From the IMG/VR virus record IMGVR_UViG_3300021135_000011, positions 1-64,000 of that record: a DNA stretch of 64,000 bases; one strand, 5' to 3'. The stretch comes from a virus. Below, one piece after another: positions 1-64,000 of the stretch. Position 1 is the first letter of the stretch. The number at the start of each line of letters is the position of its first letter. The notes below the pieces were generated by a model. It was not told where the DNA came from and made no database searches. It saw only the letters and a list, made by a program, of their open reading frames with translations. A program made the position numbers and the translations under genes.

Positions 1-313
1 ATCCATCACCATTAACAGTATTATGAGAATCTACATAAAATAAAGGTAAATCTGTTGTACCACTTGTTGTACCTGAGCAACTTCCGCATTGACATATTTT
101 TGCATCCATTGCTGTAAGAATAGTTTGCAAATCAGTGTTTGTTGGAAGATTAGTACAAGATAAATATGCGCTAGAAAAAATACAAGCTGTTGGTAAGGTG
201 TCTTGACAAGGTGTTCCTTGACATGTATTTAATGCCGGATTAAATGAATAATTCGGTGGGCAACCACAATTTGTATTAGGACATGAACAAGGTCTTGTAT
301 TACAGTTACACAT
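1..313 (-). CDS. Cys-rich virion-associated protein, 5' part only
   Basis: An open frame starts at an ATG at 311-313 and runs off the left edge, so only the first 104 codons are visible. The N-terminus is packed with CxC and CxxC pairs (begins MCNCNTRPCSCPN), then becomes Thr/Ser-rich. It lies 12 bases downstream of the FN3-like gene and belongs to the same late operon. The composition resembles the Cys-rich appendage proteins next to it. I do not recognise a family. Confidence 0.6.
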   Translation of the reverse strand, partial: MCNCNTRPCSCPNTNCGCPPNYSFNPALNTCQGTPCQDTLPTACIFSSAYLSCTNLPTNTDLQTILTAMDAKICQCGSCSGTTSGTTDLPLFYVDSHNTVNGDG

Positions 314-324
314 TATTTATTAAT

Positions 325-1497
325 TTAAGTTGTTGTAAAAGGTATTGCGCTACATACATATGGAGCAACGCCTGTTAAGGTAGTAGTGGTTACTAATGTA
401 TAATTAGTTGTTCTTGCTAATCCACTAAATGTTCCTGTTTGTATTGTAGAAGGATTTGTAAATGAAGTATTTTGTTGACTTGTTCCACCAGATGCGGCAT
501 ATAAATCCACTCTATAAGTTACACTTGTTGTTAAATAAGGATTTAAAGTAAATGTAACTGATCCTGCGCCAGGGGTTGCATTTATTGTTGGGCAATACGA
601 AATATTATTTTGAACTGCAATATTTGTTGTTTTATTACAAGTTAATCCAAGAGTACTATTTGTTAAAATTGATTTGACTGTTATTGTATAATTAGAAGTT
701 GGGATTAAAACCGTTCCTGTTATTGCAATATTTAAAGGTGTTGCTGTTGTTGATAAAGTTACTAAATTAATTGCTTGTGTATAAGTATTATTTGCAGAAT
801 CAGTAACTATAATTGTTGAACCCCCATCTGTAAATCCAGACGGAATAAAAGTATACCCGTCAAAGAAAACATTTATACCTGAAGTATAACTTACTACTAA
901 TGCTGCGAAATTAACTATTACTTGTGAGCAAGTAGGTGTTACAGCAGCTAACGCATTAGAAATCCCAACACGAGCATCACAAAGTGTTAACCAAATATTT
1001 GTTAAAGTATTTGCAACGGTAGTTGGATTTGTAACCCACCCACTAATAGACCCCATTGAGGCTGTAGGAGATGCAAATGATTTTGAAGTACTTAAATTGG
1101 GACATTCTGTAGTTATTGCACTTGCTAATCCAGAAATACCTCCTAAAAAAGAATTTAATCCACAATAAGAAGTTAGTAATTCTGATAGTACTTGATCAAT
1201 TGGTTGCAGTGTACAACCGCTCATTAAACACTGAGGGTTTATTTCAGGTGTTACATAAGGCGCAGTAATACCAGAAGTAACAGCATATAAATGCGCTATC
1301 TCAGAATTTATTGTTGTAACTTCAGTAGATAGTGTTGTATAATTGCTAATAAGATTGTTTACACTTTGCCCAACTAATACTAAATAACTATATGGATATA
1401 ATGATGTAACAGGATTTCCGTTAGTATCATTATATTGTAAATTACTTGGAAGGGTTATTAAAATATTAGGAACCCAATTTGGTATTGGTGTAGGCAT
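325..1497 (-). CDS. Putative tail appendage protein with C-terminal FN3-like domain
   Basis: 390 aa, rich in Thr, Ser and Asn. The last 90 residues (from the CPTINATPGAGS segment) have the beta-sandwich rhythm of a fibronectin type III-like module, common in phage surface proteins. An earlier part has repeated Cys residues (CLMSGC, CGLN). No signal peptide or membrane segment is seen. It sits at the downstream end of the structural operon, which suggests an exposed fibre or appendage. The domain reading is by pattern only. Confidence 0.6.
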   Translation of the reverse strand: MPTPIPNWVPNILITLPSNLQYNDTNGNPVTSLYPYSYLVLVGQSVNNLISNYTTLSTEVTTINSEIAHLYAVTSGITAPYVTPEINPQCLMSGCTLQPIDQVLSELLTSYCGLNSFLGGISGLASAITTECPNLSTSKSFASPTASMGSISGWVTNPTTVANTLTNIWLTLCDARVGISNALAAVTPTCSQVIVNFAALVVSYTSGINVFFDGYTFIPSGFTDGGSTIIVTDSANNTYTQAINLVTLSTTATPLNIAITGTVLIPTSNYTITVKSILTNSTLGLTCNKTTNIAVQNNISYCPTINATPGAGSVTFTLNPYLTTSVTYRVDLYAASGGTSQQNTSFTNPSTIQTGTFSGLARTTNYTLVTTTTLTGVAPYVCSAIPFTTT

Positions 1498-1501
1498 ATT
1501 A

Positions 1502-1870
1502 TTAACAATTTGTACATGGAACAGTACTACCTGTCCCAGAAGTTAAATTATTTACTTGTGTTTGTAAAGAAGTTATTTGTGTTTGTAAAGAACACATATA
1601 GTTTATCATTAACTGAAGTACTGGTATAAGTTGTGTTGGGTTTTGACACGATGGGCATGGTGTATAGAAACATGACAAATCTAATCCTGACATATTCAAC
1701 ATACTTTGTATATAACAAGATTCTTGACCTAAGTTGTATAATACATCGCTTACAGACCACCCGGTGCAATTAGGTAGGCATGGAATTGGTGTTCCATTAT
1801 AAGGAACACAATTAGAACCAGTTACATCTCCACAATTATTACTTGTACTATTTGGTATCAATGGTTGCAT
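1502..1870 (-). CDS. Small Cys-rich protein, probable appendage component
   Basis: 122 aa with about 14 Cys, many as CxxC or CPxC (ends PCTNC). A short coiled-coil-like segment (LQTQITSLQTQVNNL) lies near the C-terminus. Its start overlaps the end of the upstream membrane-protein gene by 23 bases, so translation is probably coupled. Function unknown; neighbours suggest a virion role. Confidence 0.55.
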   Translation of the reverse strand: MQPLIPNSTSNNCGDVTGSNCVPYNGTPIPCLPNCTGWSVSDVLYNLGQESCYIQSMLNMSGLDLSCFYTPCPSCQNPTQLIPVLQLMINYMCSLQTQITSLQTQVNNLTSGTGSTVPCTNC

Positions 1871-2099
1871 TATTATCTTTTGTTAATTGTGCTACTGAGG
1901 TCATTATAACTCCAGCAACTAATAAATGAGAACAAATTTTAAGAATAGAGTCTGAAATAACTGCGCCTGTATACGTTGTGGGTATTGCCACTACTGGACC
2001 ACAAATACCACTTATACATAAGCCCAATGCTCTTATTTTTTTAAAAAAAGGCGGAGTTTTAGATATAAGTCTTGAAAAAATTTCGCTGTAAAACGGCAT
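1848..2099 (-). CDS. Small two-helix membrane protein, holin candidate
   Basis: 83 aa. A basic N-terminus (RLISKTPPFFKKIR) is followed by two hydrophobic stretches, about residues 25-45 and 52-72, and a polar tail. This is the topology of small phage holins. It is directly followed, and slightly overlapped, by appendage genes and preceded by another membrane protein. The lysis role is inferred from size, topology and position; no endolysin is seen in the window. Confidence 0.45.
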   Translation of the reverse strand: MPFYSEIFSRLISKTPPFFKKIRALGLCISGICGPVVAIPTTYTGAVISDSILKICSHLLVAGVIMTSVAQLTKDNNATIDTK

Positions 2100-2100
2100 A

Positions 2101-2364
2101 TTAGGACTGTTCTAAAGTTAAAACGCGATGATCTAGTTCCTTCATTGTTGAAACGAGGTCATCAATTCTTGTAGTCATATTAATGATTTTTTCATCATTT
2201 TTTGCAAGTTGAATAAGAACCTCTCTAATATCCTTATTCATTTCTTTAATTTCTCTATTAGTACTATCTTGACTCTTTTTTATTGCACTTAGAATAAAAA
2301 CAATCCAAACACCTAGAAGAGAAAGTATTATACCTGTAATTGAAACGATTACTGTTGCAGACAT
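2101..2364 (-). CDS. Membrane-anchored coiled-coil protein
   Basis: 87 aa. An N-terminal transmembrane helix (about residues 5-26) is followed by a charged heptad-like coiled coil to the C-terminus. The shape recalls XhlA-like haemolysin or spanin-type lysis accessory proteins, but no diagnostic motif is visible. The gap to the next gene is one base, so the pair may work together. Confidence 0.45.
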   Translation of the reverse strand: MSATVIVSITGIILSLLGVWIVFILSAIKKSQDSTNREIKEMNKDIREVLIQLAKNDEKIINMTTRIDDLVSTMKELDHRVLTLEQS

Positions 2365-2387
2365 TAAATTTTATTTTGAGTTTATAA

Positions 2388-3209
2388 TTAATAACTTGAC
2401 ATACAATACCATGTTGTATTAGAAGTTCTATATTTAAAAATATAAGTGTCACCTGTATTTGTAGATAAAGAGGATACTGGATTTTTTAACATATGCTGCC
2501 CTGAATTAGGTAAAATTGTAGTAGATGTACACACAATATTATTTCCTGTTAATTGCCCTCCAAAAGAAATTACTATTTCCTGACCATCTACAGGCGAGGA
2601 AGAAAGTGTTATTGTACAGGATGCAACTAAAGAAGGTGGATCATAATATAATCCTCTTACACCATCATTTATCGTTAATGTACCACTTCCATTATCAACC
2701 TGCATTGTTGGGGTGGCGATTGCATTAGTCTGTATTGCAACTGAATTTACATAATCTTCCTCAAGATATGTTGTACTTAGATTATTATCTATGTCTCCCA
2801 ATCGAGCATAGTTTTCTGTAAGCTCTACGTAATCTCCGAACTTAGTAGTAAATCCTGATATAAATGAAATAGGTGAAGTTGTACTTGTATAAAATTTTGC
2901 ACCAGGAGTCATATTACCATCAATATCCCCGATTGCTTGTCGTTTTGTATTAATCTCTAATAATTTTACACCTAAAACACCTACATTTAATCCTTCTGTC
3001 CCACCTGCAATATTACTGTAATTGAAATCACTAAATGATGTAATACCTGTACCGGAACCAACTACTATTTGATTTAATGGTTGTGAGTTACTACCACCTT
3101 CAGCTAAGATAGTTTCAATATAATTTATACGATTTTTTTGAAACTTACTCGCTTCAATTAACCAATAAACTTGATCTACTAATCCTAAATATTGTGGATT
3201 TGGTGTCAT
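2388..3209 (-). CDS. Putative tail fibre or baseplate protein
   Basis: 273 aa, Gly/Ser/Thr-rich with beta-strand-like repeats in the middle (short segments ending in GDIDGN and GDIDNN suggest an internal repeat around residues 93-145). The C-terminal 80 residues look like a compact beta domain often found at fibre tips. It overlaps the next upstream gene by 4 bases. Assigned from composition and context only. Confidence 0.45.
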   Translation of the reverse strand: MTPNPQYLGLVDQVYWLIEASKFQKNRINYIETILAEGGSNSQPLNQIVVGSGTGITSFSDFNYSNIAGGTEGLNVGVLGVKLLEINTKRQAIGDIDGNMTPGAKFYTSTTSPISFISGFTTKFGDYVELTENYARLGDIDNNLSTTYLEEDYVNSVAIQTNAIATPTMQVDNGSGTLTINDGVRGLYYDPPSLVASCTITLSSSPVDGQEIVISFGGQLTGNNIVCTSTTILPNSGQHMLKNPVSSLSTNTGDTYIFKYRTSNTTWYCMSSY

Positions 3210-3583
3210 ATTGCTAAATAAGAAAATGTTACATTAAAGGGTGTAGATGCAATAGAAGATTCATAATATACTATAATTCCGTTTGTAGTTGGCGTAGAAG
3301 ATAGAACAATTACAAAATTTGATAATCCTGTAAATGGAACCGCTGCTTGAACTACTGTACTTATAGGCGTAAAAGATAGTGGAATTATTGTATTACTTAT
3401 TGTAGCACCACTAGTAGCAATATTTACATTATGTGATCCTATTGTCGGACCACCAGCGGTTCCTAAAAATTCTGTTATACCACTTAAGGCTAAGTTTAAA
3501 TTTGCACCTGTAATACTATCAGTACCATTAGTATTGACATATGTATTAATAAAAGACTGTAAAGATGCAATTGTTGGAAACAT
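3206..3583 (-). CDS. Small virion-associated beta protein
   Basis: 125 aa. After a short helical N-terminus (residues 1-40) the rest is a Val/Ser/Thr-rich beta region. It overlaps its downstream neighbour by 4 bases, which fits coupled translation of appendage components. No family recognised. Confidence 0.45.
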   Translation of the reverse strand: MFPTIASLQSFINTYVNTNGTDSITGANLNLALSGITEFLGTAGGPTIGSHNVNIATSGATISNTIIPLSFTPISTVVQAAVPFTGLSNFVIVLSSTPTTNGIIVYYESSIASTPFNVTFSYLAI

Positions 3584-3590
3584 AAATATA

Positions 3591-3941
3591 TTATTTAAAA
3601 AAATCTGAATTAAAATCTGAATTAAAATCGCCTACTGGAGAATAATTACATCCTGGAGTATTACAATACGGCGTTAACGCTACAAATGGAAATTGAGGAT
3701 TTGAATTTTTTACAGTAGTTAAAGACAATATACAGTTTTGTGGTGCATAACTTGATGCACACTGAGTACAGCAATCATCCAACTGTTGATATCTAAGTAA
3801 TCGTTGTTCGAGCCAAACTAATTCTTTACTTTTTATATTACAATTTAAATCTATACCCCAAATAGTTTTATATGCAAACTTTTTAAAAGTGTTACAAAAA
3901 TTACTAATTATTTCGTTTTTGTGTTGTAAAAAGTTTATCAA
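3591..3941 (-). CDS. Hypothetical structural-operon protein with Cys cluster
   Basis: 116 aa. It contains the segment DDCCTQCASSY and several further Cys, and ends in a near-repeat FNSDFNSDFFK. The final codons arise from a short tandem duplication visible in the DNA at 3,600-3,625. It overlaps the next gene by 4 bases. Function unknown. Confidence 0.45.
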   Translation of the reverse strand: MINFLQHKNEIISNFCNTFKKFAYKTIWGIDLNCNIKSKELVWLEQRLLRYQQLDDCCTQCASSYAPQNCILSLTTVKNSNPQFPFVALTPYCNTPGCNYSPVGDFNSDFNSDFFK

Positions 3942-4141
3942 AGTTTTCTATTTTTTATTTCTTCCTGTAATCGTTTTTCATCACGTACTCTTTTTTCATA
4001 TTCTTGAAGACATGCTGCACAACATTGCATACCATTTGTTGCAACTCTTTTTTGGCAGCTACAACTTAAAGACCTTTGACAGTTGGTGCACTTTTCCATA
4101 TTATTATTGGTTTGGTTTATTTTTAATGACAAGTATGACAA
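3938..4141 (-). CDS. Small zinc-finger-like protein
   Basis: 67 aa with CTNCQRSLSCSC and, further on, CCAAC, a pattern typical of a small zinc-binding knuckle, followed by a charged helical tail rich in Lys, Arg and Glu. It overlaps the upstream gene by 19 bases. Role unknown. Confidence 0.5.
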   Translation of the reverse strand: MSYLSLKINQTNNNMEKCTNCQRSLSCSCQKRVATNGMQCCAACLQEYEKRVRDEKRLQEEIKNRKL

Positions 4142-4677
4142 CCCCGACTTAAATCATTTAATTTTCTTTCAGCCAGACGATACATTTGTATTCCATCTGT
4201 AGGATTATTTTTATCTTCAACTAAAAATTTTGCAGTTAATATTTGACTTTCTATTAATTGCATCTCTCTAATTAAAACTAATTTGTCATTTGTTGGATCG
4301 CAAGGTGTATCATTTATCCAACATAATGTCTTTCTCCACCTCTCTTGTATAGCAACAATCCTTAACATGTTATACTCAACATAAACTAAAGAATTAGGAC
4401 TAACAGAATATCTAAAGTGCCATATGCCGTCTGGAATATTTGGACATGTACTGCCACACCCTGTTTGTAACATACCTAATGTGCAAGCGTTTAAAAACAA
4501 TCTAAATTGTTCAGATAAACCTGTATATACAGCAGGTGTTTGGTATCCTGGAGGAGTTATTTCTAAAGTTGGGCAATTAAATGGAATAGAAGAAGAGTAG
4601 ATAGAACTATCCTCTACTCTAAGTATACCTAAGTTTGCATTCTCAGGAAAATCTAAAAACAATTGATGTCTATTCAC
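4123..4677 (-). CDS. Putative ring or connector structural protein
   Basis: 184 aa. The block PDGIWHFRYSVSPNSLVYVEYNMLR resembles a recurrent segment of head-tail connector or ring proteins of Bacteroidota phages as I remember them, and the second half is helical (IEQ/LRE-rich). It has its own promoter immediately upstream (4,681-4,712). A CHTC pair closes the protein. Family assignment is tentative. Confidence 0.5.
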   Translation of the reverse strand: MNRHQLFLDFPENANLGILRVEDSSIYSSSIPFNCPTLEITPPGYQTPAVYTGLSEQFRLFLNACTLGMLQTGCGSTCPNIPDGIWHFRYSVSPNSLVYVEYNMLRIVAIQERWRKTLCWINDTPCDPTNDKLVLIREMQLIESQILTAKFLVEDKNNPTDGIQMYRLAERKLNDLSRGCHTCH

Positions 4678-4680
4678 AAT

Positions 4681-4712
4681 AAAATATACGTAAAATAATT
4701 GATAATTCCAAA
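4681..4712 (-). promoter_or_regulatory. Bacteroidota-type promoter for the appendage operon
   Basis: On the minus strand a TTTG box (4,709-4,712) is followed after exactly 20 bases by TATATTTT (4,681-4,688). The gene start at 4,677 lies just downstream. It sits directly after a terminator, so it restarts transcription for the appendage and lysis-like genes. Confidence 0.7.
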
Positions 4713-4717
4713 TTAAG

Positions 4718-4754
4718 GTAAAAAGCCCCCAAATCCTATTAAGACTTAGGGGCT
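4718..4754 (-). terminator. Rho-independent terminator
   Basis: Read on the minus strand, AGCCCCTAAGTC (4,743-4,754) pairs with 4,724-4,736 over about 12 bp with a 6-base loop, and a run of T follows. It lies just after the stop of the 457-aa gene and just before a promoter. Confidence 0.8.
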
Positions 4755-4773
4755 AGTTTTTAGAAATTTAATT

Positions 4774-6147
4774 TTAGAAATTTTCTAAGACAACTGTACT
4801 ACCTGCTGCAGTTAAACAACCACCTATTAAGTTTGTAAAAGTTGTTGTAGTTGTACCTGTTGGTACATAGAATACAGCTTCCCATACACGGTTATTATCT
4901 GCGGGTTTAGGATTAAACTGATCCTTATTTACATATCTGATATGTATTTCATCATATAGTGATTGAAGACTAACATTTACAAGAGTTACATCGTCTTCAA
5001 TTTGACGCATCCTATAAAGATCAATTTCATAACCATCAGGGAAATTTTCCATCAGATACCTACGATAGGTAATCCATTCTCTAACAACCATTTGTCCAAG
5101 ACCAGATACTTGCTGCACACTTTGTGTAGTAGCTACCATATTTGGAACAGATGTATTAATAGTTGTTGTAACTTGACACGGATCAGCACCTAAGCCATCA
5201 TCCATTCTAAGAGATGCATAAATTAACAATGCATCAACATAGTAATAATCAGAAGGGGTAAATGTACAAGTATTAAATATTGTATCTACATATGCAGTTT
5301 GTAATTGTAAAGCTGCAGTTATTGTTGGTATTACTGTTCCACTTGTTGATGGTACATATGCACCACTTGCTACCGCTCCTGCACCTGCAGCTAAAGCTCC
5401 ATAATAAGAACCCCCTACTACACCTGGTGCATTGATAGAAACATCATATGCAGAGAATACCTGAACAATACTTCCTGGAGCAATTGTATAAACTCCCGAA
5501 CCTGCACCACCTGTAAGACTTGCATTAATAAATACTGCAGGATAGAACATTGTAGACAAGATTGGGTCTTGTTTTATAAAGTCTGACCATTGTAGCATAA
5601 CAGTTGTCGGGTCTACTAATTGACCTGTACAACCTGATTGGCAATTCCCATTGCAACAACCTGTCCAAGCTTCAACATCACGATATACTTCATGTCCAAA
5701 TACACGCAAGGCAGCCTCACCTTTAGCTTCCAAAAGAAGTCTATAAAACGTACCACATTGGAATGTAGGTCCAACTCCTTCGGTAGAGCCAGATACTGTT
5801 TGATTCCACCCAACTGTAATTACCATTGGTAATGCAGTTTTTGCAGTTTTTTTCCAAAACCTTTGTATACCTAATACAGGTATTGTATGTGTCTTATCTG
5901 ACATCTTATAACCACCCATACCAGGAGCTATATTCTGTACTGTATGGTAAGATCCTGCGCCAATAAGTATTTGACCTGCAACACCGGTAGATATTGAAGT
6001 TCCTATAATACTATTAGTTACAGGGAATACACCGATTCCACCTGCTGTAAGTGAAGTAGTGGTTGTTCCTGAACCAGCAAGAACCATTGTACCTCCTGAC
6101 ACTGCAGGAAGAAAAACCTCTCTAAAAGAACGAGTTTGGTAAGACAT
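4774..6147 (-). CDS. Large structural protein of the connector/tail region
   Basis: 457 aa, Gly/Thr/Ser-rich, no signal peptide. N-terminal 90 residues are low-complexity and flexible, the middle has a CCNGNCQSGC Cys cluster (about residues 163-172), and the C-terminal third is helical and charged (EIDLYRMRQIEDD). Between a ring-like gene upstream and a terminator downstream, it is an abundant virion component by position. Whether it is a tail tube, ring or cargo protein cannot be told from sequence alone. Confidence 0.5.
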   Translation of the reverse strand: MSYQTRSFREVFLPAVSGGTMVLAGSGTTTTSLTAGGIGVFPVTNSIIGTSISTGVAGQILIGAGSYHTVQNIAPGMGGYKMSDKTHTIPVLGIQRFWKKTAKTALPMVITVGWNQTVSGSTEGVGPTFQCGTFYRLLLEAKGEAALRVFGHEVYRDVEAWTGCCNGNCQSGCTGQLVDPTTVMLQWSDFIKQDPILSTMFYPAVFINASLTGGAGSGVYTIAPGSIVQVFSAYDVSINAPGVVGGSYYGALAAGAGAVASGAYVPSTSGTVIPTITAALQLQTAYVDTIFNTCTFTPSDYYYVDALLIYASLRMDDGLGADPCQVTTTINTSVPNMVATTQSVQQVSGLGQMVVREWITYRRYLMENFPDGYEIDLYRMRQIEDDVTLVNVSLQSLYDEIHIRYVNKDQFNPKPADNNRVWEAVFYVPTGTTTTTFTNLIGGCLTAAGSTVVLENF

Positions 6148-6171
6148 GTTTATTTATTTTTTATTTATTGT

Positions 6172-6876
6172 TTAAGTATTATGTTGTTCTGCCTGATTTA
6201 GTCGTTGCATATTTTGTTGCATATCTAAATCTCCAGATATTATAGCTGCGGCATCATCTATTATAAGTTCTATAACTGAATCTCTAAATTCACACAAAAC
6301 ATCTGATGTAGAGGTTAGACCTGTTTCTGTATCTGTACAACCATTAAATTGAACAGTTATAGGTTTTCTATAATAGATTACTTCAGGATTTATTATTTCA
6401 AATTTTTCTTCTGTATATATTCTTACTTTATTTCCAAAAAATGTAGAAAATGTTTCTGCCCATTTCCAACTGGGATTTTTGTTAGGGTCTTTAAGTAAAA
6501 TGTCTACATCAGATTCCTCAGCTTGATAAATTGTTAATCTTCTTGGCGGGCAACATTCATCTTTTTTAGCAAATGCAGATACTCTTGCAAAAACTATATA
6601 ATCTGAAGGAAAATCACAGGACTCATAAAATAAATGTCTATTTACAAATCCATCTTTCCATGTAACTAGTAGATTCTGTAAATCTGCAATAACTTGTGAA
6701 TCGCCTTCACGACCAACTCTTTTTTGATTTATTGCGTTTACTTGTCTACGAACCCACTCTCTTTGAGCCTTATTAAAAGCTTCTTGTATCTGCCAGCAAG
6801 GGATGTTGTCAAAATCTTCACTATCTAATTTGTTGACCCTTTGCTTTACTTTTAATTGTAGTAATGCATTATTCAT
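6172..6876 (-). CDS. Putative head-tail connector/ring protein
   Basis: 234 aa. The N-terminal motif DFDNIPCWQIQEAFNKAQREWVRRQVN is characteristic, to my recollection, of ring/adaptor proteins of crAss-like and related Bacteroidota podoviruses. The remainder alternates beta strands and helices (SDYIVFARVSAFA, PEVIYYRKPITV). It follows the capsid-region genes and precedes the large structural gene, matching a connector position. It overlaps the homing endonuclease gene upstream by 8 bases. Confidence 0.6.
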   Translation of the reverse strand: MNNALLQLKVKQRVNKLDSEDFDNIPCWQIQEAFNKAQREWVRRQVNAINQKRVGREGDSQVIADLQNLLVTWKDGFVNRHLFYESCDFPSDYIVFARVSAFAKKDECCPPRRLTIYQAEESDVDILLKDPNKNPSWKWAETFSTFFGNKVRIYTEEKFEIINPEVIYYRKPITVQFNGCTDTETGLTSTSDVLCEFRDSVIELIIDDAAAIISGDLDMQQNMQRLNQAEQHNT

Positions 6877-7333
6877 GATTATTATAAAATTTTAGATATT
6901 TTGTTAGATTTTCTAACACATTAATGTTATCATTAACAAAACCTAAAGCCTTATTACAGTTATCACAAAGTAATCCTCTTACCTCGCCTGTTTTGTGACT
7001 ATGGTCAACACATAATGATTTTTCTAAATCTGATTGATGTTTTCCACAACCTATACAATAACCTTCTTGTTTTTCAAAAATATTATTGTATTCTTCTATT
7101 GTTATATTATAATTTAATTTTAAGAAGTATTCTCTAATTTTATCTTTATTTTTCTCTCGATATTTCTTATGTTGTAACTTTACTTCATTAAAATTATTAT
7201 AGTAATATTCTTTATTATAAGTATTTCGCTTTTCTTTATTTTTCTTATAATAATTTTTAATATCTTCTTTATGAGTTTCTCTATATTTTTTACGATAAAC
7301 TCTATCATATTCTCGTTTTTCTTCTTTTGTCAT
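6869..7333 (-). CDS. Endonuclease VII-type homing endonuclease, freestanding
   Basis: 154 aa. The N-terminal 75 residues are a Lys/Arg/Tyr/Glu-rich DNA-binding extension. The C-terminal half carries the recombination endonuclease VII fold: CIGC (zinc ligands), VDHSHKTGEVRG (catalytic DH...H of the His-Me finger) and LLCDNCN. Such genes are typical freestanding homing endonucleases. It sits between two virion genes with an 8-base overlap and an 11-base gap, and is much more AT-rich and Lys-rich than they are, consistent with insertion. Confidence 0.85.
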   Translation of the reverse strand: MTKEEKREYDRVYRKKYRETHKEDIKNYYKKNKEKRNTYNKEYYYNNFNEVKLQHKKYREKNKDKIREYFLKLNYNITIEEYNNIFEKQEGYCIGCGKHQSDLEKSLCVDHSHKTGEVRGLLCDNCNKALGFVNDNINVLENLTKYLKFYNNHE

Positions 7334-7344
7334 AAAACGAGATT

Positions 7345-8421
7345 TTAGTTATTTAATTCGTTATCAACTTTTGCTTTTAATCTTTTTAATATATCCTGAT
7401 TTAAAGGATTTTTTAAGAATGAAACTACTTCTTCTATTGTTCTACCGACAGGTATACCATCTTCCATAAAATATATTGTTCCTGTTCTATTTTGTTTATC
7501 TTCTATTCTGTGATCTAAATACCTATATTTAGTTGCGCATTTTACTATAGAGCGAATTGCAAGTTCTTCGGTAGGTAATTTAGATAAATCAAGGAACCGT
7601 TGAGATGCCATTCTTTTATTCTTTTCCCAAAGTTCACCATCAATTCCTCTATCCATATTAAGATATACTATATCTGTAGGGGTTGAGCGTTTATATTGTG
7701 TTGGGTCTGGATCAAAATTACGAGCAATTAGTAAAAGCTTTTCTACATCAGTATCTCTTAAATTATCAAGTATAGATTTTGCTTTATTTACAATTTTACG
7801 ATATTCTGTATTAATTGCGGCAGTATTCTCTAATTTATCTAAATAAAATTTTGGGGGTGTTGGAAAAGGCCAACTATACGCATCTTCTAAAGATGGTGCT
7901 ACTAAAGCTTTATAACCACCTGCTCTTATTGCCCTTTCAATAAGAATGTCCATTGGACTAGTCATATCTAAAAACAATCCTGATTCAGTAAGTTCTAACG
8001 TAAATCCTTGTGGGTATTCTTTATCATTACCCCAAAAAGAAACATTAGTTGGTGCAAGTTCTGAACATTGTTTCCAGAAATCTTTATTTTTTAAAGATGG
8101 ATCAACTTTATCTCCACCAAATAGCATATAATGTACAGTAGCAACTGTTTCTCTTATATCTTTACGTTCAGCTTCTCTTTCTTCATCTGTAAGTCTCATT
8201 AACTCTGGCGCAGTTTCATCAAGTCCATTTACTACTTTATAAACAGCTTCCCTTGTTAATGTACCTGGTGTAACTTCTTTTATAAAGATTGTATCTTTTT
8301 GCCGTGCACCATCAAAAATGGACATACCATATTTCTCAAGTCCTGAATTACTAACATTTGGATTTACGAAGCATTTAATAGCTACGTTTGAACGTGCTTT
8401 TGATTTTGTTTGTACTTGCAT
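7345..8421 (-). CDS. Virion-region protein of unknown function
   Basis: 358 aa, soluble, mixed alpha/beta. Features include an N-terminal basic segment (KSKARSNVAIKCF), a Pro/Trp stretch (SWPFPTPPKFYLDKL) and a helical C-terminus. It is located downstream of the capsid gene and upstream of the connector genes. I do not recognise the family; a capsid-auxiliary or portal-vestibule protein would fit the position. Confidence 0.5.
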   Translation of the reverse strand: MQVQTKSKARSNVAIKCFVNPNVSNSGLEKYGMSIFDGARQKDTIFIKEVTPGTLTREAVYKVVNGLDETAPELMRLTDEEREAERKDIRETVATVHYMLFGGDKVDPSLKNKDFWKQCSELAPTNVSFWGNDKEYPQGFTLELTESGLFLDMTSPMDILIERAIRAGGYKALVAPSLEDAYSWPFPTPPKFYLDKLENTAAINTEYRKIVNKAKSILDNLRDTDVEKLLLIARNFDPDPTQYKRSTPTDIVYLNMDRGIDGELWEKNKRMASQRFLDLSKLPTEELAIRSIVKCATKYRYLDHRIEDKQNRTGTIYFMEDGIPVGRTIEEVVSFLKNPLNQDILKRLKAKVDNELNN

Positions 8422-8460
8422 ATATTGGTTTGGTTTTAAAAGAAAGGTATTATTATCTTG

Positions 8461-8664
8461 TTAGATTTTCTTTATACTGTCTGATACTTGTGTAGTGGTG
8501 TTATCTACTGCCGTGCTTATATCAGATTTTACTGTAGAAATATCAGTTTTTATTGTGTCTGTTGTATTAGTTACTTCTGTAGTTATTTCTTTTGATTCTT
8601 TTACACCAAAATAAACAAGTGCTATTATAGCAGCAACCACACACATTGCAATTAATATTCCCAT
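8461..8664 (-). CDS. Small membrane-anchored protein with coiled-coil tail
   Basis: 67 aa. Residues 2-20 form a transmembrane helix (MGILIAMCVVAAIIALVYFG); the remainder repeats a TDxxxSxxxSD pattern consistent with an amphipathic helix. It has its own promoter (8,686-8,717). Function unknown. Confidence 0.5.
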   Translation of the reverse strand: MGILIAMCVVAAIIALVYFGVKESKEITTEVTNTTDTIKTDISTVKSDISTAVDNTTTQVSDSIKKI

Positions 8665-8685
8665 TAGTTTAATTTTTATTATAAT

Positions 8686-8717
8686 AAAATATACTAAATT
8701 TATTTGGATTTACCAAA
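8686..8717 (-). promoter_or_regulatory. Bacteroidota-type promoter downstream of the capsid gene
   Basis: Minus strand TTTG (8,714-8,717), 20 bases, TATATTTT (8,686-8,693). The start codon it would serve is at 8,664. The -33 box lies in the hairpin-like palindrome at 8,700-8,716. Confidence 0.7.
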
Positions 8718-8724
8718 TTACTGA

Positions 8725-10410
8725 CTACAGTGAGTAGCCAGTAACAGGGTTTTTCATAACTATCTTTAGTACTTTGGTAGGGTCTTTTACCCATATTGCC
8801 TTATGTGGTTGGCGCATGAATACTTTGTAACCAAAGTCTCCCCCGTTTGATTGGAATCCGGTAGTACGACCCATATAGTCCATATTACCATTTTCATACC
8901 ACCATCTAAGGTTGCTATCCCATGCTTTTTCAAGCATAAAGATATTATCATTTGCATTATCTGTGATATCAAAGATTAAGAAAGAATAAGAAGAAAGGTT
9001 AAACCCATTAATCTTAGGATTTTCTATGTCGTTGTTATTAACATTATCAAAGGCAGGATTCAAAACAAAATTTACATTTGCTAAGAACGGTATTACAAAC
9101 CCAGTGAAAGCATAACCGTAGTTAAGATTCATTGACTCTAGTCTACCATCACCTGCTGCATTTGATGTAACAGCACCTAGTTCGTGAGCGTTTAATACAA
9201 GACCTGAGTTAACTGTAGCTTTTTGAATTGCTTCATTAATAAGCTTCATACCACCCATACCTGTTTGTACTATAATTTTACGCTGAGGGTCTGGTCCTTT
9301 AAATTCTATTTTACCATTATAAAAGTTAAACAATTCTGCTTTAAACAAATCAAGTGTAAAGTTTCCAAAATTATATATTCTCTTATAGTTATTATCAAGT
9401 TGTTTCCAAAGACCTGTTGACAAACGCACACCGTCTGCACCATCTCTTTGTTGAATCAAACCGCCTTTACCCCACATTAATTGATATTCAATATCATGTG
9501 ATATTTGGGCAAGACATTTGGCTTCAATAGCTGTTACGAAAGTACGAGAAAGGCGATTATCTTGCATTTGCTTTTTAGCCCAACCTTCGCCATTCCGCTT
9601 CATAGCTTCTTGGATATTTGGTATTGAAGGATCCGCACCCCAATCAAGCCATTTCCATATTTCAGTAACAAGCGATTCACCTTTTGCATTCATACCGCCC
9701 TTCATCATAAGATCCAGTTTACCTGAAATCTCAAAAGAAGCATGTGCGTCTGATTGACCTACATAGTTATAAAACTCACGATAACCACCACGTATTTCTC
9801 CAAGATCATTATACTGTGTACCGTATTCTCCAATAGTTGAACCAGCAGAAAATATTTTTGTACCTGCAGTAAGATACTGATTATTTAAGAAATAAGTATT
9901 ATTTGTTGTAGTTGGACCAGTTCCAAGTGTAGAACCTGCGTTGTTTACCAATTTAACGGTATACATCCAACCATCACCTTCCTGTATAATAGGTTCTGAT
10001 GTAACATACATTTCAAGACCATTATACTTATCATAAGTGATGAGTGAACCATGTCCAAACGCGCGTTTATTCAAAAGTATTCTAAACGGCTGACCATCAA
10101 CACCTTTAGTTGTGTTGTTAGGATCTATATCATATAAAATATATGGTAGTTCCTGTACAATTGGCAATTGCCATTTCCAACGACCTTGATAATCTTCAAC
10201 TTTTTTAACATTTTTTCCACCAAATGAAGACATTTGATAAATAGGCATTTCTACCTTTTGAGTCATTGCCCAAAGATCAACAGGACCCATATCATCTGGA
10301 CCAACATCTTTCAAAAAACTACGAAGATGGAATGAATCCATATTTGACCCATCAAGACGATACTGAGTATCACGAAGGAATATACCATTATTTAATACTG
10401 GTGTTGCCAT
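8725..10410 (-). CDS. Probable major capsid protein
   Basis: 561 aa, no signal peptide or membrane segment. It is preceded by a scaffold-like acidic coiled-coil protein and, before that, the portal, which is the canonical position of the HK97-fold major capsid protein in tailed phages. The N-terminal 60 residues (SFHLRSFLKDVGPDDMGPVDLWAMTQ region) form a plausible N-arm; a long Gly/Asn-rich central part and a C-terminal beta-rich part follow. Codon use is less AT-biased than in neighbouring genes, as expected for a highly expressed gene. Identity rests on position, length and composition. Confidence 0.65.
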   Translation of the reverse strand: MATPVLNNGIFLRDTQYRLDGSNMDSFHLRSFLKDVGPDDMGPVDLWAMTQKVEMPIYQMSSFGGKNVKKVEDYQGRWKWQLPIVQELPYILYDIDPNNTTKGVDGQPFRILLNKRAFGHGSLITYDKYNGLEMYVTSEPIIQEGDGWMYTVKLVNNAGSTLGTGPTTTNNTYFLNNQYLTAGTKIFSAGSTIGEYGTQYNDLGEIRGGYREFYNYVGQSDAHASFEISGKLDLMMKGGMNAKGESLVTEIWKWLDWGADPSIPNIQEAMKRNGEGWAKKQMQDNRLSRTFVTAIEAKCLAQISHDIEYQLMWGKGGLIQQRDGADGVRLSTGLWKQLDNNYKRIYNFGNFTLDLFKAELFNFYNGKIEFKGPDPQRKIIVQTGMGGMKLINEAIQKATVNSGLVLNAHELGAVTSNAAGDGRLESMNLNYGYAFTGFVIPFLANVNFVLNPAFDNVNNNDIENPKINGFNLSSYSFLIFDITDNANDNIFMLEKAWDSNLRWWYENGNMDYMGRTTGFQSNGGDFGYKVFMRQPHKAIWVKDPTKVLKIVMKNPVTGYSL

Positions 10411-10450
10411 TTTGTATTTATTTTATATTTAATTTATTATTTATAATTTT

Positions 10451-11710
10451 TTATCTAGAAAAAGGAGAAGCGTTTCTTGTAATTTTAGGTGCTACTCTAT
10501 TTGCATTTCCCCCATCATCAAACGCTACAGAAGTTGACCTATTACCTTGTTCGGTTTTTAGTTTACGAACTGTTTGTTCAACTTGAGCAGTAGCTCCTTT
10601 TTTCATTAATGCTGCTTCATAACCTTCTTCATCTTTTAATAACCATAAAACCTTAGCTATTTTTTGATAATTAGGTTCTTTATATTGATATTTTTCTAAT
10701 AAATTTCCTAATTCGTTAGTTCTTCCACCAGAAACAGATTCATAATTTGCATTTACTAATCCGTTATATAAACTTGTTTGTGTTTTTGAATCCAGTTTTA
10801 TTCCTCCAATCTCTGCAGGCTTTAAAGCAGTATACACATTTTCTATATATTTTTCTGCTGCTAACCTACGTTGTTCTGCAAATTGTCTTTGATCTTCTAA
10901 TTGATATTGAACAATTTGTTCTTTCATTTTGTCCAACTTAGGTTTTAATTGAGAAGCCTTCTTTTCTATTAAACCTAAATCTTTCCACTCTTCAACTTGT
11001 CCTTTTACTTCATCGCTAGTCCAATCTGTATTTGCATTTCTTAAATACTCATAAACTATTTCTTCTTGATGCTCTTCTTTTGTTGGGTCAAGATCTGCTA
11101 ATTGTCTTACTTCCCCCAAGGCTCTATAAAGTGATTTATAATCAGTCCCGCCATTAGCTTCGTATTCATATACTATTTTTGCATCAGGAGAAAGACTTTC
11201 ATAAAACTGTACAGGTATGTTTTTCTTAAAAGCTTCTTCTTTTAATTGTAGATTTTCATCTATAAGTGCATGAAGATCTTTAGTGGGTAGTTTTGCAAGG
11301 TATTCGTCTAAAGGTACTTTTTCGTCATAATCATCAAAAGTAACAAATTCTTTAGCTTCAACCTTTTCTTTTATATATTCTGCTAATGCAGATTTATCTG
11401 TTTTGGGTTTACCTGTAGTAATTGGGCGATCATCCGTTGGCTCAATATTTTCAGGTTTTGCACTATCTAAAATTTGATTTAATAGTGCGTTTTGATCCGT
11501 AGCCGTTTTTGTTGAGCCAGGTATAACTGTTGTTGCATCAATATTTGTTTCAGGAATAGGTGTGTTTTCATTTGGATCTGGTTGATCAAATTTTAATTCA
11601 CCATCATTTCTTTTAAAAATTGCTGCTTGTGGTGGAATAACAAGACTTTCAGAAAGCATTGGAAATCCATCAACTTCTATTTCAACATTTTTTGTAGCAT
11701 TTTCAGCCAT
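10451..11710 (-). CDS. Scaffold-like acidic coiled-coil protein
   Basis: 419 aa. A Pro/Thr/Asp-rich disordered N-terminus (residues 1-115) is followed by long charged helices (for example residues 240-290, KLKPKLDKMKEQIVQ) and a basic C-terminal tail ending in SPFSR. This acidic, helical, low-complexity make-up between portal and capsid genes is typical of a capsid scaffolding protein. No protease motif is seen. Confidence 0.55.
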   Translation of the reverse strand: MAENATKNVEIEVDGFPMLSESLVIPPQAAIFKRNDGELKFDQPDPNENTPIPETNIDATTVIPGSTKTATDQNALLNQILDSAKPENIEPTDDRPITTGKPKTDKSALAEYIKEKVEAKEFVTFDDYDEKVPLDEYLAKLPTKDLHALIDENLQLKEEAFKKNIPVQFYESLSPDAKIVYEYEANGGTDYKSLYRALGEVRQLADLDPTKEEHQEEIVYEYLRNANTDWTSDEVKGQVEEWKDLGLIEKKASQLKPKLDKMKEQIVQYQLEDQRQFAEQRRLAAEKYIENVYTALKPAEIGGIKLDSKTQTSLYNGLVNANYESVSGGRTNELGNLLEKYQYKEPNYQKIAKVLWLLKDEEGYEAALMKKGATAQVEQTVRKLKTEQGNRSTSVAFDDGGNANRVAPKITRNASPFSR

Positions 11711-11781
11711 AACTTATTGGTTTTAATTATTCGAGGAAAGATATATTCCTTTTGAGATTCAGTAATGAACTACTGACAAAT

Positions 11782-11813
11782 AAAGTATACGTAAAAAACT
11801 TGAAAGATTTAAC
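11782..11813 (-). promoter_or_regulatory. Weak promoter candidate for scaffold and capsid genes
   Basis: Minus strand GTTA (11,810-11,813), 20 bases, TATACTTT (11,782-11,789). The -7 region and the preceding ACG match the other promoters of this arm, but the -33 box deviates from TTTG. It lies 72 bases before the start at 11,710. Confidence 0.45.
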
Positions 11814-11873
11814 TTTTTTTATTATTTAAAATAAAACTAGAAACAGATATGGATAAATAATTTCAACGGTATT

Positions 11874-14627
11874 TTATTTCTTAGTCTCTGAATTCTTTTT
11901 AGATATAGTTAATCTTTGATTATGTAACATTTCCCTAGTACGTGCCTGTTCCGCATCAACCTTTCTTTGTTGTAATTCTCTATCTTTTTGTTTTTCTGCT
12001 ATTTCATTTGCGTGTTTTGTTCTGTCAAAATTCATTTGTTCAGTCCATTGCTGTTGTTGTTGTAAATTTGCTTGTGCGTCTTGATAAGCACTTTCACTTG
12101 TATCAGGATTCATTGTTGCTGCAGCGCGTGCAGAAGAAGTTATTTCAGCAATAAGAATTTTAGCTTGACGATCTTTTTCATTTTGAATATCTTCATGCGC
12201 CCATTCTTTTTCTTTTAACATTTCCTCTTGTTCAAGTTCTTGTTGATGTTGTTGTTGACTTTGCTGCATTTCTTGCTGTTTTTCGCTTTGCATCCGTTGT
12301 TCGATTTCACCTAACTTGTCATTTAAATCAGCAATATCTGATACCTGACGAATTTTTGCTATATCAGGAAGAGTGGCACCCATAGTATTATTAACTAATA
12401 GAACTTGTTGTATATCTTTAATTATTTGGCGTGCATTTACATTTACTTCTGGAAATACATTAATATCTCTGAGTAGGAGCTTAGTGCCATCTATTTGAAA
12501 TAAAACTGTTTCGTTAGAGGTAGTAGTATATTTAAGATTTACTGAAGGATTTTTAGATTGATAGTACTGCGCAAGTTCTGTTCGCATTTGATGCACTCGT
12601 GGCATTAAATAGTCACAATGTTCTATAAAATGCATTTCTGTCTGATCATAACTACGTCTAACAGATTCTTCATATTCCTTTGCGGATGTTTCTTGTCCAA
12701 GGGGTTGCCCCATTCTATTAGCATTAAATCCAATAGACGCAAGACCTTGCTGCATTAAAAAATTATAAACCTGCATCCTAGATTGAAGTCTTTGTGTTTG
12801 ACTTAAATCCATTTGGTGATACTGATTAAAATTTACATTACCATTTTGGGCTATATTTTGCAATGAAGTATCTAAAGGTAAAAACCCGAATTGCTTCATT
12901 GAGGTGTAGGCTTGTTGGTATGGATTTAATCCCCAATCTTCTCCAAGACTATGTTTAGGTAAAGCATTTTGATCAAACATAACTACAGTACCTATTTCAT
13001 CAACCATTATATCCATAATCTGATTTGCCGCCATATTAATTCCTATTTGATAGGGCATTAATTTAGCAATCATCGGGACAGATACAGTGTTTCTATCTGA
13101 AAAAACAGAACCTTCTACTGGAAGTTTTACGCCATAAAGATTATCCTCTCCTTTAAATTGAAAAGGTAATCTACCAGGTTTATTTCCTGTTATACCAATA
13201 TACATCGGTTGCATTCCGCCGGGATTATTCATTCCCCACCAAGCAGGTCTATTTGGTCCAATTTTAATTACACCACGTACATCATTAATCCACAACCAAT
13301 CTATATGCTCACCATAAACAAGATTATATCGTGTTTTTTCTTTATATACTGAGGTGTCATATTGTGGTTTATCTACAGGCTTATAAAATTCATCTACAAT
13401 ATCCATTTCAGGCATACCATTAGTAGACTCATTAATATAAGTAAGGTGTCCTACTTTTCTAGCACTTTTAAAATATATAGTAGAAACTCTTAATAAATTA
13501 GAGTTACCAAAATCCTGAAGATCCTCTGCGCCAAGTAAAATAGTTTGTACAATATCTCCATTATTATAAGCAATATCATATTTTGAAATAAATTGTCTAT
13601 AGGCTAAACCTGGCATTTGTACGTTCCATTCATGGTCGCGTGTTGCATCATAATAAGAACCATCTGGATTTACATTATCTAGTAAATAACCTGCAGCACG
13701 AATAGGGTAAATTGCCTCAATATTTCGAGTTTGTTCTTCGGTCATTATCCAACCATACTTATCTATAACATCTGAAGATGTCATTAAGTCTATATAACCA
13801 ACCCAGTTAGCTTGAGAAATCCATCTCCTATCAGGAGATTTGTTGTAAAATGTTTGTAATGGATTCCAAAGTTCTACTTCATAATCATTTTCGCGCATTT
13901 TCATGTGCCAAAACTCACAATCAAAAACAAGTTTATCTCTAAATCCTCTGTCTTCTAACTCATCAAAATGGAATCTTCTACAATCTACTTCCATTTGATG
14001 TTGCGCCCACTCTACATAAACATTTCTATATCCTGTTCTATACCACTGTTGTAAATTTGGTAGTTGTTTTAAAGCATCGGGTTGTAATTGTTTTTGTACT
14101 TCAGGATCACTCATATTTGCGCCTTGCTGTTGCAACTTTTGTTGCATCATTATTTCAGCTTGTGCAAGTAAGATTTGTTCAAGTTTATCTTGTTTATCCT
14201 GTTCCATTTCTGAAATAGATATATCATCTACTGCAGTAAATATAAGTTTTGTTTGACGTTTTGCAAATTCAGATCTAAATGATTCTATAATAGAAGGAAT
14301 CCAAGGAAAGAAGCGCAATTCCAATAGATTTTGAGAATTATCCATTAGATTTTCTACTACCTGAGAATTCATATTTTGTGGGCCAACTACGTAATCTTCT
14401 CTGTCTATAATTCCTTTAGAAGCCTTTTCCCACTTAAGTAATTTTGGAGCACGTCTTTGGAGTTGTTTTATTCCTTGCCATTCAAAAAAATCAGCACACC
14501 AACCATAGAATTGTTCATCTTTTTCCTCTTCAGGAATCATTTGAAGTGGTTGCACGAGAACGCCCATCCTATTATAGTAGGCTTTTTTCCCCGATTTCAG
14601 ATCCATTGCATTGAGAATGCGCGCCAT
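11874..14627 (-). CDS. Portal protein, crAss-like size class
   Basis: 917 aa, much longer than typical 400-700-aa portals but normal for crAss-like phages. The segment LLELRFFPWIPSIIESFRSEFAKRQ followed by FTAVDD corresponds to the conserved N-terminal portal region of that group. The last 200 residues are extremely Gln/Glu-rich helices (QQHQQELEQEEMLKEKEW), a likely long coiled coil or barrel extension. The gene lies between the terminase block and the scaffold and capsid genes. The portal forms the dodecameric DNA gate at the capsid vertex. Confidence 0.8.
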   Translation of the reverse strand: MARILNAMDLKSGKKAYYNRMGVLVQPLQMIPEEEKDEQFYGWCADFFEWQGIKQLQRRAPKLLKWEKASKGIIDREDYVVGPQNMNSQVVENLMDNSQNLLELRFFPWIPSIIESFRSEFAKRQTKLIFTAVDDISISEMEQDKQDKLEQILLAQAEIMMQQKLQQQGANMSDPEVQKQLQPDALKQLPNLQQWYRTGYRNVYVEWAQHQMEVDCRRFHFDELEDRGFRDKLVFDCEFWHMKMRENDYEVELWNPLQTFYNKSPDRRWISQANWVGYIDLMTSSDVIDKYGWIMTEEQTRNIEAIYPIRAAGYLLDNVNPDGSYYDATRDHEWNVQMPGLAYRQFISKYDIAYNNGDIVQTILLGAEDLQDFGNSNLLRVSTIYFKSARKVGHLTYINESTNGMPEMDIVDEFYKPVDKPQYDTSVYKEKTRYNLVYGEHIDWLWINDVRGVIKIGPNRPAWWGMNNPGGMQPMYIGITGNKPGRLPFQFKGEDNLYGVKLPVEGSVFSDRNTVSVPMIAKLMPYQIGINMAANQIMDIMVDEIGTVVMFDQNALPKHSLGEDWGLNPYQQAYTSMKQFGFLPLDTSLQNIAQNGNVNFNQYHQMDLSQTQRLQSRMQVYNFLMQQGLASIGFNANRMGQPLGQETSAKEYEESVRRSYDQTEMHFIEHCDYLMPRVHQMRTELAQYYQSKNPSVNLKYTTTSNETVLFQIDGTKLLLRDINVFPEVNVNARQIIKDIQQVLLVNNTMGATLPDIAKIRQVSDIADLNDKLGEIEQRMQSEKQQEMQQSQQQHQQELEQEEMLKEKEWAHEDIQNEKDRQAKILIAEITSSARAAATMNPDTSESAYQDAQANLQQQQQWTEQMNFDRTKHANEIAEKQKDRELQQRKVDAEQARTREMLHNQRLTISKKNSETKK

Positions 14628-14663
14628 GTATATTATATATTTTTACTTTCTAAAATCAAAGTC

Positions 14664-14900
14664 TTAGTTAGTAGTTAAAGTAAATGTTGGTTGAATAGAT
14701 GTTGTAGAAATTGATAATCCTGAAGTTGCACCACACCAAGTTATAGGTAAAGTATAATGTGTTGGTTGAATAGGTTGTATGTAATATGGATAATTCTGAT
14801 AAATATATTGCACCTCTTTTTCTGAAAGTATTATAAATTCATCTAATGTAATAGTTTTATCTTGTAACAGTTTTGCTAAAATTTCTAATTTTGATTTCAT
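14664..14900 (-). CDS. Hypothetical small protein before the portal
   Basis: 78 aa. A helical first half (KLEILAKLLQDKTITLDEFIILSEKEVQYIY) is followed by a Thr/Pro/Ser-rich tail. It overlaps the upstream gene by 4 bases and lies 36 bases before the portal. Function unknown. Confidence 0.4.
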   Translation of the reverse strand: MKSKLEILAKLLQDKTITLDEFIILSEKEVQYIYQNYPYYIQPIQPTHYTLPITWCGATSGLSISTTSIQPTFTLTTN

Positions 14901-15367
14901 ATAAACATATTTTTTATTTCATCCTCTTTTAATTTTGCATATCTACCACCACCCCAAGAACCTACATAAACTATTCTTTCATCTTCAGCAACAGGTTCAT
15001 TTATTAACTGCTGTTCATCATTAGTTAATGGTCTACTTTGAATATCAAATGGACAAAATTCTAATTTAGATGTATTACCGTTAATATCTTCTTTTTCTAT
15101 AGTGGTACAATCATGGGTATAGGCTAGTGGGTTTGCACTCTCTCCACGAAAAATTTTAGAAAACCTTCTTACTATTTTTATTTTACTAAAGTCTTCAAAA
15201 TTATCATTAATATATTGTATCAAATCTTCTTTTGAAATTCCTGGGTTTTCTTTTTCTTGATATGCTCCATATTCATTTAATATAAACATATCAATATTTT
15301 TATTTTCTTGCATAACATATTGGTTTAAAATCTCATATTGCGAAAAGCTTGGGTTGGTTTTGCCCAA
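14897..15367 (-). CDS. Hypothetical protein between terminase and portal
   Basis: 156 aa, acidic, mixed helix and strand. It overlaps the 3' end of the terminase gene by 43 bases in another frame, a tight packing that suggests translational coupling. No membrane segment and no recognised motif. Packaging or connector accessory is a guess from position. Confidence 0.5.
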   Translation of the reverse strand: MGKTNPSFSQYEILNQYVMQENKNIDMFILNEYGAYQEKENPGISKEDLIQYINDNFEDFSKIKIVRRFSKIFRGESANPLAYTHDCTTIEKEDINGNTSKLEFCPFDIQSRPLTNDEQQLINEPVAEDERIVYVGSWGGGRYAKLKEDEIKNMFI

Positions 15368-17559
15368 GGATTAGTTTTTTTGGTAGACGGACCTCCATAT
15401 ATAAAGTTACGTAATTTATTTGGACTTTCCAAATCAGAGGTTTCTATAGTCTGTTTGCGAAGTCCTTTATTTGCATTTTCTATAGAAATAAATGCTACAA
15501 GTGCTGCAAAAGCTACAAGTCTATCATAGTTTCCCTTATCATCTTGAAATTCCTGCATTTCTTTTAAAAGCATTGAATCTGGAACTCTTTCTACTCCGTA
15601 GGTTGTTTTATATACTTTTCCTTCTTTATCTTCTATAGTATCTAATTCTTCTTTTAAATAATTTATAGTATAAGATAAAAGGTGTGAAAATACTGCACTG
15701 GAGTTTTTCCACCCGTATTCTTGAAACGTATTAGAAACACCTTTCATATCTTTATTAAAAGATAGTAATCTATCTCTTGTTACAAGTCTATGTTGTTTTT
15801 TACGGTGTTGCATATAAGTTATAAATTCTGATATATTTGCCTCACATATAATTTGTGCATTATATAAGTCAGAAATCATTTCAAGTAATTCGTGTGTTTT
15901 CTTTAAATCATCGTATCTACCACACCAAGAAAGTACTAATTTGCCACGTTCTAAATTATTTTCTATTTCTATTTGTTTACCATTCCTCTCAACTTTTGTA
16001 ATTTCAGAGTCCGTTTTATAAACAAATACAGAACAAAGTGATTCTGAAGATGTTGTTTTACCTTCTTTTACAGGGTCAACAGACATATAATAAGTTGACC
16101 AATCAGGAACTTCACATATTGGTCTTTCATAAATACATACTACACCTGTTTTATCTTCAAGTGTTTTAACCTTATTACCTAAAACAGATATTGGGTCTTT
16201 ATACGCAGTTTTTATTTCTACTTTACCTTCTGCATTTCTTTCTAGGTTAACTGTTTCTTGAGGATATTTTTTTTCTTCAATCCGCAATAATTGTTTATTA
16301 ATAAGCCCTAAAGGAAAAATAGATTCCTTTCTATACGCAAAGGCTTCATGTATATTAATAGGCTTTTGAGAAATACGCAATTGGTATGTTGCGGGGTCTA
16401 AACTTTTTTTCCAAACTGCACGTTCTTCTAAAATTGCTTGCAACGCACCCTCAACATCGGAATTTCCATATTTATCTATAAATGGTGGCATAGACCATTG
16501 TTCTGGAATAAATAATCCGGATAAACCAAAAGTTTTTTTATCATCTATTAAGTCTGTTTCTACAGCATAAATAGAATTACCTACTGGATTAAGAACCATT
16601 TCCTTAAGGGGTTTACATTGATCTAAATCACCTACTGATCCTGCAGCAATAAATAAACCTGTAGTAATCATACCCGAAGATAACGCGGGGCGTATATACT
16701 CATACGTTGTATTCATTTTTGGGGCTATTCCTGCCTCTTCATGATAAAATATAGATATATTACCACCAACACCAGAAGTAGGGTCCTTTTCAAAAGTATG
16801 CCCTAATATTGTTGATTGATTACCTTGATAAAATACCTTATCACCCTGTCTAACGCCTTGACGTTGTTGCCAAAGAAGTGTTTTATCTGGATCACAGGAA
16901 CGATACCACCCCATTCCAGGTTTATTTAAAAAGTTTTTATATTCATTTAAAAACTTCCACGCACCTTTTTCATTTATATAATCCTTTTGAGAAGCACCTA
17001 TTTTTAGAGTTTGCCCTTTTTCAAACCAAAATCTATTAATAAGTTTTGCAGCTTTCATGTAAGTATTTCCCCACTGACGTTTTTTTAATTCTGCAGCATG
17101 TTTATAATGAAGTTCAGCTAAAAGTTCATAAAGATGAGAGTGATATTGAGAATCCCATATTTCAGGAAAATCAAATTTCTTTTTATCTTTATCATAAATA
17201 GGTAAAAAATTAATCCAAAAATAATAATCACGGGTAAGATAGAACGTATTTGTTTTACTTTTAAAAATCACACCCCGCCTGCATTTTGATTTTTCTGAAA
17301 GTGGATTCTCATCTTCAAGTGTACCCCAATATTCTAACCAATCTTTTGAATTTTCTGGTACAGAGATATATGAACCTGTTTCGTGGAACTTTTTTGCCTG
17401 TTCATTAAAAAAATAAGAAGTTTCATCAAAGTTATATTTACCTGGTTCTTTAAACATAGAAAGGACAAACTCTTTAAAGTCGTCCCTTGTTCTAAACTCA
17501 GTTAAAGTCCAAGTACCATCATAATTTCTTGTTGGCACTTCTATATAGTTATTTTGCAT
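15325..17559 (-). CDS. terL: Terminase large subunit
   Basis: 744 aa. N-terminal ATPase: the segment ELKKRQWGNTYMKA (about residues 165-178) occupies the Walker A position with the degenerate Arg-rich form seen in crAss-type terminases, and ISIFYHEEAG is a hydrophobic stretch ending in acidic residues at the Walker B position. C-terminal RuvC-like nuclease: YMSVDP (acidic metal ligand) and later IICEANISEFITYM and the DRLVAFAALVAF segment. It packages phage DNA through the portal. It is the first gene of the packaging block and sits directly downstream of the glycosyltransferase genes with a one-base gap. Confidence 0.85.
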   Translation of the reverse strand: MQNNYIEVPTRNYDGTWTLTEFRTRDDFKEFVLSMFKEPGKYNFDETSYFFNEQAKKFHETGSYISVPENSKDWLEYWGTLEDENPLSEKSKCRRGVIFKSKTNTFYLTRDYYFWINFLPIYDKDKKKFDFPEIWDSQYHSHLYELLAELHYKHAAELKKRQWGNTYMKAAKLINRFWFEKGQTLKIGASQKDYINEKGAWKFLNEYKNFLNKPGMGWYRSCDPDKTLLWQQRQGVRQGDKVFYQGNQSTILGHTFEKDPTSGVGGNISIFYHEEAGIAPKMNTTYEYIRPALSSGMITTGLFIAAGSVGDLDQCKPLKEMVLNPVGNSIYAVETDLIDDKKTFGLSGLFIPEQWSMPPFIDKYGNSDVEGALQAILEERAVWKKSLDPATYQLRISQKPINIHEAFAYRKESIFPLGLINKQLLRIEEKKYPQETVNLERNAEGKVEIKTAYKDPISVLGNKVKTLEDKTGVVCIYERPICEVPDWSTYYMSVDPVKEGKTTSSESLCSVFVYKTDSEITKVERNGKQIEIENNLERGKLVLSWCGRYDDLKKTHELLEMISDLYNAQIICEANISEFITYMQHRKKQHRLVTRDRLLSFNKDMKGVSNTFQEYGWKNSSAVFSHLLSYTINYLKEELDTIEDKEGKVYKTTYGVERVPDSMLLKEMQEFQDDKGNYDRLVAFAALVAFISIENANKGLRKQTIETSDLESPNKLRNFIYGGPSTKKTNPWAKPTQAFRNMRF

Positions 17560-18417
17560 TTAATTTATTTTACATAAAGTCCAACTTTCTGGATAATAGT
17601 TGGGGTTATCAAATTTAATTCTACATTCACCTGCAAGATTTTCTCCACAATGAACTACTTTACCATTATTAAAATTTTTCACGTACCACATTTGCCACCA
17701 AGTAAATGTAGACGATCCGCCTATAAAATGATCACACAAAGTTCCAAGAATAAATTGTTCCATTGGATTTTGATGATAATATTTAAAATTTTCTGCATGA
17801 GTATGTGTACCATTTGGTTCTGCAAAAAAGAAATTATCACCTTTAAATATGGTTTTAATTTCATCTATATTATCTGAAAAGAAAAGAATATTATATTCTT
17901 TCCAGTCTGGAAATTCTATTTCTAATGCTTTTAAATACCAATCTAAGGGAATTTGATAAAAGCATCCATGATTAACAAAATCTCCTCTACGGATTCCTAT
18001 ACCAATTGTTTTTTTACTATTACCTAATATATGTGAATATTTTTTACAAACATCGGCTATAACAGGTGGCGTAAATTTTGCGTGTTCTTTAATATAGTCT
18101 AAACTATCTTGAAACCATAATTCAGATTGATTATTACTTCCTAAATTAATATTTAGAGTTTTGTGTTTATTTTCTTCAAAAAACTTATATAACCAGTCCA
18201 TTTCTTCTCTAGAATAGTGGTTGGTTCTAAAATGAAACAACTCGTCTTCTTGAATCCCATCATCTATTTTAGGGGGGTATTTAAAGTATTGCCAAGCAAA
18301 ATAATTTGGAAAAGCTAATTCGTGCCCTGTTTTATGTGCAATTCCTAAAAGTGCAAAATAGTTAAATAACCAATTACCAAGTCTAAGATGTTTACCCCAA
18401 TCTTTATATAAAATCAT
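17560..18417 (-). CDS. Alpha-1,2-fucosyltransferase-like glycosyltransferase (GT11)
   Basis: 285 aa. The motif IGIGIRRGDFV (about residues 138-148) is the donor-binding HxRRxD-type signature of GT11 family enzymes (His replaced by Gly). Downstream are LFFSDNIDEIK and the terminal GGSSTFTWWQMWY segment, also conserved in the family, and the N-terminus LRLGNWLFNYFALLGIA matches the GT11 GNQLFQYA-like start. It would transfer a deoxyhexose to a glycan. It is the last gene of the glycosyltransferase block before terminase. Confidence 0.8.
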   Translation of the reverse strand: MILYKDWGKHLRLGNWLFNYFALLGIAHKTGHELAFPNYFAWQYFKYPPKIDDGIQEDELFHFRTNHYSREEMDWLYKFFEENKHKTLNINLGSNNQSELWFQDSLDYIKEHAKFTPPVIADVCKKYSHILGNSKKTIGIGIRRGDFVNHGCFYQIPLDWYLKALEIEFPDWKEYNILFFSDNIDEIKTIFKGDNFFFAEPNGTHTHAENFKYYHQNPMEQFILGTLCDHFIGGSSTFTWWQMWYVKNFNNGKVVHCGENLAGECRIKFDNPNYYPESWTLCKIN

Positions 18418-18419
18418 AT

Positions 18420-19280
18420 TTATTTATTTTTAAACCAATCATAAGAATCGCTAATTAATTTTTTTACTTGGCTTATAGTTTCTTCTTCTTGTTTTTGTAA
18501 ATCTTCTGAGACTAAATGTAATGTATCTTTAGCCCACTGTATTTGATTTAAACCATAAGCAATACCATTTCTTTTTGTATTTGCCGGGCCATAACTATTT
18601 AAGTAACCGTCATTTGGGTCTCTTGGGATTACTATAGGAATACATCCACATAATGCCGCCTGCACAGGAATAAAAGATACATCATCGTAACAAATAAAAT
18701 ATTCATAATGATTAAATACTTCTTTAAGATATTCTTTATCCCCTTTTTGTGCAAAATCATCTATGCATAAGGCATCTTTTGGATGAAAATCAAAACTATC
18801 TCTATGATGCCCCTTTCTTATCATATAGCAAGTTGTTCCGAGGATATGTCTATTTTTATTTTTAAATATTAGATTTTCTTCTAAATTAGTCATTTCAAGA
18901 AAACCCTTTACTAAAGACATATCTGGAATAGTTACTCCCTCTCGCCATAAATAAGCTAAATCGTTTTTAGAATAATCCCCATGATTTCCACCAGGGGTTC
19001 CTAATACCCATCTTATACATAACTCTGAATAAAATGGATTTCCGGTACTGCATATTTCAGGATATATGCCTACTGAATTATGCTTAGATATTTGTAACTC
19101 ATGCCATTTTGAATTTATTGCTTTTAGCCCCCATTCGGGATGAGTGTTACCATTATCTACTACAACAGTAACGTCTTCTCCCAACTGATTTAGATGCCAA
19201 GCAAGTTTATGTAGATACATTCTACCTGCATCTCCTTTTTCGTATGGTAGTGCCGCAATATAAAATTTTAATTTATCCAT
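18420..19280 (-). CDS. Glycosyltransferase-like protein (GT-B type)
   Basis: 286 aa. N-terminal MDKLKFYIAALPYEKGDAGRMYLHKLAWHLNQLGEDVTVVVDNG resembles the first Rossmann domain of GT-B enzymes, and the C-terminal YFICYDDVSFIPVQAALCGCIPIVIPRDP matches the donor-binding region where a glycosyltransferase family 1/4 EAxxxGxPVI motif normally lies. Shorter than usual GT-B proteins. It touches the next upstream gene at one base. Confidence 0.65.
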   Translation of the reverse strand: MDKLKFYIAALPYEKGDAGRMYLHKLAWHLNQLGEDVTVVVDNGNTHPEWGLKAINSKWHELQISKHNSVGIYPEICSTGNPFYSELCIRWVLGTPGGNHGDYSKNDLAYLWREGVTIPDMSLVKGFLEMTNLEENLIFKNKNRHILGTTCYMIRKGHHRDSFDFHPKDALCIDDFAQKGDKEYLKEVFNHYEYFICYDDVSFIPVQAALCGCIPIVIPRDPNDGYLNSYGPANTKRNGIAYGLNQIQWAKDTLHLVSEDLQKQEEETISQVKKLISDSYDWFKNK

Positions 19281-19858
19281 TAATTATGTATAGTTAAAAT
19301 ATTAGCAATTTTTGTTTTAACTTTAAATAAATTTAATTGTAATCCTTTTTCTAAAGTAAGCCAGTCTGCACAATACTCCTCCGGTTTTGGAATAGATAGT
19401 TTTTTTGCAATAGATGTTTTTAAACAAAAGTTTCCCCAATCAATATAATTTTGTTTTAATGAAACAATTAATGGTTCATAACCTGCTAAATGGTTTATTG
19501 AATCCCACATACAAATATCAGCATTTGTTTCTTTTAATCTATTTAATACAAGTTCAACTGCCCACGATAAAAAATAATCTTGTACAGATGTTTGTATAAC
19601 ATATTTTGTGTCTACACTATTTTGTAGAGCGTCTATTCTATTATAAGTACCCCAATAACCTGTATTATTTTCTGATTCTAGGTAGATTATACGTGAGTCG
19701 TTATAGTTTTTTGCCCACTCTTTTAGATTACTATTTTGACCATTATTATAAATAATAACTTTCCAGTTAGGATTAGTTTGACATATTAGTGAGTCTACTA
19801 AAGGTCTATTAAAGGATTCTTCATTAAAAGATGGGGCTATAAAAGTTATTTTATTCAT
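19280..19858 (-). CDS. GT2-like glycosyltransferase domain lacking a clear DxD
   Basis: 192 aa. The start ITFIAPSFNEESFNRPLVDSLICQTNPNWKVIIYNNG is the GT-A nucleotide-binding beginning of family 2. At the usual DxD position there is QTSVQDYFLS instead. It is a paralogue of the gene at 21,281-21,847: both contain WG(T/A)(Y/F)NRI and a QTxxQ(D/E)Y segment. Catalysis is uncertain; a degenerate or unusual transferase is possible. It overlaps the upstream gene by 4 bases. Confidence 0.7.
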   Translation of the reverse strand: MNKITFIAPSFNEESFNRPLVDSLICQTNPNWKVIIYNNGQNSNLKEWAKNYNDSRIIYLESENNTGYWGTYNRIDALQNSVDTKYVIQTSVQDYFLSWAVELVLNRLKETNADICMWDSINHLAGYEPLIVSLKQNYIDWGNFCLKTSIAKKLSIPKPEEYCADWLTLEKGLQLNLFKVKTKIANILTIHN

Positions 19859-20547
19859 CGAACTATTTGTCTTTGATTATATCTATTATTATGAAACTCT
19901 TCAATTTCCTGACTAGTCATACTATACTGTATTCCCCACTTTCTATCTTTATTTATTTGACTTAATCTATCTTGACTTTCTTTAAATTTATTTTGCATAT
20001 ATACAAGCGAATGTGCTTTCATATGAAATAACTTAAATGGCTCATTTAAATAAATAATATTTCCTATAGGATTGCATGTATGTGCACCAACTTCATAATT
20101 TATATCGGTAATATCTTTGGGACTAAATACACACGTTTTATCTTCTGGTGTATGACGTATACCATTTTTAATATCTAAAGGTGTATATATACCATAGCCT
20201 AACATATCATATCCTTCTGATTTAACTATAGTGCAATTTATTAATTTATTTGGCACTATTTCTATAAATTCGTCACAATCAATGATTATTACATAATCTG
20301 CTTTTGAATCCTTCCATACATTATTTTTAAAGTTCATTAAAAGTAAATCATTCACTTTTGAATCTGTATAAAAATAACCTACATTACAACCTAATTCTTT
20401 TACAATTTCTATAGTTTTGTCCATAGAACCGTTATCGTAAATATTAAAATTTATTGTATGCCCATTTAGGCACCTTCTATAATGTTCTACCATAAAAGGT
20501 AGCATGTATTCTTCATTATAAACTGGGCAAAATAAATCAAATATCAT
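19855..20547 (-). CDS. Glycosyltransferase family 2-like (Glyco_tranf_2_4 type)
   Basis: 230 aa. Contains PVYNEEYMLPFMVEHYRR at the N-terminus, INFNIYDNGSMDKTIEIVKELGC, and VIIIDCDEFIE (metal-binding DCDE) near residue 90, followed by a His in KLFHMKAHS. This is the typical order in small GT-A transferases of this type. Paralogous to 20,544-21,281 and 22,522-23,025. It overlaps the neighbour by 4 bases. Confidence 0.75.
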   Translation of the reverse strand: MIFDLFCPVYNEEYMLPFMVEHYRRCLNGHTINFNIYDNGSMDKTIEIVKELGCNVGYFYTDSKVNDLLLMNFKNNVWKDSKADYVIIIDCDEFIEIVPNKLINCTIVKSEGYDMLGYGIYTPLDIKNGIRHTPEDKTCVFSPKDITDINYEVGAHTCNPIGNIIYLNEPFKLFHMKAHSLVYMQNKFKESQDRLSQINKDRKWGIQYSMTSQEIEEFHNNRYNQRQIVR

Positions 20548-21281
20548 ATGTGTGAATCTTTTATATAATCACTAAGTGCATAATGTGTATTAAACCAATC
20601 AGTATGAACTGTATCAGGTAAAGCAAAATGTGTGCTATGACCTCTTTGTATATTTTCTGTAGACTGCCTTTTTCCTAATTCATGCGAACGATTTAAATGC
20701 CAAATAGGTGACCAATGTTTATAATGAAACAGATTAAATTCTTTATTTGACCAAGATATCTTGCTTTCTGTATTGGCTACTAATTGATTTATTCTATGCG
20801 CACCCTCACCAAATTCTATTAAAGAAAAGCAACCTGTTCGTAATAATACAGGTTTACTATAACCTGGAGATTGACAACCTCTTGGGTTTAATGCAGCTTT
20901 TGAAGGAGAATCTTGGTTATCAAATATATCCCAACCTTGAAATTCAACTACATTTATTCCTCTACTTTCTAATTCGGTTAAGTCTTTAGAATTAATCATA
21001 CATTCTTCATCACAATCTATACACAAAACCCATTTTGATTTTGCATTCATTGCGGCCTCAGATTTTATTTTGGATTGTATTGTATCATTCATACCTTCAG
21101 TTATAAATGGTATGATTTCACATCCTGCAAGTTTTGCGAGCATTAATGTATCATCGGTTGAACCATTATCATGAATAATAAATTTTGGATTATCAAACAT
21201 TTTACGATAATGTGTTATAGTAAATGGTAACATTATTTCTTCGTTATAAGTAATAACGTGAATTTCAATTAAATTCTGCAT
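20544..21281 (-). CDS. Glycosyltransferase family 2-like (Glyco_tranf_2_4 type)
   Basis: 245 aa. Same architecture as its neighbour: HVITYNEEIMLPFTITHYRKMF, FIIHDNGSTDDTLMLAKLAGC, and VLCIDCDEEC as the metal-binding motif, with NLFHYKHWS near the C-terminal side. Full-length and apparently intact, so likely active. Acceptor unknown. One-base overlap with the gene upstream. Confidence 0.75.
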   Translation of the reverse strand: MQNLIEIHVITYNEEIMLPFTITHYRKMFDNPKFIIHDNGSTDDTLMLAKLAGCEIIPFITEGMNDTIQSKIKSEAAMNAKSKWVLCIDCDEECMINSKDLTELESRGINVVEFQGWDIFDNQDSPSKAALNPRGCQSPGYSKPVLLRTGCFSLIEFGEGAHRINQLVANTESKISWSNKEFNLFHYKHWSPIWHLNRSHELGKRQSTENIQRGHSTHFALPDTVHTDWFNTHYALSDYIKDSHI

Positions 21282-21847
21282 TAGTTTTTTATATTTAAAA
21301 TTAAAGGTAGTTTTATTTGTGATTTTATTAATCCTGAGTTCATTAAATCCTCTACATACATGCCATCACAACAATATTCTTTTGGATGATTTATCCCTAC
21401 TGACTGCGCAATTTTAGTTTTTACTGCGAAGTTAGACCAATCTATAAAAGTTATTTTTGGGTAGGAGTTTAAAATCCTATATCCGAAAGAGTGGTGAATT
21501 GTATTCCAATAAATAAAATCATTTTTTGATTCTAATATTTTATCTACGGTAATTGGAATGTAATATTCTTGCAGAGTAGTTTGTATTACATACTCTGTAT
21601 CAACCATTTCTAATGCTTTAATTCTATTAAATGCCCCCCAGGAACCTAAATTTTCTTCGTTAGCAATATATGTGAATCTAGTGTCATTAAAAGAATCTAT
21701 TATTGTTTTTAATTCTTCATTTGGACCATCGTGCCAAATAATACATTTCCAATTTGGGTTTTTTTGTAAAAGCATTGAGGCACAAAACATGTATGCTTCC
21801 CAATACTCTTTATAACATATTACAATAAAAGTTACAGCTTTTTGCAT
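21281..21847 (-). CDS. GT2-like glycosyltransferase domain lacking a clear DxD
   Basis: 188 aa, paralogue of 19,280-19,858. It starts VTFIVICYKEYWEAYMFCASMLLQKNPNWKCIIWHDG and contains WGAFNRIKALE. QTTLQEYYIP stands where DxD is expected. The C-terminal half ends in YPKITFIDWSNFAVKTKIAQ, matching the sister gene. The conserved loss of the DxD in both copies argues against random decay. Confidence 0.65.
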   Translation of the reverse strand: MQKAVTFIVICYKEYWEAYMFCASMLLQKNPNWKCIIWHDGPNEELKTIIDSFNDTRFTYIANEENLGSWGAFNRIKALEMVDTEYVIQTTLQEYYIPITVDKILESKNDFIYWNTIHHSFGYRILNSYPKITFIDWSNFAVKTKIAQSVGINHPKEYCCDGMYVEDLMNSGLIKSQIKLPLILNIKN

Positions 21848-21853
21848 ATTTAA

Positions 21854-22522
21854 TTATTTTCCATATTCATAGTCTAAAATTTTACCAACTAAATCTGAAC
21901 GGTGATTAGTTTGTAATTTTATCCATTTAATCTCTTCTATCTTTTTAGAAAGTTCTATTACAAAACTTAGTCCGTTTATTTCTCCTGTTGATGTTTTTAT
22001 ATCAACTTGTTCATTATCACCATTAATGACTATTTTTCCTGTTTTACCCAGTCTTGTTAGTATAGCTAACATTTCTGATTTAGTGAGGTTTTGTGCCTCT
22101 TCTACAATCAGAATATCTTCTATTGTTTTACCGCGTACAAATTGTACAGGAAATGCCTTTATTTTTTCTTCTTCTATTAGTCTTGCAACCTCACCTTTAT
22201 CTGCACAGCATTTTTGTAAATTTTCCATTAGAGCTTCCATATAAGGATCGAATTTTTGACCTAAATCACCAGGAAGATAACCTAAACTTTTACCTACCTC
22301 GATAGTAGCCCTAGTATTATATATACAGTTAACTTGTTTCTTTTTTAAGAAGTCCAGGGCAGATTGTGCACATACTAAACTTTTACCACATCCTGCTCTA
22401 CCTGTAACTACAACTATTTGATTTTCAATAATTAAACGCTTTGTATCTTTTTGTTCTGCATTTAACTGCACAACATTTATACTTTTTATATCTGTCTTTC
22501 TTTCTCGGTTAGGTTCTTTCAT
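21854..22522 (-). CDS. phoH: PhoH-like ATPase
   Basis: 222 aa. Walker A GRAGCGKS at residues 41-48, then the PhoH-typical TRATIEVGKSLGYLPGDLGQKFDPYM (residues 70-94), Walker B ILIVEEAQN (137-145) and sensor INGDNEQVD (167-174). PhoH-like proteins are widespread in phages; proposed roles are in RNA metabolism. It is embedded in the glycosyltransferase block and overlaps the next upstream gene by a single base. Confidence 0.9.
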   Translation of the reverse strand: MKEPNRERKTDIKSINVVQLNAEQKDTKRLIIENQIVVVTGRAGCGKSLVCAQSALDFLKKKQVNCIYNTRATIEVGKSLGYLPGDLGQKFDPYMEALMENLQKCCADKGEVARLIEEEKIKAFPVQFVRGKTIEDILIVEEAQNLTKSEMLAILTRLGKTGKIVINGDNEQVDIKTSTGEINGLSFVIELSKKIEEIKWIKLQTNHRSDLVGKILDYEYGK

Positions 22523-23025
22523 TATTTAAGTTTAGTTAGGTGGTATAGTATTGGATAAATTTCTCCTACACGCAAAAATCCTTGTGGGTTACATCCTGGT
22601 CCGTCATAATGCATATCTTTGATAACATGTGGGTCAAATATGCAAAATTTATCAAACTTAGGATTTCTATTATCTTGTGTCAATTCTTTTACACTTACAA
22701 CATCATAGCCTTTAGTTTTTACTAAGGAACAATTTTGAAAAATATTTGGTGTTACGTCTATAAATTCATTTATATCTGCGATAATAACGCAATCAGTTGC
22801 CATATTTTTCCAACAATTATTTTTCCATAAATCTTTTGTATTATAGAAATCTAAGTACCGCTTTACATTGCATTTTTCTTCGCGTGCAATTTTTACAGTA
22901 TTATCTGTTGAGTCCATATCCCAAATATTAATTCTAATATCAGGTATTCTTGAACGATAAAAGTTTATAAACTCTTTTAAAGTTGGCTCATTGTTAAATG
23001 TTCTTGTGTAAAGATTTGCTATCAT
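22522..23025 (-). CDS. Shortened GT2_4-like glycosyltransferase paralogue
   Basis: 167 aa. Begins MIANLYTRTFNNEPTLKEFINFYRSR and has IRINIWDMDSTDNTVKIA, as in its paralogues, but the metal motif reads IIADINEF instead of IIDCDEF. The segment CNPQGFL matches CNPIGN of the gene at 19,855-20,547. It is about 60 residues shorter at the C-terminus than the paralogues. Possibly inactive or specialised. Confidence 0.6.
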   Translation of the reverse strand: MIANLYTRTFNNEPTLKEFINFYRSRIPDIRINIWDMDSTDNTVKIAREEKCNVKRYLDFYNTKDLWKNNCWKNMATDCVIIADINEFIDVTPNIFQNCSLVKTKGYDVVSVKELTQDNRNPKFDKFCIFDPHVIKDMHYDGPGCNPQGFLRVGEIYPILYHLTKLK

Positions 23026-23028
23026 ATT

Positions 23029-23403
23029 TTAACTAAATATATAATCACATATTTTTTTATGAAATGCATTTGCATCCTTTAAAGTTTCAAATACAATTTC
23101 AATTGCCTCGTCTACATTTGCAACAGGTATAACTACTGAATAAATTTGTACACTTGGGTCACCTTCATCTTCTCCGTCTAATACTCTTGATGATAATGAT
23201 GCGCCTATAATGCAACTTTTTTTATATACTACCTTATCTAAGACTCTAATTTCTTCTTCAGGATGGTCTTCATCCTCAGGTAATAGTGCATCATAATCGT
23301 GTACATATGCTAATCTATCGTCTGATAATTCTACATAACATTTAGAAACATTACTAACTACACTATTTGGTAATTTAAAAACATTTATATCTATTCTTTC
23401 CAT
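23029..23403 (-). CDS. Hypothetical acidic protein
   Basis: 124 aa, acidic (LLPEDEDHPEEEIRVLDK), mixed beta then helix, without membrane segment. It is tightly spaced with both neighbours (3 and 5 bases), so co-transcribed with the glycosyltransferase block. No family recognised. Confidence 0.45.
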   Translation of the reverse strand: MERIDINVFKLPNSVVSNVSKCYVELSDDRLAYVHDYDALLPEDEDHPEEEIRVLDKVVYKKSCIIGASLSSRVLDGEDEGDPSVQIYSVVIPVANVDEAIEIVFETLKDANAFHKKICDYIFS

Positions 23404-23408
23404 ATTAA

Positions 23409-23921
23409 TTAAGTTAATGAATTAAATCTATTTCCTCTTACTTCTAATTTTGATTCTTCCATATAAGCTTTATAAGCTTCATTAAAGGCTCTATTTAATC
23501 CTGGTAACTTCTCCATTGCACTCATTATAAATGGTCCATTACCATCCTTTCCTGTAGTTATTTTACTTACTTTTACAAAAGATTCTATATTCGCTAAAGC
23601 AAGTTTTAATGCTTGCCAAGTTCTATAGGCGGGAAGTTCAAATAATTTTTCACAATTTTGCATTGCAATTTGTATCAAATCATCTTCTGTAGAAAAATCT
23701 GCCTTAATATCTTTAAGAATGGTTTCTTCTCTATCTTCTTCTTTCATTGCAAGATAAGGATTATCTTCAGGGTTCCAAGAATACATAAATTGAAGATAAG
23801 CAAATATCTTAGTATAATTCTTAGGATAATTATCTATAATATCTTTAAGCCAAGAAATCACATAACATGATTCCGTTGGTAATGCAATATTATCTTGAAC
23901 GGTAAATAGTTTTATATACAT
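23409..23921 (-). CDS. Hypothetical helical protein
   Basis: 170 aa, predominantly helical, soluble. Contains EEDREETILKDIKADFSTEDDLI and a C-terminal helix with GLNRAFNEAYKAYMEESK. It shares one base with the upstream start. A conserved small structural or accessory protein is plausible, but no motif supports a specific role. Confidence 0.45.
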   Translation of the reverse strand: MYIKLFTVQDNIALPTESCYVISWLKDIIDNYPKNYTKIFAYLQFMYSWNPEDNPYLAMKEEDREETILKDIKADFSTEDDLIQIAMQNCEKLFELPAYRTWQALKLALANIESFVKVSKITTGKDGNGPFIMSAMEKLPGLNRAFNEAYKAYMEESKLEVRGNRFNSLT

Positions 23922-24142
23922 TAATCTAATTTAACAGTTTTAAGAATAAATTTATCTTTAACTATTGAATAGAATTCTACCCCGTCTATTCTAAACTTAT
24001 ATCCAAGATACATAGTTTCTTTATTTATAAACTTACGTCTAAGTTCTAATGGACTATAGGTAAGATCGTTTTCATTTAGATCTATTGTCCAATAATCAAA
24101 TCCATCTTTTATTGCTGCTTGTTCTACGATCAGGTCTACCAT
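23921..24142 (-). CDS. Hypothetical small protein
   Basis: 73 aa, mixed strands and short helix, no Cys and no membrane segment. Overlaps its downstream neighbour by one base and follows the GT4-like gene by two bases. Function unknown. Confidence 0.4.
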   Translation of the reverse strand: MVDLIVEQAAIKDGFDYWTIDLNENDLTYSPLELRRKFINKETMYLGYKFRIDGVEFYSIVKDKFILKTVKLD

Positions 24143-24144
24143 TT

Positions 24145-25212
24145 CTATTTTATTAAGTGTTTAAATATTTCATATCTTTGCGCAGACCAAATTTTTATAT
24201 CAAATTTCTCTTTAACCCGTTCTGCTAATTCCTTACCCAAAGATACAACTTCTTTTTGATTTTTCAAACAATATTTGATATTTTTTTGCCAATTATCCCA
24301 AAATAATCCAGGAAACCCTTTTAAATTAGAATAAGGAAGTGTATCAGATACTATACAAGGCAACTCTCGTGTTGCAGCTTCTAAAATTTTTAATTCAGAT
24401 TTGTATCTGTTAAATTCATTATTAACTAACGGAATTAAAGCTACATCCGCTTCATCGTAGAAAGTCATGTGTTGTTGAAGCGGTCTGGTATCTAAAATTT
24501 GATAAGATTTAGTTCTAGAAAATATTGATGCCATTTTATCCCACTCACAATGTTTATCTGGTAAAGGATTAAATCCCGCCAAAGTAAATTTTGCATTATC
24601 TGTAATATATTTTTCTCCACCTAATTTAGTAAACGTGTTCTTAAGTAGAAGTATATCATTATAATGTGTACTGCCGCCAGCATAAAGAAAATTCATTTTA
24701 GAATCAACCCTTTCAATATTATTATCTTTTGTCCAAAAAGGTGTTCCAAATGGAACTGCGTTAGGAGTAACTATGCAATTCTTATTATATTCTAAAACTC
24801 TTTTTCTAAGTATTTCTGTGGTAACAAGAACTAAATCTGCCTCTAAAATATTTTCTATAACCCTTTCGTTCATTTTATCTTTATACCACATTTGGTATAC
24901 AGGGTGTGCAGTACTTATCTCCCAATAATCATCTAAGTCTAGAACTATTTTTACTCCTTTTGCCTTTTGCTCTTGAATAAATTCTATGGTCCGCAAAGAC
25001 ACATCTCTATTATAAAATATAATATCTGGTTCAAATTCGTTTATTGTAGAAATATAATCAACATTTACTTTTTGAGATTCATCAAGTGGCGTTGTTTCAG
25101 GAAGAAACATTTTTACTTGGTCAAAATCTGTAAATGGAAAATACTCTATTGGTAGAACGCATCTGTAGAAATCACATCCGTTATTTGGTTTTACTATTAC
25201 GGCTATTTTCAT
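24145..25212 (-). CDS. GT-B glycosyltransferase (group 1/4-like)
   Basis: 355 aa, a normal length for the fold. N-terminal Rossmann half with KIAVIVKPNNGCDFYRCVLPIEYF and IVLDLDDYWEI; C-terminal donor half with FLYAGGSTHYNDI, FTLAGFNPLPD and the terminal KILEAATRELPCIVSDTLPY, equivalent to the ExxxxGxPVI motif. It is first in the glycosyltransferase block behind its own promoter (25,274-25,305). Confidence 0.8.
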   Translation of the reverse strand: MKIAVIVKPNNGCDFYRCVLPIEYFPFTDFDQVKMFLPETTPLDESQKVNVDYISTINEFEPDIIFYNRDVSLRTIEFIQEQKAKGVKIVLDLDDYWEISTAHPVYQMWYKDKMNERVIENILEADLVLVTTEILRKRVLEYNKNCIVTPNAVPFGTPFWTKDNNIERVDSKMNFLYAGGSTHYNDILLLKNTFTKLGGEKYITDNAKFTLAGFNPLPDKHCEWDKMASIFSRTKSYQILDTRPLQQHMTFYDEADVALIPLVNNEFNRYKSELKILEAATRELPCIVSDTLPYSNLKGFPGLFWDNWQKNIKYCLKNQKEVVSLGKELAERVKEKFDIKIWSAQRYEIFKHLIK

Positions 25213-25273
25213 TTATACTTTTTACTATTATTAATAACATTTTAAACCACTGATAAAATAAATATATAAACCC

Positions 25274-25305
25274 TAAACATAAAAGACTTTGTAAAATATC
25301 ACAAA
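25274..25305 (-). promoter_or_regulatory. Promoter for the glycosyltransferase block
   Basis: Minus strand TTTG (25,302-25,305), 20 bases, TATGTTTA (25,274-25,281), 62 bases upstream of the start at 25,212. The 96-base intergenic gap here is one of the few in the arm, which supports a transcription start. Confidence 0.65.
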
Positions 25306-25308
25306 TGC

Positions 25309-26211
25309 TCATTTTTTGGTTTTTAAATAATTTAAAATAGATATAACTTCATCTTTTAAATAAGGCAAATCATAATTTTTAATTTCTTCTATTATGGGTT
25401 CATTATTAATATCCCTATCGTAGATTGGATTATCATTTGAATCTCTATCTATTTCTTTAAATATTATATGGTTAATAGTTAGTTTGCCAAATTCTAATTG
25501 TGGATTGTGCTTTAAGATAACGTACATATAAAGACTTAATTGTATATTATACACATTTAATTTGCACTCGTCTAAATGCCCAAGTGGAAATAAAAGTTTA
25601 CTTGTTATACCTTTCCAATTAGTAAAACCTTTAGTAGTTAAATTCTTATTGGTTTTATAATCTGTTATATATACTTTGTTATTTCTTACCTCTACTAAAT
25701 CAGATTGCCCACAAATTCCTGCACTTTTTAAATAAACAAAATGTTCAGGGTAAATGTAAAAGTTATCTAACTTTTGTTCTGGGGCGTATTTAACACCATC
25801 TTTTATTATTGGTTTAGCTATAGAACAACTTATTTCATCTCTTTCTATGGAGTCAACGCCGCAAATTTGTTTTTCACGCTCTCTGTGATACCAATTACCC
25901 CTAATTACAGATTCTTCATTTGTTTGTTTCCAAATGGCCTTTATTTCTTCTGGGTCTTTGCCATACCACTTAGATTTTTTATTTTTAGAAGAGCTAAGTG
26001 CCTTTGCTTCAACATCAAATTCTTCCTCAAACATTTTAACAACAGAAGTTACGGATACCCATTTGATATCGTCTTCAGGATTAATAGAATTATATTGGTG
26101 TTGGTCTTCTACAAATTTTACCATATTATTGTTTAAAGGATTTGTTATTGGAATTTTTGCAGATTGTTTTGCAACAAATACTAATAAGATTATTACTATA
26201 ATTATTACCAT
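25309..26211 (-). CDS. PD-(D/E)XK nuclease, apparently membrane-anchored
   Basis: About 300 aa. The nuclease core reads GQSDLVEVRNNKVYITDYKTNK: the GxxD and DYKxxK parts give the RecB/Cas4-like active site. A conserved start of the nuclease domain (MVKFVEDQHQY, with SVTSVVKMF) begins at 26,124. Upstream of it in frame is a hydrophobic helix (MVIIIVIILLVFVAKQ), so starts at 26,211 or 26,244 would give a membrane-tethered enzyme; 26,211 overlaps the previous gene by only 7 bases and is preferred here. Possible roles are DNA recombination or host DNA degradation. Confidence 0.7.
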   Translation of the reverse strand: MVIIIVIILLVFVAKQSAKIPITNPLNNNMVKFVEDQHQYNSINPEDDIKWVSVTSVVKMFEEEFDVEAKALSSSKNKKSKWYGKDPEEIKAIWKQTNEESVIRGNWYHREREKQICGVDSIERDEISCSIAKPIIKDGVKYAPEQKLDNFYIYPEHFVYLKSAGICGQSDLVEVRNNKVYITDYKTNKNLTTKGFTNWKGITSKLLFPLGHLDECKLNVYNIQLSLYMYVILKHNPQLEFGKLTINHIIFKEIDRDSNDNPIYDRDINNEPIIEEIKNYDLPYLKDEVISILNYLKTKK

Positions 26212-26486
26212 AAAGGTTCTTGTTCTAATTCTTGTAAAGAACATTTAGAATCTAAAGATGCTGTAAGGAATGCAATATTACAACCACAAACACCACAAGC
26301 AGGTTCACCTTTTATGAAAGCTTTTTCTGAATTACCTTCTTTATCATAAAAACCGCACTTATTAGACTGACATATCTTTAATCGTTTCTTTGCCTGTTCT
26401 TTTGCCTTTTTAGACCCAAAAAAATGATTATAGATACCGTCAACTATTAGACTCTTTTTCTTCCAAATCTCTTGCAGCTTGTTCAT
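26205..26486 (-). CDS. Small zinc-ribbon-like protein
   Basis: 93 aa. Basic helical N-terminus followed by CQSNKCGFYD and CGVCGC, plus a last Cys in SKCSL, giving a plausible two-site zinc ribbon. Similar small Cys proteins are common in Bacteroidota phages. It overlaps the gene upstream by 47 bases in another frame. Confidence 0.55.
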   Translation of the reverse strand: MNKLQEIWKKKSLIVDGIYNHFFGSKKAKEQAKKRLKICQSNKCGFYDKEGNSEKAFIKGEPACGVCGCNIAFLTASLDSKCSLQELEQEPLW

Positions 26487-26859
26487 CTAACATTTTTTGT
26501 TTATGTATAAAAAAGAATTGTTTTCTTTCTTTATCCGTTTTATATTCTTCTTGTATTCGTTTAATATTTTCTAACTGCTCACTAACTCCCCTTTCAATTT
26601 GTTCTTTTCTTGGGCCATCTGAATAATCTTTAACATGCTCAAGTATTCTTTCATATTTTCTTTTAGTACTTTCCATTGTGCGTTCTTTACAATAAAAAGC
26701 CCCTAAGTTGTCTACTACTATTTTTTTTGAGGACATACTTGAAAGTTTCTCACGTAAGTGTTTATAGAATAGTTCTATAACTTGTTTACAAACCTCCTCA
26801 GAAAATTCTGATTGAACAGCAGTTTTTGGTATAAGGGTTTTAGCTTTCAGTGGGGTCAA
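26440..26859 (-). CDS. HU/IHF-like DNA-binding protein candidate
   Basis: 139 aa. Residues 20-65 (EEVCKQVIELFYKHLREKLSSM then KIVVDNLGAFYCKERTM) match the helix plus beta arm start of bacterial HU/IHF, where a motif of the type V-x-GLGTF is expected; crAss-like phages carry IHF-like genes near this position. The C-terminal half is a charged helix not found in HU. Identification is tentative. Confidence 0.5.
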   Translation of the reverse strand: MTPLKAKTLIPKTAVQSEFSEEVCKQVIELFYKHLREKLSSMSSKKIVVDNLGAFYCKERTMESTKRKYERILEHVKDYSDGPRKEQIERGVSEQLENIKRIQEEYKTDKERKQFFFIHKQKMLDEQAARDLEEKESNS

Positions 26860-27277
26860 GGCAAAGTAATTGATAGTTAATTAATAAATTAGCGTCTGTA
26901 TGAATTTCCATTAACGGGTTAATCCAAACTTGGATATTACTTTTATTCCTGCCCTTTCTTGAGACCAACCCCAATTCGGACATCTTAGATAAAGCATTCC
27001 TAGCCGATTGGCAAGAATCAAATATATATTTATATTCTTTCTCTGTGCCTTTATACTTTTTAATTTTTGTACCACAACTAGATTCAGTTTTAATTAATTC
27101 TTCACAAAAAGTAGAAAGTTTAGTTTTACCAAGTATGGCTAATAGAACAAGCATATCCAAATCCGCATTAGTAATTTGAATGCCTCTTAGTGCACACCAA
27201 GAAAGAATCTGATATCTAATCAGACCCCATCTTGATATACGTTGTTTTATTTGAACTGGTTTAACTGTTGCTTTCAT
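26840..27277 (-). CDS. Winged-helix DNA-binding protein candidate
   Basis: 145 aa. The segment SARNALSKMSELGLVSRKGRNKSNIQVWINP (about residues 90-120) has the recognition-helix and wing pattern of MarR-like or similar wHTH proteins. The N-terminal half is helical. It is clustered with the HU-like gene and may regulate late transcription. It overlaps the neighbour by 20 bases. Confidence 0.5.
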   Translation of the reverse strand: MKATVKPVQIKQRISRWGLIRYQILSWCALRGIQITNADLDMLVLLAILGKTKLSTFCEELIKTESSCGTKIKKYKGTEKEYKYIFDSCQSARNALSKMSELGLVSRKGRNKSNIQVWINPLMEIHTDANLLINYQLLCLDPTES

Positions 27278-27540
27278 TATTTAGTCTTTAACTTCTTTTC
27301 TGTTGGTACTTCTTTTTGCTTTGGTACATCTACTCCATCTTCTAATGGGTTTTGTTCTTTCTTTGTGGCTAGAACTTCTTCCATTTGCAAAGTAGTAAAA
27401 ATTTCATTTGCGCGGGCAGTTACCATTTTAGTTCTAAGTTCCTGTAATTCTGTTTGAAGCTTCTGCAATTCGATTGCCTCTTTAAGATTCTTCATTATTT
27501 CTTCTTGTGTGTAACCCTGTGGGTGTTTCTGATTTTCCAT
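27277..27540 (-). CDS. Small coiled-coil protein
   Basis: 87 aa. Residues 12-65 are an uninterrupted heptad-like helix (EEIMKNLKEAIELQKLQTEL onward); the tail is Lys/Glu/Pro-rich. It lies 22 bases behind a promoter and shares one base with the next gene. Function unknown. Confidence 0.45.
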   Translation of the reverse strand: MENQKHPQGYTQEEIMKNLKEAIELQKLQTELQELRTKMVTARANEIFTTLQMEEVLATKKEQNPLEDGVDVPKQKEVPTEKKLKTK

Positions 27541-27561
27541 TGTTATAATTTAATCGTTAAT

Positions 27562-27593
27562 ATAATATACGTAATTAATTTGAATTAAACAAA
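27562..27593 (-). promoter_or_regulatory. Bacteroidota-type promoter
   Basis: Minus strand TTTG (27,590-27,593), 20 bases, TATATTAT (27,562-27,569), just before the start at 27,540. Its spacer and boxes closely resemble the promoter at 30,513-30,544 in front of the repressor gene. Confidence 0.7.
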
Positions 27594-27594
27594 T

Positions 27595-27741
27595 TTAGTT
27601 TAAACTTTTTATATTTAATTGCTCCTCTAATTCTTTTATAGCTATTTTTAGTTCACAAATTCCCTTCTGTATACTATATATTAGATTTGGATACACCTTA
27701 TTACCATTTTTATCTATATAAAATTCTAATGCTTTTTCCAT
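27595..27741 (-). CDS. Hypothetical 48-aa protein
   Basis: A short frame from an ATG at 27,739-27,741, starting MEKALEFYID and ending ELEEQLNIKSLN; helical, charged. It abuts the next gene upstream by one base and ends next to the promoter at 27,562. Small but well spaced, so probably real. Confidence 0.4.
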   Translation of the reverse strand: MEKALEFYIDKNGNKVYPNLIYSIQKGICELKIAIKELEEQLNIKSLN

Positions 27742-27742
27742 A

Positions 27743-27976
27743 TTAATTAAAATCTATTTGTGATAATTGTTTTAATATTTCTTGCCAATCTTCAAATTTT
27801 TCATAAACGCATTTTATATCTCTATCCTTAGTACTATATTCAATTATATATTTATCTTCTTGGATAATCCATGATTGTATTGATATTACTTCTTTGCGTT
27901 TTATAAAAAAATGTTGCAACCCACTAATAAAAATTCTAATACTAAAGTAATCTTTTTCTATATTAATTTTATTCAT
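27743..27976 (-). CDS. Hypothetical 77-aa protein
   Basis: Mixed beta strands with a C-terminal helix (EDWQEILKQLSQIDF). No Cys motif and no membrane helix. It follows the tRNA by 13 bases in the same transcript. Function unknown. Confidence 0.45.
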   Translation of the reverse strand: MNKINIEKDYFSIRIFISGLQHFFIKRKEVISIQSWIIQEDKYIIEYSTKDRDIKCVYEKFEDWQEILKQLSQIDFN

Positions 27977-27989
27977 TATATCTTTTTAG

Positions 27990-28060
27990 TAGTCCTGCAT
28001 GGAATCAAACCACAATTAAAGGCTCCAAAAACCATTGTCTTATCATTAGACCACAGGACT
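27990..28060 (-). tRNA. tRNA-Gln (UUG)
   Basis: Minus strand cloverleaf of 71 bases: acceptor AGTCCTG pairs with CAGGACT, D-stem GTCT/AGAC, anticodon loop TTTTGGA giving UUG, T-stem TGTGG/CCATG with loop TTTGATT. The anticodon stem has a U-U mismatch and a terminal wobble, and the T-loop has U where C56 is normal, so it is somewhat degenerate. CCA is not encoded. CAA is the favoured Gln codon of this AT-rich genome. Confidence 0.75.
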
Positions 28061-28065
28061 TAGTA

Positions 28066-29076
28066 TTAGAAATTAAACTGATTGGTAGTACTTATCCATT
28101 GTTGTAAAGCTCTTTTAGAATTCCTTTTTAAAAGTCTTTTATTAGACCAGGTACTTATTCTTGGGTATTTTAAAGAATAATACATTGCGTTTATCGTGTC
28201 TGTAATATCTTTAGTTGATGCCTGTGAATGTTTATTAACAAATTCTATTTCATGTGAAGTAACTATTGGAACTTCTTGATTTACAAAATCTGCAGACACA
28301 ATATTATAGGTCTCAGATAAAGAGACCTGCATCCCTAAATCCATAGTTCTTACTATATCTAAGAACTCAGTGTGTGAATGCCAAGTGTGTTCAATTAAAT
28401 AATTTTGAGTTCCATCAAACAAACTTCTTAGATTCTTAAGTACTTCTTCTCCTTTATTCTCTACTCTAGAACTATTTATATGAAAATATAAAGTTTTTTT
28501 AGTTTGCCTTGCAAATTCTATTGCTGCTAATGCCTGAATTAATTGATTTTTTAAAGGGCGAATTGCACCAAAGCAGCCTATGTGTAACTCAGATTCAGGA
28601 TAAGTATTTAAAATATTTACAGGTTTAGATATAGGATAGTAGTTTGGTAAATATAAAACTACCTTATTTAATATCCTTTCTAAGGATTCCTTTGTTTGAT
28701 AATAATTAACAGCAACAAATACATTAGAATATTTAGTATATTTCTTTAACCATTCTATTGCTACCCCTTCGTTAGCCAAAAACGGTATGTGGGAATGCAA
28801 CCTAATAACCCATCTTACATTAGGGTGTAGTGCCTTTAATTCTTGAAATTTTTCTGGCACAACCCATAACGCTTCAATTATAACTAGGTCTGGATTAAAT
28901 AAAGTTACTTCTTTGTCTATACAATTATTGTCTTGTACCTCTACAACTGTACTATTTATATTATTTTTATTTAGCATACCTACTACAAACTGCGCAGAAT
29001 TAAACAATCCTCCAGAAACAGTAGAATAACTATTAGTATATTCTGTCTTGGCTTTAACAATAAAAAGAATTCTCAT
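28066..29076 (-). CDS. GT-B glycosyltransferase, first gene of the left arm
   Basis: 336 aa. N-terminal half MRILFIVKAKTEYTNSYSTVSGGLFNSAQFV with DLVIIEALWV; C-terminal half with LHIGCFGAIRPLKNQLIQALAAIEFA (donor-site region of GT4-like enzymes), then LGMQVSLSETYNIVSADFV with the acidic residue and adjacent segment corresponding to the EGFGL-type motif. It is the promoter-proximal gene of the leftward operon and separated from the main glycosyltransferase block by 3 kb. Confidence 0.75.
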   Translation of the reverse strand: MRILFIVKAKTEYTNSYSTVSGGLFNSAQFVVGMLNKNNINSTVVEVQDNNCIDKEVTLFNPDLVIIEALWVVPEKFQELKALHPNVRWVIRLHSHIPFLANEGVAIEWLKKYTKYSNVFVAVNYYQTKESLERILNKVVLYLPNYYPISKPVNILNTYPESELHIGCFGAIRPLKNQLIQALAAIEFARQTKKTLYFHINSSRVENKGEEVLKNLRSLFDGTQNYLIEHTWHSHTEFLDIVRTMDLGMQVSLSETYNIVSADFVNQEVPIVTSHEIEFVNKHSQASTKDITDTINAMYYSLKYPRISTWSNKRLLKRNSKRALQQWISTTNQFNF

Positions 29077-29174
29077 ATATTTAATTTAAGTTTTTACAAA
29101 GGGTTCCCGTTAACTCAGGTCAAATCGCTTGATAGATTATATCTACACGGAACAAATAGATTACTCCTGTAATA

Positions 29175-29206
29175 CAAAGATAAACTAAATAAGTTTATAA
29201 AACAAA
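29175..29206 (-). promoter_or_regulatory. Left-arm promoter, perfect Bacteroidota consensus
   Basis: Minus strand TTTG (29,203-29,206), 20 bases, TATCTTTG (29,175-29,182), an exact match to the TTTG/TAnnTTTG consensus. It points into the leftward operon starting at 29,076. A leader inverted repeat (GTTCC..GT with AC..GGAAC, about 29,107-29,156) lies between promoter and gene. Confidence 0.8.
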
Positions 29207-29350
29207 TATTTTTTAAAAAATTTTATTTTGGATTTTTTGGTGTGTAGATGTGTATGATATAGCTCACCCATACAACGCACCGCCTTAGATATATATGGGG
29301 AAGTACCCCCGTATCAATTTCATTTTTCACCAAATCAAATACGTACTATT

Positions 29351-29854
29351 ATGGTAACGACTGATGTTCAATTAAAAGTAAAGACCGTTACATTGACTAA
29401 CGGCACCACGAGAAATAATCTCGTAGGATTTGTTCTCGGCAGAAAGGCATATGTGCCTGATTGTAATTCTGTTGCTGAATTCATTGCAGACGTGAATGCA
29501 GGTCGTCGTGATCTCACAGGCATCTCTGAAGGTAAGGAAGTGTCCAATTGGACTAATCCTAAGACTGGATTGGTTGAACCATTTGTTGGTACGTCTTCAT
29601 GCGTTTGGGGCACAACAAGTCCTGTTCAGACTGCGGCACAGGCTCTGGAGTACCAAAAGAAAATGGACGCTCTATTAGCCCGTAAAGAGGGTCGTGATAC
29701 ATCTGCGCCTGTTGTGGATTATGTTCAGGCTGATCTGCAAGCTGTAACTGCACGTAGGGAAGCTATTCGTGCTAAATTGGCTCAAGCGGCTGAATTAGAG
29801 GCTCAAAAGCAATTAGCTGCGGCTGGTGCTAATACTGAACCTGTATTGCCTTAG
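29351..29854 (+). CDS. GC-richer protein of unknown function at the arm divide
   Basis: 167 aa. N-terminal 100 residues form a beta-rich domain (VQLKVKTVTLTNGTTRNNLVGFVLGRKAYVP), the C-terminal 50 a helix rich in Ala, Gln, Arg and Glu. Base composition is clearly higher in GC than the neighbours and uses codons rare elsewhere in the window (CGT, CTC, GCG). It stands alone between two non-coding stretches and is the first rightward gene. The composition suggests recent acquisition or strong expression; no family recognised. Confidence 0.7.
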   Translation: MVTTDVQLKVKTVTLTNGTTRNNLVGFVLGRKAYVPDCNSVAEFIADVNAGRRDLTGISEGKEVSNWTNPKTGLVEPFVGTSSCVWGTTSPVQTAAQALEYQKKMDALLARKEGRDTSAPVVDYVQADLQAVTARREAIRAKLAQAAELEAQKQLAAAGANTEPVLP

Positions 29855-29877
29855 TACTTAAATTACTCTCATTGACT

Positions 29878-29909
29878 GGACACATGATACTTGAACGTAT
29901 TGTGTGTCC
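29878..29909 (+). ncRNA. 13-bp hairpin after the GC-richer gene
   Basis: GGACACATGATAC (29,878-29,890) pairs completely, with two G-U pairs, with 29,897-29,909 around the loop TTGAAC. It begins 24 bases after the stop codon. No T-run follows, so it may be an RNA-stability or processing hairpin instead of an intrinsic terminator. Confidence 0.55.
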
Positions 29910-30003
29910 TTGTTAATGGGTTAAGTCTTGAGTAAGGGTGAATGCAATTTGTTGTAAGTCGTATGTAATCTAATCATTATATGTGATGGTATCGAATGCA
30001 TTA

Positions 30004-30077
30004 TCTCATCTACTCGAATGTGAACTCGTGGAAGCTCTACTCATGTTTAGGGTTCACAATTTGTCGAAGATATGAGA
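30004..30077 (+). ncRNA. Nested stem structure in the 398-base gap 29,855-30,252
   Basis: Three nested helices: TCTCAT/ATGAGA (30,004/30,072), TCGA/TCGA, and GTGAAC/GTTCAC (30,020/30,052). A further pair TAATGG/CCATTA follows at about 30,089-30,132. The gap has no convincing reading frame and keeps the higher GC of the preceding gene, so a structured RNA is the best reading. Strand is not certain. Confidence 0.45.
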
Positions 30078-30252
30078 CACAATTGTAATGGGTGGGTGGG
30101 AAATATCATACATCCTTCCAAGTTCTACCATTACGGCAATCCCAAATAGTAGAGAAATGAACACCGTATAAGGAGTTTTCTATTGTATAGCTAGTATAGA
30201 TTTAATTATCTAAGCATACTATTCTATTTTAGTTAAGTGCAATTCTAATTTA

Positions 30253-30489
30253 TTACATTGTAGTCTTAGGTATGAATTGTAAGTTGCAATTGTATTCCAA
30301 TACATTAGCAATTTCTATTATAAGACCTAATTGCAATTGCATTGGATTATTCAATAATAGATTCAATTGCTTTCTACTCATCTTTAATCTCTTTGCTAAT
30401 TGCACTTGAGTATATTTTTTAGACTTAATTAGTTCTTTTAAGTCAAATGTAACTTCTGTAGGGATAGAAAGTAATAACTTAGATTGCAT
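30253..30489 (-). CDS. Xre/Cro-type helix-turn-helix repressor
   Basis: 78 aa from the ATG at 30,487-30,489. The HTH reads YTQVQLAKRLKMSRKQLNLLLNN (about residues 26-48), the classical Cro/C1 pattern. The promoter at 30,513-30,544 would start transcription near 30,506, so the longer frame beginning at 30,525 cannot be used from it; this decides the start. It is the only minus-strand gene in the rightward accessory region, as for a control gene. Confidence 0.75.
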   Translation of the reverse strand: MQSKLLLSIPTEVTFDLKELIKSKKYTQVQLAKRLKMSRKQLNLLLNNPMQLQLGLIIEIANVLEYNCNLQFIPKTTM

Positions 30490-30512
30490 TGTGTAACATT
30501 TTTTAGTACAAT

Positions 30513-30544
30513 ATAATATAAACAATTAGTTTTAATTAAACAAA
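30513..30544 (-). promoter_or_regulatory. Promoter of the Xre-type gene
   Basis: Minus strand TTTG (30,541-30,544), 20 bases, TATATTAT (30,513-30,520). Nearly the same sequence precedes the gene at 27,540. Confidence 0.7.
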
Positions 30545-30713
30545 TTGGCATTTTAATTAAGGTTTTATATTAATTTATATAAGAATATGAGGGGAAATTG
30601 GGTATTAATCCTTTTATTTATGTAGTCACTTAACTACAAATCACCTATTTAAAAATAAAAAAATTCGGACGAATATGGGTAAATAATTTAATTCACGCCT
30701 AAATCTATTAAAA

Positions 30714-30986
30714 ATGGATAGAAGATTTGATGATACAAATGAAAGATTAATTCTTAATTGTATTAAAGAGTATTATCCTTTAGAAGTATATACAGATAGT
30801 CTTATGATAAGATTTGTTTATTCTAAGGTATTTAGTAAACAGATATTATTTAATTGTTTGAATAAGCTTTTAGATAAGAATTGCATTTTGCAAAATAAAA
30901 AAGGCAAATATTTATTTCATAAAGGATTAGATAAATTTGAATTAATTAGTTCTTATTGTAATAAATGTATTTATTCTATTAGATAG
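30714..30986 (+). CDS. Small winged-helix-like protein
   Basis: 90 aa, basic. KQILFNCLNKLLDKNCILQNKKGKYLFHKG (about residues 43-72) has the recognition helix and wing look of a small wHTH. C-terminal SSYCNKCIYSIR gives a CxxC. It may be a regulator paired with the divergent Xre-type gene; the domain call is weak. Confidence 0.5.
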   Translation: MDRRFDDTNERLILNCIKEYYPLEVYTDSLMIRFVYSKVFSKQILFNCLNKLLDKNCILQNKKGKYLFHKGLDKFELISSYCNKCIYSIR

Positions 30987-31081
30987 ATTTATTATAACAA
31001 TTGCACACCAAAAAATAAAAAAATTTAAGTCTAAAAGTAATAGATAGCAGTAGGATCTAGTAATAATACATAAAAAGAGCC

Positions 31082-31366
31082 ATGAGACGAATCCCAATAA
31101 TGCCGAGGGTAGAGGCAAGTGTTATTACTATTACAATAAGATTTTCCAATAAACAACTATGTATGGGTAAGAGTTGTATCTTATTATCTATTATGAATTG
31201 CACATTTATTTTTAAAAATGCATCCTTTGGTATGAAGGCTGGTAATAATAAACAAGCATATCACCCTCACCCAAAGGATGATATGCTATTGTTCATTACC
31301 AATTATTATCCTCAGTATAAGTTAGTTTTGGCTGTTAGTGAGCAACAAGCAGTAAGACTCTGCTAA
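31082..31366 (+). CDS. Doubtful open frame
   Basis: 94 aa with an atypical composition for this genome (many Met, Ile, Pro and His, few Lys/Glu), no A-rich leader before the ATG, and its 3' end lies in a hairpin (31,354-31,400). It may be coding, but a non-coding transcript is as likely. Confidence 0.25.
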   Translation: MRRIPIMPRVEASVITITIRFSNKQLCMGKSCILLSIMNCTFIFKNASFGMKAGNNKQAYHPHPKDDMLLFITNYYPQYKLVLAVSEQQAVRLC

Positions 31367-31400
31367 CATTTAAAATGCATTTCGACTTATATGGAGTCTT
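31354..31400. ncRNA. Hairpin inside the 562-base gap 31,367-31,928
   Basis: AAGACTC (31,354-31,360) pairs with GAGTCTT (31,394-31,400). A second hairpin follows at about 31,419-31,467 (GGCATA/TATGCC enclosing CAATC/GATTG). The gap has no convincing gene on either strand but several perfect inverted repeats. Confidence 0.4.
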
Positions 31401-31509
31401 TAGGGGTGATTTCTAAAGGCATACAAGTCTGATTACGTCAATCTTACAGGATTGTGGCGATATGCCTGAGTACTCAATACAAAAGGCAATTAGATGAGAG
31501 ATATGGACA

Positions 31510-31660
31510 TAAAAAAGCCCATTGATTGGATGTAGGAGCATCTTCTCAACAGGCTAGATATAAGTGTTTATGCTAATATCTCAAAAGTTATGATCAGTTG
31601 CTCCTACAACTATAATACAATATAAACAAAGTATTTGAATCTACCAAATGGTAGAAATCT
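31510..31660 (-). ncRNA. Putative minus-strand small RNA
   Basis: A consensus promoter (31,665-31,696) points leftward into this non-coding stretch. The transcript would contain a small hairpin CTACCATTTGGTAG, then a long hairpin closed by TGTAGGAGCA (31,599-31,608 on the opposite strand) with TGCTCCTACA (31,531-31,540), and a T-run after GGGC at about 31,513-31,520 that may end it. No minus-strand reading frame of useful length follows. Confidence 0.5.
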
Positions 31661-31664
31661 AAAG

Positions 31665-31696
31665 CAAAGATACGTAAGTTTATTTAATTAACCAAA
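31665..31696 (-). promoter_or_regulatory. Promoter for a leftward small RNA
   Basis: Minus strand TTTG (31,693-31,696), 20 bases, TATCTTTG (31,665-31,672): a perfect consensus. It has no downstream gene on its strand for more than 1 kb, which is why an RNA product is proposed. Confidence 0.65.
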
Positions 31697-31754
31697 TTTA
31701 TTTTAAATAATAAAGGCTAAATATAAAAATATCGTGGATAGTATGAAACGGTAT

Positions 31755-31844
31755 AATTAGAATAGAATAGTTGTAAAAATGCATAGCCCGGAAAAACGGT
31801 TGTTAAGGTTTGTGCTATACCTAAATCGTCTATTAATTCTAATT
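31755..31844 (+). ncRNA. Structured intergenic RNA candidate
   Basis: AATTAGAAT (31,755-31,763) pairs with ATTCTAATT (31,836-31,844), extended by TAG/CTA; GGTATA/TATACC is an alternative closing stem, and CCG-GAAAAA-CGG forms an internal hairpin near 31,788. It precedes the gene at 31,929. Strand inferred from neighbours. Confidence 0.4.
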
Positions 31845-31928
31845 TGTTTAGTCTTTATTATTTATAATTAGTTGCATGCCTAAAAATATTTATATTACAT
31901 TTATTCATTATATTAAAAACTCAAACAA

Positions 31929-32141
31929 ATGAAAAGTATAATCACAATATCAAATCTGGATAAAAACCAATTTTTCTTTACAACAGATCATTGTCAGCCA
32001 CATAATTTAGGCGATGCATGGGTTAGTTGTACTACGTCCAATACTACAAGAGAAATAGTAAAAAATCAGGAAGAAAATGCAATTAATGAATGGACTAGAT
32101 GTATTGAAATACCTAATCCACAACCAGAATATCAGGCTTAA
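31929..32141 (+). CDS. Hypothetical 70-aa protein
   Basis: Starts behind a typical A-rich leader (ACTCAAACAAATG). Sequence includes QFFFTTDHCQPHNLGDAWVSC; acidic, soluble. No family recognised. Confidence 0.5.
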   Translation: MKSIITISNLDKNQFFFTTDHCQPHNLGDAWVSCTTSNTTREIVKNQEENAINEWTRCIEIPNPQPEYQA

Positions 32142-32203
32142 TAATTAATTGTGTCTTAAAAATTGAAAATTATTATTTAATCCTATTATAAAAATTCAAA
32201 CAA

Positions 32204-32308
32204 ATGCAAACAAAAGAAATAATAATAAATAAAGAATTAGCTTTAAAAGTCAAAGAAACAGTTTCTCATGGCTTATGTAAGGGAAAATTTTCAATTCATA
32301 AATCATAA
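32204..32308 (+). CDS. Hypothetical 34-aa peptide
   Basis: MQTKEIIINKELALKVKE..., preceded by the same A-rich leader (ATTCAAACAAATG) as established genes of the region. Short, but the leader and spacing support translation. Confidence 0.35.
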   Translation: MQTKEIIINKELALKVKETVSHGLCKGKFSIHKS

Positions 32309-32318
32309 ATTAACTAAT

Positions 32319-32393
32319 ATGAAAAACAAACTATTATTCTGGATCTATATAACAGCTATTTTATGTTTAGCTGGTTGTATACAAAATTATTAA
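32319..32393 (+). CDS. 24-aa lipoprotein-like peptide
   Basis: MKNKLLFWIYITAILCLAGCIQNY: Lys-rich start, hydrophobic helix and a lipobox LAGC at residues 17-20, leaving a mature lipidated pentapeptide. This resembles tiny entericidin-like or lysis lipoproteins in layout. Starts 10 bases after the previous stop. Confidence 0.4.
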   Translation: MKNKLLFWIYITAILCLAGCIQNY

Positions 32394-32512
32394 ATATACT
32401 AGGATCGTTAGTTAACATTACATCGAAATGAATTAGATATGTAGCAACCTCTCAAAGAAGTTCATGGACTATATATTATTTATAATATTATTAACTATTA
32501 AAACTTATTAAC

Positions 32513-32710
32513 ATGTTTTTTAACTTATTTGAAATAAAGATAATAAAGAAAGTCAAAAGAAAAAAGATTAGTAATGCAAAAGTAAAAAATAATACGTGCC
32601 CAAATTGTGGTAATAGGTTAATAAGAAGTAACACAGATGATTTTAGTGATCCTTGTGATGATTTAGATTGTGATAACTGTGGATTTCATACTGTTGAATT
32701 TGTTGCTTAA
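32513..32710 (+). CDS. Small zinc-ribbon protein
   Basis: 65 aa. Basic N-terminus (KIIKKVKRKK), then CPNCGNR and CDNCGFH separated by an acidic stretch with an extra Cys: a classical four-Cys zinc ribbon. Probably nucleic-acid or protein binding. Confidence 0.6.
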   Translation: MFFNLFEIKIIKKVKRKKISNAKVKNNTCPNCGNRLIRSNTDDFSDPCDDLDCDNCGFHTVEFVA

Positions 32711-32836
32711 TTGCACATCAATTTTATAATTTTTATCCGAAATGGTCGTTATGAAACGCAAGTTTCTTATACTGTTTCTGAGAGAATTTCGTTTGTTTAA
32801 TTGCCTAGTTATTAAAATTTATTAATATAAATAATG

Positions 32837-32963
32837 TCTTAGGTAAAGGTGATGTGTAATATTATTATATTCTTTTGCACTGTAAACGCAAAAATTGTAG
32901 AAATACATATATAATATATTGCAATTTTGGGGCCGCAATCCGCAAGTTTACTTTTATCTAAGA
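32837..32963 (+). ncRNA. Structured leader RNA candidate
   Basis: Closing stem TCTTAG (32,837) with CTAAGA (32,958); inside, GTAAAC/GTTTAC (32,882/32,946) encloses AAAATTG/CAATTTT. The ordered nesting over 125 bases is unlikely by chance. It ends 63 bases before a small membrane-protein gene, so it may be a cis-acting leader or a separate RNA. Confidence 0.45.
32926..32956 (+). promoter_or_regulatory. Promoter candidate overlapping the structured region
   Basis: TTTG (32,926-32,929), 19 bases, TACTTTTA (32,949-32,956). It would serve the gene at 33,026. It competes with the RNA-structure reading of the same bases. Confidence 0.35.
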
Positions 32964-33025
32964 TCTTATTTATATATTATTGCGTTTTTAAGAAAATTTT
33001 TTAATCTATTATTAAATATTATTAT

Positions 33026-33202
33026 ATGTATATTCACAATGCAGGAAAATTTCGGTTAAAAGGTAATAATATATATTTTATGCTATTTGGATTAATACCT
33101 GTTTATTTAGGTTATATATCTGGAGCAAAATATAGTGATAGAGAATTAATAAATGGCGCAATATCTAAAGAATTTTATGATATTGTAAGTAAATTTAAAT
33201 AA
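33026..33202 (+). CDS. 58-aa membrane protein
   Basis: One transmembrane helix (IYFMLFGLIPVYLGYISGA, about residues 17-35) with basic N-terminal and charged C-terminal flanks. The ATG follows an AT-rich leader. Function unknown. Confidence 0.45.
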   Translation: MYIHNAGKFRLKGNNIYFMLFGLIPVYLGYISGAKYSDRELINGAISKEFYDIVSKFK

Positions 33203-33240
33203 TTGCCTTATTTAGGCTTTAACTAATAAAAATTAATAAT

Positions 33241-33351
33241 ATGGAAAGATATAGATTTATTGGTACAGTATCATATGATAATACATATATTTGTGATATT
33301 TATTGGGATAGATTTGATTTATGTAAAGTTTATAGTATCGGTTATCTGTAA
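33241..33351 (+). CDS. Hypothetical 36-aa peptide
   Basis: MERYRFIGTVSYDNTYICDIYW..., beta-rich, with suitable spacing from its neighbours. No more can be said. Confidence 0.35.
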   Translation: MERYRFIGTVSYDNTYICDIYWDRFDLCKVYSIGYL

Positions 33352-33396
33352 TTAATTGCATTTATAAAAATATTTTTAACTCAAAAACTTAAAAAC

Positions 33397-33675
33397 ATGC
33401 GTACGAAAGTAGAAGTAATCGAAGTAGATGGAGAAGGATTAGAATCACTTCTCAACAAAAATGTAATGATAATGTGTTTTAATTATTTCTATACAGGTAA
33501 ACTTGTAGGAGTAAATGATACATTTATTAAATTAGAAAATCCCCATATTGTCTATGAAACAGGTGCATTTTCTGATAAAAAATTCAAGGACGCACAAAAA
33601 ATATCTGATAATCCACACTACATTCAGATATCAGCAATAGAATCATATTGTGAATCAACAAAAACTTTGATATGA
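33397..33675 (+). CDS. Hypothetical 92-aa protein
   Basis: Preceded by the ACTCAAAAACTTAAAAACATG leader. Compact beta protein in appearance (VMIMCFNYFYTGKLVGVNDTFIKLEN resembles a small SH3 or Sm-like barrel). Its stop overlaps the next ATG (ATGA), coupling it to the Ser-X repeat gene. Confidence 0.55.
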   Translation: MRTKVEVIEVDGEGLESLLNKNVMIMCFNYFYTGKLVGVNDTFIKLENPHIVYETGAFSDKKFKDAQKISDNPHYIQISAIESYCESTKTLI

Positions 33676-33842
33676 GCCTAAGACCACAATCTCGATTAAA
33701 TAAAGTTTATAGGTCAGGGTCAGGGTCAGGGTCATGGTCAAGGTCATGGTCAGGGTCAAGGTCATGGTCAAGGTCAGGGTCAGGGTCATGGTCAAGGTCA
33801 AGGTCAAGGTCAGGGTCAGGGTCATGGTCAGGGTCAGTGTAA
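33672..33842 (+). CDS. Ser-X dipeptide repeat protein
   Basis: 56 aa. After 13 ordinary residues (MSLRPQSRLNKVY) the rest is a strict alternation of Ser with Gly, Arg or Trp (R S G S G S G S W S R ...), 21 Ser in all, encoded by TCA plus xGG codons. It is not interrupted by a stop until the repeat ends. The start overlaps the previous stop as ATGA, which supports translation. Arg/Ser-rich low-complexity proteins can bind RNA or phase-separate; that role here is conjecture. Confidence 0.55.
   Translation: MSLRPQSRLNKVYRSGSGSGSWSRSWSGSRSWSRSGSGSWSRSRSRSGSGSWSGSV
33711..33839 (+). repeat. Hexanucleotide tandem repeat GGTCAn
   Basis: About 21 consecutive copies of GGTCAG, GGTCAT or GGTCAA. Five positions are invariant and only the last base varies (never C). 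Copy-number change would add or remove whole codon pairs without a frameshift. Confidence 0.95.
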
Positions 33843-33897
33843 TATACTAAACTAATTCAAATAGGATAGACTGCAGCGAAGAGTTTTAACCTCATTT

Positions 33898-34059
33898 ATG
33901 ATATCCGTAGAAAGATTAGAAGGTAAGTCAATGTTTATGTATAAAGATAGATATACTATTACAACTCTTTCAATTAGTTTAAATTGCATGACTCAAAAAA
34001 ATTATTATTGTTTAAGATCTTTAGTAGGTAGACAGGTAAATTGTAAGACTTGGAAATAA
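33898..34059 (+). CDS. Hypothetical 53-aa protein
   Basis: MISVERLEGKSMFMYKDRY..., with a Cys/Tyr-rich second half. The last 46 bases overlap the 5' arm of the long hairpin at 34,014-34,110. Translation is possible but not certain. Confidence 0.35.
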   Translation: MISVERLEGKSMFMYKDRYTITTLSISLNCMTQKNYYCLRSLVGRQVNCKTWK

Positions 34060-34110
34060 ACTATATCTACAACAAGAAATTTATTTCTTTATCTATCTAC
34101 TAAAGATCTT
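34014..34110 (+). ncRNA. Long intergenic hairpin (19-bp stem)
   Basis: 34,014-34,032 (AAGATCTTTAGTAGGTAGA) pairs over all 19 positions, one of them G-U, with 34,092-34,110, enclosing 59 bases. No T-run follows. Similar long stems enclosing 40-70 bases occur at 34,566, 36,385 and 36,879. Confidence 0.6.
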
Positions 34111-34129
34111 TTACTAAAACAACAAAATT

Positions 34130-34270
34130 ATGAAAACAAAAACTAAACAAATAAGATTTCTATCTATATTAACTATAGGTAGATTTGAAGACGGTGATAT
34201 TCTTTTAAATAAATCTAGAACTAATTGTGTTATGTTTACTCTTTTTGGTTTAGATGTTTATTTGAATTAA
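34130..34270 (+). CDS. Hypothetical 46-aa protein
   Basis: Starts 19 bases after the long hairpin. MKTKTKQIRFLSILTIGRFEDGD...; basic N-terminus, no membrane helix. Function unknown. Confidence 0.4.
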   Translation: MKTKTKQIRFLSILTIGRFEDGDILLNKSRTNCVMFTLFGLDVYLN

Positions 34271-34312
34271 AATGCACGACAATTTTGCAAAAATATTAAA
34301 TAAAAATTCAAT

Positions 34313-34552
34313 ATGAATCAACAGGAAAAGCAAAAAACATTACAAAAACTCTACGATATGACTTTTGTACCAAAAGAATGGGTAGAATTTAATGGAGATT
34401 ATAAAAAATGCATGCAAGATATTAGACTCAAAGATGGTACAGAAATAGAAGAATGTTGGCCTAATGCTGGAAAATTTAATGTTTTTTCTATTAAACATAA
34501 ACCAATACCTATTTCTGAAGTTACCCATGTAAAAGCACATAAAGGATGGTAA
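34313..34552 (+). CDS. Hypothetical 79-aa protein
   Basis: Charged helix (MNQQEKQKTLQKLYDMTF) followed by a beta segment with EECWPNAGKFNVFS. Followed directly by the hairpin at 34,566. No family recognised. Confidence 0.5.
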   Translation: MNQQEKQKTLQKLYDMTFVPKEWVEFNGDYKKCMQDIRLKDGTEIEECWPNAGKFNVFSIKHKPIPISEVTHVKAHKGW

Positions 34553-34565
34553 ACAAATTAAAAAC

Positions 34566-34642
34566 TAAATAGGCAGAGAGAAAGATAATAGTAATCTATA
34601 TACAGGCAGGACTTAAGTTGTTTGTATTATCTCTGTCTATTT
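34566..34642 (+). ncRNA. Long intergenic hairpin
   Basis: AAATAGGCAGAGA (34,566-34,578) pairs with TCTGTCTATTT (34,632-34,642), continued by GATAAT/ATTATC (34,583/34,626). The left arm shares the core AAATAGnAGAGA with the elements at 30,144 and 36,386. Confidence 0.5.
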
Positions 34643-34689
34643 GATTAAATTGTAAAAAATATTTTTTAATCAATTAAAAACTCAAATTT

Positions 34690-34854
34690 ATGGTAACAAC
34701 AATTGTATTTGGTATTGCATTAATATATTCTATAATGTATATACAGCTATTTGTAATGACAATATATGCAAAAAGCAAATTAGAAAATATAGACCTCGCA
34801 ATATGTCTTTTAAGTTGTATTTTATGGTCTTGGTTATGGTATTTATGTCATTAA
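34690..34854 (+). CDS. 54-aa protein with two membrane helices
   Basis: Two hydrophobic segments, residues 3-26 and 36-52, separated by a short charged turn (KSKLENID). Leader AAAAACTCAAATTTATG. Small phage membrane protein of unknown role. Confidence 0.5.
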   Translation: MVTTIVFGIALIYSIMYIQLFVMTIYAKSKLENIDLAICLLSCILWSWLWYLCH

Positions 34855-34866
34855 AACTCAAAACTT

Positions 34867-34965
34867 ATGAAAAATAGAATAGCAAATAATTTTGAAAATA
34901 GTCAAAATACATATGGTAATGGTAATGGTTATTCACTATTAATTAGAATCCGACTATTTCCATAG
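34867..34965 (+). CDS. Hypothetical 32-aa peptide
   Basis: MKNRIANNFENSQNTYGNGNG..., after the leader AAAACTCAAAACTTATG. Its last six codons lie inside the terminator stem that follows. Confidence 0.3.
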   Translation: MKNRIANNFENSQNTYGNGNGYSLLIRIRLFP

Positions 34966-34979
34966 TTGGATTATTTTTA
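34947..34979 (+). terminator. Rho-independent terminator
   Basis: AATCCGACTAT (34,947-34,957), loop TTCC, ATAGTTGGATT (34,962-34,972): 11 bp with one G-U, followed by ATTTTTA. Confidence 0.8.
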
Positions 34980-34995
34980 AAATAAATGCAAAATT

Positions 34996-35205
34996 ATGCA
35001 TAAAATATTAAAAAAATTTGCTATATGGCCCACGCAAGTTACAATAAGTTGGGATAAATATAAATTCACTTGGATATTTCTTAAAACATATTATGTAATA
35101 GATAATGTAAGATTTAGATGGCGCAAAGATGCATTAGAATTTTCTACAAGATTTTTAAAAGATGAATTGCAAAAAGAAATAAAAGAATTAAAAGAAAAAA
35201 TATGA
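34996..35205 (+). CDS. Hypothetical basic protein
   Basis: 69 aa, Lys/Trp-rich with a C-terminal helix (KDELQKEIKELKEKI). Four-base overlap (ATGA) with the following membrane-protein gene. Function unknown. Confidence 0.5.
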   Translation: MHKILKKFAIWPTQVTISWDKYKFTWIFLKTYYVIDNVRFRWRKDALEFSTRFLKDELQKEIKELKEKI

Positions 35206-35369
35206 AAAAAGAACATTTTACACCGTTATTCACGGCTATAATATTATACTTAGTTTGGTTTGCATTTTTTGGATTATGTGTGCATTTACCAATTAGTATA
35301 GTATTAGTACCTTGGATAATAGGATTAGTAAGTTATATTATATTGAAAAGATTAAAATTTTTTATTTAA
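35202..35369 (+). CDS. 55-aa protein with two membrane helices
   Basis: Hydrophobic segments at about residues 8-28 and 30-48 with basic ends (KKEHF, KRLKFF). Coupled to the preceding gene by ATGA. Small membrane protein of unknown function. Confidence 0.5.
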   Translation: MKKEHFTPLFTAIILYLVWFAFFGLCVHLPISIVLVPWIIGLVSYIILKRLKFFI

Positions 35370-35398
35370 CAATTAACAACAAACAAAACACAAACAAA

Positions 35399-35974
35399 AT
35401 GAAAAAGTACCTATTAATTGCAATTAGTTTATTATCTCTTACAAGTTGTGAGTATGATAATCATCCGAGAAATACATCTGCAATAGATGAACAAGCACAC
35501 ACGGAATTAAATCAACGCGATTTAAACCAAAAACAACCTGCACCTACAATTACATGGAGCCTTGAAAGAGATAATCTCATTAAAAGGTTTAAACTGCAAA
35601 ATGATCGTGCAGTAATGTTTTATATGTATATATTCATAGAAGGACAAGGGCAACCAATTGGTTATTATCAGATAAATAAAGTATCTTCTGTAAATAGCCA
35701 ACTTACAAATACACAACAAGTTGTACCTTTTCACATGTATGGTGGTGGGTATACTTATGATATTCTACCAAGTCCCGCAGAAGATGGTTCTTATGGTACA
35801 AATGGTGATGGTATGTTTGGATTTACACCTGATGACATCTATATAGAAACAGATATGCATTATATTACAAGCACAATCCCACTTACATTTGAGAAACCTG
35901 TTAATTGTATAGCAATAATTACAACAGAACAAGCACGAAAAGCATTAGAAATTTCTAAAAAAGCAATGCAATAA
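35399..35974 (+). CDS. Phage lipoprotein
   Basis: 191 aa from the ATG at 35,399, chosen because it places a lipoprotein signal at the very N-terminus (MKKYLLIAISLLSLTSCEYD, lipobox LTSC). The longer in-frame extension would overlap the previous gene. Mature protein: a 40-residue polar linker, then a beta-rich domain with a Gly-rich stretch (MYGGGYTYDILPSP). Membrane-anchored phage lipoproteins often block superinfection or alter the envelope; that role is not shown here. Confidence 0.65.
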   Translation: MKKYLLIAISLLSLTSCEYDNHPRNTSAIDEQAHTELNQRDLNQKQPAPTITWSLERDNLIKRFKLQNDRAVMFYMYIFIEGQGQPIGYYQINKVSSVNSQLTNTQQVVPFHMYGGGYTYDILPSPAEDGSYGTNGDGMFGFTPDDIYIETDMHYITSTIPLTFEKPVNCIAIITTEQARKALEISKKAMQ

Positions 35975-35976
35975 TT

Positions 35977-36363
35977 ATGAAAACATTTGGAATAATAGTA
36001 TTATGCTTATTAGGTGTAGTTGCCTTAAGTATTTTTGGGTTTATGGGTACAACCTGTAATAATGCACAAAATCAAGTGCAAGACCATGTAGTAAATAATT
36101 CATTTAACAGTTATGAAGAGTTTCAAGAGATATATAACACTTGTCAACAAGTTAATGATGATCTTGGAACTATAAAAGATGCGAATGAAAATGACAAAAT
36201 GTTTGCTCAATTTTCAAAAACTTCTCAGCAAACCGCATTAAAAAAGAAAATGAATCGTTGGATAGAAGAATATAATGCAAAATCTAAAATGTGGAATAGA
36301 AGCATGTGGAAATCAAATACATTACCATATCAACTATCTGCAAAAGATTTTAGTAATTACTAA
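35977..36363 (+). CDS. Membrane-anchored helical protein (LemA-like in shape)
   Basis: 128 aa. N-terminal transmembrane helix (residues 3-24), then CNNAQNQVQDHVVN and long helices ending WIEEYNAKSKMWNRSMWKSN. The layout of one N-terminal helix plus a helical periplasmic domain resembles LemA-like proteins, and such genes occur in many phages. It starts two bases after the lipoprotein gene. Confidence 0.6.
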   Translation: MKTFGIIVLCLLGVVALSIFGFMGTTCNNAQNQVQDHVVNNSFNSYEEFQEIYNTCQQVNDDLGTIKDANENDKMFAQFSKTSQQTALKKKMNRWIEEYNAKSKMWNRSMWKSNTLPYQLSAKDFSNY

Positions 36364-36384
36364 TTAAAAATTGTGCATAATAAT

Positions 36385-36480
36385 AAAATAGCAGAGAATG
36401 TGTATAAAACAAGAAACTTGCTCAGTCTAAGGATTAGAAATCTAAGAACGCAGTCGTATTAAGCACTTCTCTACTATTTT
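36385..36480 (+). ncRNA. Long intergenic hairpin
   Basis: AAAATAGCAGAGAA (36,385-36,398) pairs with TTCTCTACTATTTT (36,467-36,480) with a single C-A mismatch in 14 bp. The enclosed 68 bases contain a small stem (TCTAAG region). A second composite structure follows at about 36,508-36,622 (CTGTTATAAT with ATTATAGCAG, enclosing TCTGCAT/ATGCAGA). Together they fill the 287-base gap 36,364-36,650. Confidence 0.55.
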
Positions 36481-36650
36481 ATCTATTAGCTCTGTAAAAA
36501 GGGTTAGGCTGTTATAATCTGCATAAACATTGTTCACCAATTTTGGGTATAATACAATGTGAGAAGATGTGATTTCTATAGGGTAAATGCAGACTAATAT
36601 AGAAATTGTTCATATTATAGCAGTGCTTAAACAATTTAAAACTCAAAAAA

Positions 36651-36866
36651 ATGCAAACGCAACCAAAAATTTACATCATCGGAGGGCAAATAACAGAAAT
36701 ACCTCAAATTGCAGAAGCTACACAGTATCCTCAGATACAAAAACAGTTTCATCCACGCACACACCCAAATATAAAATTGCAGCAAAAAATTCAAAAGAAA
36801 CTGCATAAACAGTCAAAGTTTACCAAAAAAATACACAGTTTAACAGAATTAGAAGTAAGACATTAG
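36651..36866 (+). CDS. Hypothetical basic 71-aa protein
   Basis: The start is preceded by AAAACTCAAAAAAATG, the leader typical of this region; this frame is preferred over an overlapping frame from 36,587. Lys/Gln/His-rich, basic. Function unknown. Confidence 0.5.
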   Translation: MQTQPKIYIIGGQITEIPQIAEATQYPQIQKQFHPRTHPNIKLQQKIQKKLHKQSKFTKKIHSLTELEVRH

Positions 36867-36878
36867 GATTTTTGAGTT

Positions 36879-36949
36879 CTCAGATAATAGGTGCGGTGTG
36901 TATAAGCCGTTAAATAGTATCATATATACAGCCTGTTATCTGAGTTTTT
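36879..36949 (+). terminator. Large hairpin with T-tail, possible terminator or small RNA
   Basis: CTCAGATAATAGG (36,879-36,891) pairs over 13 bp with 36,932-36,944; an inner stem TGTGTATA/TATATACA follows, and TTTTT ends it at 36,949. Larger than a usual terminator and similar in plan to the other long hairpins of the region. Confidence 0.6.
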
Positions 36950-36994
36950 AAAACGCAAATCTATTAAAATTTTTTAAAATTCAATCTAAATAAA

Positions 36995-37216
36995 ATGACA
37001 ACACTAACAAAATTTTCAAAAAAACGCAGTGCAATTAATAGAAGATCTATAGTTAAAACACGACTAGAAGAACAATTACTTGCAGGAACTAAACAAAAAA
37101 AGTTTTTTGTAGACGCAGAAGGTAACTTTACCCCCGCAATAGAAATGATTCCCTTAGAAGAATTAGATAAAGTACGCATTACTAAAGAAATAGCAACCTT
37201 ACAAACAAGAATGTAA
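36995..37216 (+). CDS. Hypothetical 73-aa protein
   Basis: Basic N-terminus (KFSKKRSAINRRSIVKTR) and a short acidic helix (MIPLEELDKVRITKEIATL). One base before the next gene. Function unknown; DNA or RNA binding is conceivable from the charge. Confidence 0.5.
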   Translation: MTTLTKFSKKRSAINRRSIVKTRLEEQLLAGTKQKKFFVDAEGNFTPAIEMIPLEELDKVRITKEIATLQTRM

Positions 37217-37217
37217 A

Positions 37218-37532
37218 ATGGAAACACTTATAATAGTAATTGGTGTAATAGCAGGCTTAGGTCTGCTAATGTGGTATTCTGCAGCAATGGGAGGTTTTGT
37301 GGTATATAAATTTTGGTATTGGTTTTTGTTACCAATTTTTCCAAATTTACCACATATAAACTATTGGGAAGCAGTTTCTTTAATGATGTTTATTAATTTA
37401 TGTAAAAGTTCATACACAGATAATATAAAAAAAGAATATAAAGATTCACAAAATTTTTACATAATAAAGGCAATACTTAATCCAATTTTACAATTATTAA
37501 TTGGATATATTGTCTACAAATGTATTTATTAA
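37218..37532 (+). CDS. Membrane protein with three or four helices
   Basis: 104 aa. Hydrophobic segments at about residues 3-20, 24-45, 50-62 and 84-103 with short polar turns. No recognised family. Followed by a terminator candidate. Confidence 0.5.
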   Translation: METLIIVIGVIAGLGLLMWYSAAMGGFVVYKFWYWFLLPIFPNLPHINYWEAVSLMMFINLCKSSYTDNIKKEYKDSQNFYIIKAILNPILQLLIGYIVYKCIY

Positions 37533-37547
37533 AATACTATAGGTTTT

Positions 37548-37580
37548 ATCAGTTTAGATTCTTGTAAGAAAACTGATTTT
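37548..37580 (+). terminator. Terminator candidate
   Basis: ATCAGTTT (37,548-37,555) pairs with AAACTGAT (37,570-37,577), loop of 14 bases, then a short T-run. Low GC in the stem makes it moderate. Confidence 0.5.
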
Positions 37581-37612
37581 TAAATTATTGAAAAACTCTA
37601 AAAAATTTATTT

Positions 37613-37951
37613 ATGAAATTATTATCAATAGCTTTAATTCTAAGTATAGGATTAAATGCATCTGCTCAATCTGATTTATATACTCAATCTTTTAAAGGAG
37701 ATTCTATTAGAATTGAAAAGCAAAAATATTGGTGTTATGCGTCTGTAGAAAATATTTTTGAAAATGCAACACCCTTTATAACAACAGATAACCTATATTT
37801 TACAGTATCTTATAGTAAGTACATGCTCTATGATAATCTAACGCAAACAAGGTATATCTGTACATCACTTAGAGATTCTAATATTACACCCCACTTAGTA
37901 TATCTAATAAATCTAATCAGAGAAAATCGTGTATATAACAAATCTTATTAG
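37613..37951 (+). CDS. Secreted small protein
   Basis: 112 aa with a clear signal peptide (MKLLSIALILSIGLNASAQ, cleavage after SAQ). Mature part about 93 residues, with a beta-rich core containing YWCYASVENIFENATPF. Probably periplasmic. Function unknown. Confidence 0.55.
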   Translation: MKLLSIALILSIGLNASAQSDLYTQSFKGDSIRIEKQKYWCYASVENIFENATPFITTDNLYFTVSYSKYMLYDNLTQTRYICTSLRDSNITPHLVYLINLIRENRVYNKSY

Positions 37952-37952
37952 T

Positions 37953-38060
37953 ATGGGAAACTTTCAAGCAATTTGCCACTATCTTACAATAATAATAGTG
38001 GTACAGATTATTTCAAAAACAATTTTAAGGTGGCAAGAAAATAAATATGAAGATGAATGA
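37953..38060 (+). CDS. 35-aa single-helix membrane peptide
   Basis: Hydrophobic core YLTIIIVVQIISKTIL; overlaps the start of the sigma-factor gene by 14 bases, which may couple their translation. Small but well placed. Confidence 0.35.
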   Translation: MGNFQAICHYLTIIIVVQIISKTILRWQENKYEDE

Positions 38061-38571
38061 AAAGGAATTTCAAGAAGATTTATATAGAAATTATTTAAGT
38101 AGATTTATTGGATATGTATTAAAACGTCGTTGTAGTTTACAATATTGTGATGCACAAGAAATTGCACATAATGCATTTTTAAATATATTTAAATATAGAA
38201 ACAATATTAAAAATGATGCGGCGTTTGATTCGTGGATGTTTAAAGTGTTACATAACGCCATGAACCAATATGTCCAAAGAAATTATGAAAAAATTTCTGC
38301 AATAAAGATTACGCTATTTGAGAATCTCCATGATAATGTATTACAAGATATACCAAATTATCAAGAGATTGAAGAAGAACTTATTAAAAAAAAATTAGAA
38401 AATGCAATAGGTCGGGAATCTGCATATAAAAAACATGCTTATACAATAGTAAAAATGTATAATCAAGGATATAATTGCCGAGATATTTCAGAAAAAATAG
38501 GATTAGCTTATAGGCATACTAAAAGTATTAAACAACACGCATATAAACAACTAAAAAACTTATTAAAATGA
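38047..38571 (+). CDS. ECF-type RNA polymerase sigma factor
   Basis: 174 aa, the usual ECF length. Region 2: QEIAHNAFLNIFKYRNNIKNDAAFDSWMFKVLHNAMNQYVQRN (about residues 36-80), with the typical FxxWMFKVxxN core. Region 4: AYTIVKMYNQGYNCRDISEKIGLAYRHTKSIKQHAYKQLKNLL (about 133-173), a helix-turn-helix. It would redirect host RNA polymerase to a subset of phage promoters. The next gene overlaps its stop by 4 bases. Confidence 0.85.
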   Translation: MKMNEKEFQEDLYRNYLSRFIGYVLKRRCSLQYCDAQEIAHNAFLNIFKYRNNIKNDAAFDSWMFKVLHNAMNQYVQRNYEKISAIKITLFENLHDNVLQDIPNYQEIEEELIKKKLENAIGRESAYKKHAYTIVKMYNQGYNCRDISEKIGLAYRHTKSIKQHAYKQLKNLLK

Positions 38572-38789
38572 GTAAGAATAGCCGTAGAAACCAACGCAAA
38601 TTATTTAAAGAAATTTGTGATAACGTATTAGGGTTAGATATAATACCTAATAGAAAACGCAATATACATAATATAAAAAGCCACAAAAATAAGGCAACGC
38701 ATTCATTGCACAAAGATTCAAAAGAGACAAAAATAAAACGTGCCACAGGATTTAGACCTTTTGCACACAGTAATCACGGAGCAGAATAA
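38568..38789 (+). CDS. Hypothetical very basic protein
   Basis: 73 aa, rich in Lys, Arg, Asn and His, with no hydrophobic core to speak of. Coupled to the sigma-factor gene by ATGA overlap. Nucleic-acid binding or an anti-sigma partner are possibilities only from context. Confidence 0.5.
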   Translation: MSKNSRRNQRKLFKEICDNVLGLDIIPNRKRNIHNIKSHKNKATHSLHKDSKETKIKRATGFRPFAHSNHGAE

Positions 38790-38799
38790 ATAAAAACTA

Positions 38800-39003
38800 A
38801 TGGAAAAGGAAGATAATATAACAGAACAAGAATACTTAGGATTATTAAATAGCTTGGATTGGTATTATAATTTTTCTGATTCAAATGCCGTGCAGGAAGA
38901 AAATTTTTTAAAAGACGCAAGATTAAAAAGACTTGCAATAAATAATTCAAGATTCAAAGAATTATATCATAACGAACAACAAAAACGATTTAAAAGAAAT
39001 TAA
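38800..39003 (+). CDS. Hypothetical acidic helical protein
   Basis: 67 aa (MEKEDNITEQEYLGLLNSLDWYYNFSDSN...). Soluble, helical. Spacing of 10 bases from the previous gene. Function unknown. Confidence 0.45.
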   Translation: MEKEDNITEQEYLGLLNSLDWYYNFSDSNAVQEENFLKDARLKRLAINNSRFKELYHNEQQKRFKRN

Positions 39004-39060
39004 AATGAAAAAAAGCAACGGATTCGGTATCAGCTATATATCCTTAATATACATTAAATA

Positions 39061-39249
39061 ATGCAATTAATAAAAAATTTAGAAGATTTGCAATTTGTTT
39101 TGAATTCCAAAGAAGAATATAGCTTATATACAGATCATTGTGGAAAAAAGATATTAATTTCACATGAAATGGTTTTAAGAACGCAACTTTGTCAAATAAT
39201 TGCAAATATAAAAATAAAAAAATATTGGTTTGAACTCAAAAAATCTTAA
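39061..39249 (+). CDS. Hypothetical 62-aa protein
   Basis: Mixed helix and strand, with a short 18-codon frame (39,004-39,060) filling the space before it. Two bases from the next gene. Function unknown. Confidence 0.45.
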   Translation: MQLIKNLEDLQFVLNSKEEYSLYTDHCGKKILISHEMVLRTQLCQIIANIKIKKYWFELKKS

Positions 39250-39251
39250 AT

Positions 39252-39452
39252 ATGTCTAAAAAGTATTGCAAAAATTGCCACGCTATTACAAACCATACAC
39301 GAGATTTAGATTGTTCTAAATGTGGTAGTACACACGAGGACACAATTGAAGAAGAAAAAGACACTGAATTAGACCTTGCCTGGAAAGATTCAGATTTTGA
39401 AGAAAGATATAGTAAAAGAGAACATAAAACTCATAGTTTAAGGGGTTGGTAA
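39252..39452 (+). CDS. Small zinc-ribbon protein
   Basis: 66 aa. N-terminal YCKNCHAITNHTRDLDCSKCGST has two CxxC knuckles 14 residues apart, a zinc ribbon; the rest is acidic then basic. Role unknown. Confidence 0.6.
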   Translation: MSKKYCKNCHAITNHTRDLDCSKCGSTHEDTIEEEKDTELDLAWKDSDFEERYSKREHKTHSLRGW

Positions 39453-39598
39453 GTAATTAGAATAGTAGGTGTTGTAAGCAAAAGCAAATCAGAGATGATA
39501 ACACACTGTCCAAATATTTTATTTGAGTTTTTTATTTGGAAGGAATTTTGGTATTAAATAGAGTCCAAACCTATTATTTTTTAAAATTGTCGTGCAGA

Positions 39599-39883
39599 AT
39601 GGTACAAAAAGTAAAAAAATTAGTCACAGTGCGCAATCAAGCATGTGACAGAATTGAAGAATTTATATATTACTTAAGTGATTACGAAGAAAAAGAAGAA
39701 GAATTAAAAAAGTGTATACAAGAAATAATTATAGAGTTAAACCAAATTAAAGGAATGCATTCTATAATAACGTACCAAGATAAACAATTGCAAAAAGTCA
39801 AAAAAATTTTAAAGGCAAGCAAATACCCAGATGATTTATTTAAAAATCTTAAAGATCTGTGTAAATGTTTTGGAATAAATTAA
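39599..39883 (+). CDS. Small coiled-coil protein
   Basis: 94 aa from the ATG at 39,599; upstream in-frame codons lack an ATG and lie close to an AT-rich leader. Long helices (DRIEEFIYYLSDYEEKEEELKK) with a Cys/Phe tail. Function unknown. Confidence 0.5.
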   Translation: MVQKVKKLVTVRNQACDRIEEFIYYLSDYEEKEEELKKCIQEIIIELNQIKGMHSIITYQDKQLQKVKKILKASKYPDDLFKNLKDLCKCFGIN

Positions 39884-39887
39884 TTTT

Positions 39888-40106
39888 ATGAAAAAAATAA
39901 CAAATAAATTTAATATAAACGACACTTGTTGGGTTATGTATCGTAACAAACCCTTACAAGTACTTGTTACAAAAATTAATCTATCAGAAGATGAAAAAAA
40001 CATCTATTATAGCGTTAGAGCAACAAATAAAGAATTTCCAAATAGTTCATATGTAGATGCTGTAAATATATATAGCACTAAAGATGATTTAATAAGTTCA
40101 TTATGA
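39888..40106 (+). CDS. Hypothetical small beta protein
   Basis: 72 aa; FNINDTCWVMYRNKPLQVLVTKINLSEDEKN looks like a small KOW/SH3-like barrel, as in the larger protein at 41,906. Overlaps the next start by 4 bases. Confidence 0.5.
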   Translation: MKKITNKFNINDTCWVMYRNKPLQVLVTKINLSEDEKNIYYSVRATNKEFPNSSYVDAVNIYSTKDDLISSL

Positions 40107-40291
40107 CTACAAAAAATGAAATACCAATAAAACCATATAATAACACAGAAATTTTAAAAAAGGCAATGCAACCCACATATACTTTAGAAGATATGGAAAA
40201 TCTTTGGAAATTCAAATCAAAAGTAAAATCAATGGATTGCACATTTAAGGAATATATGGAATCATTAAATGAACATAAAAATAAAAAATAA
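40103..40291 (+). CDS. Hypothetical 62-aa protein
   Basis: Helical, with a central MEDLEN-like segment and a Lys-rich end. ATGA-coupled to the previous gene. Function unknown. Confidence 0.45.
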   Translation: MTTKNEIPIKPYNNTEILKKAMQPTYTLEDMENLWKFKSKVKSMDCTFKEYMESLNEHKNKK

Positions 40292-40341
40292 TTACCGATT
40301 TATCAAAATTTTTTCGTAAATTTGTAATAAATAACTAAATT

Positions 40342-40536
40342 ATGTCAGTAGAAAGAAAAAGTGTAGAAAAATCAGAATATCAACATTGGTCAAAGCATCC
40401 TAGTTATCTTGGATTTGTAGCAATTCCTTCAGAATATCCTTCAGCTAAAATAAGTGGAATACAAGAAAATTCTAAAAATGAAAATGCACACCCTAGTATT
40501 AAAGAAAAACTAGAAAATGCTCTAAAGAAAAAATAA
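40342..40536 (+). CDS. Hypothetical 64-aa protein
   Basis: Polar, with a Pro/Ser segment and a Lys-rich C-terminus. A TAAATTTG box at 40,316-40,323 looks like a -7 element but no TTTG box stands 20 bases upstream. Function unknown. Confidence 0.4.
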   Translation: MSVERKSVEKSEYQHWSKHPSYLGFVAIPSEYPSAKISGIQENSKNENAHPSIKEKLENALKKK

Positions 40537-40569
40537 TTATTAATAAAATCTAAATTAAAAACTCAAAAA

Positions 40570-40854
40570 ATGAAAAAGCAAATCACAAAACCAGTATTAG
40601 AAGTAAAATCTATTTTTAAGGGTGGGCAAGTACTACCAGAAACAGATTTAACTAAGAAGCATTCAATTTTAGAATTAGGGGTGCAAAAGAAGTATGAAAA
40701 TGAAAAAGGTAATATATCTATTCATAAATCAGAGAAATTGCGCGAAAAAAATTTAAAAAAAATGCAATTTAAACAAAAAAAGTCATTAAACCATCTATAC
40801 AACTTCTTAGAAAAGAAATTAGAAGGAATGTTAATGGTACAAGGTAATAATTAA
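40570..40854 (+). CDS. Hypothetical basic protein before the tmRNA
   Basis: 94 aa, Lys-rich, with a helical second half (LREKNLKKMQFKQKKSLNHLYNFLEKK). Leader AAAAACTCAAAAAATG. It ends 10 bases before the tmRNA, so it may share the transcript. It does not resemble SmpB. Confidence 0.5.
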   Translation: MKKQITKPVLEVKSIFKGGQVLPETDLTKKHSILELGVQKKYENEKGNISIHKSEKLREKNLKKMQFKQKKSLNHLYNFLEKKLEGMLMVQGNN

Positions 40855-40863
40855 ATAAAACTC

Positions 40864-41336
40864 GGGGGTAAAAGGTTTTGATTTAATAAATGCAGGAAAG
40901 TGAGTGTCTAGGCAGGTGTATGTATTGCCTTAAATAATTCATATAATAATAAACGTAGAAGTTTCTAACGTACAGGTAGGTAACGATATAGACGAAATGC
41001 TTATGTCTATGGGCTTGATGAGTGAATTAGAAGTAGCTTAGTCAAAATTACAATTGAGTTGCAACGCATTTGACAACTTTAAAAACATAGATGCGTCAAA
41101 ATTCCAGAGATGTATAGGACAATAAAATAAGAAATCTCCTAGTTTTTGTTATTTTTTAATAGTATTTTGAATACCTGCAGATCGCCTTTGCTTGCTTGCA
41201 AGATTAGCCTAATGAGGTCAAAAGAGAAATAGAAAAGAATAACTAGCCAAGTCAAGGCAATAAAACAGACTATAGACATAAGATAATCATAATTTGGCTT
41301 TGTTAAAGACGAGGCTCTCGGATGCCTCTACCTCCA
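40864..41336 (+). ncRNA. ssrA: Transfer-messenger RNA (tmRNA)
   Basis: The tRNA-like ends match tmRNA: GGGGGTA (40,864-40,870) pairs with TACCTCC (41,329-41,335), including the G3-U70 wobble that makes alanyl-tRNA synthetase charge tmRNA, followed by discriminator A. GGUUUUGA occupies the 5' D-loop place. The T-stem GAGGC/GCCTC directly abuts the acceptor and is preceded by AGAC, as in bacterial tmRNA, though its loop has 8 bases. AGTGAGTGTCTAGGC and AATAAAACAGACTATAGACATAAG resemble the conserved blocks before the tag and near the last pseudoknot. A tag frame runs from about 40,952 (NVEVSN) to a TAG at 41,039 (ends SELEVA). At 473 bases it is longer than usual. CCA is not encoded. Confidence 0.85.
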
Positions 41337-41337
41337 G

Positions 41338-41373
41338 ATTTACAAAGAACAACTACTTCCACGTAGTGTAAAT
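41338..41373 (+). ncRNA. Hairpin between tmRNA and tRNA-Arg
   Basis: ATTTACA (41,338-41,344) pairs with TGTAAAT (41,367-41,373), with an inner ACTAC/GTAGT stem. It starts two bases after the tmRNA 3' end and is likely a processing signal that separates the two stable RNAs. Confidence 0.55.
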
Positions 41374-41406
41374 TGGGATAAATGCAAAATGTTGTTCACA
41401 AAGTTT

Positions 41407-41478
41407 GGTAGTATAGTGTATTGCATCGCACGAATTTCTTCTAAAAATTAAGGCTTGGTTGAATTCCAAGTATTACCA
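41407..41478 (+). tRNA. tRNA-Arg (UCU)
   Basis: Complete 72-base cloverleaf: acceptor GGTAGTA/TATTACC, D-stem GTGT/GCAC, anticodon stem AATTT/AAATT with loop CTTCTAA (anticodon UCU), variable AAGG, T-stem CTTGG/CCAAG with loop TTGAATT, discriminator A. CCA is not encoded. It reads AGA, by far the commonest Arg codon of these genes. Confidence 0.92.
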
Positions 41479-41563
41479 CAATTTAAACTAATTTCAGTCA
41501 TGGCGACTGAGATATCGCAAAGTCTTTATATAGTAAGAAGTATAAAGCACTACTTATAGAGAA

Positions 41564-41599
41564 AGAGATTATCTATTAATTTAGGTAATCTCTTTTTTT
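41564..41599 (+). terminator. Rho-independent terminator of the stable-RNA unit
   Basis: AGAGATTATC (41,564-41,573), 10-base loop, GGTAATCTCT (41,584-41,593), then seven T. Two further small hairpins (TCAGTC/GACTGA near 41,494 and CTTTATA/TATAAAG near 41,524) lie between it and the tRNA. Confidence 0.85.
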
Positions 41600-41644
41600 G
41601 TTAAGATTTTGAGTAAAAATAAATGCACAACAAAATTTTAAAAA

Positions 41645-41869
41645 ATGCAAGATAAAATACCACATAAATTAAAATTTGCCTCAATTAGATTTGAAAATAA
41701 TTAGAAAAATGATAAAATATATAAATTAATAGAGTGTTACTTTATATTTATTACAACAAAATTGGATTTTAGAGATTCACAAACAATTAAATGCCGACCA
41801 ATTTTTGGATTTGCATTATTAAATTTTGGATTTGTAATACTCTTTGAACCTTATATAATAAAAAAATAA
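41645..41869 (+). pseudogene. Small gene interrupted by an in-frame TAG
   Basis: From the ATG at 41,645 the frame reads 19 codons to TAG (41,702-41,704) and continues open for 54 codons to TAA at 41,867, with a hydrophobic segment (FGFALLNFGFVILFEPY) in the second part. TAG is used as a normal stop by many genes here, so decay is more likely than recoding. Confidence 0.4.
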
Positions 41870-41905
41870 TTTTTATAAAAACGCAATAAATTAAATTAAT
41901 AATAT

Positions 41906-43681
41906 ATGCAAGTAGGAGATTACGCAATATTAAATAATAATGTACCATCATATCAACGTGTAGGATTAGATTATAGTAATGTTTTTAATCAATACAATTC
42001 TTATTTTACATTTCCGCATCAAATAACTACTGTTACTGCGAGAGATGGTACTAAAGTAAGATTAGATGGATTAGTTAATCACTATTTTGATAGGGCATCC
42101 GTTATTTTAACAGATGCCAGTGGAGTACCACTTACAGAAGAAAGAGAAGAAGAAACAATAGAAGTAGGTGATACAATTAGATTTACTTCTAATATATTCT
42201 TAGATGAAAATAGATTAAGCTTAACAACTTCTTATTTAAGAGTTCTTGCAGGAAGTAATTATGAACGCGAATATCTAGTGCAGGCTATTAACGTATCAGG
42301 TAATGTAATATTAGAAGGTATTTCTATGTATACTTTTTGTAGCAGAGGAGTGCAAATTGTACGAAAAAAACTTGCAGACCCCGTATTCAGAGTAGGATCA
42401 AAAGTAAGAATAGTAAATAACCCAATAAGATTACAAGAAGATTCTATTTTTGAGGGTGTTTATACTGAATTACTAAGAGATATAAGTAATGATTTCAATC
42501 ATATCTGGACTATTACAGAAAATAGAGGCGTTACCAACGCCGTATACGGAGATTGGTTTAAATTAGATACTCCTGGTAGACTTATTTTTAGAAAAGGCAA
42601 TTTAGAATTGGTTTCTAATAATTTACAAGTAGGAGATATAGTTAAAATAAATAGAGATGTTTTATCTGAAGGTGTAAGAATATCTGTAGAGTCTAATTTT
42701 GGTTTAAAGGCGTTTATTAGAAATTTTACAGTAACGGAAATACAGCATTCAGCAGAAAAATGGATTTCTTTAGCTAATAATACAAGAATGCTATTCTTAG
42801 AAACAGAATTAATTTTACAACCATCAACTGCACAAAATTTGAAAAAAATTCCTACATTAAAGCCTATAAAAGAAAAGAAACTAGAGACCCTGCCAACACT
42901 TGAAGAAATAGTTGCAATGAGTGCTAATGATGTTTACGACAAATATTATGCAAACTTTAAAAAAATTATTGAAACTAAACTTTATAGTGCTGCAAAATAT
43001 ACTATAGGACAAGGTAAAGACAAAAAAGAATTTAAAAATAAATTAGAAGAATATTTTTTCGGTACATCAAGCTGCAATATAGAATCTGAAGAAGATGCAA
43101 AAAAGATTGTAGTAAATTGGCTTACTTTAGGCGCAGACCTACAAAAAGAATTAGCAGATTTGCAAAAAGTTGAACAATTAAGATGTGACTTTTTTGCAGT
43201 TTTAAGAGATTCTTACATAGAAGAAACTAAACAAAGAGCTACAATTATTCTAAATAGGGGTAAAACACAATTATTTGATCAACCTTCTGAAGAAAATTGC
43301 AAAAACTTTTTTGAAAAAACGCAGGAATATATAAATAATTTAGCAGAATTAAAACAATTATTTAAAACAGCCAAAGAAAATATTCAAAAAATAGAAGAAA
43401 TAGCAAAAATAATTTTATTAAATCAAAAAGAATTAGGAGGTTTAAAAGCAAGATTAGATATATCTTATAAGAATGACACAAAAAAATTAGGTCTCGCGCA
43501 ATATCGAGTAACCCTAAGAAAAATCCTAACAGAAATACCAATAAAAGACTCAAATATAAAAGAAAAGAATAATAGAGTAGAATTATTGGAAAATCTGAGT
43601 ATAAATTGGGATAAGGGCAATGTACTAAGTATATATAAAACTTGCAAGGAGTTTATTTTAAGAAATAAAGAAAAAATATAA
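41906..43681 (+). CDS. Large modular protein with repeated small barrels and coiled coil
   Basis: 591 aa. Four VGD/VGS-type module starts, at residues 3, 87, 163 and 242 (QVGDYAILN, EVGDTIRFT, RVGSKVRIV, QVGDIVKIN), suggest tandem KOW/SH3-like beta barrels in residues 1-310. A Pro/Lys linker and a long charged helical region follow (residues 330-591). It lacks signal peptide or membrane helix. First large gene after the RNA unit, so probably early expressed. KOW-like barrels bind RNA or RNA polymerase, but function is unknown. Confidence 0.6.
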   Translation: MQVGDYAILNNNVPSYQRVGLDYSNVFNQYNSYFTFPHQITTVTARDGTKVRLDGLVNHYFDRASVILTDASGVPLTEEREEETIEVGDTIRFTSNIFLDENRLSLTTSYLRVLAGSNYEREYLVQAINVSGNVILEGISMYTFCSRGVQIVRKKLADPVFRVGSKVRIVNNPIRLQEDSIFEGVYTELLRDISNDFNHIWTITENRGVTNAVYGDWFKLDTPGRLIFRKGNLELVSNNLQVGDIVKINRDVLSEGVRISVESNFGLKAFIRNFTVTEIQHSAEKWISLANNTRMLFLETELILQPSTAQNLKKIPTLKPIKEKKLETLPTLEEIVAMSANDVYDKYYANFKKIIETKLYSAAKYTIGQGKDKKEFKNKLEEYFFGTSSCNIESEEDAKKIVVNWLTLGADLQKELADLQKVEQLRCDFFAVLRDSYIEETKQRATIILNRGKTQLFDQPSEENCKNFFEKTQEYINNLAELKQLFKTAKENIQKIEEIAKIILLNQKELGGLKARLDISYKNDTKKLGLAQYRVTLRKILTEIPIKDSNIKEKNNRVELLENLSINWDKGNVLSIYKTCKEFILRNKEKI

Positions 43682-43684
43682 TAT

Positions 43685-43840
43685 ATGAAACACACATATC
43701 ATGTGGTTTGGTTTGAAAGAGAAGAGGATCATATGAGCACTGGTAGAAATTTTGAGGCAAAAACACCACAAGAAGCACTAAATCAATGGGAATCTGAATA
43801 TCCAGGAACATTTTTTTTCGCAATTTATATAAAACAATAA
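43685..43840 (+). CDS. Hypothetical 51-aa protein
   Basis: MKHTYHVVWFEREED... with a central FEAKTPQEALNQWESEYPG segment; compact alpha/beta pattern. Starts 3 bases after the previous stop, so translation is likely. Confidence 0.45.
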   Translation: MKHTYHVVWFEREEDHMSTGRNFEAKTPQEALNQWESEYPGTFFFAIYIKQ

Positions 43841-43844
43841 TTTT

Positions 43845-43961
43845 ATGGGTTATTCAGATAGATGTGATATAACTGTACTTATAGGAAAAATTTTAGAAAG
43901 TGCAGTTAGAAATAATGACAACAATGAAATAGTATTTAAAACCTCTACAGGGGAAGAATAG
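43845..43961 (+). CDS. Hypothetical 38-aa peptide
   Basis: MGYSDRCDITVLIGKILESAV..., 4 bases after the previous gene. Function unknown. Confidence 0.35.
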   Translation: MGYSDRCDITVLIGKILESAVRNNDNNEIVFKTSTGEE

Positions 43962-43986
43962 CGGTTGGTTTATATAAAATTATTAT

Positions 43987-44583
43987 ATGAAAATAAAAAC
44001 ATACGAGAATAGCATAAATAAAAGGTTAGTCCAATATTTATGCTATTCTCAAATTTTTGGTATCGAATCAGATTTATTATGTTTAGCAGGACCAAATGCA
44101 AAAGAATTTATAGAATTTGCACAAAGTCAAAATAAAAAAAAGATAATTAGTTATGAAAAAGAAATGTCTATATATTTAGAACAATTAAATCTTTTATATA
44201 GTACGAAAAAATTAAAAAATAAAGTGCAATTTAAATCGGGGGATATAATAAATGCACAACCACAACAAGTAATAGATTTAGATTTAATGTGTACCTTTAA
44301 ATCCGCACAAAATACAATTTCAAAATTATTATATAGACAATACACTATGAATTCTAATATAAAATGCTTTATGTTTTCAGTTTCTTATATGCGAGAAAGT
44401 TCTTCAATAGAGCCAATTCTTAAATTTATAAATAAACTATTAGGTGTAGAATGTTTTTTAGTAAATTCATTAAAAATGCAATATGGCGTTCAGCACTTTA
44501 TTAATTGTAGAAAAAATGTAATAGTAAGGGCATACTCATATTGTGACACTTCACCAATGCACACAATTCAAATTATTTATTAA
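43987..44583 (+). CDS. Possible SAM-dependent methyltransferase-like protein
   Basis: 198 aa. DLLCLAGPNAKEFIEFA (about residues 28-44), KIISYEKEMSIY (50-61), VQFKSGDII (79-87) and VIDLDLMCTF (93-102) fall in the order of motif I, the acidic loop of motif II, motif III and motif IV of class I methyltransferases. The motifs are degenerate, so the fold call is an inference and the substrate unknown. Confidence 0.4.
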   Translation: MKIKTYENSINKRLVQYLCYSQIFGIESDLLCLAGPNAKEFIEFAQSQNKKKIISYEKEMSIYLEQLNLLYSTKKLKNKVQFKSGDIINAQPQQVIDLDLMCTFKSAQNTISKLLYRQYTMNSNIKCFMFSVSYMRESSSIEPILKFINKLLGVECFLVNSLKMQYGVQHFINCRKNVIVRAYSYCDTSPMHTIQIIY

Positions 44584-44608
44584 CAACTCAAACTAAAAAT
44601 TCAAAAAA

Positions 44609-45355
44609 ATGCAAAAACAACAACAAACTTGGAAATGGTTAAAATTAGACGGACGCAAAGTATGGTCACTTTTAACAGGTATAAATCGAGAAGTACTACC
44701 AAAACAAATATTAAAACTTGCAACATCTATAGATAGGAAATGCATTACTAGGCCAGTTATAGTGTGTACTATATCTTTTATTACAGGAAAATCAACAACA
44801 TATATAATAGACGGGCAACATTTATATCACGCTTGCTTGCAGTTAAGATTAGATATTCCTTATATTGAAATAGAAATTAAAGATATGCGGGACTTAGTTG
44901 AAACCATTGCTTTTTTTAATAGTTCTTCAAAATCTTGGACAAGTAATGATTATATTTTAAGTTGGTCTGCTGTACACGAGGACTACAAAAAATTAATGCA
45001 TTACTTAAATACTTATCAGTTAGAGTCTAGAATAATAACAGGAGTTTTATCAGGATCTGGTATAAATAATCACACAAATTTAGTAAGACGTGGGGATTTT
45101 AGAATAAAAAATGAAAAGTATGCTGCAAACTATTTAAGTTTATTTTCAGATATAGTTAGAGTTTTAACCCCAAAAGACAAATACGGTCTTAGAAACTTTG
45201 CAAAAGAATTTTATATTTATTATAGTAAGATAAATACATCTTATAATCATAATAAATTTATGCAATTTTGTAAAGAAAATAAAGCACAATTAAATAGAGC
45301 AATGATGTTTTCGGATGATTTAAAAAAAATTTTTTATAGTTTTCAAAGAATATAA
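44609..45355 (+). CDS. ParB/sulfiredoxin-like nuclease domain protein
   Basis: 248 aa. IIDGQHLYHACLQLRLDIPYIEIEI (from about residue 66; DGQH at 68-71) is the ParB N-terminal-domain signature, preceded by the expected RPVIVCTISF strand. The rest is helical (DYILSWSAVHEDYKKLMHYLN). Such phage proteins act as DNA-binding or nuclease-like regulators. A-rich leader before the ATG (ATTCAAAAAAATG). Confidence 0.75.
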   Translation: MQKQQQTWKWLKLDGRKVWSLLTGINREVLPKQILKLATSIDRKCITRPVIVCTISFITGKSTTYIIDGQHLYHACLQLRLDIPYIEIEIKDMRDLVETIAFFNSSSKSWTSNDYILSWSAVHEDYKKLMHYLNTYQLESRIITGVLSGSGINNHTNLVRRGDFRIKNEKYAANYLSLFSDIVRVLTPKDKYGLRNFAKEFYIYYSKINTSYNHNKFMQFCKENKAQLNRAMMFSDDLKKIFYSFQRI

Positions 45356-45400
45356 TAAAAATAAATTAGTCAAAATATAAAATATTTTGTATTTTTGCTA

Positions 45401-45844
45401 ATGAATAAAAAATTAAAACAATGTACTGAATGCAAGAAAGATGTAATTTATTATAAAAATAAGTTATGTCTTTCTTGCTTTAAAAAATTAAATCCAGAAA
45501 AATTTTTGATTAAAAAAAGTGTTTTAAAACACAAAAGCCCCCCTAAAACAACTATCAAGAAAACACCTTTAAAAAAATCTCAAAAGGCAATATCAAAATT
45601 TAGTCAAAAACAAATAGGTAGACAAAAACAATATCAAAAACTAAGATTGGAGCTATTAGAAAAATTTCCTATATGTACTATATGTAATAAAAATCCAGCA
45701 ACAGAAATTCACCATGCTCGCGGCAGAGGTCTTTTTTTGCTAGAGCATCTGATTCCTACTTGTCGCCCATGCCATTTATGGTGTCACCAAAATGTTGAAG
45801 AAGCAACAAAATTAGGTTATATAATTTCTAGAATTAAGAACTAG
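45401..45844 (+). CDS. HNH endonuclease
   Basis: 147 aa from the ATG at 45,401. N-terminal zinc ribbon CTECKKD...CLSC, a Lys-rich linker (residues 30-70), then a C-terminal HNH core: CTICNKNPATEIHHARGRG and HLIPTCRPCHLWCHQN, with zinc Cys pairs and catalytic HH/H. The layout resembles NinG/Rap-like or freestanding homing HNH proteins. Confidence 0.8.
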   Translation: MNKKLKQCTECKKDVIYYKNKLCLSCFKKLNPEKFLIKKSVLKHKSPPKTTIKKTPLKKSQKAISKFSQKQIGRQKQYQKLRLELLEKFPICTICNKNPATEIHHARGRGLFLLEHLIPTCRPCHLWCHQNVEEATKLGYIISRIKN

Positions 45845-45858
45845 ATTTGTATGAAGGA

Positions 45859-45939
45859 ATGAATCTAAATAAATTTAAAGATTGGCATCCGAACAGAGAA
45901 ATGTTTTTAGTATCTAAAATAACTAAACCAAATGAATAA
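45859..45939 (+). CDS. Hypothetical 26-aa peptide
   Basis: MNLNKFKDWHPNREMFLVS..., overlapping the next start by 8 bases. Possibly translated and coupled; low certainty. Confidence 0.25.
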   Translation: MNLNKFKDWHPNREMFLVSKITKPNE

Positions 45940-46123
45940 AGCACTAAAAGAAAAATTAATTATAGATATTAATTATGATAGATTTGGATGTTTTGGAGGT
46001 AGTTTACAAATGAATTTAATCCATTTAATTAATCACATAGATCAACAAGATCAAAAAATAGAAAAAATGCAAAAACAAATTCAACAATTAGAATTAAATA
46101 AAAGATATGACACCGGAAGATAA
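45932..46123 (+). CDS. Small coiled-coil protein
   Basis: 63 aa. Short N-terminal part, then a heptad helix (IDQQDQKIEKMQKQIQQLEL). Overlaps the next gene by 17 bases in another frame. A related helix occurs there, so the two may form a complex. Confidence 0.45.
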   Translation: MNKALKEKLIIDINYDRFGCFGGSLQMNLIHLINHIDQQDQKIEKMQKQIQQLELNKRYDTGR

Positions 46124-46301
46124 AATAGGGTTAACAGAAGAATTATCTATGGTAAATATATCTAAAGATGCCTGTGAATGTATTATAAATTATATAGAAT
46201 CTTTAGAAAATAGAATAGAGAAATTAGAAGATGCACCAGAATTGCAAAGTTTTGAAAATAATAATGATGATGCATTTAGAAGACACCCAGAAAGAGCTTA
46301 A
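46107..46301 (+). CDS. Small acidic coiled-coil protein
   Basis: 64 aa, helix CECIINYIESLENRIEKLED followed by an acidic, disordered tail. See its overlapping neighbour. Confidence 0.45.
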   Translation: MTPEDKIGLTEELSMVNISKDACECIINYIESLENRIEKLEDAPELQSFENNNDDAFRRHPERA

Positions 46302-46303
46302 TT

Positions 46304-46468
46304 ATGAAAACAATAATAATTTTAGTAATAGTACTGCTGATTTATTGCCTTGCGATTTTTAAATTTTGGACTTTACCGATGTCAGATATTAGATCTTGGC
46401 TTGCACTATTAGTTCCAGAATTACTTACAGGATTTATTATACATGAATATAATATAAAAAATAAATAA
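46304..46468 (+). CDS. 54-aa membrane protein
   Basis: Two hydrophobic segments (residues 3-20 and 29-46). Starts two bases after the previous stop and abuts the next ATG. Function unknown. Confidence 0.45.
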   Translation: MKTIIILVIVLLIYCLAIFKFWTLPMSDIRSWLALLVPELLTGFIIHEYNIKNK

Positions 46469-46588
46469 ATGTTAGAATTAAAATGTTTTGGAGTAGTTCT
46501 TGTATTTACTCTTTTATGTAGAATTGTATTTGGTAATCCTTTTGATAAATCTCAAAGACATGAATCTGAAAATACAAGTAAAGAATAA
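46469..46588 (+). CDS. 39-aa membrane peptide
   Basis: Hydrophobic stretch CFGVVLVFTLLCRIVFG (residues 6-22) and a polar C-terminus. Directly adjacent to the previous gene; its 3' end overlaps the next gene. Confidence 0.35.
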   Translation: MLELKCFGVVLVFTLLCRIVFGNPFDKSQRHESENTSKE

Positions 46589-46850
46589 TAAAATTTTAAC
46601 AGAAGTGCCACTTGAAGATGATACGTATCAAATAAAAATATATCCTAATAGAAATAAAACTCTTAGAGATTACCAAGAAGAATTATTTGTATGTATTGAC
46701 GAGTATTGTGTCCATTCTGGAAATTCTAGATATGATATTTGGGGTGCATTTAAAAAAGAAAATGAAATAACATCTTCTAGAAATATTCCTTTAGAAGAAT
46801 TTCCAATGATAATAGAAAAATTAAAATTTTATTTAATTAGTATATCTTAA
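46560..46850 (+). CDS. Hypothetical 96-aa protein
   Basis: The ATG at 46,560 is preferred; upstream in-frame codons read a hydrophobic stretch that is only the shadow of the preceding membrane peptide. Alpha/beta, contains FVCIDEYCVHSGNSRYDIWGAF. Function unknown. Confidence 0.5.
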   Translation: MNLKIQVKNNKILTEVPLEDDTYQIKIYPNRNKTLRDYQEELFVCIDEYCVHSGNSRYDIWGAFKKENEITSSRNIPLEEFPMIIEKLKFYLISIS

Positions 46851-46862
46851 AAAATTTAAAAA

Positions 46863-47153
46863 ATGAAAGCTGGAAATTATAAAGTACGTTGGTATTATGA
46901 TTCGTGTGAAAAAGAATTACACAATCAAACTACAACACAAAATTGCACAAGTTGTATAATAGATGAGTTTACAGGAAATACTGAAGAACCATTTAGGGAA
47001 ATAGTAAAAGTAACTATTAAGAAATATCATAAAGATATTTTTAATAAGTCGGTGGCAAGAAAAACAAGTTTTAAATTAGCAATTGCAGGATTTCCAAAAA
47101 ATGTTCGTGCAATGTTTTGGGATGAATTTAAGAAAACAGTAAAAATACATTAA
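46863..47153 (+). CDS. Hypothetical 96-aa protein
   Basis: Cys residues in YYDSCEK and NCTSC could bind metal; the second half is basic (FNKSVARKTSFKLAIAGFPKNVR). It is followed by a strong terminator, marking the end of a transcription unit. Confidence 0.5.
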   Translation: MKAGNYKVRWYYDSCEKELHNQTTTQNCTSCIIDEFTGNTEEPFREIVKVTIKKYHKDIFNKSVARKTSFKLAIAGFPKNVRAMFWDEFKKTVKIH

Positions 47154-47161
47154 TAAACTAA

Positions 47162-47198
47162 AACAACCCTAGATATATAAATTCAGGGTTGTTTTTTA
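47162..47198 (+). terminator. Rho-independent terminator
   Basis: AACAACCCT (47,162-47,170) pairs perfectly with AGGGTTGTT (47,185-47,193), followed by TTTTT. Confidence 0.85.
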
Positions 47199-47208
47199 AA
47201 ATTAATAG

Positions 47209-47475
47209 ATGAATATAAAAAATATAAAATTTCAATTAAATTCTGACGAAGAAAATAAGTTGCATTTTCTAGAAATTTTTGATGCAAATCGAAGAGAATC
47301 AATCGTTAAAGGAGAACTAATATCTATAGAACAATCTGCAGAAGTAACTTGGGAAAATCTTTTATTTAGAGTTTATTCTGGACAAGTATGGATCTCTTTT
47401 GATACATTAAACGCATTTATTCAAGGCCCTAAGATAGTTGAAGAAATAATTGAACAACAAAATTTACCACAATGA
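47209..47475 (+). CDS. Hypothetical 88-aa protein
   Basis: Beta-rich (NIKFQLNSDEENKLHFLEIFD) with a charged tail. ATGA overlap with the next gene. Function unknown. Confidence 0.45.
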   Translation: MNIKNIKFQLNSDEENKLHFLEIFDANRRESIVKGELISIEQSAEVTWENLLFRVYSGQVWISFDTLNAFIQGPKIVEEIIEQQNLPQ

Positions 47476-47645
47476 GTATTTGGGAAGAAATAAATAAAAT
47501 TTTAGAAAATAAACGCGCATTAATTACTATAGAAAAAAATCGAGTTATAGTACACTATGAAATGGAAAAACCATTAGTAGAACAACGAGATGGAGAAGAA
47601 TCTATAGAAGTAACAATGCGCAGATCATTAATAAATTTAAAATAA
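47472..47645 (+). CDS. Hypothetical 57-aa protein
   Basis: MSIWEEINKILENKRALITIEKNRVIVHYEME...; alpha/beta, coupled by ATGA to its predecessor and 4 bases before the DNA polymerase gene. Confidence 0.5.
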   Translation: MSIWEEINKILENKRALITIEKNRVIVHYEMEKPLVEQRDGEESIEVTMRRSLINLK

Positions 47646-47649
47646 AAGC

Positions 47650-49608
47650 ATGAGAGAAGGAAATAGTAATGTGAAGGAATTTGATATAGAGGTGTTTCCT
47701 AATTATTTTGAAGTAGGAATAAAGGATTTTAGAACTAAAGAAGTCATAAATTTAGAAATATCAGAAGAGTTTGATGATAGACAAAAGATTTATGATTTCT
47801 TTAGTAAATATAAAGGATTTTTAATATCTTTTAATGGAATACATTATGATGAAGTAATTATTAAGTATTTTTTAAAAGATTGGCAAAAACTTAAAAATCT
47901 TAAAAAAGAAGATTTATTACAAAGAATAAAAATTTGTTCTGATAAAGTAATAAATACAGATTTAAATAGAGATTTTTTAAAATCTTATATATACTTTAAA
48001 ACTAATTGGATTTCTATAGATTTGTATTTATTTTGGGCAAAAATGTTGCGTATTTCTAAAAAAATTAGTTTAAAATCATTAGGAATACAAATGAATTATC
48101 CTGTAGTAATGGAACTTCCATATAATCCAGAAACTATTTTAAATTTAGAACAAATAAGACAAGTTAGAGAATATAATAATATTCATGATTTAGGAATTTT
48201 AGATTTATTAGCTGAAAAACAAAAAGGAGAAATTACTTTACGAAAAAATATTTGGAAAGATACAGGTATTCAATGTATGTCTTATGATGCAATAAAAATT
48301 GCTTCTGAATCTCTTTTAGAAGATTATTGTAAAGAAAAATGGAATAATGGAGAAGTTTCTAATATGTCCGAAGGATATGAAACATTTGTAAAAAATACAA
48401 GATATTTGCGATTTGATAAACCTACGATATATATTAAAGAAATTTTACATGATTTTAATCCTAATTTTAAATTACCTGTTTTTCAAAAATTATATGAACG
48501 TATTTTAAATTCAGTAAATGAATTTTCAGAAGAAGTTCCTATAATAGAGAAAAACACAACAATTAGATTGTCTTATGGTATAGGAGGATTACATAGTGTA
48601 AATGAAAATGAATTGTATGATACTACTTCTACTCATAAAATAATGACTTCTGATGTTGCTTCACTATATCCAAATTTAATTATAAATTATAGATGTATTA
48701 GATTTCCTGAAGTTTTACGCAGATATACTTCTATTAAAGACGAGAGAATTATTGCCAAGAAAGCTCGGCAAAAAGCCAAAGATATCTTTTTTAAATTAAT
48801 TTTAAATGGGGTAAGTGGTTTATTAGATCAACAACATTCATGGCTTTATTTTCCAGAAGGCGCATTAAGATTAAGACTAATTGGACAATTAATTCTTACA
48901 AAAGCAGTTGAATTATGTATTTTAAATAATTGGCAGGTAATATCGGTAAATACAGATGGTATTGAAGCTATTGTACCTGTGAATGAACAAAAAAAATACA
49001 AAGAGGTTTTTAAAGAGATTGAAGAACAATTTAATCTTAATTTTGAACATGAAGAATATAAGTTTATTTATTATAAGAATGTAAATAACTATATTGCTTT
49101 AACTGAAAAAAATAAGGCAAAACGAAAAGGATTATTTAAACTTTTAAAAGATGAAGAAGGAAAAGATGAAATACCTTTAGGAGATTCAACTAATGAAACA
49201 GTTATTGCAGAAGCGTTGAATAATTTTTTTGTAAAAGGCATTCCAATAGAAGAAACTATAACAAATCCTAACAAATTTAATTTTAATATATTTCATTATA
49301 CTTGTGCTAAGAAAATTAGTAAAGATTATGGTGTTTATTATGAAAATGAACAAATTCAGAATTTAAATAGATATTATTTTTCTAGACCCGCAGCGTATCT
49401 TTTAAAAAAGAAAAAAAGTAGTGCAAAAAAATATAAAGCTACTGCAACTTTTGAACATGTAAATGCAAGTAATCCTGTATTATTATATAATAATCATAAA
49501 GAAAAATGTTGGGAAGAATATAAAATTGATTATTCACATTATATTGCAGATACACGAAAAATTATACAGGAGATGCAAGCACCTAAAATGCAATTAAGTT
49601 TATTTTAA
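47650..49608 (+). CDS. Family B DNA polymerase with 3'-5' exonuclease
   Basis: 652 aa. Exonuclease motif I FDIEVFP (D12/E14), Exo II SFNGIHYDEVII, Exo III YNNIHDLGIL. Polymerase motif A DVASLYPNLIINY (D335), motif B KAKDIFFKLILNGVSGLLD, and motif C VNTDGIEAIV with D436; here the usual DTDS reads NTDG, as in other short phage polymerases. Both active sites look complete. It replicates the phage genome and heads the replication gene block. Confidence 0.92.
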   Translation: MREGNSNVKEFDIEVFPNYFEVGIKDFRTKEVINLEISEEFDDRQKIYDFFSKYKGFLISFNGIHYDEVIIKYFLKDWQKLKNLKKEDLLQRIKICSDKVINTDLNRDFLKSYIYFKTNWISIDLYLFWAKMLRISKKISLKSLGIQMNYPVVMELPYNPETILNLEQIRQVREYNNIHDLGILDLLAEKQKGEITLRKNIWKDTGIQCMSYDAIKIASESLLEDYCKEKWNNGEVSNMSEGYETFVKNTRYLRFDKPTIYIKEILHDFNPNFKLPVFQKLYERILNSVNEFSEEVPIIEKNTTIRLSYGIGGLHSVNENELYDTTSTHKIMTSDVASLYPNLIINYRCIRFPEVLRRYTSIKDERIIAKKARQKAKDIFFKLILNGVSGLLDQQHSWLYFPEGALRLRLIGQLILTKAVELCILNNWQVISVNTDGIEAIVPVNEQKKYKEVFKEIEEQFNLNFEHEEYKFIYYKNVNNYIALTEKNKAKRKGLFKLLKDEEGKDEIPLGDSTNETVIAEALNNFFVKGIPIEETITNPNKFNFNIFHYTCAKKISKDYGVYYENEQIQNLNRYYFSRPAAYLLKKKKSSAKKYKATATFEHVNASNPVLLYNNHKEKCWEEYKIDYSHYIADTRKIIQEMQAPKMQLSLF

Positions 49609-49609
49609 T

Positions 49610-50014
49610 ATGAATACAATTACAAAAGAAGAAATGGATGAATTTCTAGTATCTATAGGAGGTCTAGAAAGTGGAATAAGAACAGATATAGGACCATTAA
49701 CTGATGCTTATATATTTTCTGTAGGACCTGGTTGGTATGGATTAATTAAGTCTTTAATAGAAGAATTAATAAATGCCGGTTGGGATAAACAAGTTTGTCA
49801 GATTAAGGAAAAATTTGGTGGATTGCGTTTTTATGTAAATTCTGCGCCAAAAGAAGTACATGACATAATATATAAATACGAAAGCATTTCTATGAAAACT
49901 TGTGAAGTTTGTGGTAATCCTGGAACTATTCAAGGTAATCCAAGATGGCTTACTTGCTTATGTGAAGAACATAAATATAAACCAAAAGAAGTTTCTGATT
50001 CAAAATCATTGTAA
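49610..50014 (+). CDS. Conserved phage protein with GWxxLI...QIKEKFGGLRFY domain
   Basis: 134 aa. WYGLIKSLIEELINAGWDKQVCQIKEKFGGLRFYVN (residues 43-78) followed by a zinc site CEVCGNPG...CLCEEH is a combination seen in many phage and bacterial hypothetical proteins; I know no function for it. Begins one base after the polymerase stop. Confidence 0.6.
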   Translation: MNTITKEEMDEFLVSIGGLESGIRTDIGPLTDAYIFSVGPGWYGLIKSLIEELINAGWDKQVCQIKEKFGGLRFYVNSAPKEVHDIIYKYESISMKTCEVCGNPGTIQGNPRWLTCLCEEHKYKPKEVSDSKSL

Positions 50015-50023
50015 ATTTGCAAC

Positions 50024-50254
50024 ATGGCAGAAAAATTTAAAACAGTAGGTGCATTTTGGAATGGTTATTCAATAATGACTAAAGAAGAAGTACATAAAGC
50101 AATGATTGAGTATTGTAAATATCAAATAGACCAGATATTAGATAATTCAAGTATGATTTATATACGGAAAGATAAAGGCAATTCAATATTTGGCCTCGAT
50201 ACAGCTGTATATGATTATGATGCGTTTGAAAAATTTAAAAATAATTTAAAATAA
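50024..50254 (+). CDS. Hypothetical 76-aa protein
   Basis: Helical with Tyr/Asp-rich end. Spaced 9 and 6 bases from its neighbours in the replication operon. Function unknown. Confidence 0.45.
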   Translation: MAEKFKTVGAFWNGYSIMTKEEVHKAMIEYCKYQIDQILDNSSMIYIRKDKGNSIFGLDTAVYDYDAFEKFKNNLK

Positions 50255-50260
50255 AATAGA

Positions 50261-50473
50261 ATGGATAATACGATAGAAACGATTAATGAATATATTGACA
50301 TATTCTATAATAATGAAGAAGAAGATGCAGAAAATTTTGAGTTTACTTTGGGAGATGTTCGTTATTGCATGAAAATGTTTGCTTCAAAGGCAATAATGGA
50401 GTTCAGAAAAGAAGTAGGTAGCAACGATAAAGTTATAGAAGTGAGTGATTATCTATTAAAATCTTTGAAATAA
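50261..50473 (+). CDS. Hypothetical acidic 70-aa protein
   Basis: Acidic helical protein (NNEEEDAENFEFTLGDVRYCMKMF). Two bases from the next gene. Function unknown. Confidence 0.45.
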   Translation: MDNTIETINEYIDIFYNNEEEDAENFEFTLGDVRYCMKMFASKAIMEFRKEVGSNDKVIEVSDYLLKSLK

Positions 50474-50475
50474 TT

Positions 50476-51168
50476 ATGATTAATATTCAATTTAATAAGA
50501 ATGTGATAGCAGAATTAAAAAAACATGACATACCTGCAGATTTATCAGGTACAGTTATGTTTGTTTTACTCTGTATGGATGAGAGAAAGGAGTATTTATT
50601 AGATTTAATAGATGATAGTTCTCGGCAAAAAAGAATGTTAATTTTATATAGGTTTATGTTTCGCAGAGATTTTTTAGTAGAGTCTTCTGAAAAAAATGCA
50701 CAATATTTATATAAAATTTCTAAAAAAGGATTAGAGTTAGTAAAAATCCTTAGAAATGCATTTTCTGATGAAGTATCTGCTGAAGATCTTTTAGAGCCTA
50801 GAATCGAAGACAAAGTGGCAATACAGGCAAAAGAAATGACTTTGAGTGAATTTTGTGAAAGATATGCGCAATTATTTCCAAGGACTCACACAGTAAATCC
50901 AAAAATAGCAGAAATAAGATTTGCAAGATTCCTTAAAGAGTTCCCCGAATATAATTTTAATTTAATATTAAACGCAGTTGCAGAATATATTAAAGAATTT
51001 AGTAATTCAGAAACAGGTACTAAATATATGAAAACAGCTAAATATCTTATTTGGAAACTTGAAAATAAAGAAGTAACTTTTGATTTAGCTACTGTTTGCC
51101 ATCAATATATAGAAAGAAATAATAATAAGATAATGGAGTTTAATATGGATTTCCTGAATACTGCGTGA
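50476..51168 (+). CDS. Helical replication-operon protein
   Basis: 230 aa. First half resembles a winged-helix-like region (YLYKISKKGLELVKILRNAF); second half has ELFPRTHTVNPKIAEIRFARFLKEFPEYNFNLILNAVAEYI, similar in style to primosome or replication-initiation accessory proteins. Located between polymerase and helicase, which supports a replisome role. Followed by a promoter. Confidence 0.5.
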   Translation: MINIQFNKNVIAELKKHDIPADLSGTVMFVLLCMDERKEYLLDLIDDSSRQKRMLILYRFMFRRDFLVESSEKNAQYLYKISKKGLELVKILRNAFSDEVSAEDLLEPRIEDKVAIQAKEMTLSEFCERYAQLFPRTHTVNPKIAEIRFARFLKEFPEYNFNLILNAVAEYIKEFSNSETGTKYMKTAKYLIWKLENKEVTFDLATVCHQYIERNNNKIMEFNMDFLNTA

Positions 51169-51172
51169 GTAA

Positions 51173-51204
51173 TTTGTTAGAATGAAAAATTTTCCGTATA
51201 TTTT
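51173..51204 (+). promoter_or_regulatory. Promoter in front of the endonuclease VII gene
   Basis: TTTG (51,173-51,176), 20 bases, TATATTTT (51,197-51,204). Its sequence is strikingly like the promoter inside the group I intron at 61,591, which also serves a homing endonuclease. Confidence 0.75.
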
Positions 51205-51208
51205 ATTT

Positions 51209-51286
51209 GTAATAGTCTTTATCCAAGAGAATTAACCTTAAAATATTAGTTCTCATCTCAGATGTCTTCCCTTGGTTGACTATTAC
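51209..51286 (+). ncRNA. Structured 5' leader of the endonuclease gene
   Basis: GTAATAGTC (51,209-51,217) pairs with GACTATTAC (51,278-51,286); inside, CCAAG/CTTGG and then GAGAATTAA/TTAGTTCTC form a coaxial series. It starts at the expected transcription start of the promoter and ends 28 bases before the ATG. Confidence 0.65.
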
Positions 51287-51314
51287 ACTCTGATTTGGGA
51301 ACTTTTTTATTTTT

Positions 51315-51956
51315 ATGGAAAATGAAGAAATTTTACAAAAATGTAGTATTTGTTACAAAGAAAAGCCATTAGAGTGTTTTCACAAATCTAAAGTATTTAA
51401 AACGGGTCATGAAACCAGGTGTAAGGCTTGTAAAGCTTTAACTTTACGATTAAGTAAAGATAATTTAACAAAAGAAGAATTTGAAGAGGCATCTAGTTCT
51501 TTTTTAAATCACTATTATAGAAATTGGGATAGATATAGACAGCGAGCTAACGAACTAAATGCTATTGTTGATGAGAATGGATTTAATAGACAACAAAGAA
51601 ATAATATATTAAAATATGGTATAACCCCAGAAGAATATTTAGAAATGCTTAATACACAAGATGGAAAATGTTCTATTTGTGGTAATAAAGAAGCTGGAGT
51701 ACTTAATAATACATTAAAAAGATTGGCTATTGATCATGATCATGAAACTGGACAAATTCGAGATTTACTGTGCTCTAAGTGTAATACCGCTTTAGGATTA
51801 TTAAATGAGGATTTAGATTTAATATATAAATTTATAAACTATATTAATAAACATAAACAAAGGTGTAAAGATGTACCAGAGTCTATTAAATATACAAAAT
51901 TTCAAGATCATTATGATAAGAAAAAGAAAAATAAAGAAAAAAATAAAACAACATAG
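51315..51956 (+). CDS. Endonuclease VII-type homing endonuclease
   Basis: 213 aa. N-terminal zinc ribbon CSICYKEKPLECFHKSK...CKACK, a basic middle, then the endonuclease VII core CSICGNKE...LAIDHDHETGQIRDLLCSKCN, with the catalytic DHDH...H. C-terminal Lys-rich tail. It interrupts the replication block, has its own promoter and leader, and is a paralogue in type of the gene at 6,869. Confidence 0.88.
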   Translation: MENEEILQKCSICYKEKPLECFHKSKVFKTGHETRCKACKALTLRLSKDNLTKEEFEEASSSFLNHYYRNWDRYRQRANELNAIVDENGFNRQQRNNILKYGITPEEYLEMLNTQDGKCSICGNKEAGVLNNTLKRLAIDHDHETGQIRDLLCSKCNTALGLLNEDLDLIYKFINYINKHKQRCKDVPESIKYTKFQDHYDKKKKNKEKNKTT

Positions 51957-51958
51957 CT

Positions 51959-52108
51959 ATGAATTTAAATATTAGTGAATATACAGGAGAAGATACGATT
52001 GCATTTGCAAATTATTTTTTTGAAATACAAAATAATGAAAATACAATTAATACAAAATCTGATCAAGAAATTTTACAGGACTGGTTACAAATATGCAATA
52101 ATACTTAA
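51959..52108 (+). CDS. Hypothetical 49-aa protein
   Basis: Acidic (MNLNISEYTGEDTIAFANYFF...), with a C-terminal helix. Two bases after the endonuclease stop; overlaps the next gene. Confidence 0.4.
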   Translation: MNLNISEYTGEDTIAFANYFFEIQNNENTINTKSDQEILQDWLQICNNT

Positions 52109-52226
52109 TAAATGGCTTCAACCAAAATGTGACTCATGTGGAATTAATACTAAACATAGATATTGTATTGAAGAATTTACAGAATCAGGATTTTATATAT
52201 GTGAACAATGTAAAAATAAAAAATAA
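52035..52226 (+). CDS. Small zinc-ribbon protein
   Basis: 63 aa from the ATG at 52,035; the longer in-frame upstream part overlaps another gene completely. CDSCGIN...CEQCKNK forms a four-Cys zinc site; N-terminal half is basic. Stop overlaps the next start by one base. Confidence 0.5.
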   Translation: MKIQLIQNLIKKFYRTGYKYAIILNKWLQPKCDSCGINTKHRYCIEEFTESGFYICEQCKNKK

Positions 52227-52432
52227 TGGAAGACGCATTAATAATATGTGATAGATTAAGGAAATATCTAGGTGCAAATCCAGAAATTCGTTTTGGACAG
52301 GCATTATTTAATTTAGGTATAAATCAATTTGCAGAAATCCAATCCCCAAAAACATATAATCAAGATTTACATTTACGGGATATTTACAATGATTCAGATA
52401 TAGAAATATTAAAACGAATAAATAACGGCTGA
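52226..52432 (+). CDS. Hypothetical 68-aa protein
   Basis: MEDALIICDRLRKYLGANPEIRFGQALFNLGINQFAE... is a pattern I associate with small proteins near phage helicase genes. The 116 bases after it hold an open stretch without ATG, a promoter candidate and a strong Shine-Dalgarno for the helicase. Confidence 0.5.
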   Translation: MEDALIICDRLRKYLGANPEIRFGQALFNLGINQFAEIQSPKTYNQDLHLRDIYNDSDIEILKRINNG

Positions 52433-52433
52433 T

Positions 52434-52466
52434 TTTGATATTATTTTTGAATCTATTTTATATTTA
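52434..52466 (+). promoter_or_regulatory. Promoter candidate for the helicase gene
   Basis: TTTG (52,434-52,437), 21 bases, TATATTTA (52,459-52,466). The spacing is one base longer than in the others. Confidence 0.45.
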
Positions 52467-52548
52467 GCTAAATATAAAAATTTCAATATAGTTCAATTTC
52501 TACAAGAAAAATTAGAAGAATTAATAAAAATCGAGGAGGATAGAAATC

Positions 52549-53616
52549 GTGGGATTATTTGAAACTACAATGGCTGATATAATAGCTAAAAAAGAACGAA
52601 AAGAGAAGGGATTACACAACTCCGTGCCATTTCCATTTTCTAGGTGGCTGCATAGTGTAGACGGATTTGATCCAGGAACTTACTATCAAATTCTCGGAGG
52701 AACAAATACTGGTAAATCAAAACTAAAACGATATTTTATTTACAAAATTGCAGAATTTGCATTTGAAACAGGATATCAGGTTAAAGTGTTAGATTTCAGT
52801 CTTGAGGACGATCGTAAAGAAGTATATAAGAAAACAATGAGCCACTATTTATGGAAGCATCATAAAGAAGATTTAGGTCTTAAATATATGAATTCTCGTG
52901 AATCACCTCTAAATCAAAAGTATATTGATTTATTACAGCAAGATTCTGGATTTTTTAATGAATATGATCAAATTGTAAATGTGATCAATGGAGCTACTAG
53001 TCCAGACGAGATATTTAATATCTGTAAAAGGGCACATGATAAGTGGGGTAGCACTCATCAGATCATAACCTTCGTTGACAACATATCAAATATTACCAAA
53101 GATCCCCAAGATTCAAATGAATTCGAGGCGATCAAACGTTGGAGTCGTAATATAGCCCGTTTAAAGCTCTGTAAGGAGATGCAAATGACTATTGTGGATA
53201 TTATGCAATTGGATTTTGATAGTGAAAAATTTGCCCATAGAAATGCAAATAAAGGTACTATTGCAAGTGTAGAGCCATCGCTATCCAGCATTGGGGACTC
53301 AAAAATTTCTGCCAGAAATTCGCATGTTATAATGGCACTTTTTAGTCCCAACAGGTATGATATTCACCAATACCCAAACTCTGACGGATATAATATTGAT
53401 GTACTTAGGGATAACTTCAGGTCTTTGCTAATGTTGAAAAATTCGCACGGAGAACTTGGTGGTAGACTTCCATTACTGTTTGACGGAAAACATGAAAATT
53501 TCGATGAATTACCTAGATTAGAAGATAGAGATGCGCTAGATAAGATATATCGAGAGATAGTGGAAACAGAGAAGCAAAAATTAGCTAAGTATGGATCACA
53601 AAAATCAATGTTTTAA
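52549..53616 (+). CDS. DnaB-like replicative helicase
   Basis: 355 aa, RecA-fold. Walker A GGTNTGKS (residues 50-57), LDFSLEDDR (about 83-91), Walker B-like IITFVDNISN, and a Gln/Asp segment VDIMQLDFDSE as in DnaB motif H3. The start is GTG at 52,549, fixed by an AGGAGG site 9 bases upstream (52,534-52,539), rare in this genome. The part from about 53,030 to 53,480 is visibly richer in GC than the rest. C-terminus reads QKSMF. Confidence 0.8.
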   Translation: MGLFETTMADIIAKKERKEKGLHNSVPFPFSRWLHSVDGFDPGTYYQILGGTNTGKSKLKRYFIYKIAEFAFETGYQVKVLDFSLEDDRKEVYKKTMSHYLWKHHKEDLGLKYMNSRESPLNQKYIDLLQQDSGFFNEYDQIVNVINGATSPDEIFNICKRAHDKWGSTHQIITFVDNISNITKDPQDSNEFEAIKRWSRNIARLKLCKEMQMTIVDIMQLDFDSEKFAHRNANKGTIASVEPSLSSIGDSKISARNSHVIMALFSPNRYDIHQYPNSDGYNIDVLRDNFRSLLMLKNSHGELGGRLPLLFDGKHENFDELPRLEDRDALDKIYREIVETEKQKLAKYGSQKSMF

Positions 53617-53852
53617 GATATGCAAAATAAAATAAGTAAAGATTTAGTAAGAAATACTAGACAAAGAACTACACATAGAGGTGCTTGTCTAGATAAAAGA
53701 AGCGATAAATGGGTTGCGTTTTTAGATTTTAAAACACCTGCAGGTAAAAATATTCATTTGCATTTAGGATTTTTTGATACAGCAGATGAAGCAGTTAATG
53801 CAAGAAAATTATATATTTTAAGTTTATTGTAAAATCAATGTTTTAAAATATG
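53601..53852 (+). repeat. 22-bp direct repeats flanking the AP2-domain gene
   Basis: The 22 bases at 53,601-53,622, covering the last helicase codons, its stop and the following ATG, recur at 53,831-53,852 with one mismatch. Between them lies the AP2 gene. The second copy supplies the ATG of the next gene, so removal of one repeat plus the insert restores a normal junction. Confidence 0.9.
53620..53832 (+). CDS. Stand-alone AP2 DNA-binding domain protein
   Basis: 70 aa. THRGACLDKRSDKWVAFLDF (residues 18-37) and NIHLHLGFFDTADEAVNARKLYIL match the AP2 domain (RGVxWxKRxxKWxAxI ... IHLGxFDTxEEAAxAxxxA). In phages this domain normally accompanies an HNH homing endonuclease; here only the DNA-binding half remains. 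Flanked by direct repeats, hence part of a mobile insertion. Confidence 0.85.
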   Translation: MQNKISKDLVRNTRQRTTHRGACLDKRSDKWVAFLDFKTPAGKNIHLHLGFFDTADEAVNARKLYILSLL

Positions 53853-53996
53853 GAAGAAGATATAGAAAAAATAAAACTAGATGCAAAAAGATGGAATGAA
53901 TTAGAAGCATATGTTGATAAAACTTTTATAAATGGTGGGAGTGAGATGGATGATATTGGGGCATATGTTTGTTGGTTATTTGGATACGATGTTTAA
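53850..53996 (+). CDS. Hypothetical 48-aa acidic protein
   Basis: MEEDIEKIKLDAKRWNELEAYVD..., starting in the second copy of the direct repeat. Probably the original gene next to the helicase. Function unknown. Confidence 0.45.
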   Translation: MEEDIEKIKLDAKRWNELEAYVDKTFINGGSEMDDIGAYVCWLFGYDV

Positions 53997-54020
53997 ATTT
54001 AAAAATTAAAACGCAAAATC

Positions 54021-54203
54021 ATGAGTAAGAAAATTTATGAAGATGAGCAATTCCCACAAGATGAAAATTGGGATGAAATAGACGAAGATATGTCTCCAAA
54101 AAATGGAAAAGATCTTGCAGAATTTGAAAAATATTTACAGCAAGCCGCATTTAATTTAGATATTTTAGATGAAGATGAATATGAAGAAGATGTCTTTGAT
54201 TAA
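54021..54203 (+). CDS. Hypothetical highly acidic 60-aa protein
   Basis: About one third Asp/Glu, ending DEYEEDVFD; could mimic DNA or bind a basic partner. Followed by a promoter. Confidence 0.45.
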   Translation: MSKKIYEDEQFPQDENWDEIDEDMSPKNGKDLAEFEKYLQQAAFNLDILDEDEYEEDVFD

Positions 54204-54226
54204 GAAAAGATAAATATTTTGAAATA

Positions 54227-54258
54227 GTTGTTGAATTGAATAAAGAGTTGTAACTTTG
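54227..54258 (+). promoter_or_regulatory. Promoter for the recombination/SSB genes
   Basis: GTTG (54,227-54,230), 20 bases, TAACTTTG (54,251-54,258); the -7 box fits TAnnTTTG fully. Start codon at 54,284. Confidence 0.65.
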
Positions 54259-54283
54259 TGTAAAGAAAAGAGAGAAGAGATAT

Positions 54284-55060
54284 ATGGGAGCAGTTTCAGT
54301 TTTGTGCCTCGGTCAATCGGGAAGTGGTAAATCAACCTCAATAGGTAATATACCGGAGTTAGGAATAAAAGGTCTTGATCCAAAAGAGACTATAATTATT
54401 AATGCTTTAGGTAAAGACTTGCCTTGGCGTGGTAGTAAGAAACAATATACAACTTGGTCTAAAACAGATAATCCGAAAGGTAATTTGATATTTACTTCAC
54501 ATCCAAAAGAAATATTGGGTTGGCTTAAATATGTGAATGAAAATCGTCTTGATATCACTAATATCGTGATTGATGACTCAACACATACTTATAGTATGGA
54601 GTTTATAAGACGTATTGGAGAGAATGGTTGGGAAAAATTTAATGATATTAGTTATTATATGGTTACTATAGCTAATGAAGTTAAAAAATTTAGAGATTCC
54701 CTTACTATATTTTTCATGCATCACGTAAAAACTGACGGCGACGATATATTATCTCCAAAAACCGTTTCTGCACAAACTATAGGAAATGTTGTAGACTCTA
54801 AAATGTCTAGCTATGAATCATTTTTTACAATAGTTTTATTAGCTGAAAAGAAGTTAGAAGGAGAAGATATTAAATATCATTTTTTAACAGAAGCCGCAAA
54901 TACAACAGTAAAGGCACCAGTGGGGATGTTTCCTTCTCGCGAGATTCCAAATGATTTAGGTTATGTGAAGGATATGATTCATTGTTATTATAATGATGAA
55001 GATTGTCAAAAAGAAGAAGAAAAACCAGTTAAAGCTAAAAGAAAAGAAATAGTAGAATAA
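54284..55060 (+). CDS. RecA-fold ATPase, Sak4-like annealing/recombination factor
   Basis: 258 aa. Walker A GQSGSGKST at residues 10-18, Walker B NIVIDDST at 93-100, HHVKTDGDD near 150 as a sensor-like segment. Small single-domain ATPases like this, next to an SSB gene, are usually Sak4-type recombination mediators in phages. C-terminal tail is Lys/Glu-rich. The next gene overlaps its stop by one base. Confidence 0.7.
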   Translation: MGAVSVLCLGQSGSGKSTSIGNIPELGIKGLDPKETIIINALGKDLPWRGSKKQYTTWSKTDNPKGNLIFTSHPKEILGWLKYVNENRLDITNIVIDDSTHTYSMEFIRRIGENGWEKFNDISYYMVTIANEVKKFRDSLTIFFMHHVKTDGDDILSPKTVSAQTIGNVVDSKMSSYESFFTIVLLAEKKLEGEDIKYHFLTEAANTTVKAPVGMFPSREIPNDLGYVKDMIHCYYNDEDCQKEEEKPVKAKRKEIVE

Positions 55061-55218
55061 TGGAAGATACAATTACTATAAGTAAAAAGGAGTATAATTT
55101 ATTAATTGAAAATTATTTATTATTATCTTGTTTACAAGAATTTGGTGTAGATAATTGGGAAGGTTATTCAAAAGTAGTCGAAGAATATAGAAATAGAAGT
55201 AAAATAATTGAAAATTAA
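55060..55218 (+). CDS. Hypothetical 52-aa protein
   Basis: Helical, acidic/aromatic (MEDTITISKKEYNLLIENYLLL). TAATG overlap with the ATPase gene and 11 bases to the SSB-like gene. Function unknown. Confidence 0.5.
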   Translation: MEDTITISKKEYNLLIENYLLLSCLQEFGVDNWEGYSKVVEEYRNRSKIIEN

Positions 55219-55229
55219 AAACAAATCAT

Positions 55230-55865
55230 ATGAGTGGAAATAACAATGTGGCACATAGAAGTGCAGAAAATGAAATGATGGATTTTGGAAAGATTAGTAT
55301 TCCTGAGCGTACAGAATATGTAAGTATGGGTAATTATTGGATGCATGTTGAATCTGCAAAATTTATAAAACCTACTGAAAATAATAAGGAGGGTAAGCTT
55401 AAATGTCCTTATTTAGAAGTATTATTTTTAGGAAAGAGTGGGCAATTAACAGAGAAGTTCTATGTTAGTCCTGCAGAAGGTCTTATGAAGAGATTGCAAT
55501 ATTTGCATTTTGCGCTTACAGGAAAAGAATGTACCAAAGCATTTAAATCTGTAGATGAGGTAGGTAAATATTATGAAACACTCCTGAATGATTCACGTAT
55601 TACCCAAAAGAAACTTGCAATGATAGTTGCAGGACAAGAAAGTGCTAATGGGAAAATTTATGGGCAATTACCTTATCTACATTTCATTATAGATACAGAT
55701 TTAGCAAATAAGAGTGGATTTGAAGAAGGTAAATGGGAAGAAGGTAGTGCAAATTGGAATAATTTTCTGAAGAAATTGGATAAAAACCCAAGTCACGAAA
55801 CAGAAGATATTATTTTGAGAGCTTCTGCACAAGTTCCTGATGTTTCGGATGATCTTCCGTTTTAG
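55230..55865 (+). CDS. Single-stranded DNA-binding protein candidate
   Basis: 211 aa. The C-terminus ends VPDVSDDLPF, the acidic DD(L/I)PF tail by which SSBs recruit partners. The central part (residues 20-160) is beta-rich (YVSMGNYWMHVESAKFI, LEVLFLGKSGQLTEKFYVSP), consistent with an OB-type fold. Position after the Sak4-like ATPase supports the call. Confidence 0.65.
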   Translation: MSGNNNVAHRSAENEMMDFGKISIPERTEYVSMGNYWMHVESAKFIKPTENNKEGKLKCPYLEVLFLGKSGQLTEKFYVSPAEGLMKRLQYLHFALTGKECTKAFKSVDEVGKYYETLLNDSRITQKKLAMIVAGQESANGKIYGQLPYLHFIIDTDLANKSGFEEGKWEEGSANWNNFLKKLDKNPSHETEDIILRASAQVPDVSDDLPF

Positions 55866-55897
55866 AATGGTAATTATATAATAAAAATAATAAATTT

Positions 55898-55977
55898 GTT
55901 ATAGCAGGTCGAGTAAGGACGTAAATATAGGGTATCGTGCAATCAGATCAAAATATCATATATAACCTACTTTTTTT
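55898..55977 (+). promoter_or_regulatory. Attenuator-like structure with two exclusive stems
   Basis: GTTATA (55,898) can pair with TATAAC (55,961), or AGCAGGT (55,903) with ACCTACT (55,965); the two cannot coexist. The second is followed directly by seven T. This could be a terminator for the SSB-like gene with an antiterminator alternative, or a small RNA. Confidence 0.4.
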
Positions 55978-56007
55978 AATCAAGTAACCAATTAAAATTT
56001 AAATATT

Positions 56008-56145
56008 ATGGCAGATAAGAAATCAACTGCAAAAATTAATCCAAAAGTGACTGCTTCAAAGAGTCCAACACCTTCTAAGACTAATAATCTTAATGAAAAA
56101 GGTAAAGTAATGCCAAAAGCAGGTAAGGGTGGTAAAATGTGCTAA
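56008..56145 (+). CDS. Small basic Lys/Thr/Ser/Pro-rich protein
   Basis: 45 aa (MADKKSTAKINPKVTASKSPTPSK..., ending GKGGKMC). Disordered and basic. It stands alone between an attenuator-like leader and a strong terminator, a layout suited to high, regulated expression. Function unknown. Confidence 0.55.
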   Translation: MADKKSTAKINPKVTASKSPTPSKTNNLNEKGKVMPKAGKGGKMC

Positions 56146-56180
56146 GAAAATCTAAATAATAATAGTAGATAAAATATGTA

Positions 56181-56219
56181 AACGGTGTGGGTGTAAAATC
56201 CTGCACCGTTATTTTTTTT
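56181..56219 (+). terminator. Rho-independent terminator
   Basis: AACGGTGTGGG (56,181-56,191) pairs over 11 bp, two of them G-U, with CCTGCACCGTT (56,200-56,210); loop TGTAAAAT; eight T follow. Confidence 0.9.
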
Positions 56220-56229
56220 AAAATATTTT

Positions 56230-56391
56230 ATGAAAAAACTCATTTTGAATATAGTTTTTTGGGTTCCATTTTTTGGTATTTTTGTTGCGCTACATTTAGA
56301 AAATAGAACAGGAACTATAGAAAAACTTTTAGTAAACGCAATGCATCATGCTTATTGTATGATTATTATTATAGGATATATATTTTTTTAA
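56230..56391 (+). CDS. 53-aa protein with two membrane helices
   Basis: Hydrophobic residues 3-21 and 38-53 with a polar turn. Begins 10 bases after the terminator. Function unknown. Confidence 0.45.
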   Translation: MKKLILNIVFWVPFFGIFVALHLENRTGTIEKLLVNAMHHAYCMIIIIGYIFF

Positions 56392-56489
56392 TTGGAAATC
56401 TACATTAATTTGGCCAAGTCAGAAAATAAAGACTAAATATTTTAATATATATGTATTTGGTTATGTAATTTCTATAAAACTTAAAAATT

Positions 56490-56618
56490 ATGAGTAATGA
56501 AGAAACTACAATTTGTCTTTTAATATCTATGGGATATTTTAGAGAAAATAAAGAAGATTATAAAAAGATTGCACTATATAAAAAATTTTTAAAAATTTTA
56601 AATAAATGCAAGAGTTAG
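56490..56618 (+). CDS. Hypothetical 42-aa protein
   Basis: MSNEETTICLLISMGYFRENKEDYKK..., helical; its last codons overlap the primase start by 13 bases. Probably coupled to it. Confidence 0.4.
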   Translation: MSNEETTICLLISMGYFRENKEDYKKIALYKKFLKILNKCKS

Positions 56619-57631
56619 ATTTTAGTAAAATAAGTGTAAAAATACCGCTTACACCTGAATACATCCTATCTAAAATAGATCAAATAGCGATAATGATGTA
56701 TTATTTGGGATCTTTTAAAATAGGAAAGGCATTTAATTCACCTTTTAGAAAAGATGATTTAGCAAGTGCGGGAGTATTTATACATACTAATGGAACACTT
56801 CTTTTTAAAGATTTTAAAACTTCTGAGGTATTAAATTGTTTTCAGGTAGTAAAAAAGAAATGCAATTGTAATTTTGCAGGGTGTCTACAAATTATTGCAG
56901 AAGATTTTGGATTATTAAATAGACAATCAAGAATTCCTAAGAGTTTTTATAAAGAATTAGAAGACTTAGATAAAGAAATTAAGAAGGAAACTCTAATACA
57001 ATTTGAGCCAGAACCTTGGACTAGAAAAAATAGTTTATTTTGGAGGCGAGGGGATATTACTATAGAAGAATTAAATGCCTCAGGAGATATTTTTTACACA
57101 AAAACGCTTTATATAAATCATCAAGAAATATATAACCCTAATAAATTTCATAGATATGCTTATGTGCAAAAATGTGAAATAAAAAATAAAATAGAATCTC
57201 GTGTAAAGGTATATAGTCCTCAGGATAATAAAATGAAGTTTGTTTCTAGTATACCTTTAGGGTGTATGGGTGGCATATTTGATTTACCTAAAAAAGATGA
57301 TAGAGTATTTATTTTAAAAAGTCGAAAGGATGCATTAGTTGCCCAAAAATTTTTTACAGATGTTTGTTGGACAAATAATGAATCTTTACAGGCATTTCCA
57401 GATGCAATACAAAAAAGACTTTTAGGTGAATATAAAGAAGCATATATAGTGTATGGGAGTGATCCACACGCAGTTGAGGTGTCAAAAAAGCTTACAGAAA
57501 GAGGCTTTAAATATTTTAATACTTATAAATCAGACTATGAAAAGTATAAGTGTGAAGATTTATTTGATATTTCTACTATGTTTGGAATAGACGAAGTTAA
57601 AGTGCAATTAAAAAGTAAAAACTTAATATAA
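56606..57631 (+). CDS. DnaG-like primase with TOPRIM domain
   Basis: 341 aa. N-terminal part has FNSPFRKDD followed by GVFIHTNGTLLFKDFKTSEVLNCFQVV, as in phage primases, with CNCNFAGC as a possible zinc element (residues 86-93). The TOPRIM region begins with RVFILKSRKDALVAQKFF (about residues 228-245) and continues with AYIVYGSDPHAVEVSKKL, carrying the Asp motif. It synthesises primers for the polymerase and helicase encoded upstream. Confidence 0.8.
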   Translation: MQELDFSKISVKIPLTPEYILSKIDQIAIMMYYLGSFKIGKAFNSPFRKDDLASAGVFIHTNGTLLFKDFKTSEVLNCFQVVKKKCNCNFAGCLQIIAEDFGLLNRQSRIPKSFYKELEDLDKEIKKETLIQFEPEPWTRKNSLFWRRGDITIEELNASGDIFYTKTLYINHQEIYNPNKFHRYAYVQKCEIKNKIESRVKVYSPQDNKMKFVSSIPLGCMGGIFDLPKKDDRVFILKSRKDALVAQKFFTDVCWTNNESLQAFPDAIQKRLLGEYKEAYIVYGSDPHAVEVSKKLTERGFKYFNTYKSDYEKYKCEDLFDISTMFGIDEVKVQLKSKNLI

Positions 57632-57632
57632 G

Positions 57633-57983
57633 ATGCTACAAAAAGAAATATTAGAATACGAAGAAACAATAACTTTCCTAAAAGAGCAGATAGAATTACG
57701 GGATAAAGAAATAGCTAAATTAGAAGGTATAAATAAAATAAAACAAGCTCAAATAGATGCTCAAGGTAAGATTCTACTTAGACAGAATATTCAATTGCGC
57801 CACCAAAATTTTACAAGTGCAAGTAATTTACCTGTAATAGTAAGTCAAATAGATAATGCAACAGTAGATGCAATTTGGGAAGAGCATAATAAAGGAGAAT
57901 TAGGAGAAGTACCTAACATAGAATTTTTAGAAGAATTTAATAAATCTATGGAAATAGTAGACGGTAATATTGCAAAAGATTAA
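57633..57983 (+). CDS. Coiled-coil protein
   Basis: 116 aa. Residues 5-60 form a long heptad helix (TITFLKEQIELRDKEIAKLEG); the rest is acidic. One base after the primase gene, so perhaps a primase or helicase partner. Confidence 0.5.
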   Translation: MLQKEILEYEETITFLKEQIELRDKEIAKLEGINKIKQAQIDAQGKILLRQNIQLRHQNFTSASNLPVIVSQIDNATVDAIWEEHNKGELGEVPNIEFLEEFNKSMEIVDGNIAKD

Positions 57984-57996
57984 AAATTTTTAGAAA

Positions 57997-58441
57997 ATGC
58001 AAAAAAAAATTTCAACATAAAGTAAGAAAAATAATTGCAACACCTTGGGATAATGTTTATTATAGAATAGACGGAGAACATAATTTAGTCCCAAAATGGA
58101 TGATTGAAAACTCAAATGATTGGGAAGAAATAATAGAAAAGAAATATCACTTTACTACTTCCGACGGAGTTCCAATATTTGAAGGGGATTATTGGTGGTG
58201 GGTTAATCAACAATTTTCAATTTACAATTTTTTAGTTAGTAAATTCGGAGGAAATTGCAATGATACACGGTTTGCATTCTCCACTGAAAAATTAGCACGA
58301 GATTATATATTAGAAAATAAACCAATATTTACAATGCAAAATATAAAAGCAATTTTAGGAAATAATATTGCAATTTCTACAGATAAAGTAAAACAAGATT
58401 TTTTATTTTATACACAACAAAAATTAGGTTATGATAAATGA
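57997..58441 (+). CDS. Hypothetical protein with an A9 frameshift near the start
   Basis: The only well-placed ATG (57,997) is followed by C and nine A (58,001-58,009) and hits a stop after 7 codons. One base shift in the A-run joins it to the open frame starting VRKIIATPWDNVYYRIDGEHN, which continues to 58,441 through an internal Met at 58,100. The main domain (TTSDGVPIFEGDYWWWVN ... YILENKP) is a recurrent phage module of unknown function. Either slippage is used or the internal start at 58,100 is. Confidence 0.55.
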
Positions 58442-59276
58442 AATAGATTATAAGATATTAATATGTGCCTATCCAAGTGGATTTGAATATAAATTAGATG
58501 AAACAAAAAATGAGTTTAGAAGCCCCACATTTAATATACCCTATACATATAAGAAACAAATGACGTATCTTACACGATCTTTTAATCCTTGTTTTATTAA
58601 ATCAATAAAAAGACTTAAAGATGGTGCAATTTTTACAATAGGTGATCAAATAGGAAATAAAGATTTTGATGTAGTATATAATGTTATTCCATTTCAGATT
58701 TTAAGTATAGAAATGGGAGTGGGGTTTGTAAAATTAAAAGGAAATCAACAATCGGTTTTATTACAAGATGCAACTTTTCTATTAAAAAATTCTGAAAAAA
58801 CGCAAATAAAAGAAGAACAACCAATTAAAATAAGTAAAAATGTGAAGAAAGTAGAAGAATATATAGATAAGGATAACAACATATATACATTATCAGAAGA
58901 TGAAACTTATTATTCAATAGTAGGACAAATGAGTAGATTTTCTGAAAATGCATTAAAATTGTTTTGCACTCCTTACGATGAAACTAAAGATGGTAAAAAA
59001 TCTAAAACAACTAAAAAAGATAAAGAAATGAAAGTTTCAGTTAAAGCAGGTAAAGTAAGACCAATTAAGATTGGTGATTTAGTATATAATAAAAAAAGTA
59101 AATATATTGGTATATTAGCTGGAAACGGTAACGTTGGAGCTATAGCTAAAATTTTTGTTTTGCACGTAGAAAATCCCAAAAACCACACTACAATTGCACC
59201 GTTTAAATATTTAGATACAAATCCTTTAGATTGTGAATTATTTGAAGGAGAAATAATTTTAAATAATGACAAATAA
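58431..59276 (+). CDS. Hypothetical multi-domain protein
   Basis: 281 aa. A beta-rich N-terminal region (KYL/GDQIGNKDFDVVYNVIPFQILSIEMGVGFVKL), a short helix with YTLSEDETYYSIVGQMSRF, and a C-terminal small barrel (PIKIGDLVYNKKSKYIGILAGN, SH3-like). It overlaps the preceding gene by 11 bases. No family recognised. Confidence 0.5.
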   Translation: MINEIDYKILICAYPSGFEYKLDETKNEFRSPTFNIPYTYKKQMTYLTRSFNPCFIKSIKRLKDGAIFTIGDQIGNKDFDVVYNVIPFQILSIEMGVGFVKLKGNQQSVLLQDATFLLKNSEKTQIKEEQPIKISKNVKKVEEYIDKDNNIYTLSEDETYYSIVGQMSRFSENALKLFCTPYDETKDGKKSKTTKKDKEMKVSVKAGKVRPIKIGDLVYNKKSKYIGILAGNGNVGAIAKIFVLHVENPKNHTTIAPFKYLDTNPLDCELFEGEIILNNDK

Positions 59277-59282
59277 ACACAT

Positions 59283-59735
59283 ATGCAAACAACAACAAAC
59301 ACAAAAAAACTTTTACAGATAGATGGGGATACTAAATATATCCTCATCTGTTGTTTTGGTTCGCTTCGTAAGAATTTCGGATCAAATTATGACAGGTATT
59401 TAAAAAATAAAAGTCAATGGCTTGGGCAAATTAGAACTAAGCCTGAATATAAAATGCTATCTATGGGTACTTATCCTGTAGTAGTAAAAGGTACAAAATC
59501 AATTATATGTGATGTATTTAAGATTTCTTCTAATAGAGTATTGCAAGATATATTTACTTTAGAGGGTATTTGTGAAAATTGTGAATCAAATGCACATAAA
59601 TTACAAAAAATCTTAACAGAATTTGGTGAAGCATATATATTTTTAGACGAGAATATAGATATAAAACACGGGATATTGGTTAATGAAGGTGACTGGTTTA
59701 AAAGACCTCTTATTAGAAAAACTTTACAATTTTAA
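59283..59735 (+). CDS. Gamma-glutamylcyclotransferase-like (GGCT/AIG2) protein
   Basis: 150 aa. YILICCFGSLRKN (residues 19-31) is the YGSLR-type substrate-binding loop of the GGCT fold, and IFTLEGICEN near residue 98 carries the Glu expected for the catalytic base. GGCT proteins release 5-oxoproline from gamma-glutamyl amines. It begins the cluster with the amidoligase and amidotransferase genes, the company in which phage GGCT homologues have been described. Substrate unknown. Confidence 0.75.
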   Translation: MQTTTNTKKLLQIDGDTKYILICCFGSLRKNFGSNYDRYLKNKSQWLGQIRTKPEYKMLSMGTYPVVVKGTKSIICDVFKISSNRVLQDIFTLEGICENCESNAHKLQKILTEFGEAYIFLDENIDIKHGILVNEGDWFKRPLIRKTLQF

Positions 59736-59739
59736 AAAA

Positions 59740-60936
59740 ATGAGCACAACACAACAACAAATAAAGGTATATGACAATGTAATAATAAAACCAACAGGCA
59801 CACTATTTTCACAGATGTCTTCAGAAATGAATCTATTTAGAACTAAAAAGATTTATGGTATAGTGTTGTCTGCAATTTGCCCGGTAGGTATGGCAGGTTA
59901 TAACTCTACTAATTGGTCAATTTCGGTGCAATTTCTAAAAGATAGCAACTACCAAAAAACCTATAATGTTAAGCAGGCAGATTTAGAAATTGTTTCTACT
60001 AAAGACCTAGAAAAACTAAAAAAGATTACTGAAGAGTATTTAAAAGACTTTGGTAAAAAAGATGAAGGCTTAATATCCGCATTAAAAACACCTGCAAAAG
60101 GTGATTATTCTAAAATAGATGTAAATGCAAATTTGTTTGAAAAATTTAATAAAATTTTATTAACAAATAGAGTATTTGCTTGTAAAACACAAATAGATTG
60201 GAAAACAGGTAAACATAATTCAGATTGGACTTCTGTAGAAGGTAAACAAGATTGCGGATGGTATGCATGTTGCTGTGATTATCTAAAAACAACAAAAGAT
60301 GTAATATTTTATATACCTGAGTATTATTTAAATTTATATGGTTATACTGTTTATGATTTACATAAATGGTTGCAGTTTTTAGAAAATTGTCAAATAGATT
60401 TTAATTATATATTAGAAGGTGAGTGTACATTTCCCGAACAGTATAAGTATAGATTAAGTGATACGGAAAGACACTCTAAAGAACCTTATAGTTTATATTT
60501 ACACACAAATGAAATAAGGCCAAATTTAAATACAAAGTTTATTGAAATAAAAATGAAAAATCCTGGTGCAGCTTGGCATAACCATTTACATGTAATTTGT
60601 CTTAGGTATATACATAGTCAATGGCATTGGTTTATTCCTGCTTTAGCTATGCAAATAAAAGATGCATTAGGTAAAAAAGTTTCTAATTGGGAAGCTTTAA
60701 TGATGGCGCATTTTCACAAAGATATGTTACAAACTAATGATAGATCTTTAACGTATCGCAATAAATTTCACAATTGCTTTGTTTCACCAAAAACTATTGT
60801 AACAAACATAATAAGTAATAGTTCAATGCAAAGAAGTTTTGTATATATTGAATCAAGAAATAAAGATTTGCCAAAATGCCAAGAATTTATAGAAAAAAAA
60901 GATTTTGAAGGTTTATATAATTTTATAAAAAAATAA
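59740..60936 (+). CDS. Conserved protein of the amidoligase cluster
   Basis: 398 aa from the ATG at 59,740; a longer frame would overlap the GGCT gene. N-terminal 90 residues are beta-rich (QIKVYDNVIIKPTGTLF). The C-terminal part contains AAWHNHLHVICLRYIHSQWHWFIPAL, with several His that could form a metal or acid-base site, and ends in a helix. One base from the amidoligase start. I do not recognise the family; a partner or substrate-handling enzyme of the amidoligase is plausible. Confidence 0.55.
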   Translation: MSTTQQQIKVYDNVIIKPTGTLFSQMSSEMNLFRTKKIYGIVLSAICPVGMAGYNSTNWSISVQFLKDSNYQKTYNVKQADLEIVSTKDLEKLKKITEEYLKDFGKKDEGLISALKTPAKGDYSKIDVNANLFEKFNKILLTNRVFACKTQIDWKTGKHNSDWTSVEGKQDCGWYACCCDYLKTTKDVIFYIPEYYLNLYGYTVYDLHKWLQFLENCQIDFNYILEGECTFPEQYKYRLSDTERHSKEPYSLYLHTNEIRPNLNTKFIEIKMKNPGAAWHNHLHVICLRYIHSQWHWFIPALAMQIKDALGKKVSNWEALMMAHFHKDMLQTNDRSLTYRNKFHNCFVSPKTIVTNIISNSSMQRSFVYIESRNKDLPKCQEFIEKKDFEGLYNFIKK

Positions 60937-60937
60937 T

Positions 60938-62974
60938 ATGGAAGTTTTAGAAAGACAACAAATTAAAAATTATACACTTGGTAGCGATGTAGAATATTTT
61001 TTACAAGATAAAAATACTGAAGCAATAGTAACTGCTGAAGGAAAAATAAAAGGTACAAAGCATGAACCATTTCGATTTGATGCAGAAAATAAATATTTTG
61101 CAACTAGTTTAGATTGTGTTTTAGCTGAAGGTAATATCCCACCTTGTAAAACACCAGGAGAATTCTATTTAGCAATTCAGAAACTTCTAAGATATATTAA
61201 TGGAACTATTCCAAATCACTTAGAGGCAATAGCAATTCCTGCTGCAAGAATGGCAGAAGAAGAATTAGTTTCTGATACTGCAAAAGAGTACGGATGTATG
61301 CCTTCAATAAACTGTTGGACACTTGCCGAAATTAGACCTATTCCAAGTGGTGATAACTGTCGCGCGGCAGGATTCCACATTCATATAGGATATGATGAAC
61401 CAAATTCTAAAATGAATTTGCAATTAATTAAAGCAATGGATTTATTTTTAGGAATACCAAGTGTTTTAATAGAACCAGAAAATGAAAGGAAGTCTGTAGG
61501 TTATGGTTGCGCTGGAAATTTTAGGGAGTGCCACTATGGTAGAGAAATAAAAAACACATATAGTTTAAATTAGTAGTTTTTATTGATTAATTTGGTAAAT
61601 TCAAAAAGTTTTTGTATATTTTATTATACATAGACTTTTAACCGAATGATTAAGAAAGAAATATTAAATAGAGTAGTAGAATTACACGAAAAAGGACTAA
61701 TTGATACAGAAATTGCAAAACAAATAGGAAAGAGTCCCGATACAGTTGCATATTATAGAAAAAAATTAAATATTGAAAGTAATTTTCGATTAAATCATCC
61801 AAATATTGATGAGTTTATACTTGAAGATTTAAATAATAAACTTTCAACTTATGCAATTTGTAAGAAACACCAAATAAGTTCTTGTTATGTACGTAGAGTT
61901 GCAAGAGATAATGATATACAACCCTTTAAGCAATATCTAAACCAAAATCGAAGATTTGTTAAAAATAATCCATTTGAAGATCTATCTAATCCAGAAGTTC
62001 AATATTGGTTAGGTATGTTGGCTGCTGACGGAACAATTTCTGGAACAAGACTTACTTTAGGGTTAAAAGAACAAGATAAAACTCACATAGAGAAATTTAT
62101 CAAATTTTTAGGTGGTAAAGTAAAAATAAGAAAAACCTGTAAAGATGAAAAATATTATTCTTACACATGTTCTTTTAGAAATAAAGAAGTGATTGATTTT
62201 TTAGAAAAATTAGGTATTATAGCAAACAAAAGCTTAACACTTGACTATAAGGGAGAAATTACTTTAGATTTTTTAAGGGGAATAATAGATGGGGATGGAT
62301 ATATTAGAAAAAAAAGTCTTGATGAAATATCAATATTAACAGGTTCAAAATTATTTGCAAATCAATTAGTAACGGCTATTAAAAAATTATTTAATATAGA
62401 AGCAAAACTATATATTCGTATGTTTAAAAACGAAATGTATTATGTGGCTATATTAGGTAAAAAACGTGTACCAAAAATACTTGATGAATTATATTTAAAC
62501 GCTTGTATTTTTTTAGATAGAAAATACAATAATGCCATACTCGATAGAAATATTGAGAAAAAATAACACTTTAAATTCAGGGAACCAGCGTTGGGAATCC
62601 TGAGCGAAATCCATTAAGTAGATGAAAACCTAGACCAGAAAAAATGTGGGGTCTAGGTTTTTTGATTTTATTTATAAGGAGACGTGCAACGACTATAATA
62701 AGTGCATCTTAACGTAAAGACGAAGATGAAGGGATAGTCTGGCTAGCAGAGAAGCTAGAGGGTAGAGTACAGGAGTTTGTCTTCTCATTTTGCCTCCACC
62801 CAAGAACTTATTGAATGGTCTTTTAGAAATACAGAGGCGGCAATTCAATTTGTAAACGAAGGAAGAATAGAAGAAATAGAAAACTTTGGAGATGAAATCC
62901 AACACATAATTAATAATACAGATAAAGAATTAGCCCAGCAATGGGTAGATAGGTTTAAAATAGAAATGCCATGA
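60938..62974 (+). CDS. phiEco32-type COOH-NH2 amidoligase, gene split by an intron
   Basis: Exons 60,938-61,540 and 62,762-62,974 join in frame to 271 aa. Motifs of the glutamine-synthetase-like ligase fold: LGSDVEYFL (residues 13-21), LAEGNIPPC (metal-binding Glu), AGFHIHIGY (about 148-156), GYGCAGNFR, and YG/VEYRSLSSHF, which exists only after splicing (junction after Gly201). Without splicing the frame ends at 61,573. The enzyme would join an amino group to a carboxyl group using ATP. Downstream genes overlap by 4 and 16 bases. Confidence 0.85.
61591..61622 (+). promoter_or_regulatory. Promoter inside the intron
   Basis: TTTG (61,591-61,594), 20 bases, TATATTTT (61,615-61,622), 24 bases before the endonuclease ATG. 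It allows endonuclease expression independent of the amidoligase transcript. Confidence 0.75.
61646..62566 (+). CDS. LAGLIDADG homing endonuclease
   Basis: 306 aa. N-terminal helix-turn-helix (TEIAKQIGKSPDTVAYYRKKL, about residues 21-41), then two LAGLIDADG motifs, WLGMLAADG (121-129) and LRGIIDGDG (210-218), with catalytic acids D128 and D217. A double-motif enzyme acts as a monomer. It would cut intronless copies of the amidoligase gene. Confidence 0.92.
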   Translation: MIKKEILNRVVELHEKGLIDTEIAKQIGKSPDTVAYYRKKLNIESNFRLNHPNIDEFILEDLNNKLSTYAICKKHQISSCYVRRVARDNDIQPFKQYLNQNRRFVKNNPFEDLSNPEVQYWLGMLAADGTISGTRLTLGLKEQDKTHIEKFIKFLGGKVKIRKTCKDEKYYSYTCSFRNKEVIDFLEKLGIIANKSLTLDYKGEITLDFLRGIIDGDGYIRKKSLDEISILTGSKLFANQLVTAIKKLFNIEAKLYIRMFKNEMYYVAILGKKRVPKILDELYLNACIFLDRKYNNAILDRNIEKK

Positions 62975-63183
62975 ATAAAACAATAAAAATGTTAAGTCAT
63001 TATAGAAAAATATTAGCTCCAATTCTTGGAGTAAAGGAAGAGGCAATTATTTTTTTATCTAATAATAAAGAAATTGGAGAAACAATAGAATATGCTAAAG
63101 AACATATAACTACTACTTGGAATTTAGGAGATTATAAAGTAATTGTAAGAAAAAATAAAACAACATTATGCAGAAAAAGATAA
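62971..63183 (+). CDS. Small protein of the amidoligase cluster
   Basis: 70 aa, basic helix then beta (MNKTIKMLSHYRKILAPILG ... DYKVIVRKNKTTLC). Overlaps the amidoligase stop by 4 bases and the next gene by 16. It could be a carrier or substrate peptide; no evidence beyond position. Confidence 0.5.
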   Translation: MNKTIKMLSHYRKILAPILGVKEEAIIFLSNNKEIGETIEYAKEHITTTWNLGDYKVIVRKNKTTLCRKR

Positions 63184-63788
63184 GAAAAATATATTGTGTT
63201 AGAGGCAGTTCAGGATATGCTCGTTGGATGCAAGGAGAAATAGTAAAAAATATGGAAGAAGCAGATTTAGTAGTATTACCAGGAGGTAGTGATGTGCCAA
63301 CTAAGTATTATGCAAAATCTACACATCCTTCAACATGGGGATTTAGTTCTGGAGAAGAAGAATATAACGAAATACAAAAAGCACTAAGTCTTGGTAAAAA
63401 GATTTGGGGGACTTGTAAGGGCCTTCAATGGTCGTCGGTAATTTCAGGCGGCTCGCTGATTCAAGATTTAAATCACCCCGGATCACATAAAATCACTACG
63501 GAAGATGGTAAAACGTTGATAGTCAATTCGTTGCATCATCAGGCAGTATATCCTTTTGATTTACCAAAAGATGAATACAGAATTATTGGTTGGGCAGAAA
63601 ATTTATCACCACATCATCAAGATGGAGATTGTAAGGAAATGGAAGTATCTGTTGAACCTGAAATCGTATATTTTCCAAAAACAAAAATGTTAGGGACGCA
63701 ATTTCACTGCGAACTAATGTCAGAAACTCACCCAACAGTACAATATTGCCAAGATTTATTAGATAGATTCATGGAAGATAAATTATGA
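63168..63788 (+). CDS. Class I glutamine amidotransferase / gamma-glutamyl hydrolase
   Basis: 206 aa. VVLPGGSDVPTKYY (residues 35-48), the nucleophile elbow GTCKGLQ with C83, and QFHCE with H180 and E182 complete the Cys-His-Glu triad. The N-terminal GGSDVxPxxY form is closest to the PuuD-type gamma-glutamyl hydrolases. It would supply ammonia or remove gamma-glutamyl groups for the amidoligase pathway. The stretch around the active site (63,400-63,560) is GC-richer than the rest. Confidence 0.85.
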   Translation: MQKKIRKIYCVRGSSGYARWMQGEIVKNMEEADLVVLPGGSDVPTKYYAKSTHPSTWGFSSGEEEYNEIQKALSLGKKIWGTCKGLQWSSVISGGSLIQDLNHPGSHKITTEDGKTLIVNSLHHQAVYPFDLPKDEYRIIGWAENLSPHHQDGDCKEMEVSVEPEIVYFPKTKMLGTQFHCELMSETHPTVQYCQDLLDRFMEDKL

Positions 63789-63970
63789 CAAATAAAGAAT
63801 TAATAAAACAATTACAAAATTATCCTGAAAACGCAATGGTTTTTACACATAATCCAGAACAATTTCCCGCAAGTACTTATATACAATTATTAGAATTTGG
63901 GAAAGAGATAAGTATTTTAGATAGTGTAGATAAACCAAAACAAGGAGATAAAATCATTATAATATATTGA
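63785..63970 (+). CDS. Hypothetical 61-aa protein
   Basis: MTNKELIKQLQNYPENAMVFTHNP..., a LIxxLxxYPxDAxV-type start found in many small phage proteins of unknown role. ATGA overlap with the amidotransferase gene, so the operon continues to the right. Confidence 0.5.
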   Translation: MTNKELIKQLQNYPENAMVFTHNPEQFPASTYIQLLEFGKEISILDSVDKPKQGDKIIIIY

Positions 63971-64000
63971 AAAATGATTCTATATAAAAACAATAGTAAA

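Follow-up and report, generated by a model that had tools for sequence, protein, structure and literature searches.

A divergent one-piece tmRNA with a long tag frame in a crAss-like phage contig

The RNA gene and its surroundings

The window analysed here, a stretch of 64,000 nucleotides within a 65,212-base virus record, carries on its plus strand a 473-base element with the anatomy of a divergent one-piece tmRNA, followed by a tRNA-Arg gene (Table 1). The record contains a crAss-type terminase and portal (phrog_6681, E 4.6e-67; phrog_6547, E 7.2e-61) together with polymerase kin, and the crAss-like terminase and portal support the phage origin assumed in an earlier, sequence-only reading of this DNA. 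Among its closest named kin are Crassvirales and Flavobacterium Fipvunavirus phages, and from this kinship a Bacteroidota host is likely. Close relatives were limited to one near-identical contig and one fragment; the second contig differs at 15 positions in 14 kb, none of them over the RNA. A search of named phages returned no match at E 1e-5; raising the limit to E 10 brought up short AT-rich matches and nothing else. No smpB was found in the record, and SmpB would therefore have to come from the host. The same gene was missing from 18 of 20 related records, many of which may be fragments, and was present in L214 and L297.

Downstream, the tRNA-Arg has a non-canonical T-loop (TTGAATT), and the segment between the two RNA genes (41338-41397) contains ATTTACA/TGTAAAT and GAACAAC/GTTGTTC pairings that cross in a pseudoknot-like manner. 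A 591-aa ORF (41906-43681) lies 3′ of the RNA genes; it has no PHROGs match, and its only relative in IMG/VR is near-identical.

Table 1. Coordinates of the RNA gene, its parts and the neighbouring tRNA gene in the window. In resume contexts, here and in the text, the hyphen stands directly before the resume codon.
Feature	Position	Strand	Details
Whole tmRNA	40864..41336	+	473 nt including discriminator A; end profiles, alignments, anatomy; identical copy in second contig
Acceptor 5′ strand	40864..40870	+	GGGGGUA; carries G3 of G3:U70
D-arm motif	40874..40882	+	GGUUUUGAU; from sequence; conserved in A1
Candidate P2, 5′ strand	40904..40910	+	GUGUCUA; partner UAGACAU 41273-41279; complementarity only
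Candidate PK1	40910..40945	+	AGGCA/UGCCU (40910-40914/40926-40930) and UGUAUG/CAUAUA
Tag frame	40955..41041	+	VEVSNVQVGNDIDEMLMSMGLMSELEVA; 28 codons; stop UAG 41039-41041; resume context AUAAAC-G common to relatives
Candidate PK2	41056..41096	+	GAGU/GUUG with ACUU/CAAC; ACGCA with UGCGU; complementarity only
Candidate PK3	41108..41141	+	AGAU/AUCU, UAGG/CCUA; read from sequence
T-arm	41311..41328	+	GAGGC-UCUCGGAU-GCCUC; non-canonical 8-nt loop
Acceptor 3′ strand	41329..41335	+	UACCUCC
tRNA-Arg (TCT)	41407..41479	+	Downstream in same RNA-gene stretch; ARAGORN only; below Rfam cut-off

The two ends of the RNA pair as a 7-bp acceptor (GGGGGTA with TACCTCC in the DNA) that keeps G3:U70 and A73; this pairing, the length and the coordinates given in the sequence-only reading proved exact on recheck. 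The discriminator A73 is position 41336, and CCA is not encoded in the genome. Three bases 3′ of the acceptor 5′ strand stands GGTTTTGAT. The T-stem (41311-41315/41324-41328, GAGGC/GCCTC) lies directly against the acceptor and closes an 8-nt loop, TCTCGGAT; the placement of the stem and the loop length had also been read correctly before. A D-arm remnant and a T-stem adjoining the acceptor, which are among the features expected of a tmRNA, are both present. The loop itself, UCUCGGAU, is abnormal: the canonical seven-base UUCRANU is absent and the UUCRA pattern is missing. Its nearest match is the T-loop of L214, UUCGAU, with the same C-G closing pair.

In an unconstrained fold of the RNA, the acceptor helix has a probability of 0.89-1.0 and the T-stem of 0.59, and the whole molecule is weakly more stable than its shuffles (z -1.35). 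The candidate P2 is not favoured, with a pair probability of 0.04 in a fold that leaves out pseudoknots. The PK1-like knot lies in the right place, but such knots also occur in 22% of simulated stretches and it is weak on its own. No ORF of at least 50 aa lies within the RNA, and a protein-coding explanation was rejected on this ground.

Homology to tmRNA

Neither standard tool recognised the element: ARAGORN made no tmRNA call in the window or the region, and RF00023 gave no match there at the Rfam gathering cut-off or at E 5. The check proposed with the sequence-only reading thus came out formally negative. The RF00023 cut-off is a threshold set by curators for a model and is distinct from any biological feature. 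We read the missed detection as a limit of sensitivity, because RF00023 gives L123, clearly a tmRNA, 45.5 bits where the cut-off is 47, and because ARAGORN misses L216, which RF00023 matches at 78.7 bits.

We gathered phage tmRNAs from IMG/VR through short 5′ motif patterns, and many of them are recognised by RF00023 or ARAGORN. Profiles were built from the first 100 and the last 60 bases of these other phage tmRNAs, with the window excluded. Initial 5′ profiles gave no match because the spacer of the relatives varies between 3 and 4 nt; the successful set included both lengths. The best match of the 5′ profile in the 64 kb is 40864-40954 (E 0.02) and that of the 3′ profile is 41294-41336 (E 0.024). 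Each E-value is modest, but the two matches lie on the same strand, in the right order and exactly at both ends of the RNA. Aligned with tmRNAs, the last 60 nt reach z up to 11.6 (0 of 300 shuffles), while the 5′ part, once the 21-base search motif is removed, reaches z 4.84 against L172 and exceeds 3 for only 4 of 24 relatives.

Counting both strands and both spacings, about 1e-3 occurrences of the general 5′ motif are expected by chance per 64 kb; for a fitting T-stem/acceptor partner in range the figure is about 0.012 per site, which gives a joint expectation near 1e-5 per window. Across 17 sequences, 99.5% of pair cells in the tRNA-like domain are kept, with many compensatory changes; this test leans in favour of pairing, since part of the set had been selected for it. 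Taken together, end profiles, end alignments and anatomy make homology to tmRNA well supported on sequence grounds, as the sequence-only reading had it, with no single line sufficient. That an intact ssrA was recently captured from Bacteroidota is disfavoured: the 5′ region is far closer to phage tmRNAs, a set that was itself found by a 5′ motif, than to those of Bacteroidota.

The tag frame and its counterparts in other phages

The likely resume codon is GTA at 40955, preceded by ATAATAAAC (context UAAAC-GUA) as in the relatives. The tag that follows is acidic and hydrophobic, with a net charge of -6, and ends in SELEVA. An earlier estimate of about 29 codons had the long frame and the stop at 41039 right but included the preceding AAC. 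Tags of Bacteroidota tmRNAs have 9-10 residues and mostly end in ALAA (ARAGORN, nearly all tmRNAs fetched), and the earlier description of a long tag that lacks this ending holds. We rejected recoding of TAG as a way to extend the tag: the long ORFs are uninterrupted under table 11, and 5 of 38 end in TAG, which makes it a real stop in this phage. As to purpose, redirecting stalled products away from host proteases, as the sequence-only reading proposed, is one possibility among several, and SELEVA may act as a degron, as a weak degron or as something else.

The relatives place this tag in context. A crAss-type terminase is present in the records of 12 of them (L123, L148, L193, L204, L216, L235, L246, L247, L269, L289, L294 and L308), and relatives recognised by RF00023 or ARAGORN include some with the same GGGGGUA/UACCUCC acceptor and UAAAC-G resume context. 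Four (L142, L216, L246, L289) have 26-residue tags of the AKTTSERVAEGEAILASLFADVAIAA type; the others have 30 (L170), 24 (L236), about 26 (L214 and L274), about 36 (L281) and up to 45 (L235) residues. ARAGORN concurs on the tags of L142, L289, L170 and L236; it reads different frames for L235 and L274, so their lengths are our own reading. Within the 26-residue family, pS (0.29-0.55) exceeds pN (0.07-0.19) in five of six pairs, the sixth having too few differences. As a purely descriptive comparison of four sequences, this points to selection on the tag as a peptide. When the L289 tag was compared with the proteins of named phages no match emerged, but this negative is uninformative, since a search of this type likewise failed to recover the known tag of mycobacteriophage Momo. 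Long tags are not confined to the phage studied here: related phage tmRNAs have tags of at least 24 residues, and a phage tag of 25 is known in Bixzunavirus. Of the overall sequence-only interpretation, tmRNA identity, phage origin and a long non-ALAA tag therefore stand.

Other forms turned up in the same material. L123 has a sub-threshold match to wcaG RNA inside its tmRNA (10496-10602; 33.1 bits against a cut-off of 42), and similar sequence occurs in L142 and L216. L144 has an 83-nt tmRNA match (25427-25509, minus strand; 55.7 bits) with no room for a tag, resembling the TLD-only RNA of DS6A. Permuted two-piece tmRNAs are present in L308 (4201-4558) and L206 (5372-5718), with tags GNKFVTDYTRIAA and GKNNNFSVNFGPVAQTAAPKAMMAAA; the terminase frame of L308 is interrupted by TAG, which suggests TAG recoding there. 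In phage cr55_1 (MT774376.1, L322, Crassvirales), unannotated pieces at 33664-33871 resemble a permuted tmRNA: CAGCTCCA lies upstream of GGGGCTG...GGATTTGAC, with a frame GNTMFVTDYSCVA and no recognisable T-stem. These pieces have no ARAGORN or Rfam match, and L247 looks similar.

Phage tmRNAs, and a phage tag of 25 residues, are already known. They were described in mycobacteriophages, Bacillus phage G and DS6A (PMC4131195) and in huge phages (PMC7162821), and a 2025 tmRNA database holds 79 phage sequences (PMC11915505). Marine phage Melnitz likewise encodes a tmRNA, reported with a glutamine-riboswitch-like motif, and permuted forms are common in its group (PMC9004378). Our literature search, which covered sources outside subscription journals, found no paper on a tmRNA in crAss-like phages, crAssphage or Crassvirales by title or abstract.

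The order of parts in the RNA is that of the standard one-piece tmRNA (RF00023, including Bacteroidota ssrA): acceptor 5′ strand with G3:U70, GGUUUUGA, a candidate PK1, then the resume codon and tag, further candidate knots, the T-arm and the acceptor 3′ strand. It differs in its 28-residue tag ending in EVA, its 8-nt T-loop and its scores below model thresholds. The crAss-like phage tmRNAs (L142, L216, L246, L289; L148; L235) share long tags, in most cases the acceptor and in several the resume context, but have canonical T-loops and other tags, and most reach RF00023 or ARAGORN. The tmRNA of Momo (Bixzunavirus Bxz1) also has a long acidic tag, ATDTDATVTDAEIEAFFAEEAAALV, of 25 residues, in the context UAAAC-GCA; it belongs, however, to an actinobacterial phage, is recognised by ARAGORN and ends its tag in ALV.

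Possible function and alternatives

Homology, the tRNA-like domain, the resume context and the open frame favour, at a probability of roughly 0.7, a functional phage-encoded tmRNA that would tag stalled products during infection. By analogy with the tmRNA family, we infer its expression, charging, use of SmpB, ribosome rescue and the fate of tagged proteins. Host AlaRS would charge the RNA with alanine through G3:U70 and A73, and host SmpB and EF-Tu would bind the charged molecule. The RNA would then enter ribosomes stalled on broken mRNA, translation would switch to GUA at 40955 and resume there, and the stalled product would be released at UAG carrying Ala and 28 residues. In this way the phage could keep ribosomes working amid the mRNA cleavage of infection, substituting its own tag for that of the host.

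Because the T-loop is odd, two other readings keep a small share of the probability. A tmRNA gene that recently lost its function is unlikely: it would account for the abnormal loop, the low model scores and the similarly weak tRNA-Arg next door, but the acceptor, the T-stem, the resume context and the tag frame show no damage. The RNA is also identical in the second contig, although this says little at 15 differences in 14 kb. Equally doubtful is a decoy whose tRNA-like domain binds SmpB while the altered T-loop makes it poor at rescue, so that it would titrate SmpB and so reduce trans-translation by the host. DS6A offers a precedent, its TLD-only RNA having been proposed to act in this way (PMC4131195), and the 8-nt loop and the CDS-less L144 among phage contigs would agree with it; a decoy, however, would have no use for a tag, whereas this RNA retains the resume context and a 28-codon frame whose last sense codon is for Ala, and G3:U70 and A73 are intact. 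Chance complementarity or some other RNA is strongly disfavoured, for despite the lack of a curated family match, the modest folding z of -1.35 and the commonness of PK1-like knots (22%), independent profiles locate each of the ends exactly and the joint motif expectation is near 1e-5.

CrAss-like phages rank among the major phage groups of the gut and the environment. Many of them carry tmRNA genes, some of which standard tools overlook or read wrongly. A bolder and less likely reading is that crAss-like and related phages run their own trans-translation, in which long, selected tags would do more than mark proteins for degradation, for example by directing them to another fate; this RNA would then be a divergent form with a remodelled T-loop. 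The long and apparently conserved tags make the purpose of phage rescue RNAs testable: rescue alone, or control over what becomes of stalled proteins.
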